The translations under genes and the position numbers were made by a program. A stretch of DNA of 64,000 nucleotides, taken from NCBI GenBank assembly GCA_026693085.1, contig JAPLNB010000361.1:1-64000 (forward strand), written 5' to 3'. Below are positions 1-64,000 of this stretch, one piece after another (the first letter of the stretch is position 1; the number at the start of each line of letters is the position of its first letter). Origin of the DNA: Planctomycetota bacterium. Its GTDB lineage: Bacteria > Planctomycetota > Phycisphaerae > Tepidisphaerales > Tepidisphaeraceae. The notes under the pieces were generated by a model. It saw only the letters and a list, made by a program, of their open reading frames with translations. It did not search any database and had not been told where the DNA came from.

Positions 1-254
1 CAGTGATCGTGCACGCCGAACAGCACCTCCGCGCGGTATTTCTCCAGGTCGTCCAATCCGCCGGGAAACGCCCGATGAATCCGCGGCTCCGAAAACGGCT
101 TGCGGACGTGAATCGTCGCGATCCCATCCCGGCTGTTCGGGTCATTCGCCTTGTCATATTGCGTGGGAAAGCTCTCGCCCTGCTCCCAGCACGCGACGAC
201 CGCCTTTTCCCAAGCCACAGGAAGCGTGTCTTGAACGATGTGGATGCTGCGCAT
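1..254 (-). CDS. Thymidylate synthase-like protein, N-terminal part (runs off the window)
   Basis: The minus strand opens at an ATG (252-254) and stays open for 84 codons to the window edge. The product begins MRSIHIVQDTLPVAWEKAVV and contains PRIHRAFPGGLDDLEKYR followed by FGVHDH. This resembles the N-terminus of thymidylate-synthase-like proteins of the short archaeal/bacterial type, which would make dTMP from dUMP in the cytoplasm. The catalytic Cys region lies outside the window, so activity cannot be judged. No strong ribosome binding site precedes the ATG. The next gene upstream on the same strand ends 109 bases away. The reading frame is clear; the family assignment rests on remembered N-terminal similarity only. 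Confidence 0.55.
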   Translation of the reverse strand, partial: MRSIHIVQDTLPVAWEKAVVACWEQGESFPTQYDKANDPNSRDGIATIHVRKPFSEPRIHRAFPGGLDDLEKYRAEVLFGVHDH

Positions 255-362
255 ATGAGAGATTGTGCTGTGCCGAGGACGGTTGGTCAACGGGGAACAG
301 CCGCGCTCAGGACAGACGCGTGTGCGGCTGCCATCAACGAGTGTTCGAATGCAAGAGCGACA

Positions 363-1109
363 TCAGCCACCGATATACGGGTTTCGCAGCAGGGAGGACT
401 TGCGGACCTCTCCCTCGGCGATGCGATCGACATGGAAATCGCAGAACAGGACGTTGCCCTTCTGGCCGTGCAAGAAAGCCATGTCGTCGTCGTGGTTCTG
501 CTCAGTGGTGTCGCGAACGACCCATCGTCCGTCGTTGGGCAACTTTTCCTCACCCAGCATCATTTTCTCGGAGGACCGTTTGACTTGGGAGAGCTTGTAG
601 TGCTTGTCGCCATCGTACTTGGGTGCCGCCGTTGACGCGGTGGGAGGACTGCATCCAAACCAAGCGTTCATGGTGTAGCTGTACTGGTACTCACGGCTCA
701 TCGCATTGCCGTCCGCCGGACATCGCAAAAGCGACTGAAATTTCTCGGAGACAGGAAACTTGGGCTTGTCAGGCACAACCACCCCCAGGTATTTGGCTAT
801 CGGGCTCTTGTTCAAATCGGCGGTAGTGCGCCAGTAGACCCAGTCGTCGTACTTCCAGCCCATGCCACGCGACGCCGGCCGAGGAACAAAGCCCTTGTTG
901 TCTGTGGCATATAGACTGATGGCCATGCCAAGCTGTCGGAGGTTGCTTGCGCACACCGCGCCGGCCGCCGCCGTTTTTGCCTTGGACAGCGCCGGCAGCA
1001 GGATGGAGATCAACAACGCAATGATCCCAATCACCACCAGCAATTCCACAAGCGTAAACGCCCGCTTCGCCCGCCGATCACCCTGTCGCAAATTAAGAAT
1101 GTTTCTCAT
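363..1109 (-). CDS. Prepilin-like protein with N-terminal methylation motif
   Basis: This is a type II secretion/type IV pilin-like pseudopilin of the large planctomycete family. After a short basic leader the sequence RAFTLVELLVVIGIIALLIS gives the prepilin peptidase motif (Ala instead of Gly at -1, Glu at +5) and a hydrophobic helix. Downstream come CASNLRQLGMAISLYATDN, typical of the family, and a C-terminal HGQKGNVLFCDFHVD, an H-X9-DF variant of the usual H-X9-DG signature. I chose the ATG at 1109 over an in-frame GTG at 1133 because AGGG lies about seven bases upstream and the leader is then a normal length. Probably membrane-anchored with a periplasmic body; the actual role of this family is unknown. 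Confidence 0.85.
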   Translation of the reverse strand: MRNILNLRQGDRRAKRAFTLVELLVVIGIIALLISILLPALSKAKTAAAGAVCASNLRQLGMAISLYATDNKGFVPRPASRGMGWKYDDWVYWRTTADLNKSPIAKYLGVVVPDKPKFPVSEKFQSLLRCPADGNAMSREYQYSYTMNAWFGCSPPTASTAAPKYDGDKHYKLSQVKRSSEKMMLGEEKLPNDGRWVVRDTTEQNHDDDMAFLHGQKGNVLFCDFHVDRIAEGEVRKSSLLRNPYIGG

Positions 1110-1299
1110 GTGTATACCCTGTCCAACTCGCACAATCCCGACCCCCTCTCAAGCACAGTTGGCCTCGGTGCGAATCTAGTTCAGTCAGCTCGAAATGCCG
1201 TCTACACACCGATTATACCGGGCGTTTGTTCATCCGCAAACATTTTCACTACAGACTATCTCCAGGGTTCCGATTATGCCGGTCAGGCAATTTCGGGAG

Positions 1300-1500
1300 T
1301 CACCACTCGGCAAACGACCCATCCTCGTGCTTCCACACCGGCGTCTGCCAGTCCCCCGCGAACAGCCCCTCTCGCACCTTCTCCTCATCCAGCTCGATCC
1401 CAAGGCCCGGCCCCTCTGGCACTTCGATGTACCCCCCGACCACCTCAAAAGGGCTCTTCAGATAATCCGCCCCTGCGTTCCGTCGAGGCCCGCACGCCCG
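1300..1500 (-). pseudogene. Remnant of an enolase-superfamily (mandelate racemase/galactonate dehydratase-like) gene, C-terminal end
   Basis: Reading the minus strand to the TGA at 1300-1302 gives NAGADYLKSPFEVVGGYIEV, then PEGPGLGIELDEEKVREGL and a tail ending GDWQTPVWKHEDGSFAEW. The G-x-I-x-V-P-x-G-P-G-L-G-I-E-L block is the usual C-terminus of mandelate racemase/muconate lactonizing sugar-acid dehydratases, which are normally near 400 residues. Only about 55 residues can be followed; upstream the frame loses similarity and meets a stop, and no start codon is present. This therefore looks like the decayed end of a gene whose barrel domain has been lost. I see nothing else recognisable in 1110-1299 and 1501-1666. 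Confidence 0.6.
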
Positions 1501-1666
1501 AGGCGCCGGGTCAAGCCAGCACCGACGGATTCAACAGCATCACTTCCGGCGACACCCGAGGATGGTTCGAGCATTGCGGGTATGGGCTACCCTGACCTGC
1601 AAACCGCTCAAGCGTTCTGCATGCCCGATGGGCCATCGCGGCCGATCCCTGCGACCGAAGGCGGAA

Positions 1667-1984
1667 TCAGTCGCCGCCGTTGTTGATGGCCACGTACAGG
1701 CCCAAGCCGATGCAGACGATGGCCACAACACCGACGATGGTCCAGGTGGTGGCGTCGGCGCCGCCTTTTTGGGAATCGAGGACGCCGGTCTGTTGCGCGT
1801 CGGCCTGGAGTTGTCCATAGCGGGCCAATTCATCGGCGGTCAGCGGGGTCGCGGATGTGGCGACCTTGGCCACTGCCTCGGAACGATTCGGGGCCGCCTG
1901 ATGGGCACCCGCCAGCGCAATGGTCGGCACCTGTGTAAACATCGCAAACGCCACGACAACAGCCACAACCCTGAGTTTCAGCAT
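1667..1984 (-). CDS. Small exported membrane protein, PA2779-like
   Basis: A protein of about 105 residues. The N-terminus MLKLRVVAVVVAFAMFTQV with a following ALA-GA site looks like a signal peptide. A middle stretch, PLTADELARYGQLQADAQQT, is polar and helical. The C-terminus, TWTIVGVVAIVCIGLGLYVA, is a single transmembrane helix ending in INNGGD. The start at 1984 (second of two adjacent ATGs) puts GAGG six to seven bases upstream. It lies 28 bases downstream of a C39-like peptidase on the same strand. That arrangement and architecture (signal peptide, short body, C-terminal helix) match the PA2779 family, which sits next to PA2778 peptidases in other bacteria. The sequence itself is divergent, so the family name is tentative and the function unknown. 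Confidence 0.6.
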   Translation of the reverse strand: MLKLRVVAVVVAFAMFTQVPTIALAGAHQAAPNRSEAVAKVATSATPLTADELARYGQLQADAQQTGVLDSQKGGADATTWTIVGVVAIVCIGLGLYVAINNGGD

Positions 1985-2012
1985 CATATACCTCAAAAAG
2001 GTGGATCCTGCG

Positions 2013-2675
2013 TTATTTGACCGCGGCGTTGCCGGCTTTATCCTGGGGACCGGGAGCTTTGGCCACGACCAGCACCGCGACCTGCGATCGCTTTTTCCAC
2101 TGATCGACAAAACCTCGTTTATTCATCGACACAAGGCCCTTGTTCGGATCATGCAGAACCACATCGCCGGCGGCATCAAAACCGACGACGACCACCCAGT
2201 GGGGGATGGTAAAAGGCATCGCCGCCAGGTCCCCCCACCACTCGAGGCCGGGATAATTCCCAAGCCGTGGGGGGTGATTCAGCAGGGTCAGCACGGGCCG
2301 GCCATTGGTGACGTTCTTCTGAAGGTCGTCGAGATCGCCTTGGTAGCCGAACGCGGTCAGGTCGAGCATTTTGGCCATTTTAATCAGATCCGCCGCTGAC
2401 ATCTGGCTGTTGCGGAAGGTTTCGGGCACCGGTCCCGTCGCCAGGCGCTGCGGATCCACCTGGAGATAGAGAGCGACACTGGCCATCGCGGCGTAGCCGC
2501 AGTCGTTGTTGCCGGCCTGTGCAACGGCGGGCAGAGCCACCACCGAAGCCGGCTGCTCCCCGCCCATTTCCAGGCCGCGGTAGTGCTTGGCATTGGCGCA
2601 GCCGGCGACCAAGAGCAACAAGACAGCTCCCCCGCGCGCCGAAATGACACGCCACCAACTTGTTCGATGATCCAT
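2013..2675 (-). CDS. C39-like cysteine peptidase lipoprotein (PA2778 family-like)
   Basis: The product has a lipoprotein signal (GGAVLLLLVAGC, lipidated Cys in a VAGC lipobox), so it is probably tethered to a membrane. The body carries a papain-like/C39 layout: Cys in NNDCGYAAMASVALYL, His in MPFTIPHWVVVVGFD and Asp in VVLHDPNKGLV. These match the catalytic Cys, His and Asp order of bacteriocin-processing-type peptidases and of the PA2778 family. The downstream neighbour is a small membrane protein that fits PA2779. The start is uncertain: ATG 2675 gives a normal lipoprotein leader, ATG 2702 is nine codons longer, and neither has a clear ribosome binding site. The substrate is unknown. Confidence 0.7.
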   Translation of the reverse strand: MDHRTSWWRVISARGGAVLLLLVAGCANAKHYRGLEMGGEQPASVVALPAVAQAGNNDCGYAAMASVALYLQVDPQRLATGPVPETFRNSQMSAADLIKMAKMLDLTAFGYQGDLDDLQKNVTNGRPVLTLLNHPPRLGNYPGLEWWGDLAAMPFTIPHWVVVVGFDAAGDVVLHDPNKGLVSMNKRGFVDQWKKRSQVAVLVVAKAPGPQDKAGNAAVK

Positions 2676-2801
2676 CCAATGCAGATGACTCACTTCAGCC
2701 ATCCTTGCAAAGCAAGTCGTCCCGAGTTCGTCCGCCAGAGGCTGTGCGGACTATAGACGATGTCCGAATAATGTCAATTTGCCTGCGCCATGGCAAGCAA
2801 C

Positions 2802-4547
2802 CTACACGACCTGCGTCTGCGGCTGGTGGTGCTGGTGGGCGAAGTCTATCGACGCCTGAACGAAGCCCATGAACATCGGTTGCGGGCGCAGCGGGCGGCT
2901 CGTGAGTTCCGGATGCGCCTGGGTGCCCATAAAGAACGGATGCACGTCCTGCGGCAGTTCGACGATCTGCATGATCGGCTGGGTCGGGTGCTTGCCGCTG
3001 AAGACCAGGCCATGGCGCTCGAGCGACTCGATAAACTGCGGATCCACTTCGTAACGATGCCGGAATCGCAGGCGAATCCGGCTGGCGTTGCTAAACAGCC
3101 TTGCCGCCATTGTGCCCGGCTTGACCTCCACATCCTTCCCGCCGAGGCGCATGTTGCCGCCGAGGCCTTCGATCTTCTTCTGCTCGGGGAGGATGTCGAT
3201 CACGGGGGTGGCGCACTGCGGGTCAAACTCGGTGCTGTTGGCGCCCGTCATGCCGCAAACATTGCGGGCGTATTCGATCACCGCCATCTGGAAGCCCAGA
3301 CACAGCCCGAGATAGGGCACGCGGCTCTCGCGGGCATGGCGGATGCACTCGATCTTGCCCTCGGTTCCGCGGACGCCGAATCCACCGGGGACGATGATGC
3401 CGTGGCAATCGGCCAAGCGTCTGGCGACGTTGGATTCGTCGATTGTGGTGGTATCGATCCACTTGAGCTGCACATCGCAGCCCAGATGGACGCCACAGTG
3501 CTCGACGGCCTTGATGATGCTGGCATAGGCATCGCGCAGGGCGGTGTATTTTCCGGTGACGCCGATCGTCACGTGCTTCTGCGCCCGCCCGATGCGATCG
3601 ACAAACCATCGCCACTTGGTGCGGGCCTGGTCCTCTTGCCGCTGATCGACGCGATCGTGCAGATCCAGCAGCGTAAGCACCTCGCGGTCGATTCCCGCCT
3701 CCCGGAGAGCCTCGGGCACCAGATAGATGCTCTCAACGTCGTGCATCGACACAACCCGGCGCATGGGCACGTTGGCGTACATGGAGATCTTCTGGCGGAC
3801 TTTCTCGTTGACCGGATTGGTGGCCCGGCAGGCGATGATGCTGGGCATGATGCCCATTTCCATGAGCCGCTTGATGCCGAGCTGCGCCGCCTTGGATTTT
3901 TGTTCGCCGAGCGTGCCCGGCTCGAGAACATAGGTCAGTGCGACAAAGACAACGCTGGCTTCGCCTTCCTCATAGGCAAGCTGCCGGCAGGCTTCGAGGT
4001 AGACGGCGTTTTCATAGTCGCCGACGGTGCCGCCGACCTCGACGAAGATCACGTCGGCGTCGGCCTTGATCGCCAGCTCGCGGAGCTTGAGTTTCACTTC
4101 GCCGGTCACATGGGGAATGGTCTGCACATCGCGGCCGAGGTAACTGCCTTCGCGCTCCTTCTTGAGGACGATGGAGAAGATCTGGCCATTGGTGCAGAAG
4201 TTGGACGCCGACAGTTCCTGGTCAAGCAGGCGCTCGTAGGTTCCCAGGTCCATGTCGGTTTCCATGCCATCGTCAAGGACGAAGACCTCGCCGTGGCGAT
4301 AGGGGTTGAGGGTGCCGGAGTCGATGTTGTAATAGCCTTCCATCTTGATTGGGGTGACCCGCATGCCCTTGTCCTGGAGGAGCTTGGCCAATGAAGAGGA
4401 GAAAATTCCCTTCCCCAGGCCGGACATCACCGTGCCGACGACGATGACGTATTTGTGATGCCCTTTGCGGTAGCCGGCAGGCATCGGCGTATAAAACTCC
4501 GTCTCCTCCTGAGACTGTCCGAGTGTGCTGAGAATCTCACTGCTCAT
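2802..4547 (-). CDS. pyrG: CTP synthase
   Basis: CTP synthase aminates UTP to CTP using glutamine, in the cytoplasm. The N-terminal synthase domain has the P-loop GTVMSGLGKGIFSSSLAKLL and GEVFVLDDGMETDMDLGTYE, the family's UTP/Mg site. The C-terminal class I glutaminase domain has the nucleophile Cys near residue 416 (YLGLCLGFQMAV) and the His-Glu pair in GTQAHPELTSRP. I place the start at ATG 4547, giving 581 residues, because the longer frame would run into the upstream kdsB. The amidotransferase active site is intact. The synthase domain is somewhat divergent from the usual GGVVSSLGKG and YINVDPGTM sequences. It follows kdsB by 16 bases, and CTP is the co-substrate of KdsB, so the pair makes metabolic sense. 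Confidence 0.95.
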   Translation of the reverse strand: MSSEILSTLGQSQEETEFYTPMPAGYRKGHHKYVIVVGTVMSGLGKGIFSSSLAKLLQDKGMRVTPIKMEGYYNIDSGTLNPYRHGEVFVLDDGMETDMDLGTYERLLDQELSASNFCTNGQIFSIVLKKEREGSYLGRDVQTIPHVTGEVKLKLRELAIKADADVIFVEVGGTVGDYENAVYLEACRQLAYEEGEASVVFVALTYVLEPGTLGEQKSKAAQLGIKRLMEMGIMPSIIACRATNPVNEKVRQKISMYANVPMRRVVSMHDVESIYLVPEALREAGIDREVLTLLDLHDRVDQRQEDQARTKWRWFVDRIGRAQKHVTIGVTGKYTALRDAYASIIKAVEHCGVHLGCDVQLKWIDTTTIDESNVARRLADCHGIIVPGGFGVRGTEGKIECIRHARESRVPYLGLCLGFQMAVIEYARNVCGMTGANSTEFDPQCATPVIDILPEQKKIEGLGGNMRLGGKDVEVKPGTMAARLFSNASRIRLRFRHRYEVDPQFIESLERHGLVFSGKHPTQPIMQIVELPQDVHPFFMGTQAHPELTSRPLRPQPMFMGFVQASIDFAHQHHQPQTQVV

Positions 4548-4563
4548 GTGTTCATCCAGACTG

Positions 4564-5310
4564 CTAAGTGCTGCGTGGTGATTGCTCTGTGTACCGTTTG
4601 ACAAATTCCGCATACTGCCGGGCCGTATCGATGCCGTGGGTGGCGCGGGCCACCTTCAAGACATGAATCGAGCGTCCATGCTCAAGGGCACGGAGCTGCT
4701 CGAGCTTCTCCGCCAATTCACACGGGGTCGGCGGCCAGCTCGCGTACTGCAAAAGAAACTCCCGCCGATAGGCGTAGATCCCCAGATGCAGATAATAAGT
4801 CGCAGGCCGCCCATCGGCTGGGTCGCGAGGACACGGGATCATCGACCGCGAGAAGTATAGGGCTCGCCCATCGAGGTCCATGACGACTTTCACCAGATTC
4901 GGATCGCCCGGATTCGCGTTAACCGGAAACGGCGTCGCCACTGTCGCCATATCATCCGTTGACTCCTCAAGCCGCGCGATCAGCCCATCCACGATGTCCG
5001 GCTCGATCTCCGGCTCGTCGCCTTGCACATTGACCACAACCTCATCCGACAGGCCTCTGGCCACCTCAGCGATACGATCGGTCCCGCTGGGGTGGGCCGG
5101 GGAAGTCATTACGCAACTCGTGCCGAAGGGCTTGAGAGCGTTGGAGATACGTTCGTCATCCACCGCAACGATCACATCCCGCACCCGTTGGCATCGCTTG
5201 ACCTGATCGACCACATGCTGCACCAACGGACGTCCGGTTTCAGAGGCGAGAATCTTGGCGGGGAAACGGGTAGAAGCGAAGCGAGCGGGTATGACAACAC
5301 ATGCAGTCAA
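4564..5310 (-). CDS. kdsB: 3-deoxy-manno-octulosonate cytidylyltransferase
   Basis: KdsB activates KDO with CTP to CMP-KDO for lipopolysaccharide inner core assembly, which implies a Gram-negative outer membrane with LPS. Visible family motifs are VVIPARFASTRFPAKIL near the N-terminus, VVNVQGDEPEIEPDIVDGLI in the middle and YYLHLGIYAYRREFLLQYA toward the C-terminus, the expected order for this nucleotidyltransferase fold. No ATG fits. The best start is TTG 5310, preceded by GAGG with five-base spacing; it gives 248 residues, the usual family length. A longer TTG start at 5334 is possible. It is followed by pyrG after 16 bases, probably as one transcript. Confidence 0.92.
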   Translation of the reverse strand: MTACVVIPARFASTRFPAKILASETGRPLVQHVVDQVKRCQRVRDVIVAVDDERISNALKPFGTSCVMTSPAHPSGTDRIAEVARGLSDEVVVNVQGDEPEIEPDIVDGLIARLEESTDDMATVATPFPVNANPGDPNLVKVVMDLDGRALYFSRSMIPCPRDPADGRPATYYLHLGIYAYRREFLLQYASWPPTPCELAEKLEQLRALEHGRSIHVLKVARATHGIDTARQYAEFVKRYTEQSPRST

Positions 5311-5404
5311 AGTGGTCCTCGGGGCCAACTCCAAACTGCGGAGCGAGTGTACGGACGGGTCGCCAGTGTGTCAAATCTGAGTTGGTGAATCAACACCAAC
5401 GGGC

Positions 5405-6133
5405 CTAATCGAGGTCGTATTTCCCCCCAGGCAAGATGTCCCATGGATCTTCCATCGGCTCATTACTGGGCCCGATCCACGGCGGGGGCTCCTGGTTTGC
5501 CACGTGGCCATCCATGAACAGGAGGTTGGATTTCCTGAACTTTCCATGGCGTGCGTTCTCCACCAGCTTGGTGTACTGGCTCTGCCCGGTCCCCGGGCAG
5601 TTCATCCGGAAATCACCCCAGTTGCTCTTCTTCTCCCCCATCAGGATGATGTCCGTCGCGGACACCCGACGCGTACGGTTGTACTTGATGCCGTCGTAGT
5701 GAATGTGCATGTTGATGATGTATGAGTGTTTGATCCACTCGATCGGGCAACTCCACTTGGCGGCCTCGTCAATTTCCTCTTGCGCAGTCTCCTCATCCGA
5801 TGGGCAGAGCATTACCTTTGGCAGCGGATTGCCCCCGGGAGCTATGCTGCCCGCGAAGATCGAGACATACCAGCGTTCGGTCGGCGGATATGCTCCACCC
5901 TTCTTGGGGTCAAATAGCGTATCGTGGTTGCCCTGGGCATACATGATCAGCATCTGCCCCATTGAACGCAGATTGCTCTGGCACACCAAGTTCAACGCCT
6001 GTCCCCTGGCCTTCTGCAAACTCGGCAGCAGGATCCCCATCAGCAACGCGATGATGCCGATGACGACCAACAACTCGACCAGCGTAAAGGCGGCTCGGCT
6101 GTCGGATGCGTGCGAAGTCTTACTCTGTTGCAT
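5405..6133 (-). CDS. Prepilin-like protein with N-terminal methylation motif
   Basis: Another member of the planctomycete pseudopilin-like family. A short leader ending DSRAA precedes FTLVELLVVIGIIALLMGIL, giving the prepilin cleavage/methylation motif (Ala at -1, Glu at +5) and the membrane helix. It continues with CQSNLRSMGQMLIMYAQGN and a C-terminal NLLFMDGHVANQ, the family's DG-H-V signature with a slightly longer spacer from the preceding His than usual. The ATG at 6133 has GGAG eight bases upstream and is preferred over an in-frame start at 6169. It stands alone between kdsB and a large DUF4091 gene. Likely membrane-anchored; function unknown. Confidence 0.85.
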   Translation of the reverse strand: MQQSKTSHASDSRAAFTLVELLVVIGIIALLMGILLPSLQKARGQALNLVCQSNLRSMGQMLIMYAQGNHDTLFDPKKGGAYPPTERWYVSIFAGSIAPGGNPLPKVMLCPSDEETAQEEIDEAAKWSCPIEWIKHSYIINMHIHYDGIKYNRTRRVSATDIILMGEKKSNWGDFRMNCPGTGQSQYTKLVENARHGKFRKSNLLFMDGHVANQEPPPWIGPSNEPMEDPWDILPGGKYDLD

Positions 6134-6228
6134 GTCAGCACTCCGGGCTTGATGGCAGGTCGTTAACAATCACTATAACACACCCTGCTGAAGATGCATA
6201 CCGGTTGCTGAGTCCGGTGTTGTCTGGC

Positions 6229-9114
6229 CTACCTTATCCGCGGTGATTTTGTGGAAACGTAACCAATATCAGGCAAATTACTTACGTCGCGCGCCGGCGG
6301 TCGCAATTCGACCTGTCTGCGTTGCGCCGGCGGCTTGGCGGCATCCAGCGTCGCGCCCACGCGCAATCGAAGCTCCCACAATGCCGCGGGGTCCACATGG
6401 CCGTAGTTAGCCAGACCCGGATCGTCGGCGTTCTTCTGCTCGATTTTTGCCGACCGCTTCAGTACGTCGCGCGCCGCCGACGCCACAGCGAACCGTGGCT
6501 GGGCCGTCGCCGTCGCCAGGATCGTGAGGTATTCCACATCCTGCTGGCCGCGACGATACGACTTGAGCCTGATGCTCGGGATCGGGCCGGTTCGGCCGAT
6601 GCCGCCACCGGGATAGAAAAGCGAGAGTGGGTCGGCCTCTTTCCACGATTTTTCATTGCCTACGGTCTGCCACGGCAGGACGCCATCGGCACCGAGGCAC
6701 CACGCGTCCAAACACCACGCCGCCGGCTGCACGTTGGAGTCTTCGATGTTGTTTGAAGAGCCATAGTTGATCGCGATCTCTCCATTGCGGGCCTTGCGGT
6801 CCATCACCGCGCGGTGATATCGGCGATAATCGCCGCCGACGATATTCACATCCAACACGCCATCGAGGATGTCGCGCTGCCACTGAGGGCGGGAGATATC
6901 GCAGCGGAACGCCAGTTTCGTCTGGCCGCGATGAGCGGCGATGCCTTCGTGAAAGGCCAACCCGTACCACCGCAGCGCCCAGAAGTCCTGGGTGTTCACT
7001 GGCTCATCGAAAATCCAGGGGGCGGACGATCGGCTCCAGGAATTGTTCTTGTTGTAGACCTTGTTGTTCAGGTAGAACTCAAAGAACGTATCGTTCCACT
7101 TCTTCTGGCGGATGTGCTCGGCAAATCTCGCGCACGCGGCAACGAATCCGCTCCGATACGCCGGCTCGAATGCATTCTCGATCCAGTATCCGCCCTTGAA
7201 CGCCTTGTTCACATCGATGGGCCAGTTCTCATTCAGCGGCAGATAGAACACCTCGACGGGGACGGCCTTGCGGGGCAGATCGGCAAACGCCGAGCCATCC
7301 AGCAGGGGCCCAAACCGCCGGTCGTAGTCGGCCCAATCGAAATCGTCGTCCTTGATTCGCGGAGCACAATTGTCGCTAATGGTGCCGCGCCACGAGTAGC
7401 CCAGGCGGTTCAGGCAAGTCCGATGCACGTGGGCCAGGCGGTAATACTCTTGTTGCTCGACGGTTTGTCCGGGCAGGCCATAGCAGTTCATCTCGGGGAT
7501 GAACGAGAGCTGGTCCGGAAGCACGAAATCCCAGACCTGCAGCTCGATCCGCAGATCGAGCGATTCATTGGCGCTTTTCAGCTTCAGAGCGCCGGTGTGA
7601 ATGCCCGGCCTGGCGTTGTGAGGGATGTAGATATCCGCCAGCAGGGTCGCGTGCTTCTGATCGGTGATGTTCTCGTCGGCGGCGGGGATGGAGATTGGCC
7701 GGTCAACGGGAATGAGCGGATCGGGCAGGGGGCCGAGCTTGGTATTTACGTGGCGGAATCGCAGCAGCTCGGCACGGAACGCGGGGTCATCGAAAACGAT
7801 GCGAGCGTCGAGGGCTGCGGTCTTTCCGGTCAGCAGAATCTGGAAATCGGCGAACTCGTTGCGGGCGGCGTGGAGGCGGATGGTTTTGGTCTGGGCCGAC
7901 CAGAGATGATTCGCCCGCATGTAGGACGCGGGGTGTTGCGGGATGATCTGGCCGGTGACGGGATGCACCTTATCAAGCGGATCGATCACCGCGACATCAA
8001 CCCCCCCAAGAGAAGGCCGGGGGCCAATCTGATCGAAAGGTTTGGCCGGGTTGGCCTTCAGGTCAATCTTGGCAAGGATAGGCGCCAATTGCAGCGGCGT
8101 GGTGGTGAAGGGCGCAACATTGCCCGCGCGATCGATCGGCCGGATGCCGATCGCGATCCTGGTTCCGCCTTTCAGGCCCATGTCGCGCAGATGCATGGTG
8201 ACCTTACCCCCTGGTGCGCCCGCCATCGGCACCAGGTATTGCGGCACCGGCCTGGCATTGTCCCAGTTGAACGCCGCCCCCTCGGCAACGCGCACCAAGA
8301 ACCCGATCACTCGCGCCGGTCCACGATCGTTTGGTGTGGCCCAGGTGATCACCGCTTCACCTGGCGCAAGGCCGGCGCATGTGCTGCTGATCCCCCCCAC
8401 CGCTTCCGGCGGCTGCCGGTCCTCGGCTCCCAGTTCGACCGTGAAAAACGCGCCCTTTTTCCCGCTCTGCTCCCGGCTGTATGCAAACCGGTTCAAAAAC
8501 AGCTTGTACGTGAACCGATCCCCATCCCGCGTATACTCCGACCCGACGTCATCAAAAACGACAAACCCATGGCTGATGCCAGCGACGCGGGCCGCGACAA
8601 CGTCAGCCGCCACCGCCACCGTCTGCCACCCTTCTTTGTCCGGTGGGGTTGCGTCAGCAAACCGCCAGATCGTGTTGCCCAGGCCGTTGCATACACTGGT
8701 GATGTCTGAGCCGGCAAACGCCCACGGCGTCTGCTCAGTATTGGCCCACAGAAAACACGCGCTGCCCTTCTGAACCTGATACCCGCTCGCGGTTCCTTCC
8801 ACCCAATCGCTGGCCAACGATGACACCGTTATTCGCCGCAATGGCTCGTTAAGCGAAGCGCAGTTCAGATGCAAGGTGGCGTGCGTAATCACGCGTCCGG
8901 CCAGCGGCTTCGGATCGATATCGACTATCGCGAATTCCTGAACACCCTTGGCCTTCAGCCGCGACGCCCCGCCATTATTCCCCAGCTGCTCGCGACCGAC
9001 CTCCGAGACCCAAGTATCACGATTCACCTCCACCCGCACCGGCTCCGCCAACGCCGCACTGCACAGAACCAAGACGCCCGTCAAAACGAGTCTGCACACC
9101 ACGATTCCCTCCAT
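6229..9114 (-). CDS. Secreted DUF4091-domain protein (glycoside hydrolase-like)
   Basis: A 961-residue exported protein starting with a signal peptide (VLTGVLVLCSAALAEP). The first ~200 residues look like a beta-rich DNRLRE-type module (VEVNRDTWVSEV, ATLHLNC, TVSSLASDW). A fibronectin-like stretch follows near residues 235-340. The C-terminal half contains a TIM-barrel-like region ending in GADGVLPWQTVGNEKSW and SIRLKSYRRGQQDVEYLTIL, which I recognise as the DUF4091 signature of planctomycete and Bacteroidetes glycan-associated proteins. Catalytic residues are not established for this family. It probably acts outside the cytoplasm on a polysaccharide. Base composition resembles the neighbours. 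The start at 9114 follows an AGAGAG stretch. Confidence 0.82.
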   Translation of the reverse strand: MEGIVVCRLVLTGVLVLCSAALAEPVRVEVNRDTWVSEVGREQLGNNGGASRLKAKGVQEFAIVDIDPKPLAGRVITHATLHLNCASLNEPLRRITVSSLASDWVEGTASGYQVQKGSACFLWANTEQTPWAFAGSDITSVCNGLGNTIWRFADATPPDKEGWQTVAVAADVVAARVAGISHGFVVFDDVGSEYTRDGDRFTYKLFLNRFAYSREQSGKKGAFFTVELGAEDRQPPEAVGGISSTCAGLAPGEAVITWATPNDRGPARVIGFLVRVAEGAAFNWDNARPVPQYLVPMAGAPGGKVTMHLRDMGLKGGTRIAIGIRPIDRAGNVAPFTTTPLQLAPILAKIDLKANPAKPFDQIGPRPSLGGVDVAVIDPLDKVHPVTGQIIPQHPASYMRANHLWSAQTKTIRLHAARNEFADFQILLTGKTAALDARIVFDDPAFRAELLRFRHVNTKLGPLPDPLIPVDRPISIPAADENITDQKHATLLADIYIPHNARPGIHTGALKLKSANESLDLRIELQVWDFVLPDQLSFIPEMNCYGLPGQTVEQQEYYRLAHVHRTCLNRLGYSWRGTISDNCAPRIKDDDFDWADYDRRFGPLLDGSAFADLPRKAVPVEVFYLPLNENWPIDVNKAFKGGYWIENAFEPAYRSGFVAACARFAEHIRQKKWNDTFFEFYLNNKVYNKNNSWSRSSAPWIFDEPVNTQDFWALRWYGLAFHEGIAAHRGQTKLAFRCDISRPQWQRDILDGVLDVNIVGGDYRRYHRAVMDRKARNGEIAINYGSSNNIEDSNVQPAAWCLDAWCLGADGVLPWQTVGNEKSWKEADPLSLFYPGGGIGRTGPIPSIRLKSYRRGQQDVEYLTILATATAQPRFAVASAARDVLKRSAKIEQKNADDPGLANYGHVDPAALWELRLRVGATLDAAKPPAQRRQVELRPPARDVSNLPDIGYVSTKSPRIR

Positions 9115-9135
9115 AATTCTCTCTGCGGTTAATCA

Positions 9136-9915
9136 CTACAGCCGCCGCAGATGAAACCCCCCATCCACATTGATCACTTCGCCGGTGCTGAACGGCAGCA
9201 GATCCTTGGCGATCGCCACCACCGCCTTGGCCACATCCTCCGGCTGCCCCCAACGGTGAATGGGCGTCAGGTCCTGCTGCAAAATCAGCTTGTCATACTT
9301 CGCCTTCACCGGCCCGGTCATATCCGTCGCGATCACTCCCGGCCGGATCTCGTAGACGCCGATGCCAAACTCGGCCAACCTCGCCGCATAGAGCTTGGTC
9401 ATCATCGCCAGCCCCGCCTTGGCGATGCAGTAATCCCCGCGGTTGACGCTTGCCGTGTAAGCACTGATGGACGAGACCGTCACGATCTTGGGGGCCATCA
9501 CCCCCCCCCGTTTGATCTGGTCGATCATCGCCTTGGCCACAATCTGCGTCAGGAAGTACGGCCCCTTGAGATTCACATTCATCAGCCGGTCAAACGACTC
9601 CTCCGACGCCTCCAGAATATCGGCCCGCACATCCGGCGCAACGCCCGCGTTGTTCACCAGCAGATTGATGCCCCCGAACGCCCTGCACGTCTGATCGACC
9701 AACTTATGCCGGTCCGAACCCCTCGCCACGTCCGCCTGCACGATGGCCGCCGTCCCCCCCGCCGCCTCGACCTCTTTGGCGACCTGCTCCGCCGCCTCGC
9801 GGTTCTGGTTGTAGTTGATGACAACGTTATAGCCTTCGCCGGCCAAGGCGATCGCAATTCCGCGGCCGATGCCGCGTGAAGCGCCGGTAATCAGAGCGAC
9901 GGGTCGAGTGGTCAT
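9136..9915 (-). CDS. 3-oxoacyl-ACP reductase-like SDR family oxidoreductase
   Basis: A 259-residue classical short-chain dehydrogenase. The nucleotide-binding motif is [18 protein letters not shown], followed by [12 protein letters not shown] (NNAG), a catalytic Ser in [12 protein letters not shown] and the YxxxK pair in [13 protein letters not shown]. The C-terminal [20 protein letters not shown] is typical of FabG-like proteins and sugar/polyol dehydrogenases. The reaction is NAD(P)H-dependent carbonyl reduction in the cytoplasm; the substrate cannot be told. The insertion [10 protein letters not shown] before the catalytic Ser is characteristic of 3-ketoacyl-ACP reductase-annotated planctomycete SDRs. 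It lies 21 bases upstream of the DUF4091 gene on the same strand, so the two may be co-transcribed and linked to sugar use. Confidence 0.85.
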
Positions 9916-9930
9916 GTGGGTTGCCAGTTG

Positions 9931-10746
9931 TCAGTTGCCAGTTATCAGCAAACGCCGGATGAGGATTATCGTACCATCGATGAGAATGTACCAGCCCATG
10001 AGGAAAGTGAGCACATAGACAATGCGTGAAAACAGCTTGTCGCTGATCCGCTTGTTCACGCAGAATCCAACCACCGCTCCTGCCGCCACCAGCGGCACGA
10101 ATTGCAGCGTAAACGGCAGCTTCGCATTGGCAAACTGATCGGCCAGGTAGTAGGCCGGCAGCTTCGCGGAGTTGAGGATGAAGAAATAGATCGCGCTGGT
10201 CCCCACGAAGACCTGCCGGTCAAGGCGCAGGGGCAGCAGATACATTGCGATGATGGGTCCGGCTGCGTGGGCCAGCGTCGATGAGACGCCGGCAAAGGCA
10301 CCCGTGCTGTGACTGCGCCAAGGCTCGGGCATCAGGTGCTGTTGCACCCCGTTGTATTGCCGCCACCAGTGAATCCCCACCAACACAATCGATTCAAAGC
10401 CAATCTCGATCCGCATCAGCGCATTAACCAGTTCCCTCTGCTGATGAAACCACCACAACAGCAATCCCCCCAGCACCACCCCCACCAGAGTCCCCGGCAA
10501 CAGGTGTTTGACGATGCTCAGCGAGAAAATCCGCCGATACTGATAGACCGCAATGAAATCCCCGATGACCAGCAGCGGCAAGAGCAACCCCAGCGCCGCC
10601 ACCGACCCCCGGCCGGAGATGTAGCCCATGGAAATTGCCGTCATCGGCACGATCATCAGCCCCACGCCGCTGCCGAAGCCCGATTTGGTGACGCCGATGA
10701 GAAAGATCGCGAAGAAGACGACGGCCCAAGCATACATCTCGCCCAT
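9931..10746 (-). CDS. TauE/SafE family permease
   Basis: An integral membrane protein of about 270 residues with two half-repeats. The first begins AVVFFAIFLIGVTKSGFGSG, the second carries GAFAGVSSTLAHAAGPIIAM; both G-rich motifs are hallmarks of TauE/SafE (sulfite/organosulfonate exporter-like) permeases. Around seven to eight hydrophobic helices are visible. The true start is ATG 10746 or 10737; a much longer open frame upstream is not coding, because it overlaps the divergent glycosyltransferase and lacks membrane-protein character. The substrate is unknown. It ends 15 bases before the SDR gene and could share its transcript. Confidence 0.85.
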   Translation of the reverse strand: MGEMYAWAVVFFAIFLIGVTKSGFGSGVGLMIVPMTAISMGYISGRGSVAALGLLLPLLVIGDFIAVYQYRRIFSLSIVKHLLPGTLVGVVLGGLLLWWFHQQRELVNALMRIEIGFESIVLVGIHWWRQYNGVQQHLMPEPWRSHSTGAFAGVSSTLAHAAGPIIAMYLLPLRLDRQVFVGTSAIYFFILNSAKLPAYYLADQFANAKLPFTLQFVPLVAAGAVVGFCVNKRISDKLFSRIVYVLTFLMGWYILIDGTIILIRRLLITGN

Positions 10747-10854
10747 GGGCGGGAAACGATACCGAACCAGGTGCACATTAACCAGTGCCACCAAGTCGCC
10801 GGTACCGGAGACCGCCTCGTCATTCTCTGCAGCCAAAGCTATACTTCGGTCCCA

Positions 10855-12534
10855 GTGGAAACTCCGACCAGCCAGCAACCTCCAGGCGTCCGCCGCGCCG
10901 GGTACGATAATCGCGTCATCCTGCTGATCCTCTGGCTCATCGCCGGCCTGCTTCTGGTCGGGTTTAATGGCCGCGTCCCCCTGGAACGCACACAGGAGGC
11001 CCGTGTGCTTCAGACCGCGCGCGAAATGCTCGGCGGCGACTTTCGCGAGTGGCTCATCCCGCATCTCAACGGCCGCATTCGCCTGGAAAAGCCGCCGCTG
11101 GCTTATTGGCTCACCGCCACTTCCTACCACTTCTTCGGCACCACCGTGTGGGCCGGCCGCCTCCCCATGGCTCTGATCGGCTGCTTCACCCTCGCCCTGA
11201 CCTACGCCTTCGCCCGCCGTCTATTCAATTCCCGCACCGCCCTCTTCTCAGCCGCCGCACTGCTCAGTTCGCTCCTCTTCAACCGCTACAGGTCGCTCGC
11301 CGAGACCGACATTCCCGTAACCTTCTTCGTCACTGCCGCCATCTTCTTCATCTACCTCGCCTGGGATCGGGACGCCGACGCTCCAGCCGAGCCAAACCTC
11401 GCAGCAAGCTCCAGCTATCCCTATCATCACCTCGCCGCCGTCGCGATCGCGCTGGCCATTCTCGCCAAAGGCCCCCCCGGCCTCTTCCCGCTGCTCTTCC
11501 TGCTCGCGTTGGCCGCCACCACCCGCCGCTGGCGCCTCCTGTCCGGCTTCCTCCTCTGCGGCGCCTCGCTCACCCTGCTCGCCATCGCGATCCCCTGGTT
11601 CATCTTCGTCGGCCAAAGCCCCGAATCCGCCGTCATCAAAACCGAAGCCTCCATGCTCCTCACCGGCTTCGGCCACAAACGCCCCTTCTGGTTCTACCTC
11701 GCCGAGGTCTTGCCCACCGCCACCCTCCCCTGGATCGGCTTCCTCATTCTCGCGTTCATCGCCGCCATCCCGCAATTCAAATCCAGCCTCTCCCTCCGCA
11801 CCGTTCTCCTTTGGATCCTGATCATCTTCCTCCCCCTCACGTGCATCGGGCAGAAACAAGACCACTATTTTCTCCCCCTCATGCCCCCCCTGATGATCCT
11901 CGTCGGGTACCTGCTCGACCGTGCCATCTCCGCGGCCGACGTCAGACTCACCCGCGGCACCGCCCTGATCCTCTTCTGCACCGCGCTCGTCGCCCTCCTG
12001 GCCACCCCCGCGCCCCTCATCGCCGCCCACGAACTCCGCGGCCACATCACCCCCATCGACATCGCTTTCTCCGCACTGCTCCTCATCACCAGCGCCACCG
12101 TCCTGCTGATCCATCATCGCAAAGGATTGCCCCTTTCCACACCCGCCCTCCTCGCCGCGGCTTGCCTGCTCATCCCCATCACCTTCGCCCTCTGGGCCCC
12201 GACGCTTCAGAAGACCACGCGCCTCGATCTCGCCCGCCAAATCCAATCCGCCTTCCCCAACCACCCCTACGCTTTCTGGCAAGCCGAAAGCCTCACCCTC
12301 TCCTATCACCTCGGCCGCCCCGTTCCGCTCTACACCGAAGCGCCCGAGCTCGCCGACGCCCTGCGCAAGCAACCCAACTTGATTGTCATCTTCGACAAGG
12401 GCAAAAAGAAAGACCAGCCCGCCCCACCGGGCATGTCCGAGCAAATGCGCATCCCCGCCGACCGCGACATGATCGCCGTCTATCGCCTCACCAGTCCAAC
12501 GTCCCCCGCCACGCAGCCGTCAGCTCCTCAATAG
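10855..12534 (+). CDS. ArnT-like (GT39/GT83) membrane glycosyltransferase
   Basis: A multi-spanning glycosyltransferase of about 559 residues of the dolichyl-phosphate-mannose/ArnT type. These enzymes use a polyprenyl-phosphate sugar and act on the periplasmic side, for instance on lipid A or proteins. The first helix (LLILWLIAGLLLVGFN) is followed by GRVPLERTQEARVLQTAREM, which replaces the usual DE(T/A)RY loop acidic motif, then EKPPLAYWLTATSYHFFG, a very typical family signature. Many further transmembrane helices and a soluble C-terminal tail follow. No ATG is suitable; GTG 10855 begins just before the first helix. The 3' end overlaps the end of convergent purL by 47 bases. Confidence 0.85.
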   Translation: METPTSQQPPGVRRAGYDNRVILLILWLIAGLLLVGFNGRVPLERTQEARVLQTAREMLGGDFREWLIPHLNGRIRLEKPPLAYWLTATSYHFFGTTVWAGRLPMALIGCFTLALTYAFARRLFNSRTALFSAAALLSSLLFNRYRSLAETDIPVTFFVTAAIFFIYLAWDRDADAPAEPNLAASSSYPYHHLAAVAIALAILAKGPPGLFPLLFLLALAATTRRWRLLSGFLLCGASLTLLAIAIPWFIFVGQSPESAVIKTEASMLLTGFGHKRPFWFYLAEVLPTATLPWIGFLILAFIAAIPQFKSSLSLRTVLLWILIIFLPLTCIGQKQDHYFLPLMPPLMILVGYLLDRAISAADVRLTRGTALILFCTALVALLATPAPLIAAHELRGHITPIDIAFSALLLITSATVLLIHHRKGLPLSTPALLAAACLLIPITFALWAPTLQKTTRLDLARQIQSAFPNHPYAFWQAESLTLSYHLGRPVPLYTEAPELADALRKQPNLIVIFDKGKKKDQPAPPGMSEQMRIPADRDMIAVYRLTSPTSPATQPSAPQ

Positions 12535-15343
12535 AAACCCGGAACCGATCAGCACCATTGCCGCCCTCGGTCAACTCGGCTTTTTCCGTCACGCCCCCCA
12601 CAACCCGCACCTCCACGCCATCCGGACACCGCGGCAACGCCGGCACATGCCCGTTCGTCGCGTTGAACTCAACCAGATACTTCCCCTGACACTCATCAAA
12701 CGGCCCGCGCCCCAGCACGCTCAAATCCAAGCTCAACCCCAACCCCGACGCAATGCACATCTCCGCCGCCGCCACCAGCACCCCGCCGTCGCTCACGTCA
12801 TGGCAACTCAAAATCGCCCCCGAGCGGATCGCCTCCGCCATGAACCGATGCACCGCCGCCAGCGACTTCAGATCCGGATGCAGCCCATGTGGCCGAACCA
12901 GCCCAAACGTGCTCCCATCCTTCTTCAAATCCATCGTCACGCACTTCCGCACATCCTCGATCACCGCAATCGCGCTGATCAGGAGCGTGTTCGGTATGCG
13001 GATGACCTCCTTGGTCTCCTGGTTGGTGAACTGGTTGTTAAGACTATCCTTGCCCGATATGAAGGGGATACCGTAGATCTTGGCCGCGTCGTAGCACGCC
13101 TCGCACGCCCGGACCAACGCCCCGGTCGTCACTTCATCCTCAACACTTGGCCAGCAGAAGTTGTCGAGGATCGCAATCTTCGCCGGGTCCGCCCCGACCG
13201 CCACCACATTCCGCACGGCCTCGTCGATCGATGCGATCGCCATGTCATAGGGGTCCTCGACCTGCGGCGACATTCCGCAACCGATCGCGATACCCCGGTA
13301 TCCGTCCAGCTTCGGCCGCAACACCGCCGCGTCCGATGGCCCCACCTGCTTCGGCCCCGTCAACGGCTTGATCACCGACCCGCCCTGCACCTCGTGATCG
13401 TACTGCCGAATAATCCAATGCTTCGACGCGATGTTCGGCTGCGCCAGCATCGCCAGCAGCCGTTCCTTCGTGGCACGGGCATCATGCCCGTGCGCCCCGG
13501 AGTTGTGCTTGCTCACAGTCCGCTTCGTCGCCACCGCCTTCAGGTGCCGCTTCGGCAAGCCATGGTGCAGGAAATCCATCGACAGCCGCCCCACTTCGGT
13601 CGCGGCATACGTCAGGATCAACTCCGCTCCGTCGGTCCCGAAATACCCGATGACCGTCGCCTCGACATCCTCTCCCGCCGACAGATCGAGCACCTCTTTC
13701 ACGTTCTCCTGCGGCACGGCCAGCACCATTCGCTCCTGCGCCTCGGAAATCCAGATCTCGTCATACCGCAGTCCCGCATATTTCAGCGGCACCTTGTCCA
13801 ACTCCACGAACGCCCCCAGCTTTTGGCCCATCTCCCCCACCGCCGACGACAATCCCCCCGCCCCGCAGTCCGTAATCGCGGTATACAACCCCCGATCCCG
13901 CGCCTGCAACACCACATCCGTCATCTTCTTTTCGGTGATGGCATTGCCGATCTGCACCGCATGCGAGAACTCATCCGCGTGGGTATTTGTCAGCTCGGCC
14001 GACGAAAACGTCGCCCCGTGAATCCCGTCCCGCCCCGTCCTGCCCCCGATCACCACAATCGCATCGCCCTTCCGCGACTGCTTCTGGATCATGTTCCGCG
14101 GAATCAGCCCCACGCACCCGCAGAACACCAGCGGATTCCCCAGATAGCGATTATCGAAATACACCGCCCCATTCACCGTCGGAATCCCCATCCGATTGCC
14201 ATAATCCCGCACCCCCGCCACCACCTGCCGTAGAATCCGCTTCGGATGAATCACGCCATTCGGCAGCTTCTCCCGGTCATAATCCGGATACCCCACGCAG
14301 AATACATCCGTATTCGCGATGGGCTTGGCCGCCAGCCCCGTCCCCAAAATATCCCGAATCACTCCCCCAATCCCCGTCGCACTCCCACCATAAGGCTCAA
14401 TCGCGCTCGGATGATTGTGCGTCTCCACCTTGAAACAAACCGCATCCCGATCGTCAAACACGATCACCCCCGCATTATCCACAAACACCGACAGACAAAA
14501 CTCCCCCCCGGAACCCGAAACCCGGGACCCGGAACCCGATTCCATCAGCTCCATCGTGCTCTTGAAGATCGTGTCCTTGATCAGATTGCCATAGTGCCGC
14601 CGCTCGACCACTTTCCCCGCCTCATCCTTCACCTCAAGATCCACGGCACTCTTCAGCGTCTTGTGTACGCAGTGCTCCGACCAGGTCTGCGCCAGCGTCT
14701 CCAACTCCACATCCGTCGGCTCGCGCCCCGCCTGCTGGTAATAGGCCTGGATCGCCTTCATCTCCGGCAGCGACAAAAACAGATGCCCCTCCCGGCTGAG
14801 CTTGGCAAGCTGCCCATCGTCCAACCCGCGAATCGACGCATGCCGCAAATTCAACCGATAACCGTGACCAGCCGGAAATGCCTTCGGAACAAACGCCTCA
14901 AAATTCACCGACTCGACCACGCCGTTCGCCAGCACACGGTTGGCAATCCGCTTCAGCTCTTCGCGCGCAACGGTGCCCTCGATCAAATAGGCCCGCCCCG
15001 TCCGCACCTCGCGAACGCTCAGCCCCATGTCCCGTATCGCCATCTCCGTCGATGCCGCCACCGGGTCCATGACCCCCGGCTTCAAATGCACTTCAATCCG
15101 GCTTTTCCCCTTGTCCGCTGGCTTTCTCGCCACCCATTCCGCCCGCTCCACCACCGGGTCCGCCAGCAATTCCCCCGCCACGCGCGCAATCTGCTCGCGC
15201 GTCGCATCGGTATCAATCAGGAAAATCCTCGCCGTCTCGATCGCCCCTACGTTCATCCCGAATTCCGCTATCTGATGCCGTACCGACTCCCCCAGCGGGT
15301 CGATTCCGTTCCCAGCGACCTTCACGTCAATGCGATAGATCAT
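12488..15343 (-). CDS. purL: Phosphoribosylformylglycinamidine synthase with two N-terminal PurS-like domains
   Basis: This enzyme makes FGAM from FGAR, ATP and ammonia in purine synthesis. The large part is small-type PurL: VETHNHPSAIEPYGGSATGI, then GGLSSAVGEM, NIASKHWIIRQYDHEVQGGS and SGKDSLNNQF, all conserved. The N-terminus has two tandem PurS-like modules (about residues 1-75 with YRIDVKVAGNG, and about 82-150 with IEVHLKPGVMDP), normally supplied by a separate small subunit. No glutaminase (PurQ) domain is present, so PurQ must be encoded elsewhere. ATG 15343 gives 951 residues. A palindromic repeat is inserted in frame between the two PurL halves, encoding GAHGHDARA. The 3' end overlaps the convergent glycosyltransferase. 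Confidence 0.95.
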   Translation of the reverse strand: MIYRIDVKVAGNGIDPLGESVRHQIAEFGMNVGAIETARIFLIDTDATREQIARVAGELLADPVVERAEWVARKPADKGKSRIEVHLKPGVMDPVAASTEMAIRDMGLSVREVRTGRAYLIEGTVAREELKRIANRVLANGVVESVNFEAFVPKAFPAGHGYRLNLRHASIRGLDDGQLAKLSREGHLFLSLPEMKAIQAYYQQAGREPTDVELETLAQTWSEHCVHKTLKSAVDLEVKDEAGKVVERRHYGNLIKDTIFKSTMELMESGSGSRVSGSGGEFCLSVFVDNAGVIVFDDRDAVCFKVETHNHPSAIEPYGGSATGIGGVIRDILGTGLAAKPIANTDVFCVGYPDYDREKLPNGVIHPKRILRQVVAGVRDYGNRMGIPTVNGAVYFDNRYLGNPLVFCGCVGLIPRNMIQKQSRKGDAIVVIGGRTGRDGIHGATFSSAELTNTHADEFSHAVQIGNAITEKKMTDVVLQARDRGLYTAITDCGAGGLSSAVGEMGQKLGAFVELDKVPLKYAGLRYDEIWISEAQERMVLAVPQENVKEVLDLSAGEDVEATVIGYFGTDGAELILTYAATEVGRLSMDFLHHGLPKRHLKAVATKRTVSKHNSGAHGHDARATKERLLAMLAQPNIASKHWIIRQYDHEVQGGSVIKPLTGPKQVGPSDAAVLRPKLDGYRGIAIGCGMSPQVEDPYDMAIASIDEAVRNVVAVGADPAKIAILDNFCWPSVEDEVTTGALVRACEACYDAAKIYGIPFISGKDSLNNQFTNQETKEVIRIPNTLLISAIAVIEDVRKCVTMDLKKDGSTFGLVRPHGLHPDLKSLAAVHRFMAEAIRSGAILSCHDVSDGGVLVAAAEMCIASGLGLSLDLSVLGRGPFDECQGKYLVEFNATNGHVPALPRCPDGVEVRVVGGVTEKAELTEGGNGADRFRVSIEELTAAWRGTLDW
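13473..13493. repeat. REP-like perfect palindrome inside purL
   Basis: The 21 bases form a perfect inverted repeat with half-site GCACGGGCAT, a single C at the centre and ATGCCCGTGC. It lies in frame within the variable linker of PurL and is translated as part of GAHGHDARA. The unit looks like a dispersed planctomycete palindromic repeat that has been accommodated in coding sequence; that identification is from memory. I saw no second copy in the window. Confidence 0.7.
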
Positions 15344-15395
15344 GCCGCGGGATTGTAGCGATTGCCCCACGGAATTGAATCACTCCGTTCCTACC

Positions 15396-16478
15396 TCACA
15401 CACGCGCCAGCTTCCCCAGCAATTCCATCGACTCCCCAAACACCGCCATCGGCGAGATCCGCGTCATGCAACGGTGATCCAGCGGACACTTCTTCTTCTG
15501 GCAAGGCCCGCAGAACACATTCACCGCCACCTTTCGCTCCTTCGCGAAATTCGTCTCCGACCACTCCGGATGGGTCGGCCCAAAAATCGTTACCACCGGC
15601 ACGTCAAACGCCGTCGCCATGTGCCGCGGCCCCGTATCGTTCGTCACCAACAGATCGCACCGGCGAACCATCTCCTTCAAACTCCCCAAATCGATCCCCT
15701 TATTGGAAAGATCCACAGCCGCGTGCTTCATGTGCCGCTGCACCGCATCGATGATCCGCCGATCCCGCGGCGACCCGCTTAACAACACCGTCGCCCCGAA
15801 TTCATCAATAAACCGATCCGCCAACTGCGCGAAATTCTCCGGCAGCCAGCACTTGGCCACCCCGTACTGCGCCCCAGGGTTCAGCATGATCAGGGGCTTG
15901 CCGCTCCGCGACGCCGGCCGGATCATCGCCGCGTCCAGCCCGCACCGCTCCAAAACCTTCACCCCCGCATTCCGCTCCGCCTCCGTCACAAACAGTTCCA
16001 GCTTCAAATCCCGGCTTCGCGACCCCAGGTATTGCGAAACGCCAAAGTAATACCGCACAATCGGCGTTGGCAGAAATTTTCCCCGCTCCTTCGCCGGCAA
16101 CAGCTTGTCCGTCAACAAGAACCCCCGCCCATCCCGCTCATACCCCACAATCCGCTTGATCTTCGCCGCCTTGCAAATCAGCGCACTCTTGAACGAATTC
16201 GGCAGCACAATCGCCAAATCAAACTTCCCCGCCCGCAGCCGCCCCGCCAGGTCAAACAGCCCCCGCCCGGCCTTCCCGGCGCTTTTCCCCGTCCGGTAGG
16301 TTATCAGCCGATCCCACCACGGCATGCCGGTATAGATTGACTTCACATACCGCCGCAACAGGTAGCTGATGTGCGTATCGGGATACAGCTCGCGCATCGC
16401 CCGCAGCGTCGGGCTTGCCATCACCGCATCACCAACCCAATTGGGCTGAACAATCAGAATCCTCTGTGGGTCCGACAT
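15396..16478 (-). CDS. waaF: ADP-heptose:LPS heptosyltransferase (GT9)
   Basis: A 360-residue GT9 glycosyltransferase that adds heptose from ADP-heptose to the LPS inner core on the cytoplasmic face of the inner membrane. The N-terminus ILIVQPNWVGDAVMASPTLR is the typical acceptor-domain start. The C-terminal donor domain shows LIMLNPGAQYGVAKCWLPEN and LLVTNDTGPRHMATAFDVPV, close to the conserved GA.YG.AK.WP and DTGP.H.A motifs, followed by TIFGPTHPEWS. These favour heptosyltransferase II over other GT9 enzymes. ATG 16478 is chosen over an in-frame TTG at 16481. Together with kdsB it supports a lipopolysaccharide-bearing cell. Confidence 0.9.
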   Translation of the reverse strand: MSDPQRILIVQPNWVGDAVMASPTLRAMRELYPDTHISYLLRRYVKSIYTGMPWWDRLITYRTGKSAGKAGRGLFDLAGRLRAGKFDLAIVLPNSFKSALICKAAKIKRIVGYERDGRGFLLTDKLLPAKERGKFLPTPIVRYYFGVSQYLGSRSRDLKLELFVTEAERNAGVKVLERCGLDAAMIRPASRSGKPLIMLNPGAQYGVAKCWLPENFAQLADRFIDEFGATVLLSGSPRDRRIIDAVQRHMKHAAVDLSNKGIDLGSLKEMVRRCDLLVTNDTGPRHMATAFDVPVVTIFGPTHPEWSETNFAKERKVAVNVFCGPCQKKKCPLDHRCMTRISPMAVFGESMELLGKLARV

Positions 16479-16509
16479 CAACCCCAGTATACCGCCCGGC
16501 CCGGTGCTG

Positions 16510-17163
16510 TCACGGCTTGGGATTGGGAGGATTGCGGCCGGCCTGCAGGTCCTTGATGATCCGCTCCGCCTCTGCCTTCACGACCCACTCTACATGCCCA
16601 TCCCCAAAAAGCACATTGATCCGCGCCTTCTCATGGTGATCGAGAATCTCATACGCCACCACCGTATCGGGAGGAACGGATGTCGTCATCCCCGCCCCCA
16701 GATACACATACGAGCAATGGCCCTTCTTGCCGAGCTCCGCGAGCATCGCCTGCGTGGTCGGTCCCGTCGCCCGCTTATCGTTGCTCGCCGGACAAACAAA
16801 CACCTCCGGATTCAGATCCACATCCGTGATCAGCACCTCAAGCCGGGGCGGGAACTTCCCTCCCCTGTCATTGGCATACAACATGATCCCCTGCCCGATC
16901 TGCCGCAAGTTTGATGCACATTTTACCTGATTCGCTAGAGCCAGCCCCCGCTCTCTGGGGCTCTCGCTTGGCATATCGACGCGAACCACTGACTCCTTCC
17001 GGATCCTGCTTAGGACACTGACAAGTGCAATCAACAGAGCCAGCCCCACAACCACCCCCAACAACACCTTCCAAATCCGGAACTCGGGCTGGCTCGCCTC
17101 GCGCTGCGGCGTCGCGTCCTTCACCGGCTCCACAGATCCACGCTCAGGCAAATCGGGTTGCAT
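16510..17163 (-). CDS. Membrane-anchored protein related to the prepilin-like DG-signature family
   Basis: A protein of 217 residues. A polar N-terminus is followed by one membrane helix (VLLGVVVGLALLIALVSVL) in place of the usual prepilin leader, so there is no cleavage motif. The exterior part keeps CASNLRQIGQGIMLYANDRG and ends with INVLFGDGHVEWV, both shared with the pseudopilin-like proteins of this window. ATG 17163 has GAGG at six bases and overlaps the stop codon of the small ORF before it as TGATG, so the two are probably translationally coupled. Function unknown. A longer in-frame extension upstream to 17379 is not used, because it runs through that small ORF. Confidence 0.75.
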   Translation of the reverse strand: MQPDLPERGSVEPVKDATPQREASQPEFRIWKVLLGVVVGLALLIALVSVLSRIRKESVVRVDMPSESPRERGLALANQVKCASNLRQIGQGIMLYANDRGGKFPPRLEVLITDVDLNPEVFVCPASNDKRATGPTTQAMLAELGKKGHCSYVYLGAGMTTSVPPDTVVAYEILDHHEKARINVLFGDGHVEWVVKAEAERIIKDLQAGRNPPNPKP

Positions 17164-17342
17164 CACTGTCCTCGCATCGTCGTCGGCCGAGTCGCCGACG
17201 GAACAAACGTCTTCGGGGGATTGATCCCCGCCTTCAGTTCCGCCAGGGCAGATCGAGCCGTTCGCCCATCCCCCCACTCTACCTGCCCATCCGCAAAAAG
17301 CAAATGAATGCCATATGCCGCGTGGTTTTCCGCCATGGACAT
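17163..17342 (-). CDS. Short ORF carrying the DG C-terminal signature; remnant or mini-protein
   Basis: A 59-residue frame starting MSMAENHAAYGIHLLFADGQ and continuing VEWGDGRTARSALAEL up to a TGA that overlaps the next start as TGATG. HLLFADGQVEW matches the INVLFGDGHVEW end of the following gene, so this is the C-terminal module of a related protein. In-frame homologous-looking sequence (VELDEWLAARLARSCFA) continues upstream of the ATG to a stop codon at about 17380, but without a start codon. The simplest reading is that a second copy of the family lost its front part, while the coupling to the next gene was kept. Confidence 0.55.
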   Translation of the reverse strand: MSMAENHAAYGIHLLFADGQVEWGDGRTARSALAELKAGINPPKTFVPSATRPTTMRGQ

Positions 17343-17451
17343 CGCAAAGCAAGAGCGGGCGAGTCTCGCCGCGAGCCATTCATCCAGCTCGACAGAAGCC
17401 TCGCCCTCTCATCACAAAGGCGTTGGCCAAAGTACTAGTGAAAACTCCCAC

Positions 17452-18498
17452 TCACGCCGACAGCGCCTCTGCTCCCGAATCGCCCGAGAATTGCCGCTCG
17501 GGCACCACGCGGATCGTCCCCCGGTCAATGTAGCGCCCGGTCAGCCACAGCGTCGTCGGCCGGTGTTTCGCCACGCCCTCCAGCATCTTCATCGCCGCCG
17601 CCGCAAGCTCCGCTGGCGTTATGTACACCCCCGTATATGTCGGCTCGCCCACACACGCACCCGTCGCCGCTACGCTCAGCGACGCCAGATGCGGATGCCG
17701 CACCACCAGTTCCTGCACCTCCCTCGGATTCACCAGCCACTGGCACAGGATAGCCGCGGCCTCGCCGTTCACGGCCGATGGGATGTTCTCAACCGCGCAG
17801 CTTTTCACCTGGACGTTCGGCGAATAGCGCATCGCCGTCATCCGCGCAATCTGCGATGCCTTCCCATCCAGCATCTGTTCCACCACCAGGATTCGCCGGT
17901 GCCCCGCCAGCACCATCTCCCGCGTCAAGTCCGCCACCGCATGCGCCCGATCCAACAGGACCGAATTCATCCGGAAACTGCCGCTTTCCTTCTCCACCAG
18001 CAACACTGGTATCCCCCGGATCAACAGGCCGCGATGCACCGACTCCGGCGTGCTCTTGGCCAGATCAATCACCAGGCTGAACTGGTTAATGTAGCTCGGC
18101 CGAACCGCCGCGCTCACCGTTCCCACTTCAACGTCCGCATGCGCCCCCACCAAGTGCGTAATCACCGGGCAATGCTGGTCAGGCTGATCGCAAAGGATCA
18201 ACCAACGCCCCGCCGCCGCCTTCTGCTCCCCCTCACTCCCGCGAACATACGTCCCTCGCCCGATGCTCCGGTCCAACAACCCCTCCGCCGCCAGATCCGT
18301 CAACGCCTTGCCCATCGTCTTCGGATTCGCACTGAACCGCTTGGCCAGTTCCCGCTCCCCCGGCAGCTTCCCGGACAGCTCCCCCGACACAATCGCCTGC
18401 CGTATCCGCTCGCGCAACCGCTGAAACTTGTAGCTGAGTTTCCCGCCCCGCGAACCGCTCGGCCCCTGCGTATTGGCGCTGCTTGGCACCGTGTCCAT
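17452..18498 (-). CDS. GntR-type transcriptional regulator with ligand-binding domain
   Basis: A 348-residue regulator. The winged helix-turn-helix is near residues 25-95: LRERIRQAIVSGELSGKLPG, then ERELAKRFSANPKTMGKAL, then DRSIGRGTYVRG, a textbook GntR domain. The rest resembles a LacI/periplasmic-binding-like sensor (VLAGHRRILVVEQM, GVYITPAELAAAAMKMLEGV), the arrangement common for sugar-responsive regulators in Planctomycetes. ATG 18498 has GGGAGG just upstream; the longer frame uses TTG. A promoter with an embedded inverted repeat lies 42-70 bases upstream, so the gene is probably autoregulated. The effector and target genes are unknown. Confidence 0.88.
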   Translation of the reverse strand: MDTVPSSANTQGPSGSRGGKLSYKFQRLRERIRQAIVSGELSGKLPGERELAKRFSANPKTMGKALTDLAAEGLLDRSIGRGTYVRGSEGEQKAAAGRWLILCDQPDQHCPVITHLVGAHADVEVGTVSAAVRPSYINQFSLVIDLAKSTPESVHRGLLIRGIPVLLVEKESGSFRMNSVLLDRAHAVADLTREMVLAGHRRILVVEQMLDGKASQIARMTAMRYSPNVQVKSCAVENIPSAVNGEAAAILCQWLVNPREVQELVVRHPHLASLSVAATGACVGEPTYTGVYITPAELAAAAMKMLEGVAKHRPTTLWLTGRYIDRGTIRVVPERQFSGDSGAEALSA

Positions 18499-18539
18499 GA
18501 GCCTCCCGTAAGCGCTGAGCGCAGACAATCGCCCCGCAA

Positions 18540-18568
18540 TATGTAATTCAGTACATCCGACCTAAGAA
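18540..18568 (-). promoter_or_regulatory. Promoter of the GntR gene overlapping a GntR-type operator
   Basis: On the minus strand TTCTTA (18563-18568) and TACATA (18540-18545) form a -35/-10 pair with a 17-base spacer. The inverted repeat ATGTA-N6-TACAT (18541-18556) covers the -10 box and part of the spacer. GntR proteins bind short palindromes of this kind, so repression of its own gene is the natural inference. Confidence 0.5.
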
Positions 18569-19065
18569 GTGCCCCGACCACGGGACATCAACAACCGACC
18601 GTTCCTTTTTTCGGCTAGACCCACCCTGAATTTTGAGGAAAAAAAGACACGGGAAAACACGAATCGCCCCCAATCCCAACCCCGCAACATCCTCAACCTT
18701 GCGTCCCATAACAGGGTAAGTGCCTGTCCGAGAGTCTATTCGGCAAGCACCCGCAGCACCTCTTCCAACTCCGAGCCTCATCTGTCCCAACCGCAGAAGA
18801 ATGCTCCCCGGCAGCCATTTCCCGCCTCCAGAGACCCCAACAGCCATTCCCCAAAACCACCTCTCCCATGCCGCACAAATGGAATCACTCCCATGGAGAC
18901 TGCCGAATCGTCGGCATTCCTGCCCGGCTCCTTGCCGGTCCACCAGTCCCATCCCCCTCCCAGCACTCGTCGACGATTTTGTCTTTTGCCCCCCATTAAA
19001 CGAACGCCGCCGCCCCCCACATCCTCGCTCACCACGCTCCTCTCTCGCGGCCCTCAACGGCCGAC
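18569..19065. other. Gene-free stretch between the GntR gene and gatB
   Basis: About 500 bases between two divergent genes. The + strand is C-rich and contains A- and T-tracts near 18600-18660. Several open frames exist on both strands, but all have low-complexity, Pro/Ser- or Gly-rich translations and no recognisable motif or ribosome binding site. I see no gene here. Confidence 0.6.
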
Positions 19066-19094
19066 TTCTGACTCCCAGCCCCTTCCGCTATACT
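19066..19094 (+). promoter_or_regulatory. Candidate gatB promoter
   Basis: TTCTGA (19066-19071) and TATACT (19089-19094) are separated by 17 bases and lie about 30 bases before the gatB start. The -10 box is good and the -35 box is weak. The leader would be about 25 bases and carry the GAGGAG ribosome binding site. Confidence 0.45.
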
Positions 19095-19124
19095 CCCCAC
19101 ACTAACGCTTTGAGGAGCCCCAAC

Positions 19125-20597
19125 GTGTCTGATCGCATCTGCAAGTTCTATGAAGTCCTGGTTGGCCTGGAAATCCACATCCAGCTCGCCACCCGGTCCA
19201 AGATGTTCACCGCCGCCCCCAACGCGTTCGGCCAGCCCCCAAACTCTCTCGTTGACCCCCAGGTCCTCGGCCTGCCCGGCGTGCTCCCCGTCATGAACAA
19301 ACGCGCCGTCGAATACTCCATCAAGGTCGGCCTCGCCCTCGGCTGCCAGATCGCCCCCTTCACCAAGTGGGACCGCAAGTCCTACTACTACCCCGACCTC
19401 CCCAAGAACTACCAGATCTCCCAATACGATCTCCCCCTCTGCTCGTCCGGCACCTTCGATATCCCCGATGACGACGGCTCGACCAAGACAATCCGCATCC
19501 GCCGCGCTCACCTCGAAGAAGATGCCGGCAAGCTCATCCACGAAGCCCCCGGTGGCCACCCCATCGACTACACCATCGTCGATCTCAACCGCGCCGGAAC
19601 CCCCCTTCTCGAAATCGTCACCGAACCCGACTTCACCACCCCCAGACAGGTCACCACCTTCGCGCAAGAGCTCCAGAAAATCGTCCAATACCTCGGCGTC
19701 TCCGAAGGCCAAATGCAAATGGGCCACATGCGATTCGAGCCCAACATCAACCTCCACGTCACCGACCAAACCGGCGTCGTCCACAGAACCGCCATCACCG
19801 AAATCAAGAATCTCAACAGCTTCTCCGTCCTCGAAAAAGCGACCGCCTACGAGATCCAACGCCAACTCCACCAATGGCTCGAAACCGGCGCCCTCGGCCA
19901 AAAATCCACCTACGGCTGGGACGACGCGCGCGAAATCACCGTCCACCAACGCGACAAGGAAGAAGCCAACGATTACCGCTATTTTCCCGACCCCGACCTC
20001 GTCCCCGTCATCGTTGACGACACCTGGCTCGCCGAACTCAAGAGGCAGATCGGCGAACTCCCCGCCGCCCGCCGAAAACGCTACGTCGAATCCGTGGGCC
20101 TCTCTCCCGTCGACGCCGCCACGCTCGCCGCCGACCGTCACACCGGCGATCTCTTCGACCAATCCGTCGCCGCCGGCGCCGCCCCAAAACGCGTCGCCAC
20201 TCTTCTGCTCTCCCACGGCCGACGCCTCGCCAATGAGTCCGGCAAGCCCCTGGCCCAACTCAACCTCAAACCCAATCGCATCGCCGAGCTGGCCAACCTC
20301 ATCGACCAAAACAAGATCGCTCCCGCCGAACCCGCCGGCAAAGTCCTTGAGCGTTTACTCCAACAAGACGCCCCCGCCGAGCAGATCGCCTCGGAATTGG
20401 GCCTTCTCCAATCCTCCGACACCTCCGCCATCGAAGCCGCCATCGAAGCCCTCATCGCCCAAAACCCCAAGCCGCTCCAGGACTACAAGTCCGGCAAACA
20501 AGCCGCCTTCGGCGCCCTGGTTGGCATGGTCATGAAACAAGCCAAAGGCCTCAACCCCAAGCTCGTCCAGGAACGGCTGAAACAAAAGCTGGGGTGA
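19125..20597 (+). CDS. gatB: Aspartyl/glutamyl-tRNA amidotransferase subunit B
   Basis: GatB is the kinase/amidase-coupling subunit of GatCAB, which converts Glu-tRNA(Gln) and Asp-tRNA(Asn) to the amidated forms. It begins FYEVLVGLEIHIQLATRSKM, the invariant family start. Further conserved blocks are KWDRKSYYYPDLPKNYQISQ, RAHLEEDAGKLIHE, DLNRAGTPLLEIVTEPDF and MRFEPNINLHVT. The C-terminal YqeY-like tail ends GMVMKQAKGLNPKLVQERLK. The GTG at 19125 has GAGGAG eight bases upstream and gives 490 residues, the normal length; the longer frame upstream is noncoding. gatA and gatC are not adjacent. Confidence 0.96.
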   Translation: MSDRICKFYEVLVGLEIHIQLATRSKMFTAAPNAFGQPPNSLVDPQVLGLPGVLPVMNKRAVEYSIKVGLALGCQIAPFTKWDRKSYYYPDLPKNYQISQYDLPLCSSGTFDIPDDDGSTKTIRIRRAHLEEDAGKLIHEAPGGHPIDYTIVDLNRAGTPLLEIVTEPDFTTPRQVTTFAQELQKIVQYLGVSEGQMQMGHMRFEPNINLHVTDQTGVVHRTAITEIKNLNSFSVLEKATAYEIQRQLHQWLETGALGQKSTYGWDDAREITVHQRDKEEANDYRYFPDPDLVPVIVDDTWLAELKRQIGELPAARRKRYVESVGLSPVDAATLAADRHTGDLFDQSVAAGAAPKRVATLLLSHGRRLANESGKPLAQLNLKPNRIAELANLIDQNKIAPAEPAGKVLERLLQQDAPAEQIASELGLLQSSDTSAIEAAIEALIAQNPKPLQDYKSGKQAAFGALVGMVMKQAKGLNPKLVQERLKQKLG

Positions 20598-20725
20598 GGG
20601 GCGCCCCGAATGCGGCTTGCCTTTTGACCCCGCCTTGCTTATCACTCTCGCTGCTCCACCGGCTCATGAACCCGTCCGCCGCTGTGAGCGAGTGTCCGAT
20701 CAGTACTCTGCTTAAGGAGACCCAC

Positions 20726-21097
20726 ATGCTCGACACTGTCGCCCAAACGCCAAGCAGCCCCGAACCCCAACCGCCAACCACCGCCACCGACACACAGCAG
20801 CCCCCAAAATGCCGAGCCGCCCTCGGCATCGCATCGATCGTCATGGCCGTGCTCGCTGCCATCCTCCTTCACGGCGGGATCACCATCAACAACCTCACGT
20901 CAGTCAACCCCGGCATCCTCTGGGGCGCCTTGGGCGGTATGGCGCTCGGCGTCGTCCTTTGCGCGGTCGGCCTCGCCCTTGCCCTTGCCGCCATGATCCG
21001 CAAACACGCATCGAATACCTTCGTCTTCTTCGCACTGCTTCTCAACTTCGCCGCGCTCGGCTCCGCAGTCTTGCGCTGGATCGAGTTCAGCGGCTAG
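20726..21097 (+). CDS. Small membrane protein of unknown function
   Basis: A 123-residue protein with a Pro/Thr-rich N-terminus (about residues 1-30), two long hydrophobic stretches (LGIASIVMAVLAAILLHGGI and ALGGMALGVVLCAVGLALAL) and a third near the C-terminus (FVFFALLLNFAALGSAVL). The ATG at 20726 has AAGGAG seven bases upstream, which is strong support for real translation. The layout recalls DUF4190-type small membrane proteins, but no diagnostic motif is visible. It lies 128 bases after gatB. Confidence 0.6.
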   Translation: MLDTVAQTPSSPEPQPPTTATDTQQPPKCRAALGIASIVMAVLAAILLHGGITINNLTSVNPGILWGALGGMALGVVLCAVGLALALAAMIRKHASNTFVFFALLLNFAALGSAVLRWIEFSG

Positions 21098-21356
21098 TGC
21101 CGTTTCCAGTCGAACCGTTTCGTGCTCATGATGCCGCACATGCCGCCTTCTTGTGATGGCGACAATATGGCTTCCAGCCCTGAAGAGTGATCTGCCGAGT
21201 GCCGTTGCGTCAGACCGGGTGCGGCTGAAGGAGGCTTGGCAGAAGCAATGGTGCCAACTGGTCCCAGCACTCGCTGGCGGGCAAACGGTAGGTGTACTTC
21301 TTTCACCGCATCAGTTGGCTTTTCCTCATTTCCCACTTACTCTCTATCCCAAAGAC

Positions 21357-22415
21357 ATGCTCCCCGCGCTCTCTCAACGTCTGCTCCCAGCACTCCAGCT
21401 CACCCGCATGGCCCTCGTCTTCACGGCCATCTCCAACTCCCTTTGTACCTACCTCTTAGCCCTCCGCCACAACACTCCCGAAGATACCTCTCTGCTCTTG
21501 CACATCCACCCCCGCGACATCATCCTCATCACCATGATCTCCATCGGCCTCTATGGCTTCGGCATGTCGCTCAATGATATCATCGACCGCCGGCGCGACC
21601 GCCAACTGGCTGCCCACCGCCCGCTGCCCTCGGGCCGAATCGCCTTGCACACCGCCTACTTCATCTGTATTTCCTTAGCTCTGCTAGCTTTAGTCGCTTC
21701 CGCCATCTACTCCCATCTCTCCCGATCCGACTTCCCCTGGATGAGCTTGGCGTTGACCATCTGGACCGGCTTCCTGATCGCCTTCTATGACTTGGCAGGG
21801 AAGTACCTGGTCGCGACCGGCCTCTTAACTCTTGGGCTAATCCGGTTTTTCCACGCCGTCATCCCCGCCCCCAACCTGCCGCTGCTTTGGCACCCCCTGC
21901 TGCTGCTCACGCACGTAACGGTTCTCTCCGCCATTGCTTACGGCTGGGAACAAAAGCGTCCCGCCCTGACCCGCCTGCATTGGTTCGCCGTCATCGGCGG
22001 GGTCGGGGTAATCGACATCCTGTCCGTCACTATCGCGGGCCTGCAGGCCGACGTCCAAGTCCATCTGAGCGTCCTGTGGCCCAAACCTGCTCTGGCGCTG
22101 CCCTTAGCCGCCGCGTTGGCCTTTGCCCTGCTGGCTTGGCATATTCGCCGCCGCGGCCCCAGCCCTCGTGAAGCGGGGCAAGCGCTGATGCTGACGGGGC
22201 TGCTCTGGTTGATTGTTTATGATAGCGCCTTCGTGGCGGGGTACGTTGGGCCGTTGTATGGTATGGCCCTGCTGGGACTTCTGCCGGTATCCTACGTTGC
22301 GGTGCAACTGATGCGGTGGTGGTCGAAGCTGATCCTGCTTTCTCAACAGCCGACGTTCCAGCGTCAGCGGCGGGATACGCAAAGCGGCCCACCGGGGCCA
22401 TTGCATTTGCGGTAG
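21357..22415 (+). CDS. UbiA-family prenyltransferase
   Basis: A 352-residue multi-spanning membrane protein. The Mg-diphosphate motif NDIIDRRRDR (NDxxDxxxD) is near residues 73-82 and is followed by HRPLPSGRIAL, the standard UbiA sequence. The second acidic motif is represented by FYDLAGKYLV. About eight transmembrane helices are visible. Such enzymes transfer a prenyl chain to an aromatic or other acceptor in the membrane; the SGRI-type and short C-terminal tail do not allow a choice between quinone, heme or lipid synthesis. ATG 21357 starts just before the first helix; upstream in-frame sequence is not hydrophobic and lacks similarity. Confidence 0.85.
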   Translation: MLPALSQRLLPALQLTRMALVFTAISNSLCTYLLALRHNTPEDTSLLLHIHPRDIILITMISIGLYGFGMSLNDIIDRRRDRQLAAHRPLPSGRIALHTAYFICISLALLALVASAIYSHLSRSDFPWMSLALTIWTGFLIAFYDLAGKYLVATGLLTLGLIRFFHAVIPAPNLPLLWHPLLLLTHVTVLSAIAYGWEQKRPALTRLHWFAVIGGVGVIDILSVTIAGLQADVQVHLSVLWPKPALALPLAAALAFALLAWHIRRRGPSPREAGQALMLTGLLWLIVYDSAFVAGYVGPLYGMALLGLLPVSYVAVQLMRWWSKLILLSQQPTFQRQRRDTQSGPPGPLHLR

Positions 22416-22514
22416 ATTGTATCCACTTGAGGCTTGGTGGTTTACGGATGAGGCAGTCTCGCCTGCCCAAACTGCACAATCAGTAGTGTCAGCCCATTTT
22501 GAGAAAATATCGGC

Positions 22515-22558
22515 CGTTTTGTTTGCTTTCTCACACAGTTTCATGCATACTGCTGCCA
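22515..22558 (+). promoter_or_regulatory. Candidate promoter for a short RNA before the terminator
   Basis: In the leader of the 22.6-kb terminator hairpin, TTGCTT and CATACT are spaced by 17 bases on the + strand. If used, it would start a transcript of only about 65 bases that ends at the terminator. Weak boxes, so this is tentative. Confidence 0.25.
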
Positions 22559-22575
22559 GTTAAATTTACCCTCCG

Positions 22576-22619
22576 GCACCCGGTCGCACGCCCTCCAGCG
22601 GCCGGGTGCTCTTTTTTTT
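22576..22619 (+). terminator. Strong intrinsic terminator downstream of the UbiA gene
   Basis: A 12-bp stem pairs GCACCCGGTCGC (22576-22587) with GCGGCCGGGTGC (22598-22609), with a single G-U wobble. The loop is 10 bases and the stem is followed by TCTTTTTTTT. It is 160 bases after the UbiA stop codon, so it ends that transcript or a short RNA of its own. Confidence 0.85.
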
Positions 22620-22626
22620 GGCAAGA

Positions 22627-22709
22627 CCCCCTGGCGGACCCCCGGCCGGACCCCGCCAAACCCCCGTTTCTCCCCCGCCAACTCCCCGTAGACCCCCCGC
22701 CGGACCCCC
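22627..22709. repeat. C-rich low-complexity tract with repeated GGACCCC units
   Basis: Eight runs of four to six C occur within about 83 bases, with recurring GGACCCC and a CCCC-x-GTTTCTC motif. The minus strand therefore has G-runs able to form a G-quadruplex. It follows directly after the terminator at 22619 and is not coding in a convincing way. Confidence 0.6.
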
Positions 22710-23091
22710 TGTTTCTCGGAGGGGACGGTGAGGAACTCGCTGGCGGGCGTAGGCAGATGGGGCTGGCGAAAAGGGCCAGAGGCGAGGCTGGGTGTGTACC
22801 TAGCGGCCGCCCGAATTGGTCCGACAAGCTCCCACGATGGTACTACACCCGATTGAGCAATATGTTTAAGTTTGAATTAGTATTTTTAGGCGGCTGCCAG
22901 GACGGCGTGTGTGAGCAGGAACTGTTGCCATTTGTCGATCGTGCCGGGTTGGCCAGGAGCAGTGGCGGGTCCGACAAAAGGGTCAGAAGCCATTTCATTC
23001 CTCGCGCTCGGCCTCTCCCCTATCCCCTCCCTCATCGCACCGTCAACTCCGGGTCCCCCGTCGTCGGCAACGGCCGGTGGAACGCGTGGCT
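22710..23091. other. Gene-free stretch with one copy of a direct repeat
   Basis: No convincing gene is seen. An A/T-rich island at 22860-22890 is out of character with its surroundings. A 19-base repeat (22976-22994) has a near-identical copy at 25071-25089. Frames on both strands have atypical composition and no motifs. Confidence 0.5.
22976..22994 (+). repeat. Direct repeat copy 1 flanking the nitronate monooxygenase gene
   Basis: AAAAGGGTCAGAAGCCATT here and AAAAGGGTCGGAAGCCATT at 25071-25089 differ at one of 19 bases and share the orientation. They lie about 2.1 kb apart on either side of the monooxygenase gene. They could be dispersed repeats or scars of a mobile segment. Confidence 0.55.
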
Positions 23092-24528
23092 TCATCGCAA
23101 GAACGCTGCCGCAACGCCGTTCATGCGATTCATTATATCTGCGAGGCCCTCGACCAAATGCTGAACCACATCCGCAGCGGTGTACGGCCGACGGTCCTGC
23201 CTCAGGAACCGGGCGATGTGCCTGACGCTCTCGCCTGCCGTCAGCAGGGGTTTTTCGAGGTAGCCGTTGGTCTGGGTCTGGCCGAGGCCGATGGCGGCCA
23301 GCAGGCCGTTGCAGAGGCACTTTCGGCCGCAGGTGTCAGCCGCCTGCCCGCCTTTGCGCAGGTACTGCTGCAGCGGCTCGGCCGGGCACCGGTAGCCAAT
23401 TGCCCCATCGGGTTTGCGGTAAGCGGATCGCAGATAGCCCAGGTCACAGCCCCGCTCCCGCCGCTCGTAAGTCGCAGCCTCCGAGAGCGTCCCGTCCAAT
23501 TGGACGACCTTGAAGGGGAAACCGGTGGGGGAAGCCAGGGGATCGGTCAGGACTTCGATGTTGCCCGACAGGACCTGCTCGATCACACGGCGTTTGAGAT
23601 GGGGATCGAGTCCGGATTCTTCGCAGAAGGCGAAGGGGGTACCAACCTGCACGCCCACAGCGCCCATTTTCAGAGCCTCGGCAAGCTGGGCCGGTTCGGC
23701 GAACGAGCCGGCCATCCAGAAGGGCAGGCCCAGCGCCCGGATACGCTCCATGTCGGGCAGATCGCGGTCGGTGTAGATCGGCTCGCCGCGTTCGTTGCGA
23801 TGCATCGGTCCGCGAGGCGGGGCATTGTGTCCGCCGGCCGAAGGGCCCTCGACAATGAAACCATCGACCTTGCCGCTGGATTTGCGGGCCAGTGTCATGG
23901 CGAGCGTTGCCGACGAGACGATCGCCAGAAAGAGTGGCCGCTTCAGTCCGTGGCCTGACCCGAAGCAGGCGCGCGGATCAAACTCCTGGACTACCTGCTC
24001 GCCCGGCGGCAGGTCGGATACATCGATCCTCAGGTGAACCGCTTCGCCGCGCGCCAGTTGATCAAGGATGCCCGGGATGGCTCGGGGCACGCCCGCCCCC
24101 ATAAGCATGTAATCCACTCCCGCGAGCATGGCGCCATAGATCGAGGGCAGCGTGGGGAATTGAAGTTTTTCAAGATAGTTGACGCCTATGAGGCCGTCGT
24201 GACCTTCCTTGGCGAGGAAGACCTCTACGAAATTGGCCAGCACCGTCAGTTCGATCAGCGCGGCGCTCAGGGAAACACCGGGCATGGGCTGAAGCGTGAA
24301 GGGCTGATGAGGCGGTTTTCCACCGGGAATGTAGTACTGGTCCAAGACCCGCTCGGCCACGGGCGGAAATGGAAACTGCCGCAGCGCTCGCCGCATGGGG
24401 CCGCCAGGATCACCCAGTTGCAGCCGCCTGACGAGGATAATCGCCAACGCCGTTCCCGACACCACGCCAAGCTGGCCCAACCGGGCAACCGCTTGCGCCA
24501 AAGGCCAGCCGGATACACCGGCACCCAT
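23092..24528 (-). CDS. Nitronate monooxygenase (2-nitropropane dioxygenase family)
   Basis: An FMN-dependent TIM-barrel enzyme that oxidises alkyl nitronates, or a related FMN enzyme of this family. The barrel shows GLIGVNYLEKLQFPTLPSIY, VDGFIVEGPSAGGHNAPPRG (flavin/active site His), PFWMAGSFAEPAQLAEAL and GAVGVQVGTPFAFCEESG, in the expected order. A long C-terminal extension has CPAEPLQQYLRKGG and several Cys (CGRKCLCNGL). Family-like residues HPQIIQGG continue in frame before the ATG at 24528, but no ATG/GTG/TTG exists between them and an in-frame TAG at 24577-24579. The real start is either an ATT at 24570/24567, or the start has been lost. Confidence 0.85.
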   Translation of the reverse strand: MGAGVSGWPLAQAVARLGQLGVVSGTALAIILVRRLQLGDPGGPMRRALRQFPFPPVAERVLDQYYIPGGKPPHQPFTLQPMPGVSLSAALIELTVLANFVEVFLAKEGHDGLIGVNYLEKLQFPTLPSIYGAMLAGVDYMLMGAGVPRAIPGILDQLARGEAVHLRIDVSDLPPGEQVVQEFDPRACFGSGHGLKRPLFLAIVSSATLAMTLARKSSGKVDGFIVEGPSAGGHNAPPRGPMHRNERGEPIYTDRDLPDMERIRALGLPFWMAGSFAEPAQLAEALKMGAVGVQVGTPFAFCEESGLDPHLKRRVIEQVLSGNIEVLTDPLASPTGFPFKVVQLDGTLSEAATYERRERGCDLGYLRSAYRKPDGAIGYRCPAEPLQQYLRKGGQAADTCGRKCLCNGLLAAIGLGQTQTNGYLEKPLLTAGESVRHIARFLRQDRRPYTAADVVQHLVEGLADIMNRMNGVAAAFLR

Positions 24529-24576
24529 GCCGCCCTGGATGATCTGGGGATGACGTGTGCAGGAAATAATTGCCGC

Positions 24577-24897
24577 CTATTCTGGAACTGTGGTCCATTC
24601 CGCCGCCGCCGGGGCGCCAAGCTGTTCTGTGGCACTGAGCTGTGCTTGACTCGGTTGGGCCGGCAACGTCATTCGCATCGCTTTGCGGTTCCACCCGGTC
24701 AGGTCTTTGTAGTAACCGTTCACGGCCTCGTGGCCGGTCAGGCTCCTCATGAGCCTGACGACGAACAGAGAGTATATCCCCGCCCGCCGGAAAACGCGAG
24801 CCAGTTCCTGAAAATACATGGGGTAAGAGTGCGATGATCGGTGTGGTTGGTCCGATAATGGCTCTGTCGAATGCGTGACAGCAGACCGTGATCCCAC
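24577..24897 (-). CDS. Small hypothetical protein just upstream of the monooxygenase
   Basis: A 106-codon frame (or about 80 codons from an internal ATG, MYFQELARVFRRAGIYSLFV) ending at TAG 24577. It includes SLTGHEAVNGYYKDLTGWNR, which reads like genuine protein, and an Ala/Gln-rich tail. It is in the same frame as the following monooxygenase and is separated from its homologous region by one stop codon. I do not recognise the family; it may be a decayed gene or a translationally coupled leader ORF. No good ribosome binding site is visible. Confidence 0.35.
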   Translation of the reverse strand: MGSRSAVTHSTEPLSDQPHRSSHSYPMYFQELARVFRRAGIYSLFVVRLMRSLTGHEAVNGYYKDLTGWNRKAMRMTLPAQPSQAQLSATEQLGAPAAAEWTTVPE

Positions 24898-25182
24898 TCA
24901 CAGAACGAGCTTGCCGACAGGTCCTCAAGCAGCAATGCCGTCGCATCGCCGAAATGGAAACGCAGGTCGCGGACCTGGCTGCGGGGCCGGCGCGGGTGAT
25001 TCAGCAGGCCGAACTGATCGGACGGCCGGTGGAGATCGCAGAGCAACAGGCCGGAGCCTTTGGAGCCAGAAAAAGGGTCGGAAGCCATTGTATCGCTCGC
25101 ACGCCCCCGCAGCTTCCGCCCGCGCACAAAATCGGGCAGGCCGTGTTTCCACGGCCCGCCCGGGTATCGATCTGAAGCTGAC
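24898..25182. other. Gene-free stretch; possible transposase remnant
   Basis: On the + strand one frame reads LTERACRQVLKQQCRRIAEM followed by ETQVADLAAG, a coiled-coil-like stretch that resembles the N-terminal part of IS66-type transposases. Nothing downstream supports a full gene. The second copy of the direct repeat lies at 25071-25089. The transposase idea is weak. Confidence 0.25.
25071..25089 (+). repeat. Direct repeat copy 2 flanking the nitronate monooxygenase gene
   Basis: AAAAGGGTCGGAAGCCATT matches 22976-22994 at 18 of 19 bases in the same orientation. On the minus strand both copies read ATGGCTTC followed by a GACCC run. Confidence 0.55.
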
Positions 25183-26439
25183 TTATACGAGCTTTCCATC
25201 CGGAATCGGGATCTCAACCTTCGGCGCCGGACCCTTCAGGTCCAGGTTCCGAGGCACAAGATCCAGCTTGCTCTGCTTCATCGCCCAATCCCATTTGACC
25301 TTCATGCCTGAGTAGCACGACATACGGCCAATGATCGCGGTCATCGTGCTCTCCGAGACCGCCAGCGTCTCATTGAGGGGCTTGCCGTCGCGAATGCTCT
25401 TGATCAGGTCCGCGTGCTCCTGGACGTACCCGCTGCGAGCGTTGCGGAAGCTCTTCCGCTGTCCGCCCTTGGGGGCAATCCAGCCGCCCGGGTTGGATGT
25501 GCCGTTGCTGCCGATCGCAAACTCGCTGACGTTTCCTTCGCCGGGCCAGTGGCGGCCAAAGCTGAGAACCCGACCGCCGTTGGGATACTCGTACTCGACG
25601 GCAGTGTTGTCCCAGATTTCGCTGCCTTGCGGGCGCATTTTCGCGTTCCGTCCGCCCTGGCCGTAGGCCGACACCGGGTGGGATCCCATGACCCAGTTCG
25701 CAACGTCGAGGTTGTGCAGGTGCTGCTCGCAGATCTGGTCGCCGCACAGCCAGATGTAGTGATACCAGTTGTTGATCTGGGCTTCGACTTCGGACATTCC
25801 CGGCTCGGGATTCCGCCACCAGATGCCGCCGCCACACCAGTAGACGCTCATGTGCAGGATATCGCCGATCGCACCATCGTGAATCGCCTTGACGGTGTCA
25901 ATATAGTTCGTCTCATGGCGGCGCTGGGTTCCGGCCACGACGGCCAGCTTCTTCTCGGTCGCCATCTCGCCCGCCTTCAACATGATCCGGACGCCCGCCG
26001 GGCAAACGGCAACGGGTTTTTCGACGAACACGTGCTTGCCCTTCTCGATCGCATACTCGAACTGCAGCGCCTTGAACCCCGGGGGGGTGGCGATGATCAC
26101 CATGTCCACGCCCGAGTCCACGACGCCCTTGTATGCATCCAGGCCGGAGAAACAATTGCCATCGGCAATCTTGAACTTGTTTTTCAGCCGATCGGTGTGT
26201 CCCTTGAACACGTCGGCGACCGCCGTGATCTGGACCTTGGCGCCGGCGATCTCGCCGCCCCCGACGCAGTCGTCCGCCGCGCCGTTACCACGGCCGCCGC
26301 AACCGATCACGCCGACCTTGATCACGTCCGAACCCGCCGCATGGGCGAAATTGGTCCCGAGGTTCGTCATGAAGCTCGCCGCCGACACTGCCGCCGACGT
26401 CTTCAGGAAATTTCGCCGCGTGAATCCTGCCTTTTCCAT
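25183..26439 (-). CDS. Tat-exported Gfo/Idh/MocA family oxidoreductase
   Basis: A 418-residue NAD(P)-dependent oxidoreductase with a twin-arginine leader (TRRNFLKTSAAVSAASFM) ending near AHA, so it is exported folded with its cofactor. The Rossmann motif is VIKVGVIGCGGRGNGAADDC. The family marker EKP is in GKHVFVEKPVAVCPAGVRIM, followed by the substrate domain with NWYHYIWLCGDQICEQHLHN, where the His is the usual catalytic neighbour. Such proteins are highly expanded in Planctomycetes and act on sugars or inositols. ATG 26439 has AAGGAAAGG upstream. Next upstream on the strand is the SUMF1-domain gene, 55 bases away. Confidence 0.9.
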   Translation of the reverse strand: MEKAGFTRRNFLKTSAAVSAASFMTNLGTNFAHAAGSDVIKVGVIGCGGRGNGAADDCVGGGEIAGAKVQITAVADVFKGHTDRLKNKFKIADGNCFSGLDAYKGVVDSGVDMVIIATPPGFKALQFEYAIEKGKHVFVEKPVAVCPAGVRIMLKAGEMATEKKLAVVAGTQRRHETNYIDTVKAIHDGAIGDILHMSVYWCGGGIWWRNPEPGMSEVEAQINNWYHYIWLCGDQICEQHLHNLDVANWVMGSHPVSAYGQGGRNAKMRPQGSEIWDNTAVEYEYPNGGRVLSFGRHWPGEGNVSEFAIGSNGTSNPGGWIAPKGGQRKSFRNARSGYVQEHADLIKSIRDGKPLNETLAVSESTMTAIIGRMSCYSGMKVKWDWAMKQSKLDLVPRNLDLKGPAPKVEIPIPDGKLV

Positions 26440-26494
26440 AGCCTTTCCTTTCGCCACTTATGACATGAAAATGATTGCACTCACCTCTTGATCA

Positions 26495-27379
26495 CTACTC
26501 TTCGCAAACGACGCGGAAGCTGATGAACTTACCGTCCGCCAGCCACCACTTGCTTTTGGGGTTCTGCGGGTCGGTGACGTTCCACTGGGACGTCTGGGGG
26601 AACCGCTGGGCGCTGCTGATTTTTTCAGCAGCGTCTTTCCAAGACCCGCCGCGCGCTACGGGCATTTCCGCGCGTTTGGTCGGCTTGTCGGGATTCTCCT
26701 TGTCATATGCCTCATCGGCTTTCTGCGCGTCGGCATCCTTGTCCACCCACTCCGCCGCATTGCCGAGCATGTCAAAGAAGCCCCAGTCATTGGGGGCCTT
26801 CTGCTTTGCCGGGTGCGACTTCTCTTCGGAGATGTCCTCGAACCACGCGACCTTCGCCAAGGCATCCTTGTCTTCGATCTTCACCGGCGCCCCACCTGCG
26901 CGGCAGGCATACTCCCACTCGGCTTCGTTCGGCAGGCGGAACTTTTTGCCGGTCTTCTCGCTCAGCCACTTGCAATACATCTGCGCCGAGAAATACGTTT
27001 CCGCGAGGCACGGATATCCCGCGTGGCCGAACCCGAAGTCCGGCGCCCCATATGGCTTGCTTGGGCGGGTCTTGCCCACGGAGTCGATCTTCTCCTTTTC
27101 GTCCTTGATGTCCAAGCCGTAGGCGTAGGTGTCAAACTCGTCCCAGGTGACTTCGGTCTCGCCCATCCACACGGACTTGACCGGAACCTTCTTGGCCGGC
27201 AAGTTGCCGAGCTTGAGTTCCACCTCACCCGCGGGGAGCTTGATCATATTGAATTGGACGGTGGTGTCTTTCACGTTCACCGTCTGCTTGTCAAGCTTCG
27301 CCTGTGCTGACGCAAGCGTCGTCGGCACGACAATTGCTGACAGCGCCAGTATCATACGACCCAATGACCATCGGCTCAT
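26495..27379 (-). CDS. Secreted SUMF1/FGE-sulfatase-domain protein
   Basis: A 294-residue protein with a signal peptide (LALSAIVVPTTLASAQA). The domain follows the formylglycine-generating-enzyme-like pattern: VWMGETEVTWDEFDTYAYG, then YCKWLSEKTGKKFRLPNEAE, EWEYACRAGG, DMLGNAAEWV, ARGGSW and a final ISFRVVCEE. The two active-site Cys of true FGE are not evident, so it is more likely a binding or enzyme-maturation domain than a sulfatase activator. ATG 27379 has AGGAG seven bases upstream. It is divergent from apbE with a 44-base gap, and precedes the Tat oxidoreductase on the same strand. Confidence 0.85.
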   Translation of the reverse strand: MSRWSLGRMILALSAIVVPTTLASAQAKLDKQTVNVKDTTVQFNMIKLPAGEVELKLGNLPAKKVPVKSVWMGETEVTWDEFDTYAYGLDIKDEKEKIDSVGKTRPSKPYGAPDFGFGHAGYPCLAETYFSAQMYCKWLSEKTGKKFRLPNEAEWEYACRAGGAPVKIEDKDALAKVAWFEDISEEKSHPAKQKAPNDWGFFDMLGNAAEWVDKDADAQKADEAYDKENPDKPTKRAEMPVARGGSWKDAAEKISSAQRFPQTSQWNVTDPQNPKSKWWLADGKFISFRVVCEE

Positions 27380-27423
27380 GCATAACTCCTGTTGTTGTTC
27401 CCATCTCCCGATGGGCTATTCCT

Positions 27424-28428
27424 ATGTACTTACTCGTGCGCTGTAGTTGCGTTGCCGTCGTGGTCAGTTTGGCCGTCGGGTCCGGCTGCCAAAGCGATTC
27501 CGGGCCCACAACTGCACCCACAACCCAACCTCAGGCCGCCTTGAGGTCGTACGAGTATCGCCAGATCCACATGGGCGTGCAAGCCCGCCTGGTCGTCTAT
27601 GCGGCCGACGAAGAGACCGCTGCAAATGCTTGCCGGGTTGCCTACCGGCGTATTGCGGAAATCGACCGCATCGCCAGCGACTACATCCTCGACAGTGAGC
27701 TGAATCGGCTCTGCGCCAAAGCTGGCGGGCCACCCGTCCCCGTCTCCGACGAACTGTTCTACCTGCTGCAAACCTCGTGCGATATCGCTCAACGCAGCAA
27801 CGGCGCTTTCGACCCGACGGTCGGCCCGCTTATCCGGTTGTGGCGAGGCGCCCGCAAGTCGGAGTCTCCCCGACTGCCGTCGCCCGACCAGATTGCCGCC
27901 GCCAAGCAACTCGTCGGCTACAATAAGATCAAATTCGACGCCGCGGGGCGTACGATCCAGCTCACGACCGCTGGTATGAAACTCGACCTTGGGGGGATCG
28001 CCAAAGGTTACGGCGCTCACCAAGCCGTTCTGAGCCTCAAGAACCAGGGCCTGGGGATCTCGTTCTGCGAGTTCGGCGGCGACGTCTACGTCGGCGATTC
28101 ACCTCCCAACCGCCCGGGCTGGGTGATGGAAGTCACCAACGACGCTGGCAGGCGCAAATCCCGTAAGATTTTTGTCCGCAACACCGGCGTCTCGACCTCC
28201 GGCGACTCCGAACAGTTCGTCATGATCGGTGGGCAGCGTTACTCGCACATCGTCGATCCCCGCACGGGGATCGGCCTGACCCAATCCACACTCGTGACCA
28301 TTCTCCACCCGCAAGGGATCATCTCTGATGGCCTGAGCACGGCATTGTCGGTTCTTCCCCCCGACCAGGGCCGCGCGCTTGCCAAGTCCTACAACGCCAA
28401 GACGTACATCCGGCCGGCGGAATACTGA
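27424..28428 (+). CDS. apbE: FAD:protein FMN transferase, lipoprotein
   Basis: ApbE covalently attaches FMN to Thr residues of exported redox proteins such as Nqr/Rnf subunits. The 334-residue protein has a lipoprotein signal (VVSLAVGSGC). The family motifs are in order: SYEYRQIHMGVQARLVVY at the N-terminus, NGAFDPTVGPLIRLWRGARK, KLDLGGIAKGYGAHQAV, and SHIVDPRTGIGL near the C-terminus, with the Mg/FAD-binding acidic residues present. ATG 27424 gives a compact leader; the longer frame starting at 27304 overlaps the divergent gene. No Nqr or Rnf gene is visible nearby. Confidence 0.92.
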   Translation: MYLLVRCSCVAVVVSLAVGSGCQSDSGPTTAPTTQPQAALRSYEYRQIHMGVQARLVVYAADEETAANACRVAYRRIAEIDRIASDYILDSELNRLCAKAGGPPVPVSDELFYLLQTSCDIAQRSNGAFDPTVGPLIRLWRGARKSESPRLPSPDQIAAAKQLVGYNKIKFDAAGRTIQLTTAGMKLDLGGIAKGYGAHQAVLSLKNQGLGISFCEFGGDVYVGDSPPNRPGWVMEVTNDAGRRKSRKIFVRNTGVSTSGDSEQFVMIGGQRYSHIVDPRTGIGLTQSTLVTILHPQGIISDGLSTALSVLPPDQGRALAKSYNAKTYIRPAEY

Positions 28429-28466
28429 TCTTCTCCAACCGCTATACCCCCCACAAACAGCCCAGA

Positions 28467-28509
28467 TTGACACCGACTGAATGGCTATTCGTAGAGTGTT
28501 GCCGAATAG
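28467..28509 (+). promoter_or_regulatory. TTGACA box and 7-bp inverted repeat before the PEP-CTERM gene
   Basis: A perfect TTGACA (28467-28472) is followed by an inverted repeat CTATTCG (28485-28491)/CGAATAG (28503-28509) with an 11-base loop. No good -10 box is seen at the right spacing. The hairpin could be a leader structure of the surface-protein gene or the weak end of apbE. Confidence 0.3.
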
Positions 28510-28611
28510 GCTTGCAAGTCCCGTGGCCAATCGGTAGGCTGTGCTCCGTGGGCCATTGCGGCGCAAGCGGCCGCTAAATTCTTTTCCGGGGGCACAAGGC
28601 AGGAGGAGCAT

Positions 28612-31545
28612 ATGAATCGCTCGATCGACGTCGTCGGGAACACGTCCTGCAGTCATCTTCGCAGGAGATTGTTGTCGCTGTATCGCCTCTCGGCCCTCGT
28701 TGTTCCTACGCTGCTGGCCACGACAACGCCCGCCCGCGCCGCCGACGTCACCAGCACCTGGATCGCCGCCGACGGCAAATGGAACGGCCCCGCCAACTGG
28801 AGCAACAACCCCACAAGTCTCGATTTCCCCAATAACGTAAGCGGCGGGCTGACCTACGACGCCATCATCGACGACGCCGGCCCGTCCTACACCGTCACCC
28901 TCGACGGCGACGTGGCCGTCAACAGTTTGCTGCTTAATTCCTCTATCGCCACCCTCAACCACACCGCGGGCGCCTTCTCAGCCAATACCACCATCGGCGC
29001 CGGGACTTATTATCTGAACGGCGGCACGATCTCAGGCGGCATCGTCAAGTCCAGCGGCGCGGCGCAAATGGTCGTCGGCCCCGGCGGCGGCTGGGGTGTC
29101 GGCGGGTGGCTGATCAATGGCGTGGTGCTGCAAACCGATGTCCTCATTCCCGAAAGCGGTAATTGGAACGGCAGATTCCTCAATGTCAAAGATGGCCTGA
29201 CCCTCGACGGCAAGACCATCCGCATCAACTGCAACGACTACGGGGCATCCGTTCTCAGCTTCTCCGGCTCGCAGACTTTCGGCGGCACCGGTGGCCAGGT
29301 CGTCTTTGATGGCAACAATTCCCAGGTCCGTGCCGAGAGCGGCAAGCTCACGATCGGCCCCGGCATCACCATCCGCACTGGCATCGCCGGCGGCACCGTG
29401 GGCCAAGCCAACACCCAACTGCTCAACCAGGGAACCATCTCTGCACAGACCGCTGGCGCCACCATTACCGTCACAGGCAACGCATGGACCAACCAGGGCA
29501 CTTTCGAAGCCAAGGACGGCGGCACACTCACCCTTGCCGGATCGTACTGGGCCAACAACGGCGTCATCTCCGTTGACGGCGGCACGGTGCGCTTCGACGG
29601 CACTTTCAAACCCGCTGCCATCGGCACCATCACCCGCACAGGAGGATCGCTCCAGATCACTGGAACCATGGACAACGGCGGTTCCACCTGGACACTCGAC
29701 CCCTCCGCAGGTTCGTTCAATCTGGCCGGCGGCACCATCCTCGGTGGCAAAATCGTTACCAGCACGGGCGCTTATCTCAATGCCACCGCCAACGGCGGCC
29801 TATTGAAGGGCGTTACCCTCGACGGCCGCCTCATCATGCCAAACGGCACGGCGCTGGGCATCCAGGAAGGCCTGACCTTGTCGCCTAATGGGAAGATTTT
29901 CGCTCGGGGTGCAACTCTGAGTTTTCAGGGGAACCAGACCCTCGCCGGCACGGGTGAAGTCGTTTTTGACGACTATACCAGTGGGGTCTATGCCTCCACC
30001 GGAACCCTCACCATCGGGAATGGTGTCACCCTCCGCACCGGACCCGGCAGCGGGTTGGTTGGCCAGAGTTCAGCAAGTATACGAAATCACGGAACCATCT
30101 TCGCTCAAACCGCTGGTGCCTTCATCACCATCGACGGACTGGACTGGGTCAACGAGGCCGACGGCGTCCTCAAGACCGAGTATGGCACCCTCACAACCGC
30201 CAGCACCTGGACCAACAAGGGCACGATTTCACTCGACCACGGCGTGCTCAACCTCGGCGGATCATTCACCTTCTCATCCGCCGCCAAAATCACCGGCTAC
30301 GCCAGCGCCATCACCCTCACGGGAACCCTCAACAACACCGGCTCCAGTTTCCTCGTCGACGGGTCTGTCGGCTCTTGGACCATCAACGGCGGCACCGTCT
30401 CCGGTGGAACCCTCAAAGGCCTCAACGGTGCGCAACTGGTCGTCGGCCCCGCCGACGGCTGGGGTGTCGGCGGGTGGCTGGTCGATGGCGTGGTGCTGCA
30501 AACCGATGTCCTCATCCCCGAAAGCATGAGCTGGAACGGCAGATTCCTCACTGTCAAGGATGGCCTCACCCTCAACGGCAAGACCATCCGCATCAACTGC
30601 AACGACTACGGGGCATCCGTTCTCAGCTTCTCCGGCTCCCAGACCTTCGACGGCGCCGGTGGCCAGGTCGTCTTTGACGGCCACAATTCCCAGGTCCGTG
30701 CCGAGAGCGGGAAGCTCTCCATCGGCCCCGGCATCACCATCCGCACCGGGATCCGCGGCGGAACCGTCGGGAAAGCCGACACCCAACTCCTGAATCAGGG
30801 CACCATCTCCGCCCAAACCGCCGGCGCCACCATCTCCATCCTTGGCCAAACCTGGACCAACCGCGGCACCATCGAAGCCACAAACCATGCCTACCTCTAC
30901 GCCGATGGCAACTGGACCAACGAATCCGACGGCGTCATGCGCGCTGCCGATGGCGGCTTTCTCATCCTCAACGGCAACTGGACGAACAAAGGCTTGATCG
31001 ACGTCAACAGCCACCTCGTCGTCCCGAACGCCGACGACGCCCGCTACTCCCTCATTGCCGACCAGATCAAGGCGGCCTGCGACAAGAAATGGGACGCCAG
31101 GGGCATCACCTCCACCGCCGCCAAAGACGACGCCAACGGCTTCACCGGCCTTGCCCTCCTCTACAACGCCCGCCTCGATGGGCCCGAAATATACTATATG
31201 GATGGCTACCGCACTTACCCCGGCGATGTGCTCGTCAAGTACACCTGGAATGGCGACGCTAACCTCGACGGCATCATCAATGCCGACGACTACTTTCTGG
31301 TTGACTCCGGGTTCATCTCCCAACGCGGCACCTACCAGCACGGCGACTTCAACTACGACGGCATCGTCAACGCGGACGACTACTTCCTCATCGACTCGGC
31401 CTACATCGCCCAATCGGCCGTGCTGTCCCACTCGCACTCACCGATTCCCGTCCCCGAACCTGCGTCCCTGTTCGGCTTCGCCGTGGCATCGTTGTTCGCC
31501 CTGACCCGTCGCTACCCTCGCACTCGATGTCCCCATCCCGTATGA
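28612..31545 (+). CDS. Large PEP-CTERM surface protein with internal repeats and dockerin-like module
   Basis: A 977-residue exported protein. A signal peptide ending in TPARAAD is followed by beta-strand-rich, Gly/Thr-rich autotransporter-like repeats. A block of about 125 residues (GWGVGGWL to ISAQTAGATI) occurs twice with a 456-residue period, with a looser copy between. Near residues 881-935 two EF-hand-like loops (GDANLDGIINADDYFLVDSG and GDFNYDGIVNADDYFLIDSA) form a dockerin-like calcium module. The C-terminus is a PEP-CTERM signal: VPEPASLFGF, a hydrophobic helix and RR. Sorting and cleavage by the exosortase encoded at 47594-48571 is the natural inference. The ATG has GGAGGAGC just upstream. 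Confidence 0.9.
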   Translation: MNRSIDVVGNTSCSHLRRRLLSLYRLSALVVPTLLATTTPARAADVTSTWIAADGKWNGPANWSNNPTSLDFPNNVSGGLTYDAIIDDAGPSYTVTLDGDVAVNSLLLNSSIATLNHTAGAFSANTTIGAGTYYLNGGTISGGIVKSSGAAQMVVGPGGGWGVGGWLINGVVLQTDVLIPESGNWNGRFLNVKDGLTLDGKTIRINCNDYGASVLSFSGSQTFGGTGGQVVFDGNNSQVRAESGKLTIGPGITIRTGIAGGTVGQANTQLLNQGTISAQTAGATITVTGNAWTNQGTFEAKDGGTLTLAGSYWANNGVISVDGGTVRFDGTFKPAAIGTITRTGGSLQITGTMDNGGSTWTLDPSAGSFNLAGGTILGGKIVTSTGAYLNATANGGLLKGVTLDGRLIMPNGTALGIQEGLTLSPNGKIFARGATLSFQGNQTLAGTGEVVFDDYTSGVYASTGTLTIGNGVTLRTGPGSGLVGQSSASIRNHGTIFAQTAGAFITIDGLDWVNEADGVLKTEYGTLTTASTWTNKGTISLDHGVLNLGGSFTFSSAAKITGYASAITLTGTLNNTGSSFLVDGSVGSWTINGGTVSGGTLKGLNGAQLVVGPADGWGVGGWLVDGVVLQTDVLIPESMSWNGRFLTVKDGLTLNGKTIRINCNDYGASVLSFSGSQTFDGAGGQVVFDGHNSQVRAESGKLSIGPGITIRTGIRGGTVGKADTQLLNQGTISAQTAGATISILGQTWTNRGTIEATNHAYLYADGNWTNESDGVMRAADGGFLILNGNWTNKGLIDVNSHLVVPNADDARYSLIADQIKAACDKKWDARGITSTAAKDDANGFTGLALLYNARLDGPEIYYMDGYRTYPGDVLVKYTWNGDANLDGIINADDYFLVDSGFISQRGTYQHGDFNYDGIVNADDYFLIDSAYIAQSAVLSHSHSPIPVPEPASLFGFAVASLFALTRRYPRTRCPHPV

Positions 31546-31548
31546 TGA

Positions 31549-31578
31549 CCCGCGCGGAGATACCCACCCTCCGCGGGG
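31549..31578 (+). promoter_or_regulatory. Hairpin immediately before the comEC start codon
   Basis: CCCGCGCGGAG can pair with CTCCGCGGG (nine pairs with a 2-base bulge) across a short loop, ending three bases before the comEC ATG. There is no T-run. It may weaken translation of comEC or end the upstream transcript. Confidence 0.35.
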
Positions 31579-31581
31579 CTC

Positions 31582-34188
31582 ATGGGCAACGCAGCAAATC
31601 AAATATCCTCTCTCTCCTGCTCCCTGTCCCGCCGTCCGTTCCTCTCGGCTGCCGCCCTTTTCATCCTCGGGATCTTCGCCCACGCCCACGTCGCTCCGCG
31701 CCCCGCTCTCTACCTCTGCCTGGCCACCAGTTGCGTGCTGCTCTGCTTGCTCACGAACCTCGTCCAAATCCGACGGCCACGGATTGCCATCGGCGGTTTT
31801 CTCCCCGACGCCTTGCTCGCGGCTTCCGTACTCTTAGCTGGAACCACGACCGCCCAGCTCGAATCCTCGTTCTACCCCCCCCACCACATCGCCCATTTCA
31901 CCAGCGATCAGGCGCATCTGGCCCAGCTCGAAATGCGCATTACCCAACGCCCGCGCACGATCACCAATTCGCAATCCGGGCGTCGCCCTTCCCTGCCACA
32001 TCAGATCACGCAAGCCGAAGTCCTTCGCGTCCGCACCACCACCGGGTGGCAGCCCGCCACGGGCACGATCACCATCCAGATCGCGGAGCCTGTGGCGTCC
32101 CTTGCCATCGCCCAGCACATCAAGGCCCTCGGCACGCTCTTTCGGCCTCTGCCGGCCACCAACCCCGGGCAATTCGACTGGGCCAACTACTACCGCGACC
32201 AACGCATTCTCGCCTCGTTCCACATTCGCTCCTCCGGGACCGTCCAGATTCTCGCCTCCCCCCGCCCCACCCTCCTCGACTCGCTCCGTCAATCCGTCCG
32301 CAACACGCTCGAATCCGGTTTCTCCCCCGACCAATCCCTTGACCACGCCCTGCTCCGCGCCCTGGTCCTTGGCGACTCCGACCCCCAACTCCGCGACGTC
32401 CAGGACTATTTCGTCCGCACCGGCACGAGCCATCACCTGGCCATCTCCGGCATGCATATCGCGGTCCTCGGCGCCTTGGTCCTTGGCTTCTGCCGACTCC
32501 TGCTGCTGCGTCCTCGCGTATCGGTCTGGATCAGCCTTCTCTTCGTCATCGTCTATGGCTTGGTCGCTCTTCCGTCGCCGCCCGTCGTGCGTTCCGTTCT
32601 CCTCTGCGTCGCCTGCGGCGTGGGCATGCTCTCCCGCCGATCGCTCGACGGGGTCCAGCTCCTTGCCCTCAGCGTCTTCGCGATGCTCGTGTATCACCCT
32701 CTGGACCTCTACAACGCCGGCTTCCAACTCTCATTCGGCACGGTTCTGGGGCTCATGTTCTTCGCCCGCCCCACCCTCACCTTCCTCAGGACCCGCAACA
32801 TTCACGACCAGGTCGCCGCCGCCTTCCGCAAGCCTACCGCATTCCAATCTCTGGCCTCCCCCATCCGCCGCCACCTTCTCGAAGGCACCGTGGCCGGGGT
32901 CATCGCCTGGCTGGTCTCGGCCCCCCTCATCGCCTTGCACTTCAACCAGCTCAACCCCTACGCGATTCCCGCCAGCCTCATCCTCGCCATCCCGGTCTTC
33001 CTCGGCCTCGTCGGCGGTTTCCTCAAGATCATCTTCACGCTCCTCATCCCCCCGTTCGCCCCGTACTTTGCGGACCTGGCCGCCCTACCCATCTCCCTCA
33101 TGCGCCGCCTCGTTGAACTCCTCGCCCAAATCCCCGGCAACGACGCCCCCTTCGCCCGCCCCCCCCTCTGGTCCATCTTCCTCTTCTACCTCCTGCTCGC
33201 CCTGCCCCTCCTCCTTCACCCACGCTCACCTGCCGGCACCCCATCACCCTCCCGTTCGTCGCTCCGTCGCTTGGTTTCTTCGTCGCTTCGCTTCACCCCG
33301 CTCCTTGCCATCCTCTGTATCCTCTTCTTCCCTCTGCTCCTCTGCCCCGCTTCCACTCCCCCTGGCCAGTTTCGCCTGACCCTCCTCTCCATCGGCACGG
33401 GCCAATGCGCGGTCGTCCAACTCCCGTCCAATAAGATCATCTTCATCGACGCCGGCTCGTCCTCCTACTCCGACATCTCCCACCGAACCGTCGCCCCCTT
33501 CCTCAAATCCATCGGCCTCTCCCAGATCGATTCCCTCTTCATCAGCCACGCCAACATCGACCACTTCAGCGCCGCCTCCGAGGCCATCGCCACCCACAGC
33601 ATCCAACACGTCTACGTCTCCTGCCTCTTCCAAACTCACGCCGCCAGCGACCCACTCGCCGCTGGCCTCCTCCAAACCCTCGGGTCCCGAAACCTCTCCC
33701 CTCAGATCCTCGCCGTTGGCCAAAAACTTCCGCTCGACCCCGACACGACCCTCGAAGTCCTGTGGCCACCCTCCAACTACCCGATGGCCACCAACGATTC
33801 CTCGCTGGTCCTGCGTCTCACGTGCCACGGGCGCTCGATCCTCTTCCCCGGCGACATCGAGAGGCTGGCCCAAATGGAACTCCTCGTCAAACCCCAACTC
33901 CTCCGCTCGGACGTGCTGATCGCCCCGCACCACGGGAGCAGCGTCCGCACGACCGCCCAATTCCTTGCCGCCGTCAACCCGGAGGTTATCCTCGCTTCGA
34001 ACGACCACACGCTAACCAGCAGACAACTATATTTCGACACCCTCGCCACCCGCTGCCGCGTCTACCGCACCGGCACCTCCGGCGCCGTCACGCTTACCAT
34101 CCCCCCCACCGGAGAGCTTCGCCTCACCACCTTCCTACGCAATCCGCTCATGAGCAACCAATCGCGCCCAACCGCGTCCAAGAGGTGA
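31582..34188 (+). CDS. comEC: ComEC/Rec2-type DNA uptake protein
   Basis: An 868-residue polytopic membrane protein that forms the DNA channel of natural transformation. The N-terminal soluble OB-like domain includes GQFDWANYYRDQRILASFHI. The central competence domain has the signature YFVRTGTSHHLAISGMHIAV and many transmembrane helices. The C-terminal metallo-beta-lactamase-like domain has SHANIDHFSA near residue 655 and HHGSSVRT near residue 785; the first metal motif has Ala/Asn where active enzymes usually have a second acidic or His residue, so nuclease activity is uncertain. The frame runs the whole length. It follows the PEP-CTERM gene by 36 bases. Confidence 0.92.
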   Translation: MGNAANQISSLSCSLSRRPFLSAAALFILGIFAHAHVAPRPALYLCLATSCVLLCLLTNLVQIRRPRIAIGGFLPDALLAASVLLAGTTTAQLESSFYPPHHIAHFTSDQAHLAQLEMRITQRPRTITNSQSGRRPSLPHQITQAEVLRVRTTTGWQPATGTITIQIAEPVASLAIAQHIKALGTLFRPLPATNPGQFDWANYYRDQRILASFHIRSSGTVQILASPRPTLLDSLRQSVRNTLESGFSPDQSLDHALLRALVLGDSDPQLRDVQDYFVRTGTSHHLAISGMHIAVLGALVLGFCRLLLLRPRVSVWISLLFVIVYGLVALPSPPVVRSVLLCVACGVGMLSRRSLDGVQLLALSVFAMLVYHPLDLYNAGFQLSFGTVLGLMFFARPTLTFLRTRNIHDQVAAAFRKPTAFQSLASPIRRHLLEGTVAGVIAWLVSAPLIALHFNQLNPYAIPASLILAIPVFLGLVGGFLKIIFTLLIPPFAPYFADLAALPISLMRRLVELLAQIPGNDAPFARPPLWSIFLFYLLLALPLLLHPRSPAGTPSPSRSSLRRLVSSSLRFTPLLAILCILFFPLLLCPASTPPGQFRLTLLSIGTGQCAVVQLPSNKIIFIDAGSSSYSDISHRTVAPFLKSIGLSQIDSLFISHANIDHFSAASEAIATHSIQHVYVSCLFQTHAASDPLAAGLLQTLGSRNLSPQILAVGQKLPLDPDTTLEVLWPPSNYPMATNDSSLVLRLTCHGRSILFPGDIERLAQMELLVKPQLLRSDVLIAPHHGSSVRTTAQFLAAVNPEVILASNDHTLTSRQLYFDTLATRCRVYRTGTSGAVTLTIPPTGELRLTTFLRNPLMSNQSRPTASKR

Positions 34189-34241
34189 CACCATGAGACA
34201 CCGCCTGCTCACCTATCTGTGCCTTCTGCCCATTCCCCCCA

Positions 34242-36023
34242 CTACGATCCCACTTCCACGGTAATCGCCACGGCCTCGCGTCTCGACTGCCGCCAGACCC
34301 TCAGCGCCTCGGTGACGACCAATGTCGCCAATCCGAAGAGCACTGCCGCCATCACCATGTTGATGATCAGCGAGTTTCCGTGCTTCACCAACTGTTCGCC
34401 ACTGAGCTTTGCATACTGCCCCATGAAATTGCGGAAATTCAGGACCAGCGCCGTCCCGGTGGTGACCAGCATGAACATTGCCGGCAGGAGCGTGAACCAC
34501 ACGGGCCGCCCAGTGCGCCAGAGCCAGACGCTGACCCCCACGAGCGTCAGCGCCGCCAGCAACTGATTGCTGGTCCCGAATATGGTCCAGAAGGTCCGAA
34601 AGGCCCCCGGCGGCGCGATCCAGAGATACGCGCTGGGCCCGGCGAGGGTCGCGATCGTCGCCGCGGCCCCGCCCGCGATCCCTTTGAGTCCGACCAGCTC
34701 CTGAAAGACATAGCGCCCAAGGCGAGTACAGACGTCGAGGGTGTCAAAGACAAAACTTGAGAATGCGAGCAGCCCAAACCCGACCGCAAACTTCATCGGA
34801 ATCCCCAAGATGTGCATGAAATTGCCGATCCCCCGCGCATAGATGGCGTCGGGCGTGCCGCCGGTCGAGCCCTTGGCCAACACCATCACACAAGACAGCG
34901 CGAAGACCGCCACCATTCCTTCCAGGAGCATCGCGCCATAGGCGACGGGCCGAACGTCCTTTTCGCTGCGGATCTGCTTGCAGGTCGTTCCGGAGCTGAC
35001 GATGCTGTGAAACCCGGAACAGGCCCCGCAGGCGATGGTGATGAACAAGAACGGAAACAGCTCTGCTCCCCCACCCGAGAACCCGGTAAACGCGGGCCAC
35101 TGGATCTTCAGGGACTCGCCGCCGCTCACGAGGCCGCCCCACAACGTTCCGGCAACGCCAAACGCCAAGGTCGCGTACAGGAACGTCGCCCCGATCAGGC
35201 CCCGCGGCTGAAGCAGAATCCACATGGGCACGATGCTGGCGAAAAAGCAGTAGGCCAGCAGGGCCTGGTCCCAGCCCTTCATCAGCCCTCCCGCCCCCCC
35301 CTTCGCGGTGTCCATGAAGCTCAGCCCATGCCCCGCCAGCCAACTCGCCATCGCCGGCGCATACCAGATGCACCCCGACATCAGCATCACCAGGCCGCTC
35401 AGCCCGGCCCACCAAGGCAGCTTCGTGAACCGCAGCAGCAGCCCCAGGACGATGCTGGCCAGCAGGTACGCCGTCGCCCCGATGACGACCGCCCCGCCGT
35501 TCACAAAAAACGTCTCCTGATTTCCATCGATCAACATCGTGAACGACTCATACTTGGCAAAGCTCCCCGCGGTCACGTCCGCGAACGCGATGATCACGTA
35601 CAGCAGAGTCACCCACACGAAAATGAGAAACAGCAGATACGCCCGGCGGCTCATGTGCTGGCGCACGACCTGGGTGATACTCGAGGCTCCGTGGCGCATG
35701 CTGGCCAGCAGACTGCCGACGTCGTGGACGCCGCCGATGAAGATCGCGCCGACCATGATCCACAAGAGTGCCGGCAGCCACCCGAACATCTGTCCGGCCA
35801 GGATGGGCCCGACGATGGGACCGGCCGCGGCGATGGCCGTAAAATGTCCCCCCAGAACCACCGGCGCCGGCGCGGGCACGAAGTCAACGCCGTCGTCTTT
35901 TTCGACCGCCGGCGTCAGCCGCGACGCATCAACGCCGAGCCATCGCGACACCAGTCGCCCGTATACCACATACCCAACAAGGAACACGAGAGAAGACGAG
36001 GCGATGATTGGCAGTATGGTCAT
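34242..36023 (-). CDS. cstA: Carbon starvation protein A (peptide/pyruvate transporter family)
   Basis: A 593-residue membrane protein with about 15 helices. It starts MTILPIIASSSLVFLVGYVV and shows the family's most conserved region: GGHFTAIAAAGPIVGPILAG, then LLWIMVGAIFIGGVHDVGSL. Further blocks are FPFLFITIACGACSGFHSIV and SSGTTCKQIRSEKDVRPVAY. CstA proteins import peptides or pyruvate under nutrient limitation. AAGGG lies upstream of the ATG. The gene is monocistronic; the next minus-strand gene, dnaK, ends 198 bases upstream. Confidence 0.93.
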   Translation of the reverse strand: MTILPIIASSSLVFLVGYVVYGRLVSRWLGVDASRLTPAVEKDDGVDFVPAPAPVVLGGHFTAIAAAGPIVGPILAGQMFGWLPALLWIMVGAIFIGGVHDVGSLLASMRHGASSITQVVRQHMSRRAYLLFLIFVWVTLLYVIIAFADVTAGSFAKYESFTMLIDGNQETFFVNGGAVVIGATAYLLASIVLGLLLRFTKLPWWAGLSGLVMLMSGCIWYAPAMASWLAGHGLSFMDTAKGGAGGLMKGWDQALLAYCFFASIVPMWILLQPRGLIGATFLYATLAFGVAGTLWGGLVSGGESLKIQWPAFTGFSGGGAELFPFLFITIACGACSGFHSIVSSGTTCKQIRSEKDVRPVAYGAMLLEGMVAVFALSCVMVLAKGSTGGTPDAIYARGIGNFMHILGIPMKFAVGFGLLAFSSFVFDTLDVCTRLGRYVFQELVGLKGIAGGAAATIATLAGPSAYLWIAPPGAFRTFWTIFGTSNQLLAALTLVGVSVWLWRTGRPVWFTLLPAMFMLVTTGTALVLNFRNFMGQYAKLSGEQLVKHGNSLIINMVMAAVLFGLATLVVTEALRVWRQSRREAVAITVEVGS

Positions 36024-36196
36024 GATTGGGCCCTTGAAAATGTGCTTCGATTATACGCGCCGCCGCCAGGATCAATAGGCCCGATGCCCGCTGGGCCAGC
36101 TCCGCGTACCGCCTGGTCCAGGAAGCGTGACGGGGGGCGCAGCAAATGAACGTGGGAGCAGTGGATGCTGCTCCCAGGTTCGGGTGATTGAGGTCT

Positions 36197-36216
36197 CCGG
36201 CCCCTCTGCGGGCCGG
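36197..36216 (-). terminator. GC-rich hairpin just after dnaK
   Basis: CCGGCCC (36197-36203) and GGGCCGG (36210-36216) form a perfect 7-bp stem with a 6-base loop, six bases past the dnaK stop. There is no T-tract on the minus strand, so it may stabilise the 3' end or need Rho. Confidence 0.4.
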
Positions 36217-36221
36217 ATCAA

Positions 36222-38162
36222 TTACTCTTTCACTTCAAACTCGGCATCAATGACGTCTTCGTCCTTTTTGGCATCGGAGGGCTTGGCCGCAGCGGCTCCG
36301 CCGGCCGCCGCGCCGCGGTCACCGCCCGGCGCCGCGTCAGCGCCAGCCGCCGCCTGTGGACCGGCCTTCTTATAGATTTCCTCGCCCAGTTTGTACGCGG
36401 TCTGTTCGAGGTTCTCGATCGCCTTTTTGATTCGTTCGCCGTCCTCGCTTTTGAGCGCATCTTTCAGCGCGTTGGTGGCACTCTCGATGTTGCCGCGAAC
36501 CTCCGCGGAGACTTTGTCGCCATACTCTTTGAGCTGCTTCTCGATCTGGTAGATCATGGAGTCGCCCTTGTTCTTCAGCTCGATCACTTCGCGGCGTTTT
36601 TTGTCTTCGGCGGCGTTGGCCTCGGCGTCCCGCTTCATCTTCTCGATCTCATCCTTGCTGAGACCGCCGCTGCCGGTGATGGTGATTTTGTTCTCCTTGG
36701 CGGTCCCAAGGTCCTTGGCCGACACCGTCAGAATGCCGTTGACGTCCACCTTGAAGGTCACCTCGATCTGCGGCATGCCACGGGGCGCGAGTGGGAGGTC
36801 CGTCAGCTCGAAGCGTCCGAGCAGCCGGTTGAACTTGGCGAGATCTCGCTCGCCTTGCAGCACATTGATCGTGACCGCGGGCTGATTGTCCGATGCTGTG
36901 GAGAAGATTTCCTTCTTCTCAGTCGGGATGGTGGTGTTCCTGGGAATCAAGACGGTCATCACTCCGCCGTAGGTTTCAACGCCCAGAGACAGGGGCGTGG
37001 CGTCCAGCACGAGGATATCCTTCATCTGTCCGGTGGCGATGCTCGCTTGCACGGCAGCGCCGATGCCCACGACTTCGTCGGGGTTGACGGAGCGGTTCGG
37101 CTCTTTGCCTTTGAACAGTTCCTTGACCAGCCGCTGCACCATGGGCACGCGTGTCGAGCCGCCCACGAGGACGACTTCGTCAACCTGCTCCGGCGCCAGT
37201 TTCGCATCGGCGAGGCAGGCCTGCACGGGTCCACGGCACCTCTCGACGAGGTTGGCAATCAATTGTTCGAACTTCGCCCGGGTGATGGTCATCTGCAGGT
37301 GCTTGGGCCCGGAAGCGTCGGCGGTGATGAACGGCAGGTTGACGGTCGTCTCCATCGCGGTGGACAGCTCGATTTTGGCCTTCTCAGCGGTTTCCTTCAG
37401 TCGCTGAAGCGCCATCGCGTCTTTTCTGAGGTCAATTCCCTCCTGGCGTTTGAACTCATCGGCCAGGTAGTGGATGAGCTCTTCGTCGAAATCGTCGCCG
37501 CCCAGGTGGGTATCGCCGTTGATCGCGAGCACTTCGAACACACCGTCGCCGACGTCGAGGCAGGAAATATCAAACGTTCCGCCGCCGAGGTCGAACACGG
37601 CGATCTTGATGTTCGTTTTCTTGTCCAATCCAAAGGCCAGCGCCGCGGCCGTCGGCTCGGGGAGCACGCGGATTACGTTCAGTCCTGCGATCTCACCGGC
37701 GTCCTTGGTCGCCTTGCGTTGGGCGTCGTTGAAGTAGGCGGGCACGGTAATCACCGCGTCCTTCACCGGCTCGCCGAGATAGGCCTCGGCCGTCTTCTTC
37801 AGGTCGCCCAGGATCATGGCCGAGATTTGCTCCGGCGTGTAATCCTTGCCGCGTACGCGAACCTTGACGTACTCCTCAGGGGTTCCGAGCACCTCGTAGG
37901 GCACCATCTTCTCTTCCTGCGCCACTTCACTGTGGCGGCGGCCCATGAAGCGTTTGATCGAGAAGACGGTGTTCTTAGGGTTCGTCACCTGTTGGTGCTT
38001 GGCGGGCTGCCCGACGAGGATCTCGCCCTTGTCGGTGAAGCCAACGACGGATGGGGTCAGCCGGCTTCCTTGTGCATTGACCAGCACCTTCGGCTGGTCG
38101 CCTTCCATGATTGCAACCACGCTGTTGGTTGTCCCAAGATCAATTCCAATCGGTTTCACCAT
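36222..38162 (-). CDS. dnaK: Chaperone DnaK (Hsp70)
   Basis: The cytosolic ATP-driven chaperone. The ATPase domain starts [20 protein letters not shown] (phosphate-1), with [40 protein letters not shown] and [14 protein letters not shown], all canonical. The linker and substrate-binding domain follow ([40 protein letters not shown]), ending in a Gly/Ala-rich lid tail and EFEVKE. Length (646 residues) is normal. AGGAG lies seven bases before the ATG. grpE and dnaJ are not adjacent, and I see no CIRCE element in the upstream 500 bases. Confidence 0.97.
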
Positions 38163-38430
38163 AACTGGGCTCCTGAAGATTCACCCGCCTTCTAACGCAG
38201 ACAGGCCACAGGCCAAGCCTTATGCAACTGATGTGCCAAGTACGCCCAAGCAGCCTCTGTTTTCAACTCTTTTTTCCGCGGCATGTTACAAGCAGTCGCC
38301 ATCTTGCGTTGCGCGGTGGTCCGAAGTAGCTGGATGCCAAATCGACAGTCACCAGCCGTTGTCTGCCAGTCTGGCAAGAGATCGCCTGCGTTTTTACAGG
38401 AAACTCGAACCCACCAATGGAACTTTCGCG

Positions 38431-38629
38431 AGCCTAGATCGTATCAAGGCTAGAGAGTGAGGTTGGAGGGGTTTGTTCCGTTTTTTTTCAAGTTTTTTGG
38501 CACCCGACGCCGATAGGCAAGTTAGTGGACGTGAGCGGATTTACACAGCTATGAGCAGATAACACGGTTCTCACTCTCCCCTCCAACAGCGGTCTGGGAC
38601 GCCCTCCCCCTGACCGCTGTCTTTTTTTT
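38431..38629 (+). ncRNA. Candidate structured non-coding RNA ending in an intrinsic terminator
   Basis: The + strand between two minus-strand genes has no plausible ORF but dense structure. It starts with a hairpin AGCCT-A-GAT-CGT-ATC-A-AGGCT (38431-38451). Two adjacent segments, GAGAGTGAG (38453-38461) and GTTGGAGGGG (38462-38471), are perfectly complementary to CTCACTCTC (38570-38578) and CCCCTCCAAC (38578-38587), in the same order. They therefore cannot form one nested helix: this is either a pseudoknot or a two-state switch. The second pairing invades the first two bases of the terminator stem. It does not resemble tmRNA, RNase P, SRP RNA or 6S RNA as far as I can see. The 5' end is unknown. 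Confidence 0.45.
38586..38629 (+). terminator. Intrinsic terminator of the + strand RNA
   Basis: ACAGCGGTC (38586-38594) and GACCGCTGT (38612-38620) form a perfect 9-bp stem with a 17-base loop, followed by C and eight T. No + strand gene lies upstream, so it must end a non-coding transcript. Confidence 0.8.
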
Positions 38630-38659
38630 GCACTTGCCTTCACTGCCCGGCCGACCACG

Positions 38660-38691
38660 AAAAACCCCCCGACCATAGTCGAGGGGTTTTC
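38660..38691 (-). terminator. Intrinsic terminator of the exopolysaccharide operon
   Basis: AAAACCCC and GGGGTTTT arms flank a GAC/GTC inner stem with a CATA loop and one mismatch. On the minus strand the stem is followed by GGGGGGTTTTT. It lies about 43 bases past the stop of the TPR gene. It could also act on the + strand. Confidence 0.75.
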
Positions 38692-38733
38692 GAGCCTAAT
38701 CTGCTATCTTACAATATCTTACGACGCAGACGG

Positions 38734-41700
38734 TCACGGCGATGGCACAGTTGTTGCCGGTTTTTTGGGAAGGTCCGCCCGCAATTTGTCCAACTTTGCC
38801 TGGTAGGCGGGCGGAATCTGTTTGCCTTTCAAGGCCGAATCGATCTGCCTCAGCAGCGGCTCCACCTTGTCCTTCTGGCCTGCCTGATCGTAGACGCTGG
38901 CCAGGTTGATCTGCCACAACGGGTTTCTCGGCTCCAATTGCACGGCCTTTGTCAAACTCGCGATGGCGCCTTTGTAGTCCTTGGACTTGGCTTGGACTTG
39001 GCCGAGCGTATCGCAGAAGGCGGGCGCATTGGGCATCGCTTGGACGGCTTTGGCCGCCAGCGTCATCGCTTCCGGCAGGTTGCCATTGCGGTTCGCGATC
39101 ACCATCGCCAGGTTGTTCTGCACCGCCGCGAAGTCGGGCTTCATCTCAAGCGCCCGCCGGTAGAGTTTCTCGGCCTCCTCAAGGTTGCCGGTGCTTTCCT
39201 CCACGACAGCGAGGCTGAACAGCAACTCCGGGGACTTTTCGGGCCGGGCGGCAATCTGGTTCAAGATCGCTTTGGCTTTCTCGATAAGCTGCGGATCGTT
39301 GGACCGCTGTCCCATCGTCTGCCAAATCTGCGCCAGGAGAATACGCTCATCGTCTGCCGATTCGGGAATCACTGTGCTGACGCGTTCCAGCCACGAAGTG
39401 GCCACGGTACTGTTGCCGCTGATGGACAGGATCAACTCAAACCACACCTTTCGCCACGATGCTGACCGGCTGACGGATGGCCACAGCAGTTCACGCACCT
39501 GATCGTATTGCCCCCTGTTGAGCAGGATATTCGCCCGCATCACGAGCACGTCTTTGAAGTCATCGGGCTTGGCGATAGCGGCTTGCAGATGCGGCGCGAT
39601 CGATTCAGCGGCGCGGTCGGCATTGCCCTGACGCAGGTGCATCTCCGCGATAAACAGATCGGCCGGCATGGGCTGATTCAGCGATAGCTCTCGCCACTGC
39701 CTGGCAGCGGCGATTGCCTGCGCGAAGTCGCCGGACATGAACAAGACCTCTGCCGCCAGTTGCGCAAGGTCAGCCGAAGCCGGAGCAGCCTTGATGCTGC
39801 GCTGGGCTATCGCGACGGCATCGTCCATGCGATCGGCCGCAATGCAGCGTACGATCAGGAGCGTTTGCAACGGCACGAGTCCCGGCGAGCGATCGGCAAT
39901 CGGGCGAAGCTTGCCGACCAACACCGATGGCGGCTGGTTGGTCAGCATCGCATTGGCGCCAATGCGAATGGCCTCTATTGCAGCGTTGGCGTCGCCGCGG
40001 GACTGAAGAACCCAGATGATCAGCGGCACAAACGAGCCGTCCGACGCAACGGTCTTCAGTTCCTTCGCGTTCGCCCTGAACTCTTCAAAGACCTTGTCGG
40101 TGGGCACGGCGGCCGATGCCTCGGCGGCGCCGGCCAAGGCGTCATCGATCCGGCCATTGCGCACATGGTTCACAAGCATTGCCCGCCATGCCATGGCGTT
40201 ACGTGGGCCGGCCTTTACCGCAGCCTTGTATTGCTCGGTCGCCTGCTCCTTGGTTCCGTACATTGCGTAATAATCGGCGTACGCAAGCTCCTTTATTCCA
40301 GGATCCAGAGTCAGCGCGGGCAAGCCTCCAAGAACACGTTCCGCCTCCGCCTTGCGGCCCGTCGAAGCGAAGAAACTGGCCGCGGCGACAATCGCCGATG
40401 GGGTCGGCGACTTCAACATTTCGCGATACAACGGCTCGGCTTTCTCCGGCTGGTTGCGGCGGCGATAGAGTTCGGCCAGCATCAGGTTATCGGTTGGGTT
40501 GGTCGTTGGGGTGGCCTGTGTTTCCAGCAGTTTTGCGGCACGCTCGTTATCGCCCATCTGCATCAGCAGCCTGATCAACTGCTGCCGTTGTTTCGGATCC
40601 AACTGCTGCGGCCGAATCCGGTCCATCTGTTCGCGAGCATGCACCGCGTCGGACTGCGCCAGGTATAGCCTGGCCAGGTCCAGCATCAGCACATCGGACT
40701 GCGGTTTGAGCTTGAGTGCCGCCAGCAGTTGTTCGATGGCAGCGGCGGAGTTGCCCAGGCGAGCGTGGATCGATGCCAGGGATTGCCGAGATTCGGCGGA
40801 ATGGTTGGGCGCGCTGGCAACCACCTGGCCGAGCAGCTTAACTGCTTCTTCCAGTTCGGCTTTGGTGGGATCCTTGCCGTTGACCAACATTTCAGTGCGG
40901 GCAAGCCGCCATCCGGCAGCCTGCTCGCCGGTTATCGCGCGGAGCCGCTCGATGGTCCGCGACATGAATTCCCGATTGGACTGCACCGAGGGCGCCGCCA
41001 GTGCGGCCCGCTGCACCTGGAGATTGTCTTTGAGATTCGCGTCTTCGACCAGCGACTTCCAGGCCGCGGCGGCTCTGGGGTCCTTGTATTGATCCAGGTA
41101 TTGCGCCCAATTCAAGCGCCAGGCGAGCTTTTCGGCGGGTTGAGTGGTGGGCTTTTTCTGCATCTCCGGGTCCAGGAGCGTGGCTCCCTCGGCGACCTTG
41201 CCGTCAGCAGCCAGAGCAACGGCGCGAGTGAGAGCGAGGCCCGGCGTGAGGCCATAGTGCTTTTCCGCCAGCGCATAGCACGCGGCCTCCTGCCCAAGCT
41301 CCGCTTCGCGGCTGGCGGAAGCAAGCTTCAGCAGCAGCGACTCGCTCGGCGGGATTTTGGCATCCAACGCGTCTCGCAGCGCCTTCTCGGCCTCTGCGCG
41401 CTTGCCGGACTTGGCCAGCACGACAATATGCACGGGCAGGGTCCTCTCCTCACCGGGCATGGCTTGCTGCACGCCGGCCAGCAGCTTCTGCAGATCCGGG
41501 TCGCGGATCATCTCATCTTTGCTGACGGAGGCGGCCCAGACCGCCGCGAGATTGGCGTAGGTCGTTGCGTTGAGGGTCAGTTCCGCCGCTGCCCTTGCCG
41601 CCTCACGCGCATACTGAGGCTGTCCGTCTTCCAGAAAGAGCCGGGACAAGTAAACGAGCGGCAAAGGCCAGAGAGGGGCATACGCGTTGACCTGGCGCCA

Positions 41701-43041
41701 AGCGTCAATTGCCAGATCGCGTTCGCCGAGTATCGAATACGCTTCTCCGAGGTAGTAGCGGAGATACGGGTTGGTCTTCTGAACCTCCAACGCCGCGCGA
41801 ACCGCCTCGATGACCTGCAGGGGTTCGCCTCGTGCGATAACCGCCTGCTTGAGGATCACGCTCCAGGCGCGTGCAACGCGGTCATTGGGGACTGCCGCCA
41901 GTTGGTCGGCAATCGGCGTGGCTTCGGCTTTGCGTCCCATGCCGACGAGCGAGATCGCCTTCATCGCATGCATTTCAAGGTCGACGCCCGATGTCCTCAA
42001 GTGGACGTTGGCCAGCCGCTTCTCGACCTCAGCGTAACGGCCGATTTCAAAAAACCGGCGGACGAGCACTCGGCGCAAAGGCGGATCGTCCTCGCTTTGC
42101 AGCGCCCGATCCAGCGCCTCGGTCGCCTCGACGGGCAGCCGCAATCGATCAAGCTGGCCCACCAGTATCCGCGCGAAGTACAGTTCGGGAACCGGATGCA
42201 GCGCCGCTTGACGGATGAAGAACATGGCAACGGTTTGCGCAGTGACGGGCTGGTCCTTGCTCGCATCGGGATACTTGACCTTGTCCTGCGCGGTGGCCGG
42301 GTAGTGCTTGGCGACCAGTTGCGCGATCTTGGCCTGCTGTTCGGCCGTCAGTTCGCCGAGCGTCAGGCAGGCAATGCTCATGAGGAGTTCGGCCCTGGCG
42401 TCGCCCGGATGGGCTTCCAGAATAGCCTGCGCGTGGGGGAGGACCTCCGGCTTGCGGTCCAGATGGCCCAACAGTTCCAGGGTTATGGCCTGCGCTTCCA
42501 CTTCCATGGGCGAGAGCTCGATCGCCTTTTTGCTGTCCACCATCGCCGGCTTGTAGTCGCGTAACGCCGCCAGCGCTTTGGCCCTGGCCACCAGGATCGG
42601 GACATCGCTGGGATTCCGCTCGAGCAGCGGCTTGGCGAAATCGATCACTTCGTTGCTGAAACCCAGCTTGGAATACAGCAACACGAGATCGCGTCGAACG
42701 TCGTGGCGATCGGGCTTCAGTTCCAGAAATCGGCGGTACAACTGCGCGCAGACCAAGAGGTTTCTGCCGTCCGGGCTGTCGGATTGCTTCTGCGCATCGG
42801 CCAGCGTGTAGACGGCGTCGGCATCCTGGGCATAACGGCCGATGTAGATGGCCAGGCTGCTGATGGCGGTTGCGTAATCTTTGTTCTTGTATGCCGTCAT
42901 CCCCGTTTCCCGCTGGCCCATGAAATAGCGTGTCCGCCGCTGCTTGAGGAGCACGACGGCGGTGGCAAGAACGGTGGCGATGAGCACAGCGCCGACCACG
43001 AGAAACGTGAGCCGGCGTTTGGTCTTGGCTCGTACGATCAT
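38734..43041 (-). CDS. Giant TPR protein of the exosortase/exopolysaccharide operon
   Basis: A 1435-residue protein with a single N-terminal membrane anchor (RLTFLVVGAVLIATVLATAVVLL, about residues 9-32) and no lipobox. The rest is made of tetratricopeptide repeats. Early copies include YKNKDYATAISSLAIYIGRY and a late one is LEEAEKLYRRALEMKPDFAA. It ends PATTVPSP. Its place at the end of the operon and its size match the PEP-CTERM system TPR protein (PrsT type) of exosortase gene clusters, which is often a lipoprotein; this one is membrane-anchored instead. It probably scaffolds polysaccharide assembly or export in the periplasm. The start overlaps the stop of the sugar-transferase gene by 4 bases. 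Confidence 0.88.
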   Translation of the reverse strand: MIVRAKTKRRLTFLVVGAVLIATVLATAVVLLKQRRTRYFMGQRETGMTAYKNKDYATAISSLAIYIGRYAQDADAVYTLADAQKQSDSPDGRNLLVCAQLYRRFLELKPDRHDVRRDLVLLYSKLGFSNEVIDFAKPLLERNPSDVPILVARAKALAALRDYKPAMVDSKKAIELSPMEVEAQAITLELLGHLDRKPEVLPHAQAILEAHPGDARAELLMSIACLTLGELTAEQQAKIAQLVAKHYPATAQDKVKYPDASKDQPVTAQTVAMFFIRQAALHPVPELYFARILVGQLDRLRLPVEATEALDRALQSEDDPPLRRVLVRRFFEIGRYAEVEKRLANVHLRTSGVDLEMHAMKAISLVGMGRKAEATPIADQLAAVPNDRVARAWSVILKQAVIARGEPLQVIEAVRAALEVQKTNPYLRYYLGEAYSILGERDLAIDAWRQVNAYAPLWPLPLVYLSRLFLEDGQPQYAREAARAAAELTLNATTYANLAAVWAASVSKDEMIRDPDLQKLLAGVQQAMPGEERTLPVHIVVLAKSGKRAEAEKALRDALDAKIPPSESLLLKLASASREAELGQEAACYALAEKHYGLTPGLALTRAVALAADGKVAEGATLLDPEMQKKPTTQPAEKLAWRLNWAQYLDQYKDPRAAAAWKSLVEDANLKDNLQVQRAALAAPSVQSNREFMSRTIERLRAITGEQAAGWRLARTEMLVNGKDPTKAELEEAVKLLGQVVASAPNHSAESRQSLASIHARLGNSAAAIEQLLAALKLKPQSDVLMLDLARLYLAQSDAVHAREQMDRIRPQQLDPKQRQQLIRLLMQMGDNERAAKLLETQATPTTNPTDNLMLAELYRRRNQPEKAEPLYREMLKSPTPSAIVAAASFFASTGRKAEAERVLGGLPALTLDPGIKELAYADYYAMYGTKEQATEQYKAAVKAGPRNAMAWRAMLVNHVRNGRIDDALAGAAEASAAVPTDKVFEEFRANAKELKTVASDGSFVPLIIWVLQSRGDANAAIEAIRIGANAMLTNQPPSVLVGKLRPIADRSPGLVPLQTLLIVRCIAADRMDDAVAIAQRSIKAAPASADLAQLAAEVLFMSGDFAQAIAAARQWRELSLNQPMPADLFIAEMHLRQGNADRAAESIAPHLQAAIAKPDDFKDVLVMRANILLNRGQYDQVRELLWPSVSRSASWRKVWFELILSISGNSTVATSWLERVSTVIPESADDERILLAQIWQTMGQRSNDPQLIEKAKAILNQIAARPEKSPELLFSLAVVEESTGNLEEAEKLYRRALEMKPDFAAVQNNLAMVIANRNGNLPEAMTLAAKAVQAMPNAPAFCDTLGQVQAKSKDYKGAIASLTKAVQLEPRNPLWQINLASVYDQAGQKDKVEPLLRQIDSALKGKQIPPAYQAKLDKLRADLPKKPATTVPSP

Positions 43042-44471
43042 GATCGCAACACTCCCTTGATGACCATGGCGATGGTCTGCAAGATGATTTTCAGGTCAAG
43101 CCCCCAGCTTGCCTTTTCCACATACTCGATGTCGTATTTGATCCATTCCTGGAAATCCAGGCCGCGGCGGCGGGTGCGTCTCACCTGCCAGAGGCCGGTG
43201 ATCCCCGGCCGGACGCTCAGGCGTGCTTCGCGCCACGGCGGGCAATACTGGTTTTCCTCGAAGGGGCTGGGCCTCGGCCCCACGATCGACATGTCACCCT
43301 TCAGGACATTCCAGAACTGCGGCAGCTCATCGATCTCGACTTTCCGGATAAACCGGCCCACTCGCGTGAGGCGAGGATCGTTCTCAATGAAGAACTGCGG
43401 GCCATCGGCCTGGTTTTCACCGGCCAGCCTGGCCTTGATCTGGTCGGCGTCCTTGCGCATCGAGCGGAATTTGATGCAGCCAAACTCCCTGTCCCCGAGC
43501 GTTTCGCGCTGATGCGAGAAGAAGAACGGCCCACCGTCCTCCAGCCAGATCGCCAGCATCACCAGCGGGTACACGGGCAATGTCAGCAGGATCGCGCTGA
43601 TCGCAAACACGATGTCGAAAAGACGCTTGCTTGCACGGCTCAGGGACGTCCGGCGCACCGGCCGGACCGGCCGCGTAAAGCTGAACGTCGGTTCAATTTC
43701 GTGCCATTGGAGCGTGTCCACGGGCGGTTTGGCGATGGGATCGTCCCACAGAATGCGCGGGCCGATGATGCTCGTCTGCGCATCGATCCGACGACCGGCG
43801 CCGATCCACACGTGCCCAACGAGCTTGGTGGCGTCGCCCACCTGGGCCGTTTCATCGGACCATGCGGTCTCGCGAACCTTCTGGACGCGGTAGACGGTGG
43901 AGTCCGGGCGTTTCCACAGGCGGACGATTTCCCGCACGCACTGCATTACTTCGACGTCCGCGCGGCGATCGTAGACTCCTGCCTTGATTCGCAGGACGCT
44001 ACGGTGCTCCCGTGGGACTTCCTGCCGAAGCGTTTTCCAGCCTTCCCTGGCGCCGGGCGATTTTTGCCAGATGTGCGCCAGCCTGCGTTCGGACGTCAGC
44101 GCGACCCTGGCTTCGCGCGAATCGGACGCGTCATAGGTTCGCTCGAACCGCACGAACCGCCCGTCGGTATCGGTGATCACGCGTTCACGGTAACCCCGCT
44201 CACGGTCGTCGTGCAGCCTTGCGTAGAGCATGTCCGGCTTGATCCAGCTCAAGAACTCAACGAGGCGCGTCAGCTTGAAAACCGACAGGATCTGCGGCTC
44301 GGTGAGGAGAAACAGCTCCGCGCCGTCCACGATTTCCGAAGGCTCGCCCTGGCGCACGACCTGTACGCCGCGCGCGGCCCAGAAGCGGTCGTGCAACTGC
44401 GCCGGCGACAGTCCCCAGATCGTCGGGGTCGCCTCACACACCATCGATAACGGACCTGTTTGCGTGATCAT
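43038..44471 (-). CDS. Polyprenyl-phosphate sugar-1-phosphate transferase with N-terminal beta-helix-like domain
   Basis: A 477-residue initiating transferase of exopolysaccharide synthesis. The C-terminal half (about 275-477) is the bacterial sugar-transferase domain: membrane helix KRLFDIVFAISAILLTLPV, then GPFFFSHQRETLGDREF, IKFRSMRKDA, KVEIDELPQFWNVLKGDMSI, VGPRPSPFEE and RPGITGLWQV. The catalytic Asp-Glu pair is 381/382. Unusually, the first ~250 residues are not the usual four-helix/CoA-binding-like region. Instead they resemble part of a sugar nucleotidyltransferase with a left-handed beta-helix end (VGHVWIGAGRRIDAQTSIIG). The first gene of the operon has a similar tail, so the two may share a subunit design. 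Overlaps both neighbours by 4 bases. Confidence 0.88.
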   Translation of the reverse strand: MITQTGPLSMVCEATPTIWGLSPAQLHDRFWAARGVQVVRQGEPSEIVDGAELFLLTEPQILSVFKLTRLVEFLSWIKPDMLYARLHDDRERGYRERVITDTDGRFVRFERTYDASDSREARVALTSERRLAHIWQKSPGAREGWKTLRQEVPREHRSVLRIKAGVYDRRADVEVMQCVREIVRLWKRPDSTVYRVQKVRETAWSDETAQVGDATKLVGHVWIGAGRRIDAQTSIIGPRILWDDPIAKPPVDTLQWHEIEPTFSFTRPVRPVRRTSLSRASKRLFDIVFAISAILLTLPVYPLVMLAIWLEDGGPFFFSHQRETLGDREFGCIKFRSMRKDADQIKARLAGENQADGPQFFIENDPRLTRVGRFIRKVEIDELPQFWNVLKGDMSIVGPRPSPFEENQYCPPWREARLSVRPGITGLWQVRRTRRRGLDFQEWIKYDIEYVEKASWGLDLKIILQTIAMVIKGVLRS

Positions 44472-46885
44472 GGGTGAGGTCGGCTCCCGTTCTTGCCCGA
44501 GGGCGTGCGGCCGGTGACTGCAAACGCGATTGGCCCGAGCTTCTGAGGCTCGCCGCTCTGCACGACGTCCGCCACTCGCACCGATCCGCGCCCGACGCCG
44601 CGGTCAAAGGAGCTGAGGCGGTTGGTGGTCGTCGTCAGCTCCATGTCTCGGCTTTCCGCGCGGTTAAACACCATACCCGCCACAACCGCGCCAATGTCAT
44701 GCAAGTGCTGGAGAGACCGCTCTGCCGGGGGGCGATGTTCGCCGCGCGACACGACGAGCACGACGCCGTCTGCCGCGGCCGCCACGACCGACGCTTCGAG
44801 GCTGCCCGGGATGGGACCGGTGTCGACGAGGACGGTATCGTAGCGTTTGCGGGCCTCGTCGATCAGCTTGCGGACCGCATTGGGGGACAATCGCCCTGCG
44901 TCGGCGGGCATGGCCGCGCCGAGGGGGAGGATGGAAAGCCCGCGTATTCCGGTATCGGCAACACAGTCGTCGATGTTCTCGCCGTTCATCGCATCGAGCA
45001 TCCCGATGGGCGCTTCTTCCTGGAGCGTCAGTCCTCGCGCGACGTCCGCTTCGGTGAGGAAGCCGAGGTCGACCAGGATTTCTCCGAGCCGTCGGTGCGA
45101 CGTTGCCGCGACCTTCATAGCCATATCCAACTGCTGCTGGGTGATCAAGCCTTCCCGCTTGAGGATCTGTCCGATTTTCCGGCGGATGATCGTGTCCACC
45201 CTTGCGGTCAGACCGCCGCCGACGATATCGCAGTCAATGAGCAGCGTTCGCGAGTTGGTCGCGGCAAACGAGACTCCCAGCGCCAGCGCCAAGCTGGTCT
45301 TGCCGGTTCCGGCAGCTGGGCTGGTGATCACAAATACCCGCGATCCGGGCACGGGCGCGCTGATTTGAAGCAAGGTTCGGATCTGGTGTACGCAGTGCGC
45401 GGCAATCGCCGCCTGCTCGGGATCGGCCAAGTCATCCGGCAGGCTCGGGAGGACGCCCAGCAGGGCAAGCTTTCCGACGCTTGAGCGGGCATCGTCGGCG
45501 CTGCGTAAACGCCGGTCGAGGAGCGCGATCAGGAGGATGATTCCAAACCCAAACCCCCCGCCGGCTATTCCACCGGCGGCAGCGCGGATGATGCGGTTGT
45601 CTTTGGCGGGCATCGGCCGATCGCCATCGCTGATGATGCGAATACGTCCCTGTGTCGCCTCGATGCTCAACTCGGCAAGCCGCTTCCTGACGCGTTCAAG
45701 CTCCGGGATGATCTGCTCTTCCTCATTGCGAAACCTATCGATATCGAGCATATCGCGGCCTACCGCCTTGGCCTGACCATCCGCTTTTTCCGCGCTCGTG
45801 GTATACGCTTCTTTTCGCCGTTTAAGCTCATCCACGGACACGCCCGCCATCTGCGAACCGCCAATCCCCACCGAGTTCTTCATGGCATCGCGGAAGTCTT
45901 CGGCGTACCGGCGGATGGCCTCTTTCTTGGCGGTCAGCAGCGTGCTTAGTTCAATCACCTTCGGATGCTTCTCACCCAGGTTCTTCGTCTTCACCGCCTC
46001 GGCCTCAATGATCTCCTTCTCATGCAGCAGTTGCCTCATCCCCGCGTCGCGCAACCCGATCTCCGCAACCGTCAGCCCCTGCTCGTCCTTGTTCTCTTTC
46101 CCATCCGCGCCTCTGGCTTTGAGTGCATCCAACTGGAAATCAATCTCGGCCAGGGCAGATTCCAGGCGATTGACGTTCTGCAGCTTTGCCTCGTGGATGC
46201 TCCGGAGTTCTTTGGTGCCGTACTTGTCGGCGATCAACTTGATCTGCTCACGCTTGTCCTTCAGTTGAGCGCTCAGGTCCCTGCGCAGGTTTTCGACCGT
46301 GTTCTGCTTGTTGGCCTCTTCGGCGGCATCCTTTTCCACGTACTGCCGCCTGTAGGCCTCCAACACCGACTTGACAGCCGCCGTGGTAGCCCGCGGGTCC
46401 GGATCGGTGAACGTGACGTAGATCATCTCTCCTTTGGGAGCCAGAACCTCCAGGTTTTTTTGGAAGTCGTCGATCCCGTCTTCGTCTATGGGCCGGCCCA
46501 GCACCCTCCAGGAATCGCTGTTCATGGCCATGTTGATGACCCGCTGGCTGCGGAGGAACGACGCCTGCCCCTGTACGAACGACTCGAACAACGGCATCAA
46601 TTGGATCTCCGGCGCATTGGGGGAAATCACCGGGGACAGCGCCGGCTTGATCTGGATCATGCCGCTGCTGATGTACGTTCGCTTGGCCAGCTTGAACCCG
46701 CCAAAGCCGCCCAGCGCCAGTCCCAGCAGGCTCAGCGCAATCGCCCACTTGTAGCGGTTGCGCAACAGGCGGTGCAGTTTGCGGAAGACTTGCGACGGCT
46801 GCTCTCCGTGCCGGTCATAGACCGACAACGGGTCGGCTATATCGGGCAGATTCTCTGAGGTTCGTAACTGTATCTCTTGGCTCAT
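44468..46885 (-). CDS. Wzz/BY-kinase with an MshEN-like segment inside the ATPase domain
   Basis: An 805-residue polysaccharide co-polymerase/autokinase. Transmembrane helices lie at about 47-64 and 433-456, flanking a periplasmic coiled-coil region, as in Wzz. The cytoplasmic ATPase has Walker A SPAAGTGKTS (522-531), Walker A' TLLIDCDIVGGG (547-558) and Walker B DTVLVDTGP (683-691). Between A' and B, residues 569-622 hold KIGQILKREGLITQQQLD and RRLGEILVDLGFLTEADVAR followed by GLTLQ, a good match to the MshEN/GspE N-terminal fold that binds c-di-GMP. The usual C-terminal Tyr cluster is absent. Starts overlap the stop of epsI by 4 bases; likely controls chain length and export. Confidence 0.88.
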   Translation of the reverse strand: MSQEIQLRTSENLPDIADPLSVYDRHGEQPSQVFRKLHRLLRNRYKWAIALSLLGLALGGFGGFKLAKRTYISSGMIQIKPALSPVISPNAPEIQLMPLFESFVQGQASFLRSQRVINMAMNSDSWRVLGRPIDEDGIDDFQKNLEVLAPKGEMIYVTFTDPDPRATTAAVKSVLEAYRRQYVEKDAAEEANKQNTVENLRRDLSAQLKDKREQIKLIADKYGTKELRSIHEAKLQNVNRLESALAEIDFQLDALKARGADGKENKDEQGLTVAEIGLRDAGMRQLLHEKEIIEAEAVKTKNLGEKHPKVIELSTLLTAKKEAIRRYAEDFRDAMKNSVGIGGSQMAGVSVDELKRRKEAYTTSAEKADGQAKAVGRDMLDIDRFRNEEEQIIPELERVRKRLAELSIEATQGRIRIISDGDRPMPAKDNRIIRAAAGGIAGGGFGFGIILLIALLDRRLRSADDARSSVGKLALLGVLPSLPDDLADPEQAAIAAHCVHQIRTLLQISAPVPGSRVFVITSPAAGTGKTSLALALGVSFAATNSRTLLIDCDIVGGGLTARVDTIIRRKIGQILKREGLITQQQLDMAMKVAATSHRRLGEILVDLGFLTEADVARGLTLQEEAPIGMLDAMNGENIDDCVADTGIRGLSILPLGAAMPADAGRLSPNAVRKLIDEARKRYDTVLVDTGPIPGSLEASVVAAAADGVVLVVSRGEHRPPAERSLQHLHDIGAVVAGMVFNRAESRDMELTTTTNRLSSFDRGVGRGSVRVADVVQSGEPQKLGPIAFAVTGRTPSGKNGSRPHP

Positions 46886-47550
46886 CGTGTCCCTCCGGAG
46901 CTCAATGTCTCCAGCAACTGCACGTGTGCCCCCAGCACCATGCTGACAATCTCGCGGCGAGCTTCCGGGCGTATGCCGGCATCGACAACAACCTGGATCT
47001 GCGCAGCCCCATAGAACTGTCGCAGGTAATCGGCCGCCACCTTGCTGATGTCATCCATTCCGAGGGCAACCCGCCCATCCGGAAGGATGATCAGGTTGCT
47101 GACGACACACGTTATGGTCTGTCCCTCTTCAACTCTCGTATACCCGTACTCCATGCCCGGGAACATTTTGGATCCCACCTGCCATTCGACGGGCGTTGCC
47201 GAACGCTGGGTCCATCCATGGGCGGGATAACAGACCGGCGGGTAATGCCCGAGCATGTCGCGGGCATCGCGGCAGTGCACCAGCAAGAAATCGGCTCGCC
47301 GACCGGTGCTCTGCTGGACAAACCGCCGATGCACGATCGCGTTCGGGCGAAGCAGCGCCACTGCCGCGGGGGGTACGGCGATGTCGGTCCCGACCCACTC
47401 GTCGATGGTCTTGGGCATTTCCTCGCACACCTGCCGCACTCGCTGATGGAACGGCTCGGCATCTTTGGGTTTCGGGCGTGACATGCTCTCGGCAGTCAGC
47501 CCGCCGAGCAGCAGCAGCGTCACAAACAGGGGTATATTTCTCCGTCGCAT
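46882..47550 (-). CDS. epsI: Exosortase-associated EpsI-family protein
   Basis: A 222-residue protein with an N-terminal hydrophobic anchor (IPLFVTLLLLGGLTAESM). Its core carries the EpsI signature GHYPPVCYPAHGW, with a conserved Cys, preceded by a typical RADFLLVHCRDARD. EpsI proteins accompany exosortases and are often fused to them; they are believed to act in exopolysaccharide assembly. The ATG at 47550 has GGAG eight bases upstream and is preferred to the ATG two codons earlier. Sits between the exosortase gene (43 bases) and the kinase gene (4-base overlap). Confidence 0.88.
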   Translation of the reverse strand: MRRRNIPLFVTLLLLGGLTAESMSRPKPKDAEPFHQRVRQVCEEMPKTIDEWVGTDIAVPPAAVALLRPNAIVHRRFVQQSTGRRADFLLVHCRDARDMLGHYPPVCYPAHGWTQRSATPVEWQVGSKMFPGMEYGYTRVEEGQTITCVVSNLIILPDGRVALGMDDISKVAADYLRQFYGAAQIQVVVDAGIRPEARREIVSMVLGAHVQLLETLSSGGTR

Positions 47551-47593
47551 CACCATCGCTCCGTCTTCTCAGATCCGAACGGCGTTTCCAGCT

Positions 47594-48571
47594 TCAATCG
47601 GCCGCCAGCGTATAGGTCGCCACCGGTATCAATGCCCACTTGAGCAAGCGGACAATTCCCATCAACAGCAGAAACGCAATCGCCAGCATTACCCAGCCGG
47701 ATATGGCGTGGAACGCGTCCGCCACCTGTTTCGATTGATAACCGTACAAGTAGAGGGTCGGCAGCATCCGGATGACATTGCAGAAAATCGCCGACAGCGG
47801 ACACGCCGCCAGGATCAATAGCCTCACGTAGTTCCGCAGCGGCTCGCCATACGCAAACGCATACGAGACCAGAACCAGGGCAAACACCATGCGCATTCCG
47901 TTGCATGCCTCGGCGATGAAAACGTCCTGGCCATTGATGTTCAGCAGGTTGCCCGAACGTTCAACGGGAGCCCCCACCAGGTCAAACAGGGACTGGGTCA
48001 CGGCTGCCGTGGCCGTCTGCATCGGGATCGCAACCGCCTGCCGGATACGGCCGGGAACCGGCACGAGGAACACCAGGACGAGAAACGCGGGCAAGAACCG
48101 GGTCAATACGTCGCGCCCGACCACCGACAACAAACACCCCACAGCCACCAGGACGGCGCCCCCATGCCACAGCGACTGAGTCGCATGATGAAAACCAAAA
48201 GTCGAGATCGCCCAGCCCACCAGGACCAACGGGGGCCCGATCCAGGTCCTCCGCGGCTGGCACAGCCTGAAACGTCCACGCCGCACCCACACCAGCCACG
48301 CCACCACCAGCGGCACCAGGAATATGTGGCTTGCCTCCTCGTCTATCCGCGCGATATGCAGAATGTCGGACCAAGGCGCCAGCGTCGCCAGGACCCCCAG
48401 AACAACCAGCACGACCGCCAAAACGGCATGCGCAAGCGTCCAACCATGTCTTGCGACCAGGCGGGTCCGGGGAATTTCTGACGCTACGGCATTCAAGGCA
48501 GGGCGGTCTCCAGGCCCTGGCGGCGTACGGCCGAGTGACGTTATTTTTGCAGAGTCGCTTAGCTTTGCCAT
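47594..48571 (-). CDS. Exosortase
   Basis: A 325-residue integral membrane transpeptidase-like enzyme of the exosortase family, which cleaves PEP-CTERM signals and probably attaches proteins to exopolysaccharide. The Cys-Arg-His triad is visible in order: Cys223 in FIAEACNGMRMV, Arg268 in FCNVIRMLPTLYLYGY and His288 in ADAFHAISGWVML. About eight helices surround these. The N-terminal ~40 residues are polar. The PEP-CTERM protein at 28612-31545 is the only evident substrate in the window. Separated by 4 bases from the gene before it, so co-transcription is nearly certain. Confidence 0.93.
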   Translation of the reverse strand: MAKLSDSAKITSLGRTPPGPGDRPALNAVASEIPRTRLVARHGWTLAHAVLAVVLVVLGVLATLAPWSDILHIARIDEEASHIFLVPLVVAWLVWVRRGRFRLCQPRRTWIGPPLVLVGWAISTFGFHHATQSLWHGGAVLVAVGCLLSVVGRDVLTRFLPAFLVLVFLVPVPGRIRQAVAIPMQTATAAVTQSLFDLVGAPVERSGNLLNINGQDVFIAEACNGMRMVFALVLVSYAFAYGEPLRNYVRLLILAACPLSAIFCNVIRMLPTLYLYGYQSKQVADAFHAISGWVMLAIAFLLLMGIVRLLKWALIPVATYTLAAD

Positions 48572-48575
48572 CGCT

Positions 48576-49580
48576 CTAGTCCCTTTGGCGGCCGTTGCCG
48601 CCCGCGGTCACCAATGCGTCAACCACCATCTGGCCTCGGCGTAACACGCCACCCGAACACACCACCGAGTGCGCCAATACCGCATCGATCTCTACTCGCC
48701 CGCCACGCAATACGACCGAGTCGTGCAGCCTCGCCTTTGAATGCACATCCGCGCCATCCTCGACGATTGAGAACTCTGACTCCCAATCCTCCGAAAACGG
48801 CCCCACTATGTGCGTTTTTCCCGCGCGGCGCTGATGATGCCGGCGCACCGCCGTGATGTAATCCGCCAAGGTCAGCACGGGCAGCGCCGACGGGTGCTTG
48901 CGTTCGAGCACGGCCACCTGGTGGTTGGCCGCGATCATCGGCAGCGCCTGCTCCTTCATGTCGATGAACCCGGTCTGGGGCAGTTCCCGCAGCGCCCCGC
49001 ACCGCACGAGGAGCAAGCCACTCGGGGTTCCGTCGGCGTGCGAGATGATCGCGACATCCCCGCGCGTCGCCACCATCTCCAGCGTCAGATCTGCCAGCCC
49101 CTCCATCAAGACCTGGGCAGCATTGGCCACGAGCAGCAGATCGTCGTCCGCGAATCTCGCCGCCAGGTCTCGCAGGACGCCCCCCGTGCCGCGGAAGTCG
49201 AGCGGGTCGCGCTCGACCTCGACGGGCGCCGCGCCGGTTGCCGGCCCATACGAACCCGGCGGGGGTTCCGGCGCCGTCCGGTCGATCAGTATCCGCACCG
49301 GCAGATCGGCACGCCGCACCGCCGACGCAAGGCCTTGCGTCTCGTGTCTCCAGTAAGTCAGAATAGTTTGCCCCTGATCCAAGGGAAGATCGAACACCGG
49401 GCGCCCGATCTGGAACCCCAGCCGGCCTTGCCGAACCGATCCAGCCAACAGCACGACCGCGCGCAGCTTTTGCGACAGAACCGCTTCCGGCGACTGACGG
49501 CCCATAATTCCTGGAACTACGCCCATAACCTTCCCGTCATGAAACCCAACCCTCTGGCCTCCACTCTCAGTAACTATCAT
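48576..49580 (-). CDS. Sugar nucleotidyltransferase-like protein with beta-helix tail, first gene of the exosortase operon
   Basis: A 334-residue protein. The N-terminal half has a nucleotidyltransferase-like layout (LRAVVLLAGSVRQGRLGFQI, FDLPLDQGQTILTYWRHETQ, DDLLLVANAAQVL). However, the G-G-x-G-T-R-L nucleotide motif is degenerate (LAGSVRQGRL), so catalysis is doubtful. The C-terminus is a left-handed beta-helix of hexapeptide type (DVHSKARLHDSVVLRGGRVE, VLAHSVVCSGGVLRRGQ). ATG 49580 has AAGG about eight bases upstream; an internal ATG at 49526 also follows AAGG. It may act as a regulatory or scaffold relative of mannose-1-phosphate guanylyltransferase for the polysaccharide made here. Confidence 0.65.
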   Translation of the reverse strand: MIVTESGGQRVGFHDGKVMGVVPGIMGRQSPEAVLSQKLRAVVLLAGSVRQGRLGFQIGRPVFDLPLDQGQTILTYWRHETQGLASAVRRADLPVRILIDRTAPEPPPGSYGPATGAAPVEVERDPLDFRGTGGVLRDLAARFADDDLLLVANAAQVLMEGLADLTLEMVATRGDVAIISHADGTPSGLLLVRCGALRELPQTGFIDMKEQALPMIAANHQVAVLERKHPSALPVLTLADYITAVRRHHQRRAGKTHIVGPFSEDWESEFSIVEDGADVHSKARLHDSVVLRGGRVEIDAVLAHSVVCSGGVLRRGQMVVDALVTAGGNGRQRD

Positions 49581-50010
49581 AGTACGCCTTCATCGCATTC
49601 GCATGTAAATCGGCCGGCGCGATAACCTGACATGTAGCGCTATCGGCTCGACCAGAAAGCCCCGTTAGCCACCCAGCGCTGCAATCACTGAACCCGTTAC
49701 TCAGTCGGCCCTTGTGGTCCCATAGTCCTTGCCCAGCGCTGGCTGCCCACGGGGAGGACGAGAATACGCCAGAATTGTCAAAATGGGCAATTTGCGCTGA
49801 CCTGGTAAGCAGCACCCGTGCATTTCACGCCCAAGAATACCATCCCTTTTCGTTCTTGCTCCTGTGTGATCGGGGGTCTTGTTCGATTGCCGCGTTCGCC
49901 GAATGTCCGTTCACTCCATGCGGAGCGCAATTCATAGAAATATGTCGTATAGTGTACTATGCTACATAGGGCTGTGGGTGACATGGCCCTTCGCCAGTTG
50001 GGAGACACAC
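49581..50010. promoter_or_regulatory. Divergent regulatory region of the exopolysaccharide locus
   Basis: 430 bases separate the minus-strand operon from the + strand deacetylase. Three AGCGCT cores occur at 49636-49641, 49675-49680 and 49735-49740. The last two are part of CCCAGCGCTG and lie exactly 60 bases apart. Nearer the deacetylase, TATAGT (49948-49953) is a good -10 box for the + strand and is part of the inverted repeat ATAGT-GT-ACTAT. A TTGACA facing the operon is seen near 49780 without a good -10 box. No sigma-54 site was found, and I see no convincing ORF. Confidence 0.45.
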
Positions 50011-50940
50011 TTGAGCGACCGCGGATCAGTCATCAACGCGATGTCGTTTGATATCGAGGACTGGTTCCACCTGCTGGGTCCTGATACCCTGCCCGATGTG
50101 TGCCTTTGGCAAGACCAGCCATCCTTGGTAACCAGGTATACCGAGCGGATCCTTGAAATCCTCGGTGCACATGGAGTGCGTGCAACCTTCTTTGTGCTGG
50201 GCTGGATTGCCGACAGGTATCCTCAGATCACCGGGCGTATCGCCTCGAATGGCCATGAATTGGGCACCCATTCCTATTGGCACCGCCCCGTCCATCAATT
50301 GACTCGCAGAGAGTTCCGCGAGGACTTGATTCGTTCGATTGCTGTTCTTGAGCAGCAAACCGGCCAGAAGGTCCGCGGCTTCCGGGCCCCGGGCTTTTCC
50401 ATCACGCCCGAGCAGAGCTGGGCGTTCGATATCATGCTGGATCTGGGGTTGGAATACGATGCGAGCCTCATTCCCTTCGGCCTTCGGCAGGGCATGCGTT
50501 ATCCCTGCTGCCAAGGGCCTCATGTGCTGCACGATTGCCCTTCGGGACGAGGCATAGCTGAACTGCCCGCCAGTGTCATGCAAATCGGGCCATATGGGCT
50601 GCGGTTCAGTGGCGGCGGGTATCTGCGGCTGCTGCCGGCGTCGGTGATCCGATGGTATGGGCGCAAACACAACCGCCGCGGCATGCCCTTTGTTGTTTAT
50701 CTGCATCCGCGCGACCTAGCTACCGACCAGCCGCTGGCCACGGTCTCGCTCAAACGCCACTTCATGTCCTGCGTCGGCCTTTCGTCGACCGAGCGCAAGC
50801 TTCGGATGCTATGCACCGATTTCCGCTTCGACACGTGCGTCCGGGCGCTGGCCGCGTATAAACTCCCCTGCGAGGCAATGTCAACGCAACCCTCCGAATT
50901 GCCGCCCGTGCCGCTTGCTGCCGGCTTATCCGATTCATAG
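50011..50940 (+). CDS. Polysaccharide deacetylase of the exosortase locus (DUF3473 type)
   Basis: A 309-residue NodB-type deacetylase. Metal and catalytic motifs are present: the Asp in NAMSFDIEDWFHLL, His in HELGTHSYWHRPVHQLTRRE and Arg in RGFRAPGFSITPEQ. The C-terminal part (RFSGGGYLRLLPASVIRWYG, FVVYLHPRDLATDQP) is the DUF3473 extension seen in deacetylases associated with exosortases. The best start is TTG 50011 with GGGAG six bases upstream, ten codons before the conserved MSFDIEDW; ATG 50041 is the alternative. It probably de-N-acetylates the exopolysaccharide and is transcribed divergently from the operon. Confidence 0.9.
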   Translation: MSDRGSVINAMSFDIEDWFHLLGPDTLPDVCLWQDQPSLVTRYTERILEILGAHGVRATFFVLGWIADRYPQITGRIASNGHELGTHSYWHRPVHQLTRREFREDLIRSIAVLEQQTGQKVRGFRAPGFSITPEQSWAFDIMLDLGLEYDASLIPFGLRQGMRYPCCQGPHVLHDCPSGRGIAELPASVMQIGPYGLRFSGGGYLRLLPASVIRWYGRKHNRRGMPFVVYLHPRDLATDQPLATVSLKRHFMSCVGLSSTERKLRMLCTDFRFDTCVRALAAYKLPCEAMSTQPSELPPVPLAAGLSDS

Positions 50941-51009
50941 CCTCTGGCAAACGGTCGGCACATGCGACCAAGGTCACGGCAACGAGTGGCGTTACGGGTG
51001 GAGCTTTAC

Positions 51010-51492
51010 TTAGGGATCAACCAGGGTATTCAGGAATGCAGCGACTCGCTGTGAGACCGCTCGTGGCTGGGCGGATCGCGGTTTTGGGGTGAAGCTTACG
51101 ACCTGAGCAAGGCAAGTTGCGAGCTGCTGGGCGTCGTGCGCCACGAGTATGTGTCCGGCAGCACCAAATCGCTCGGCCGTGCTGACCTGGTGGTCATTGA
51201 CGGCTTCGCCGAATGCCCTCTGGCGGGGCATGACAATGAGCGGTTTGCCAAGCGATAAAGCCGAAGCGATCGTGCCTACGCCTGCATGGCTGATGACGAA
51301 CCGGGCATCGGCCAGCACGCGGTCAAAGTCGTTTTTGCTGAGGGTCTGGACCCATCGCATTTTTTGGGGCCTGTACAGGGTATCTCCGATTTGGGCGAAG
51401 ACCTCATCCAGCTTGGCGGGCGCAATGAGTTCGTCCACAGCCGCGACGAGACGATCAAAAGGCAAGGAGCTGCCGACGGTCAGGAAGATCAT
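51010..51492 (-). CDS. Alg13-like glycosyltransferase subunit (GT28 C-terminal type)
   Basis: A 160-residue protein corresponding to the donor-binding half of a MurG-like enzyme. It starts MIFLTVGSSLPFDRLVAAVD and has ARFVISHAGVGTIASALSLG followed by KPLIVMPRQRAFGEAVNDHQ, the UDP-sugar-binding region of Alg13/PssE. It overlaps the preceding gene by ATGA and works with it as a two-part transferase on the cytoplasmic membrane face, adding a sugar (often GlcNAc or glucuronic acid) to a lipid-linked intermediate. The in-frame extension to 51558 is not used. Confidence 0.88.
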   Translation of the reverse strand: MIFLTVGSSLPFDRLVAAVDELIAPAKLDEVFAQIGDTLYRPQKMRWVQTLSKNDFDRVLADARFVISHAGVGTIASALSLGKPLIVMPRQRAFGEAVNDHQVSTAERFGAAGHILVAHDAQQLATCLAQVVSFTPKPRSAQPRAVSQRVAAFLNTLVDP

Positions 51493-51983
51493 ATGAGCTG
51501 TCCCGCGTACTCGACGCCGCGTACGCGCTGGGCCACCTGGGGCCATTGCGTGAGACACAGGTCGGCAAAGCTGCGTACCAGGCGTCCACTCAATGAGAGG
51601 CCGTCGGTATTTGCGATGCTATCGATCCAGACGATCTTAGCGCCCAGCAACTTGGCCCACAGACAGAATAGCGCCAAGGGCATGGACCCGGTGGTTACGA
51701 CCGCGTCCGGCCTCTCCCGGCAGGCGCAGCGTAGAGAACGCCAGATCACCTTGGGGATGTCCAGGAGTTTCCTGCGGTCGCATTCGCCGATGACGTAGGT
51801 TCGGCCGCCGCGAGCGGCGTACTTCTCTGCGAGGATGTCCAAGGTGGTCACGTAAAACGAGGGTAGCTCGGGCCAGAGATCGGTGTGCTCGAGCAAGGGC
51901 AGCAGCTCGTTTGTGTGCCCTCCGGCCGAGGCACCGACGGCAATCACCGGCTTTCGCCTTGGGCGATCAGCATTCATGATCAC
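51489..51983 (-). CDS. Alg14-like glycosyltransferase subunit (PssD-like)
   Basis: The acceptor-binding, membrane-recruiting half of the split transferase. The N-terminus VIAVGASAGGHTNELLPLLE is the conserved Alg14/PssD loop, followed by SFYVTTLDILAEKY and RERPDAVVTTGSMPLALFCL, then KIVWIDSIANTDGLSLSGRL. About 162-164 residues. GTG 51983 has GAGG close upstream; ATG 51977 is two codons later and equally possible. It overlaps the Alg13-like gene by 4 bases, in the usual order for this pair. Confidence 0.88.
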   Translation of the reverse strand: MIMNADRPRRKPVIAVGASAGGHTNELLPLLEHTDLWPELPSFYVTTLDILAEKYAARGGRTYVIGECDRRKLLDIPKVIWRSLRCACRERPDAVVTTGSMPLALFCLWAKLLGAKIVWIDSIANTDGLSLSGRLVRSFADLCLTQWPQVAQRVRGVEYAGQLI

Positions 51984-52000
51984 GCTGCCTCGCGTTCAGT

Positions 52001-52876
52001 TCAGCACCAACCGACATCGCTCAGAACGTGCTGGGTGTGCTCGATGTGCGAGCGGGTGGAAGCGCCGAAGATGATCGAAGCCACGCCGCCAACCTTGGCC
52101 ACATACTCGAACGCTTCGCGGGGGGGCACCGCACCGGCGGCCATCACCGACATGGCCATGGCATCGATGCTATTGGACCGCAGGGTCTTCTCGTACGTAG
52201 CGATGTCGGGGTTCATCTGGAAACCGACCTTGTTGATGGCGGCGCAGATCAGCGGACGTTGGACGGCGGCGCCCTTGAGGAACTCGGCCATCTGCGGCAT
52301 GTTGAGCGTCATGAAGCCAGCGCGCGTGTTGTACCTGGTTTCAATGTGCTGGGTGAAAGCGGCGAAGACTTCCTCGATGCCCAGGCCAAGCACAAGGTCC
52401 GCAAGGTTGTTCTGAAGGAAGACCGCGCCCAGTGAGAGTTCGCGGAACATTTTCATTTCGGCGTCAACCAGGATGGTCATCACCTTGATCGGATCCTGCG
52501 TCAAGAGCGCCATCGAGCCGCGCAGGAGCATTCCGAAGACGTTGGAGACGCTGTTGTCGGCCAAGAGCACGTCCGAGATCGCGCCAACGACGCCTTTTTC
52601 GTTGACCAGGTGGGCGTATTTCTGGGCATACGGCAGCACCGGATACAGGCGGAGGTCGGCGTATCTCCGGGGATTGGCGCGGAAATGATCGCAGATCTGC
52701 GCCACCCGATCATGCGTGCTGAACGTGAAGGCGTGAATGCCGCAGTCATACGCAGCGTCGATTACCTTGATGATCTCGGCCGTATCCTGGAAGCGGCGCA
52801 TCCGCTCCATGCCGCGGTCTTCCGACATGTGGCTGACGCCGAAGAACTGGTTGTCACCGAAAATTATGCGGTCCAC
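52001..52876 (-). CDS. Conserved protein of unknown function, TIM-barrel-like
   Basis: A 291-residue protein beginning DRIIFGDNQFFGVSHMSEDR. I remember this N-terminus from uncharacterised proteins in polysaccharide loci of planctomycetes and archaea, but not with any assigned function. Alternating strand/helix segments (EIIKVIDAAYDCGIHAFTFS, VGGVASIIFGASTRSHIEHT) and a C-terminal IIFGASTRSHIEHTQ recall aldo/keto reductase or pyruvate-aldolase-like barrels. The start is GTG 52876, inside the end of the preceding oxidoreductase gene, with GGGAG five bases upstream. The 13-base overlap implies translational coupling with it. Confidence 0.75.
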   Translation of the reverse strand: MDRIIFGDNQFFGVSHMSEDRGMERMRRFQDTAEIIKVIDAAYDCGIHAFTFSTHDRVAQICDHFRANPRRYADLRLYPVLPYAQKYAHLVNEKGVVGAISDVLLADNSVSNVFGMLLRGSMALLTQDPIKVMTILVDAEMKMFRELSLGAVFLQNNLADLVLGLGIEEVFAAFTQHIETRYNTRAGFMTLNMPQMAEFLKGAAVQRPLICAAINKVGFQMNPDIATYEKTLRSNSIDAMAMSVMAAGAVPPREAFEYVAKVGGVASIIFGASTRSHIEHTQHVLSDVGWC

Positions 52877-53898
52877 TTCAACTCCCTGTTAGCAGCAGCA
52901 TCCTTGCGGATCCGCTCAATGACGACATCGGTCCTCAACGCATCCGCGAACGTGCAGCGGGGCTTTTGTCCGGTCTTGAGGCATTCGATGAAATGGTCGA
53001 TCTGTTCCGTGTAATCAGAGCCGCGGACCGAGAAACGCACCCCTTTCTCCAATTCCGGAAGGTACTTGACACTCCATCCCTGCCCCACGCCCGCTTCGGG
53101 CCTCGCCTCACGCAGGTACACGCGCACTTCCTGCCGGTCGGCCACGATGCGCCCCTGCGTGCCGAAAACCTCCAGCCGGTTGTAGGGCCTCCGATAGCTC
53201 TCGTCGCTCCAGTTGATGTGTACCATGCCCGTCACCCCCCCCGCGTGCCGAAGCGTCGACATGAACGCATCTTCCACTTCCGCCGAGTAGATCGTCTGCA
53301 ATTGGCTCCCCGAAACGTGAACCACCGGCCCAAACAGGTAGTCCGATAGGTCCAGACAGTGCGAGCCGAAATCCAGCATACACCCGCCCCCCATCTTCTT
53401 CGCCGCCCGCCAGCTCGATTTCGACGCCTTCAGCACCGTCCTGCCAAACATGTCGTTGCGGTACGTCTTCAGCTCGCCAATAAGCCCGTTTCCCAGCATG
53501 CTGCGCACCGTGCCAAACACCGGACAGAACCGCAGGAAATACCCAACGTGATTCACAATCCCCCGTTTATCAGCCTGTTCCACCAGCCGCTGACCCTCCT
53601 CCACGGTCAGCGAAAATGGCTTTTCCATGAAAAGGTGCACCCCCCGTTCCACCGCCGCCACCCCGATCTCCGCGTGCGACGCCGTCGGCGTCGACACGAT
53701 CAGGAAATCCGGCTTCGCCGTATCCAGCATCTCCCGCAGGTCCGTGTACACCTGCACCCCCGTGAACCGCTTGAGGTTCTTGAGCATGGTATCGGACGAA
53801 TCGCACACGGCGACCATCTTCACATCGGGATGCGTGTTGAGGATCGCATAATGGGTGATCCCCATCCGCCCGAAACCAACCACTGCACCACGGAGCAT
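52864..53898 (-). CDS. Gfo/Idh/MocA family oxidoreductase, cytoplasmic
   Basis: A 344-residue NAD(P)-dependent sugar or nucleotide-sugar oxidoreductase. The Rossmann start is LRGAVVGFGRMGITHYAILN, EKP is in VHLFMEKPFSLTVEEGQRLV and the catalytic-side motif is GGGCMLDFGSHCLDLSDYLF. It has no Tat signal, unlike its relative at 25183. AAGGAG lies six bases before ATG 53898. Its position among glycosyltransferases suggests it makes a modified nucleotide sugar for the polysaccharide. Overlaps the unknown gene downstream by 13 bases. Confidence 0.88.
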   Translation of the reverse strand: MLRGAVVGFGRMGITHYAILNTHPDVKMVAVCDSSDTMLKNLKRFTGVQVYTDLREMLDTAKPDFLIVSTPTASHAEIGVAAVERGVHLFMEKPFSLTVEEGQRLVEQADKRGIVNHVGYFLRFCPVFGTVRSMLGNGLIGELKTYRNDMFGRTVLKASKSSWRAAKKMGGGCMLDFGSHCLDLSDYLFGPVVHVSGSQLQTIYSAEVEDAFMSTLRHAGGVTGMVHINWSDESYRRPYNRLEVFGTQGRIVADRQEVRVYLREARPEAGVGQGWSVKYLPELEKGVRFSVRGSDYTEQIDHFIECLKTGQKPRCTFADALRTDVVIERIRKDAAANRELKWTA

Positions 53899-53979
53899 TA
53901 GATTCTCCTTAAGAACGGCCATTGCCTGCCCTGGCAACCACCGACCACAGCCACCCCAGACCAACGCCGGGAGCCATCA

Positions 53980-55158
53980 TTATCGGGCACTGCGATTCCA
54001 TTTCGTCTGCCGTTTCACGACAAAAGCCACGTATAGAGGGATTTTCCAGGCAATGTACAGCGGGATGCCTAGAAGCACTCTGAACGGCACAATAGACCTT
54101 CCGTGCAACAGCCAAGTCAAGAACACCGCCACAGCAACGGCGGCAATTGATGCGCCATTAAGCCAGGCCGCAGTCCACTGGGACATCAGGCAGCCGGCGA
54201 CTATGGCGATGACCTGAAGGAGCGCCAGAAGCAATACAAACAGCGAAAGCGGAGGCACTGAAAGATCCAACGCCAAGGCAAGGAGGTCGATCCTGCCACG
54301 GCGAATCGCATGTGCGAGCAACCGAGGGATCTCGGTCAGCATTGTGTAGAGATGGCCGTGTTCCCAGCGGCAACGCTGCCCGTGCACATCAGCGTCTGTC
54401 GGCACTACGTCGCCTATGACTTGAGCGTCGGGACAGAACAGGGGCGTACGGCCATGGATAGTCAGATCAATGCCCAGCTTGACGTCTTCGACGATGTTTG
54501 CTGAAGCCAAGGGAGCGGCACGGATAACCTCCCAGGGGAATGCCATACCGGTTCCGCAGAGTTGGTTGGGACAGCCCAGGAGATAGGCGCCCGGCGCCCG
54601 GCCAAGCGACTTGGTCAAGAATGCCAGAGCGGAGATTCTCTGCTTGAGCGTGGCATTGGCGGATGGCTGCAGGAGATACACGGCTTGCGCCGGCCGGCCG
54701 GTGGCGGCAGCTTCAGAGACAAGTCGCTGGACGGACCCGTCCTTGAGTCGCGTATCGGCGTCCAGGACGACCAGAACATCCGGTGGGCTATCTGCCAGAC
54801 TCTCGACGCCGAACGCCAGGGCATATCCCTTGCCACGATCCGGCGAAGACCTCTGGAGAACGCGAGCGCCCGCCTGCTGCGCCACTTCTGCGGTTTTATC
54901 GGTGCAGTTGTCTGCAACGACAATGACCTGGTCACCCGGAGTCAATTGCCCGAGCACATGTGATACGGTCTCGCCGACGCTGGATTCCTCGTTGTGGGCG
55001 GGGATCAGGACTACCGTCCGTAGGCGCCGATCGGACAGAGGGCGGGCCTGGTGCCGCGACCAGAACAGCGCGCCGCCAAGGCACTCGACCAAAAGCACGG
55101 CGGCCGGCACCATGAGGACAATCGCCAAGATGCCAATCAAGAGATGCAAGGCAGACAT
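53980..55158 (-). CDS. Membrane glycosyltransferase family 2 (processive, cellulose-synthase-like)
   Basis: A 392-residue GT2 enzyme. An N-terminal helix (LHLLIGILAIVLMVPAAVLL) precedes the GT-A domain with VVLIPAHNEESSVGETVSHV, the metal-binding LVVLDADTRL, the base motif IVEDVKLGIDL and QRCRWEHG (Q-x-x-R-W), which together suggest a processive or membrane-embedded polysaccharide synthase. Three to four helices follow at the C-terminus and it ends basic (KRQTKWNRSAR). The start is ATG 55158, chosen over a longer frame. It is a candidate for the chain-elongating enzyme of this locus. Confidence 0.88.
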   Translation of the reverse strand: MSALHLLIGILAIVLMVPAAVLLVECLGGALFWSRHQARPLSDRRLRTVVLIPAHNEESSVGETVSHVLGQLTPGDQVIVVADNCTDKTAEVAQQAGARVLQRSSPDRGKGYALAFGVESLADSPPDVLVVLDADTRLKDGSVQRLVSEAAATGRPAQAVYLLQPSANATLKQRISALAFLTKSLGRAPGAYLLGCPNQLCGTGMAFPWEVIRAAPLASANIVEDVKLGIDLTIHGRTPLFCPDAQVIGDVVPTDADVHGQRCRWEHGHLYTMLTEIPRLLAHAIRRGRIDLLALALDLSVPPLSLFVLLLALLQVIAIVAGCLMSQWTAAWLNGASIAAVAVAVFLTWLLHGRSIVPFRVLLGIPLYIAWKIPLYVAFVVKRQTKWNRSAR

Positions 55159-55309
55159 AAGCAAAGGCACTCCGAATCTCGCTGGACCATCGGCACGGCC
55201 AGTACACCGGACCCACCCTTTCATCGGCTAGAATCCACACCAACCACACGGCCGGCAAAAAGCAAGCGGCAACAAGTTCGCCTGCAAGCGTCCGGTAAAT
55301 GCGCCAACG

Positions 55310-55738
55310 TCATTTGCCTTCGGGCAAGCGCCCCCCCAGCGCCGGCACCACGGCACGTTCCGCCAGCGCCCTGCTGAATTGCTCCGCCCCCTCGCGATTC
55401 AGGTGCACAGGATCGAAGAACTGCGCGTCCGATAGCTTCACACCGACCTGTTTCAAACTCACGTCCGTCATCTTCTCATCACCCGTTAGCCTGTCGACAG
55501 CTCGGCCATACATATCGTAGGCCTCTTGAGGCATCTCCGCCCTGACCACATCGGAATTTGGCGTCTCAAACAGCACCAGCCGCACCCCCTTGTCCCGGCA
55601 ATGTAGGTGCTGATTACCGGCCGCCCCAACGCCAACGCTTCCATGATCACCACCGGCAGCCCCTCGGCGAAGCTCGGCAGCACCATCGCCCGCGCCGCCA
55701 ATATCTCCTGGCGAACCTCCTCCCCGCTCTTCCAGCAC
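55310..55738 (-). pseudogene. Chimeric remnant: piece of a glycosyltransferase joined to the C-terminus of an SGNH/AlgX-like hydrolase
   Basis: The last 95 codons read GVRLVLFETPNSDVVRAEMP and later FFDPVHLNREGAEQFSRALA, the Asp-x-x-His end of an SGNH-type O-acetyl esterase or acyltransferase of polysaccharide loci. Just upstream of the RDKGVR codons the sequence switches to a 139-base copy of the glycosyltransferase gene (55598-55736), in a different frame. The hydrolase has therefore lost its N-terminal three-quarters. The boundary with the deacetylase stop at 55755 is only 18 bases away. Not expected to make an active enzyme. Confidence 0.8.
55598..55736 (-). repeat. 139-bp duplicated glycosyltransferase segment, displaced copy
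   Basis: Matches 56727-56865 at 133 of 139 bases by eye, in the same orientation. It encodes the donor-site region of a GT4 enzyme (AARAMVLPSFAEGLPVVIME) but is cut off at both ends. Confidence 0.9.
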
Positions 55739-55754
55739 CGCATCAGGGTGCAGG

Positions 55755-56453
55755 CTATTTCCCGGCGGTCTGAAGGTCGCAGAACCGGCGAATGGTCAAC
55801 CCATGACACGGCGCTGAGCGGACCACAAGCTCGGTCAGGCGCAGGACATAGTCCATGTGTTGGGGATCAGCCCAGAAATCATGCATCAAGACCACGCCGC
55901 CGTCGGAGCCAACCAATCGCTCCGCCGCTTCCTGGGGATCAGGCAGTTCCCCGTACGAATCGCGCGAATCCGACGTCCACCAGCCCAGCGGGCTGCGGCG
56001 ACAGCGAACGGAAAGCCAAAGGGGCAGAGACAGCTTCCCGTGCGGCGGCCGATAGGGGGCGTTGGAGGGTACCCAAGCCGAGATCGAGCCATATCCGGCA
56101 TGGACATCATTCAGAACGCGCCAGGGCCAGGCCTTCCAGGCATGCACGTGCTTGTCGCCATGGGAGCCGACCTCGTGCCCGTCGCGAATGATTCGATCGA
56201 CGATCTGCGGATTGGCGGTCACCCGCATCCCCAGCAAGAAGAATGTCGCCTTGGCTTTCAGCGAATCCAGAAGATCCAGCAACTGTGGTGTCAGCAGGGT
56301 GCCCGGACCATCATCATACGTCAGCACCAACGAGCGAGTCTGCGCCAGCCGCCGCTTCAGTCTTGCGACGGCTGGATAGCGGGTCAAATGGGGGGCGTAG
56401 TAGCAGCCGAACAGAGTCCCCAGCATCGCACTGGCAACTGCAGACATCAGCAT
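55755..56453 (-). CDS. Polysaccharide deacetylase (NodB homology)
   Basis: A 232-residue deacetylase with all NodB motifs in order: SLVLTYDDGPGTLLTPQLLD (Asp-Asp), HEVGSHGDKHVHAWKAWPWR (His-x3-His), PYRPPHGKLS (Arg) and GGVVLMHDFWADPQHMDYVL (Leu-His-Asp type end). The N-terminus is a hydrophobic leader (AVASAMLGTLFGC). AAGGAG is eight bases before the ATG at 56453, and the preceding glycosyltransferase stops within its first codons. A distant relative of the divergent deacetylase at 50011, lacking the DUF3473 part. Possibly acts on the polysaccharide during export. Confidence 0.9.
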   Translation of the reverse strand: MLMSAVASAMLGTLFGCYYAPHLTRYPAVARLKRRLAQTRSLVLTYDDGPGTLLTPQLLDLLDSLKAKATFFLLGMRVTANPQIVDRIIRDGHEVGSHGDKHVHAWKAWPWRVLNDVHAGYGSISAWVPSNAPYRPPHGKLSLPLWLSVRCRRSPLGWWTSDSRDSYGELPDPQEAAERLVGSDGGVVLMHDFWADPQHMDYVLRLTELVVRSAPCHGLTIRRFCDLQTAGK

Positions 56454-57715
56454 CTTCTGATCTCCTTGGCTATTTCGGGCACGGCAACATGATCCGCGCG
56501 AGTTGAAGACTGGTGGCGTTGTTCTGCCAACAGCCAGACCAGTTTCTCGGCCTCGATCGTCGCATCATGCCGCTCGGCCACCCAGCCGGCGCCAACCCAA
56601 CCCATTGCGTCCAGCTTCTCCGCCGGCGCCTCCAGCACTTCCCGCATCGCCGCCGCCAATTCCTCCACCGACCCGGCCGGCACCAGCCACCCTGTAACTC
56701 CGCTCTTGACCAACTCCGGTATCCCCGCAATGTACGTGCTGATTACCGGCCGCCCCAACGCCAACGCCTCCATGATCACCACCGGCAGCCCCTCGGCAAA
56801 GCTCGGCAGCACCATCGCTCGCGCCGCCAATATCTCCTGCCGAACCTCGTCCCCGCTCTTCCAGCCGATCACCTTCACGGACTCTGCTAATCCGAGCCTC
56901 TGAATCAGCGCCTCGATCTCGGCCCGCATCGGCCCGTCGCCCACGAGCACCAGCTCAACCTGCCGCCCCTCCCGCACAACCTTGCCCAACGCCTCGACGA
57001 GCAAGAGCTGTCCCTTCTGTTCCGACAATCGCCCCACACACACGAGTCGATTCGCCGAACTGATCGGCACAACCTTCCGCCCGAGAAACGAACCATCCAC
57101 CCCGCAATGGACCACATGGATCTTCCCCCAATGCTCATGGGGGCACCAACGATAAAGCTGGCTACGGGTGTACTCGCTGATCGCCACCACAAACGCCGCC
57201 CCGGCGATCTTCATCCCCAGCTTCATTGCCTCCGGCCGGTCGAATTCGTCAGGCCCATGCACTGTGAAGCTGTACGCCGGCCCGCCCAGCGCATGGCAGA
57301 GCGCCGCGACAGCAGCCGAGTTGGTTCCGAAATGCGCATGCACGTGTTCCACGCCATCCCGCTCAAACCACCGCACCAGCACGCAGGCCTCTGCCAGGTA
57401 AATGCAGTGCAGCAGCAGCCCGCGGTCCGACCGATACCCCAAACCCATCGCCAGCCACAGTCCCCGCACGAACCGTGCCGGCCGACCGAGCCCGAAGGCC
57501 AGCAGCCCCATGATCAGCAGCAGCATCCCCCCATCCAGCACCACGCGCGTCTTTTTCTGTTCCTCGACATCGCCCGGGTCCACCAGTTTTGCCGAAGACC
57601 GCCGAATCGAGTATCGAACCACCCGGACGCCCTTCGCCTCGACCGCCGCGATCTCGCGCCGGATGAAACTGTGGCTCGTGTGAGGATACTGATTGGTCAG
57701 GCAGGCTATGGTCAT
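56447..57715 (-). CDS. Glycosyltransferase family 4
   Basis: A 422-residue GT-B enzyme starting TIACLTNQYPHTSHSFIRRE, a common start of exopolysaccharide GT4 proteins. The acceptor domain has VEHVHAHFGTNSAAVAALCH and YSFTVHGPDEFDRPEAMKLG. The donor domain has RLVCVGRLSEQKGQLLLVEA and the E-x7-E motif in PSFAEGLPVVIMEALALGRP. ATG 57715 is better placed than the in-frame TTG at 57778. The segment 56727-56865 has a displaced copy at 55598-55736. It overlaps the deacetylase start by seven bases. Confidence 0.92.
   Translation of the reverse strand: MTIACLTNQYPHTSHSFIRREIAAVEAKGVRVVRYSIRRSSAKLVDPGDVEEQKKTRVVLDGGMLLLIMGLLAFGLGRPARFVRGLWLAMGLGYRSDRGLLLHCIYLAEACVLVRWFERDGVEHVHAHFGTNSAAVAALCHALGGPAYSFTVHGPDEFDRPEAMKLGMKIAGAAFVVAISEYTRSQLYRWCPHEHWGKIHVVHCGVDGSFLGRKVVPISSANRLVCVGRLSEQKGQLLLVEALGKVVREGRQVELVLVGDGPMRAEIEALIQRLGLAESVKVIGWKSGDEVRQEILAARAMVLPSFAEGLPVVIMEALALGRPVISTYIAGIPELVKSGVTGWLVPAGSVEELAAAMREVLEAPAEKLDAMGWVGAGWVAERHDATIEAEKLVWLLAEQRHQSSTRADHVAVPEIAKEIRRC
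56727..56865 (-). repeat. 139-bp duplicated glycosyltransferase segment, resident copy
   Basis: The intact copy within the GT4 gene; pairs with 55598-55736 with six mismatches by eye. The offset is 1129 bases. Confidence 0.9.
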
Positions 57716-57783
57716 ATTTCCGGTGCAATGCGCACTGAAGATGCCGATCCGCGGCAGGCATGGCAAGCTGTTCAGCAAGCCGC

Positions 57784-58812
57784 TTACTGACCCGAACCGT
57801 TAGCGCCCGCCGCGCTGCTCGCCCCCTTATACTCAATCAACGTCGGCCCCGCGCCTCGCCAGCAGCTCCGGTGATACCGCATCATTCCGATCCACTGTGG
57901 CCACTTGCCAAGCACGGTGAAAAACGCATAGAACCACGCATCCTGCCCGCTCCACCCGCGCCGCCGCACATGCCGGTAGATCCGAACCGCCAGCAGCGGA
58001 TACCCTCCCAGCAGCACCAGGCTCACCCCATGCGTCCACCACGCGGCCCCCAGCGCCAACACCGGAACAATCAATCCCCAGAACCAGACCCCCCGGCACT
58101 GCCGAACACAATACCGATCCGCCGATTTCCCGTGCATCCCCGCCCCCTGCGCATACGCCTGCCCGGATCGCACGGATCGTTTCCACCACTGTCCAAACCG
58201 CAGCATTGCCGCATCATGCCACGCCATGTCATCCGCCAGCCGGATGACCCTCCATCCATTCCGCCTCAACCGCAGACACAACTCCGGCTCCTCCCCCGCC
58301 ACCACGGCCGGATTGAACCCCCCGACTTCCCGGAACCAATCCGCGCGGTACATCGCGATCCCCCCGCACTCGCTCACTTCCCCGACCTGCGTGTTCCACT
58401 CCAGGTCGCACAGGCGGTTGTACACCGACGCCTCGGGAAACCGCTCCCGCAGCCGCCCGCACACCACCGCCACATCATTGCGGGCATCGAGCTCGGCAAT
58501 CCCGCGCTGGATCCAGTTGGAGATGACCTCGCAGTCGCCGTCCACGAACTGCACATACCTGATCTGAGGATGCTTTCGAGACAGCGCCGCGAATCCATCG
58601 TTCCTCGCCCTGGCAGCACTGAACGGAATGGAGGTATCCAGATCGACGACCACCGCTCCCATGGAGCGCGCCAGATCGCTGCTGCCGTCGGTCGAGCCCG
58701 AGTCCACATAGACCACCGGCCAGCCCGAGCTGCCAACTGAGGTCAGACATAGCCGCAACCGTTCTCCTTCATTGCGGCCGATGATGACCAATCCGACTTG
58801 ACTCATCAGCAT
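57784..58812 (-). CDS. Glycosyltransferase family 2
   Basis: A 342-residue GT-A enzyme. It starts VGLVIIGRNEGERLRLCLTS, with VVYVDSGSTDGSSDLARSMG, the metal motif QFVDGDCEVISNWI (D-x-D), and GGFNPAVVAGEEPELCLRLR, the usual acceptor/base region. The last ~100 residues contain two or three hydrophobic helices (FWGLIVPVLALGAAWWTHGV). The start is the ATG at 58812 or the one two codons later. It follows the next glycosyltransferase gene by eight bases and precedes the GT4 gene by 68. Confidence 0.9.
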   Translation of the reverse strand: MLMSQVGLVIIGRNEGERLRLCLTSVGSSGWPVVYVDSGSTDGSSDLARSMGAVVVDLDTSIPFSAARARNDGFAALSRKHPQIRYVQFVDGDCEVISNWIQRGIAELDARNDVAVVCGRLRERFPEASVYNRLCDLEWNTQVGEVSECGGIAMYRADWFREVGGFNPAVVAGEEPELCLRLRRNGWRVIRLADDMAWHDAAMLRFGQWWKRSVRSGQAYAQGAGMHGKSADRYCVRQCRGVWFWGLIVPVLALGAAWWTHGVSLVLLGGYPLLAVRIYRHVRRRGWSGQDAWFYAFFTVLGKWPQWIGMMRYHRSCWRGAGPTLIEYKGASSAAGANGSGQ

Positions 58813-58820
58813 TCGGCGGC

Positions 58821-60089
58821 CTACGCCGCCAGCTTCGCGTCACGCCCCAGCATGGCCAGGACCAGATCAATGCGCTGGCGATGGCACCCGTCCAGCGTTT
58901 TAGACCTCGCTGTCTTCAGCCCGCTCGACGCCAGCTCGACCAGCCGGGCCCGATCACGAGCCGCCCCGATCAGCGCATCGGCCAGTCGGGTGATGTCCCC
59001 CGTGGGCACGAGGATTCCCGCTCCGCTTGCCTTGAGCATCGCGTCGTGCCCCGGATTGTTGTACGCGACCAGCGGCAGCCCCCGCGCCATCGCCAGCAGC
59101 AGGTTCCGGCTCAATTCAGGCACCACGTTCGTCACCACCATCACCTGCGACTCCGACAGCCGCTTGAACAACTCCGGCCCGTAGGGCACCGACCCGTGGA
59201 AGGCGACCTCGCGCTCCAGCTTCAGCTCGGACGCAACCTGCTTGTATCGTGGCAGTTCCTCGCCATCGCCGTATATGTCCAGCTTCAGCGTAACTCCCTG
59301 CTCCCTGGCAATCGCCACCGCCTTGAGCATGTGGTCCGTCGCCTTGATCGCAATCTGCCGGCTGGCCGCCACCAGACGCAGCGGCTTGCTGATGTCCAGC
59401 AAGCCTCGCCCCCGCTCCGCCAGGTCGGCGTCGCTGACCAGCATCTGCTCCGTCACAAACGTCCGGTCGAACTGGTGACACCGCTCATTCCATACATCCC
59501 GGAAATGGTCGGCCACGGACACATTGTGCGAGAATACCAGGTCAGCATCCCGGATTTCGTTCCGGCAGAATGACACAAACTGCCGCACAATCATCTTCTT
59601 GACCCAGCGTTTGGCCCACTGCGGCTCTTCGGAGGCCCAGATGTGCTGCTGCCCGATGATGTCCCCGCCGTCGAACGCCCAGATGCGTTTTCTGCCCATG
59701 TTGCCGGCTATAGGCCAGACGACCTGACCCAATGGAACGGGGTACCCTCCCGGATCGGCCTGCACAATCGTGCTCTTGCCAATCGCGTCCCTCAAAGCCC
59801 CCCGTAGCGCCCGCCGCACGCGGAGAAACGCGCTCCAGCAGTCATAGTAAGGCAGCGCAACGTACTCAAAACCCTCATCCTCGGGCTTGATCGTCACGCG
59901 ATGAAACGACCCGCTGGCGACCGTCTCCAGCCGGTCCATGCATGGCGTCGCGACAATCAGGTTGCCGCCGGCGGCGCGGATTACCCTGCATTCGCTCCGC
60001 AGATCCTCCAGCCACATGTCGCCCACCTCGTATGCACCGGTATTCGTGGTCCTGCCAAACGGGACATGATTGACCAAGAGGTATTTCAT
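58821..60089 (-). CDS. Glycosyltransferase (GT-B), duplicate copy
   Basis: A 422-residue protein starting MKYLLVNHVPFGRTTNTGAY. It has a GT4-type donor half (KPLRLVAASRQIAIKATDHM, LKLDIYGDGEELPRYKQVAS, PELSRNLLLAMARGLPLVAY). It is a clear paralogue of 60510-61781, sharing the N-terminus nearly word for word (VGDMWLEDLRSECRVIRAAG against VGDMWLEDLRAEGRAIRAAG). AAGGA lies eight bases before ATG 60089. It is directly preceded by the collapsed ugd/heparinase ORF, so it belongs to the second, damaged copy of a duplicated module but is itself intact. Confidence 0.88.
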   Translation of the reverse strand: MKYLLVNHVPFGRTTNTGAYEVGDMWLEDLRSECRVIRAAGGNLIVATPCMDRLETVASGSFHRVTIKPEDEGFEYVALPYYDCWSAFLRVRRALRGALRDAIGKSTIVQADPGGYPVPLGQVVWPIAGNMGRKRIWAFDGGDIIGQQHIWASEEPQWAKRWVKKMIVRQFVSFCRNEIRDADLVFSHNVSVADHFRDVWNERCHQFDRTFVTEQMLVSDADLAERGRGLLDISKPLRLVAASRQIAIKATDHMLKAVAIAREQGVTLKLDIYGDGEELPRYKQVASELKLEREVAFHGSVPYGPELFKRLSESQVMVVTNVVPELSRNLLLAMARGLPLVAYNNPGHDAMLKASGAGILVPTGDITRLADALIGAARDRARLVELASSGLKTARSKTLDGCHRQRIDLVLAMLGRDAKLAA

Positions 60090-60122
60090 CTCTAGGTCCT
60101 TCTTCATCGCATCTAATCCCAT

Positions 60123-60461
60123 CTACGTGATCAGCTCCGCCGGACGCAAACAACGATCCGAATAATTCCCCACCCTCACCGCGATCACACAGGTGCGGCC
60201 GCGATCGCCGACGGCCAGGAAGACGACCTGAGCCTCATCCAGGGCAGACTTGATGTCGCTGCTGAAGCGGAGCTGACCGCTGGCGCACTGCTCACTCATC
60301 AGTTCCGCCAGGCCAAGTTCAAAGATCGGGCAATGGCAATCCTGCAGCGAGCGGAGCTTGCGGGGATCGTTTTCCACGGCGCGGACGCTGTGGCCGACGC
60401 TGGCCAGACATGTCGCAGTAACCAGACCCACATCACCGCATCCGATGACGGCCACTTCCAT
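60123..60461 (-). pseudogene. Chimeric ORF: N-terminus of a nucleotide-sugar dehydrogenase joined to the C-terminus of a heparinase-like protein
   Basis: Residues 1-86 (EVAVIGCGDVGLVTATCLAS, PRKLRSLQDCHCPIFELGLA, LDEAQVVFLAVG) are the NAD-binding start of a UDP-glucose/mannose dehydrogenase. The last 23 residues (TCVIAVRVGNYSDRCLRPAE, then LIT) match the end of the protein at 61805 (TRDIAARVAEYSDRRLRPAE). The join is near 60205-60215 and is in frame. GAGG seven bases before the ATG is preserved, so a 112-residue protein could be made, but it lacks the dehydrogenase active site. It is best explained as an internal deletion in a duplicated ugd-heparinase-glycosyltransferase module. Confidence 0.85.
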
Positions 60462-60509
60462 AGGTGATCCTCAAAGCCATAGGAGCACCACTGCGGACCC
60501 AAGCCGTGA

Positions 60510-61781
60510 TCATGACGCCTGGGTCACCTTCTGGGACTGAAGCAGTCGCGAACACACCACCGATATCCGCTGTTCATGGCAGGCATCCAGGGTCTTGAGC
60601 TTGGCGGTGGCAAGCCCCAGGTCTATTTGCCGAGCCAGAAGCTGACGATCCTTGGCCGCCCCGATAAACGCCGCCGCTAGCGCATCAACATCTCCACACG
60701 GCACAAGCGTCCCTGCACCGCTTTCCTCAATTACTCCGTCCGTACCCGCATTTCTATAGATGATCAGCGGCAACCCCAGAGCCATTCCAAGCATGACATT
60801 CCTGCTGATTTCCGCGGTCAGGTTCGTAATTGCCAGGACATGGCTGCGTTTCATCACGTCATACAGTTGCCTGCCGTACGGGATAGTTCCCAGGAAATGC
60901 GCCTTATCCGTCAACCCCAGCTGCTGCGCCAATGACTTGAACGCGGGCAGGTCCTCGCCATCGCCCAGCACGTCGAGCTCAAGGTCGGCCCCGGCTCTGC
61001 GTGCAATGGCCATTGCCTGCAGGACGTGATCCGTGGCCTTGATCTTGATTTGTCGGCCAACAGCAACCAGGCGGAGCGGTCCACCGGCAAGCAGAGCCGA
61101 TTTCCGCGCTGCAGCTTCGTCCGGCATCAGCAGCATCTCGGTGGTGACAAACGTGCGGTCAAAGAGATAGCAGTGATCGCTCCAAACGTCCTTGAACCGC
61201 TCAACCACAGCGCGGTTGTGCGAGAAGACCAGATCCGCCTCCTGGATCGCGGAACGACAGAAGGTACGGAAGTTGTTCACAAGCCAGTTCTTCGCAAACC
61301 GGCGGACGGGATTCCGGTCCTCACTGGCGTACAGTTCCAGGCGAGGGAAGGGGTCGGCGCCGTCAAACGCCCAGATTCGTCTCTTGCCCATCGCGCCAGC
61401 TAGTGGCCAGACAACCTGCCCCAGGGCCACCGGATGCCCGCCGGTGTCCGCCTGCACAATCGTACTTCTTTCGACGGCCTGTTTCAGTGCGGCGCGTAGC
61501 GATCGCCTTGCGCGCAAGAACTGCGCCATGGAAATGAAGAATGGCAGCGGGATGTACTCGAACCCCTCATCCTGCGGCCTGATCGTCACGTGATGAAATG
61601 AGCCACTGGCCTTCTGTTCAAGCTGGTCCATGCAGGGCGTGGCGACGATCAACTGCCCGCCGGCCGCCCGGATGGCTCTACCCTCGGCGCGCAAATCCTC
61701 AAGCCACATATCGCCCACCTGGTATGCACCAGCGGCGGCGGTTCTGCCAAATGGAACATGGTTGACCAGGAGATACTTCAT
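60510..61781 (-). CDS. Glycosyltransferase (GT-B), first copy
   Basis: A 423-residue paralogue of 58821-60089, beginning MKYLLVNHVPFGRTAAAGAY. The donor half has GGPLRLVAVGRQIKIKATDH, LELDVLGDGEDLPAFKSLAQ and AEISRNVMLGMALGLPLIIY, where a Glu near EISRN would correspond to the E-x7-E region. AAGGAG precedes the ATG by seven bases. It follows the heparinase-like gene by 23 bases. The two copies have diverged enough to suggest an old or relaxed duplication, and may transfer different sugars. Confidence 0.88.
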   Translation of the reverse strand: MKYLLVNHVPFGRTAAAGAYQVGDMWLEDLRAEGRAIRAAGGQLIVATPCMDQLEQKASGSFHHVTIRPQDEGFEYIPLPFFISMAQFLRARRSLRAALKQAVERSTIVQADTGGHPVALGQVVWPLAGAMGKRRIWAFDGADPFPRLELYASEDRNPVRRFAKNWLVNNFRTFCRSAIQEADLVFSHNRAVVERFKDVWSDHCYLFDRTFVTTEMLLMPDEAAARKSALLAGGPLRLVAVGRQIKIKATDHVLQAMAIARRAGADLELDVLGDGEDLPAFKSLAQQLGLTDKAHFLGTIPYGRQLYDVMKRSHVLAITNLTAEISRNVMLGMALGLPLIIYRNAGTDGVIEESGAGTLVPCGDVDALAAAFIGAAKDRQLLARQIDLGLATAKLKTLDACHEQRISVVCSRLLQSQKVTQAS

Positions 61782-61804
61782 GCCATGGCTCCTTCTTGAT
61801 CCAG

Positions 61805-63898
61805 TCAGGTGATCAACTCCGCCGGACGCAGACGACGGTCTGAGTACTCCGCCACTCTGGCAGCGATGTCGCGAGTGCGATTGCGATCACCGTCCACCAG
61901 GATATAGCGAGTATGCAGGATCAACTGACCGGGATGATATATCCGCAAAGCGGTCGCACCGAGTTCAAGCTTTTCGTAGTAGAGGCTGTTCCAGGGTGCG
62001 TTGCGGGCAGGGCCGCTGACGATACTCAGACCACTCGCACCACCGTCCACCACCACGCCGATTCGGTCATCAATGTTGAGCCATGTGCCAGCCACAATCC
62101 GCCGGGTCTCAACGAGCGACAATCCGAAACATCTGGCCAGGGACGCCATCTTCCTAAGCATGCCCTGCGGCAATCGGGAGCGTGATGCCTTCTCCTGAAA
62201 TACCAGGTCCAGAGATCCCGCCTCGGTGTGTACCTGGCGCCTGCACCCGTTGAAGATGTCGTTGGCCAATTGCAGCCGCAGGCCGGACGCAGCACGGACG
62301 ACGAGTCTCGCGCGTGCACGGAAGCGGCATTCAATGATCATCAGTCCCTGTGGCTCGATCAGTTCCACCATCACGTCATGATCCAAGCGCCAGCGGTCCT
62401 TGGCGCGGTACATGATGCGACCTTCCACCTTGAATCCATCGGGGGTAGCTCGCATGCGCCGCTGACTGAGGGTCTGTCCCGGATCGACTGCCGTCTCCAC
62501 AATGCCCAGCAGGTTGTTGCGCGACCACTCGGTGGCATCATCCATGCCGTTGGGAACGAACAATGCAATCGGATACGGTCCCTGGACACTCTCCCACGAG
62601 AACGATGCGAAGAGTTTCTCTGTCCGCGAGAAACAGAGCCCGCCTTCGGAACTGACATGCCGACCCCTCAACTGCACGCGCAGCTCGTCCTGGCTGTAAG
62701 CGTCGGTCGTGCCAGGCATCCCCCTGTGAATCAGATAGGCCAAGGCAAGGTTCGCAAAGCAGTCCGTTTCATACTTGGCGTATTGTCCGAACATCCGCCC
62801 CCGGGTTACTCGCTGGCCAAAAAAACTCCCATCATCGTTGGATGCAGCTTCCTCCTCGAATCGCCGCAGCCGGGCCTGCTCGATCGTTCTCGCCACTCTA
62901 TCATCCTGCAACCGTCCCAGAATCGCTAGCACCGGCATGATGAAATACAAGCCGTAGGTGTACCTCGCCCAGTCCTGTCCACCCATGTAGGCAAACCGGT
63001 TGTCCAGGAAGGTCGGCCGGACGCGCTCCCACATGGGCCTGACATTGTGGAACAGAGACTCGGGAATGACCTGACCGGCAGACCACAATGCATAATGGCT
63101 CCACACCAGCGAATGCAGCACGCTGGCCACGTAGCAGAAGTGGTAGTGGGAATGGTTCTCCAGCAGGTAATCGGAGTGGACATTTGTCGTGTAGACCTGA
63201 TCGGCCAGCGGCTTGCCGTCAACGTACGCCGCGCCAAGGCGGTCCTGGGGAACCGAGATCGTGTTCAGAGCATAATCGATCAAAGTCACTCGCCACGTAG
63301 TTGCGTTGCGGTGGGAAGGCATCAAGGCAATAGCGGTTGCCAGGATTTCGGTATCCCAGGCATTCTCCTCGGCCTTGGTGTCCTTGAAGAGCCCGGTGCG
63401 GGCTGGCACGCCGATGAAACGATCCGCCTCAGCTACCACAACGCGACAAATGGCAGACTGTTCGGCCTCTGTCAACTGCTCCCAAACCAGCTGCGCGCCC
63501 AGCGCCATCTTGGCCGCCCACCATGCGGACTGCCACTCGCACCCCCACCTGCCCCCTCCAATGCACTGGCTCTCACCCGAGACATGGCAACAGGCCATGA
63601 ACGCCAGGCACGAGCGGACCCACGAAAACACCTCATCGGTGAGGGCAAGATGATCCGCCCGGCACCGCGTGCTGCATAACAGGGCGCCGGCAAACACGAA
63701 GCTGCCAAGCGCCCGGATTGAGTCCTCATTATTGCGACCCTGCCCGAAGATCAGGTAATCGCGGCCATCGATCCGGCAGGATCGCATGCCCCGCTTCGCA
63801 TACTGCGGAAACCGCGCCAACAACCGCGTATATGTCTGCTCAGACGAGAACGGCTGTCCGACGGTCATGGGGACCGACGAAGATGATGCTGATGCCAT
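61805..63898 (-). CDS. Large heparinase/polysaccharide-lyase-like protein of the exopolysaccharide locus
   Basis: A 697-residue protein without an evident signal peptide. The N-terminal ~380 residues are helical with aromatic-rich pairs (ECRY-like GCEWQSAWWAAKMALGAQLV, ENHSHYHFCYVASVLHSLVW, AYMGGQDWARYTYGLYFIMP), resembling the alpha/alpha toroid of heparinase II/III-type lyases, including an NHxHYH motif. The C-terminal ~300 residues are beta-rich (RRMRATPDGFKVEGRIMYRA, GASGLSIVSGP). ATG 63898 has AGGAAGG upstream. It may trim or modify the polymer made here. Its extreme C-terminus is duplicated in the chimeric ORF at 60123. Family assignment is tentative. Confidence 0.65.
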   Translation of the reverse strand: MASASSSSVPMTVGQPFSSEQTYTRLLARFPQYAKRGMRSCRIDGRDYLIFGQGRNNEDSIRALGSFVFAGALLCSTRCRADHLALTDEVFSWVRSCLAFMACCHVSGESQCIGGGRWGCEWQSAWWAAKMALGAQLVWEQLTEAEQSAICRVVVAEADRFIGVPARTGLFKDTKAEENAWDTEILATAIALMPSHRNATTWRVTLIDYALNTISVPQDRLGAAYVDGKPLADQVYTTNVHSDYLLENHSHYHFCYVASVLHSLVWSHYALWSAGQVIPESLFHNVRPMWERVRPTFLDNRFAYMGGQDWARYTYGLYFIMPVLAILGRLQDDRVARTIEQARLRRFEEEAASNDDGSFFGQRVTRGRMFGQYAKYETDCFANLALAYLIHRGMPGTTDAYSQDELRVQLRGRHVSSEGGLCFSRTEKLFASFSWESVQGPYPIALFVPNGMDDATEWSRNNLLGIVETAVDPGQTLSQRRMRATPDGFKVEGRIMYRAKDRWRLDHDVMVELIEPQGLMIIECRFRARARLVVRAASGLRLQLANDIFNGCRRQVHTEAGSLDLVFQEKASRSRLPQGMLRKMASLARCFGLSLVETRRIVAGTWLNIDDRIGVVVDGGASGLSIVSGPARNAPWNSLYYEKLELGATALRIYHPGQLILHTRYILVDGDRNRTRDIAARVAEYSDRRLRPAELIT

Positions 63899-63931
63899 GG
63901 GCGTGCCTTCCTGGATCAAGCGGCTTCTCGG

Positions 63932-64000
63932 TCAGCTCTTGCCAATGTGCTCCCGCTTGCCCTTGACGTTGGCCATCGCGTTACGCGTGTCCACGATCAG
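63932..64000 (-). CDS. C-terminal end of a nucleotide-sugar dehydrogenase (runs off the window)
   Basis: The last 22 codons before TGA (63932-63934) read LIVDTRNAMANVKGKREHIG then KS. VDTRNAM is the conserved end of UDP-glucose/UDP-ManNAc-type dehydrogenases. The matching N-terminus of such an enzyme is present in the chimeric ORF at 60123-60461, which supports the idea of a duplicated module. It ends 34 bases before the heparinase-like gene on the same strand. Confidence 0.75.
   Translation of the reverse strand: MIVDTRNAMANVKGKREHIGKS

Follow-up and report, generated by a model that had tools for sequence, protein, structure and literature searches.

c-di-GMP controls exopolysaccharide in many bacteria. 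Its direct protein targets known to us in this process are all synthases or accessory proteins (BcsA, Alg44, PelD, NfrB), and to our knowledge the c-di-GMP links of Wzx/Wzy-type systems are mainly transcriptional.

The closest described domain is that of MshE, in which the ligand (PMC5013675) is contacted in each motif by R-L-G, a Leu pair and a Gln, and changes at the contact Gly residues abolish binding. The text of the same study gives REC, HD-GYP, CheA, CheX, cyclase and Ser/Thr kinase as fusion partners of MshEN. NfrB sets a precedent for turning on exopolysaccharide synthesis through an MshEN domain (PMC8669469). In Wzc, phosphorylation of the Tyr tail dissolves the octamer and is proposed thereby to stop polymerisation (PMC8285477). 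A sequence-only reading of the DNA analyzed here (64,000 nucleotides, hereafter the window) had proposed an MshEN-like segment within a Wzz/BY-kinase and knew of no described BY-kinase with such an insertion; the literature searched, leaving aside the fusion table of PMC5013675, likewise contained no BY-kinase or co-polymerase with an MshEN domain.

A co-polymerase gene in an exosortase locus

The gene, which like all features given below with window coordinates lies on the reverse strand (-), spans 44468..46885 and encodes a probable Wzz/Wzc-type polysaccharide co-polymerase of 805 aa with a cytoplasmic P-loop ATPase domain carrying the insert, as assigned from the open reading frame, profiles, PDB comparison and fold. 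In profile searches the protein scored over the cut-off with the CbiA and AAA_31 models and below it with Wzz (Pfam score 15.7 bits, cut-off 25.5), TIGR01007 and TIGR03018. BceF, VpsO and Wzc were the closest solved structures in a PDB sequence search, and comparison of the AlphaFold model with the PDB showed the Wzc kinase-domain fold (3la6) in the cytoplasmic part.

Overlaps of 4 bases connect the gene to the neighbours on either side, an arrangement like that of a tight operon: its end overlaps the start of the gene for an initiating phosphoglycosyltransferase (Bac_transf, 43038..44471) and its start the end of that for an EpsI-like DUF3485 protein (46882..47556). Both neighbours are syntenic in relatives, as is an exosortase (47594..48571) that is nearest to exosortase A but below that model's cut-off. 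The locus further includes a TPR protein of 1435 residues and, at a greater distance, a polysaccharide deacetylase of the exosortase system, and the order exosortase-EpsI-copolymerase-sugar transferase-TPR is conserved in relatives. None of the scanned proteins of the 64-kb window could be identified as a diguanylate cyclase, plasmid records gave no match, and PADLOC found nothing. The protein, with a periplasmic part like that of Wzz and a P-loop domain like that of Wzc, is probably the inner-membrane co-polymerase/export ATPase of an exosortase-linked exopolysaccharide locus, controlling polysaccharide export. The same genome holds a second co-polymerase copy in another exosortase/EpsI locus (contig C365:15701-18022, L047), with a degenerate insert in which both motif glycines are lost and which scores 33.8 bits with NF053729, under the cut-off.

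The nucleotide-binding motifs comprise Walker A SPAAGTGKTS (residues 522-531, 45293..45322), Walker A' LLIDCDIVGGGL (residues 548-559, 45209..45244), in which DxD is kept and the Arg of DxDxR is absent, and Walker B TVLVDTGPI (residues 684-692, 44810..44836). K529, the Walker A Lys, together with D551, D553 and D688, is invariant in 48 sequences, of which 29 are inserted and 19 insert-free. At residues 497-503 (45377..45397) the alignment places HX2HX2R where BY-kinases have EX2RX2R, a replacement found in most members, inserted and insert-free alike; the Walker A' Arg is absent from nearly all members, and the match to the tyrosine autokinase model TIGR01007, which is interrupted by the insert, reaches 79 bits (cut-off 108). 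Because of these three features we consider the label 'BY-kinase', judged on sequence, too strong; Walker A, DxD, Walker B and the predicted Wzc fold are present.

The C-terminal tail (residues 746-805, 44471..44650) contains no Tyr, in agreement with the Tyr cluster having been noted as missing, and carries a GP-(I/V)-A motif common to insert-free relatives; most of the subfamily, with or without the insert, has GP-(I/V)-A-x-A-V near the C-terminus, where Wzc has its Tyr tail. The suggestion that the absence of this cluster points to a changed mode of control could not be upheld, and a link between Tyr loss and the insertion was rejected, since the 19 insert-free relatives also have only 0-1 tail Tyr (0-5 in inserted ones). 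We infer that the family must use a control other than the Wzc Tyr tail and that in the inserted branch c-di-GMP would come on top of it.

An MshEN_N domain inserted into the P-loop domain

The segment at 45020-45181 corresponds to residues 569-622 and so follows Walker A' and precedes Walker B. Read against insert-free relatives, the limits of the insert lie at residues ~566-623 (~45017-45190), giving a length of ~58 residues. Residues 570-620 score 55.4 bits (E 3.9e-15, cut-off 38) against the NCBIfam model for a 'cyclic di-GMP-binding domain, MshE-related' (NF053729), which ranks second among 8 matches genome-wide. With the segment alone, phmmer found V. cholerae MshE (5htl) at 2.3e-8, and a profile built from orthologous inserts found the same structure at 2e-16.

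Profile and alignments resolve two motifs spaced as 24+5+24 (53 residues). Motif I, KIGQILKREGLITQQQLDMAMKVA (residues 570-593, 45107..45178), in which Gln-24 is replaced by Ala, reads KIG...A against the consensus RLG...Q; it is followed by the five-residue linker ATSHR (residues 594-598, 45092..45106), of the same length as in MshE (PMC5013675), and by the near-perfect motif II, RLGEILVDLGFLTEADVARGLTLQ (residues 599-622, 45020..45091). The first motif had indeed been described as the weaker copy. The expected profile match was borne out by NF053729 but not by Pfam MshEN (PF05157, 90 positions), which gave no match to the co-polymerase. In the genome's other hits PF05157 aligns immediately beyond the C-terminal end of the 53-residue stretch, to a part absent from the insert. 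As PF05157 does not reach the protein, the best model is that of the 53-residue N-subdomain; the MshEN_C subdomain is absent from the insert.

The AlphaFold model of the cytoplasmic part has a mean pLDDT of 85, rising to ~95-98 in the insert, which forms a self-contained bundle of four helices connected through a short neck. When the insert was modelled alone, its 17 best PDB matches in Foldseek were MshE and PilF/PilB GSPII structures, mostly c-di-GMP complexes (TMq 0.78 to 5htl_B; rmsd 0.9 Å to PilF GSPII-B), in line with the predicted likeness to MshE. The Foldseek E-values are weak (0.014) because the insert is short. Xanthomonas PilB-N with PilZ (7lkm) is also among the fold matches. Residues ~566-623 are a complete MshEN_N domain, with a resemblance far beyond chance.

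Nineteen close relatives align straight across the site (...GLTARLDM-AGPDG...), and the ~58 extra residues are present in 29 proteins, this one included. In a genome search, some relatives aligned unbroken, whereas in others the match halted near 564 and restarted near 624. The MshEN_N segment is therefore a true insertion into the P-loop domain, as the sequence-only reading had placed it, and it recurs, as sought there, in other planctomycetes: the 28 other proteins come mostly from the same syntenic exosortase/exopolysaccharide locus, and a sample of 397 genomes of the class contained 35, from four families, with matches spanning both flanks. In a phylum-wide sample of 392 genomes, matches with E up to 1e-15, counted as strong, were confined to this one class, the lack of matches outside it being based on one phylum sample and one contig scan; the named matching records are Phycisphaerae-type planctomycetes and planctomycete MAGs. 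Neighbour order is mostly identical for inserted and insert-free genes, so the insertion brought no change of locus.

In an unrooted tree of the ATPase domain with the insert removed, a single branch (77/93) separates inserted from insert-free sequences. An outgroup-rooted tree is compatible both with early gain and later loss and with separate gains, and its root is uninformative on this point because the branches are long; as it used only 420 C-terminal residues, the insert-bearing L085 was scored as insert-free in it. That homologue (L085:6399-9692) has an exceptionally long C-terminal tail (~336 residues past the ATPase domain) without a Pfam match. A very divergent relative (L054/L030, G016:C16:10347-12512) has an insert at the same site and represents either an early branch or an independent insertion. 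The long frames in L077, L078 and L093 resembled exosortase/EpsI fusions, a reading that was rejected; Pfam gave only the ATPase and a weak Wzz match, indicating read-through of upstream sequence.

When the insert was compared with 38 MshEN sequences (MshE and 37 others, all from genomes of the class), its best matches over 55 residues were the GspE-type ATPases L068 (47%) and L055 (51%), which likewise have Ala as residue 24 of motif I and an SHRR-like linker; the Ala therefore probably predates the insertion. On these identity ranks and the shared Ala, the donor was likely a GspE-type (Ala type) secretion ATPase of the same class; a domain tree of 57 columns did not resolve it. Adjacent GspE/PilB-type ATPases, one with motif I ending in Ala and the other in Gln, are encoded in the same genome as the co-polymerase (G000 contig C264:11309 and 14738), and similar Ala/Gln-type pairs occur in other genomes of the class.

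Ligand contacts and predicted c-di-GMP binding

In the present insert, the motif contacts are kept or conservatively changed except for the motif I Gln. Among the 29 inserts, counted after removal of one duplicate alignment row, Gly-572 is kept in 21, Gly-601 in 22 and Gln-622 in 24, and position 570 is mostly Lys or Arg; at the motif I Gln-24 position, 16 have Ala, 9 Ser and 1 Gln. The expectation that the R/G/L/Q positions would be kept across orthologues thus holds in most inserts for both glycines and the motif II Gln, but not for the motif I Gln. Invariance in the 21-row alignment A4 is not independent evidence, since its rows were chosen for kept motifs. One or both motif glycines are lost in eight inserts, one of which is that of the C365 paralogue; these eight would probably not bind c-di-GMP, which indicates that the domain can persist without a binding site.

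Thermus PilF offers a measure of such changes. Lys at motif I position 1 is found in very-high-affinity proteins (KD 6-53 nM), among them PilF GSPII-B, and in PilF it confers a higher affinity than Arg does (PMC11731258). In GSPII-B, replacing the equivalent of the motif I Gln by Glu lowers affinity 158-fold (from 6 to 950 nM) with binding retained, and only a double Gln change abolished binding (PMC11731258); for GSPII-A, the set of changes required for regaining binding included the Gln (PMC12002112). The genome of the insert protein encodes 5 GGDEF and 5 PilZ proteins, and GGDEF proteins were present in all 15 insert-bearing genomes checked. With most contacts kept and one lost, c-di-GMP binding by the predicted domain is likely, and we hold this with some confidence, although the affinity may be weakened.

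Proposed gating of the ATPase and comparison with known systems

We propose that an MshEN_N domain was copied from a GspE-type ATPase of the class into the loop after Walker A', and that its four-helix bundle would take up c-di-GMP between the two motifs. The ends of this bundle would be anchored a few residues past the Walker A' aspartates, so that binding might alter nucleotide handling or ring assembly and thereby switch polysaccharide polymerisation and export; by analogy with MshE and NfrB, the direction would be activation. This explanation as a whole, a co-polymerase/export ATPase switched by c-di-GMP through a captured MshEN_N domain, in which we infer binding, direction and coupling, appears probable on balance. 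Gating of the ATPase by c-di-GMP through the insert is itself somewhat likely, whereas for the broader proposition that class-restricted Wzc-like export ATPases, lacking Tyr control of the Wzc kind, are gated allosterically by c-di-GMP via a GspE-derived MshEN domain, we would give even chances.

The degenerate inserts are relevant to a different account, in which the domain is an MshEN-derived docking module that does not bind the ligand and recruits a PilZ protein or a polymerase, like the non-binding N-domains of GspE/PilB. Such a role would agree with the systematic loss of the motif I Gln, the retention in place of eight degenerate inserts, the PilB-N/PilZ complex (7lkm) among the fold matches and the example of XpsE, which does not bind the ligand (PMC5013675). 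However, most inserts retain the glycines and the motif II Gln that contact the ligand, which were lost in XpsE, and Lys-570 is a high-affinity feature (PMC11731258); we regard docking without binding as unlikely, if credible. The domain could also bind c-di-GMP and merely tether ligand or protein, for instance near a diguanylate cyclase, with no gating of the ATPase. Its modelled form, self-contained and set on a short neck, would suit this, but it occupies not a free terminus but the P-loop domain directly behind Walker A', which seems the least suitable site for a tether and makes this account improbable. An internal ATPase elaboration or chance resemblance is refuted by the NF053729 match, the MshE sequence match, the fold and the absence of the segment from 19 close relatives, with nothing in its favour.

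Taken together, a known kind of domain, and not a new one, is found in a new setting, inside a Wzc-type P-loop domain: a sensor domain moved into the middle of a P-loop enzyme. If c-di-GMP does gate the ATPase, a second messenger would control a polysaccharide machine of the Wzz/Wzc type directly, through its ATPase, with the built-in domain letting the "stick to surfaces" signal act on export. Inserted, degenerate and insert-free relatives form a natural set that makes such a switch testable.

The insert resembles the MshE MshEN_N domain (5htl) and Thermus PilF GSPII-B (8pdk) in its two 24-residue motifs, 5-residue linker and four-helix bundle, in the contact Gly of both motifs and the Gln of motif II, and PilF also in the Lys at motif I position 1. 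Unlike these N-terminal domains of GspE/PilB ATPases, it is internal to a Wzc-type P-loop domain, lacks an MshEN_C subdomain and has Ala for the motif I Gln. The planctomycete GspE-type L055 and L068, at 47-51% identity, share this Ala and the SHRR-like linker, although their MshEN domain is again the N-terminal domain of a secretion/pilus ATPase. With Wzc and the BY-kinases (3la6; BceF, 6z0p; VpsO, 6u1q) the co-polymerase shares a Wzz-like N-part, Walker A, DxD, Walker B and the fold, and it differs in having no Tyr cluster, no EX2RX2R, no Walker A' Arg and a 58-residue insert. E. coli NfrB likewise has MshEN on an exopolysaccharide-making membrane protein and is c-di-GMP-activated, but is a glycosyltransferase with a C-terminal MshEN domain, not a co-polymerase ATPase.
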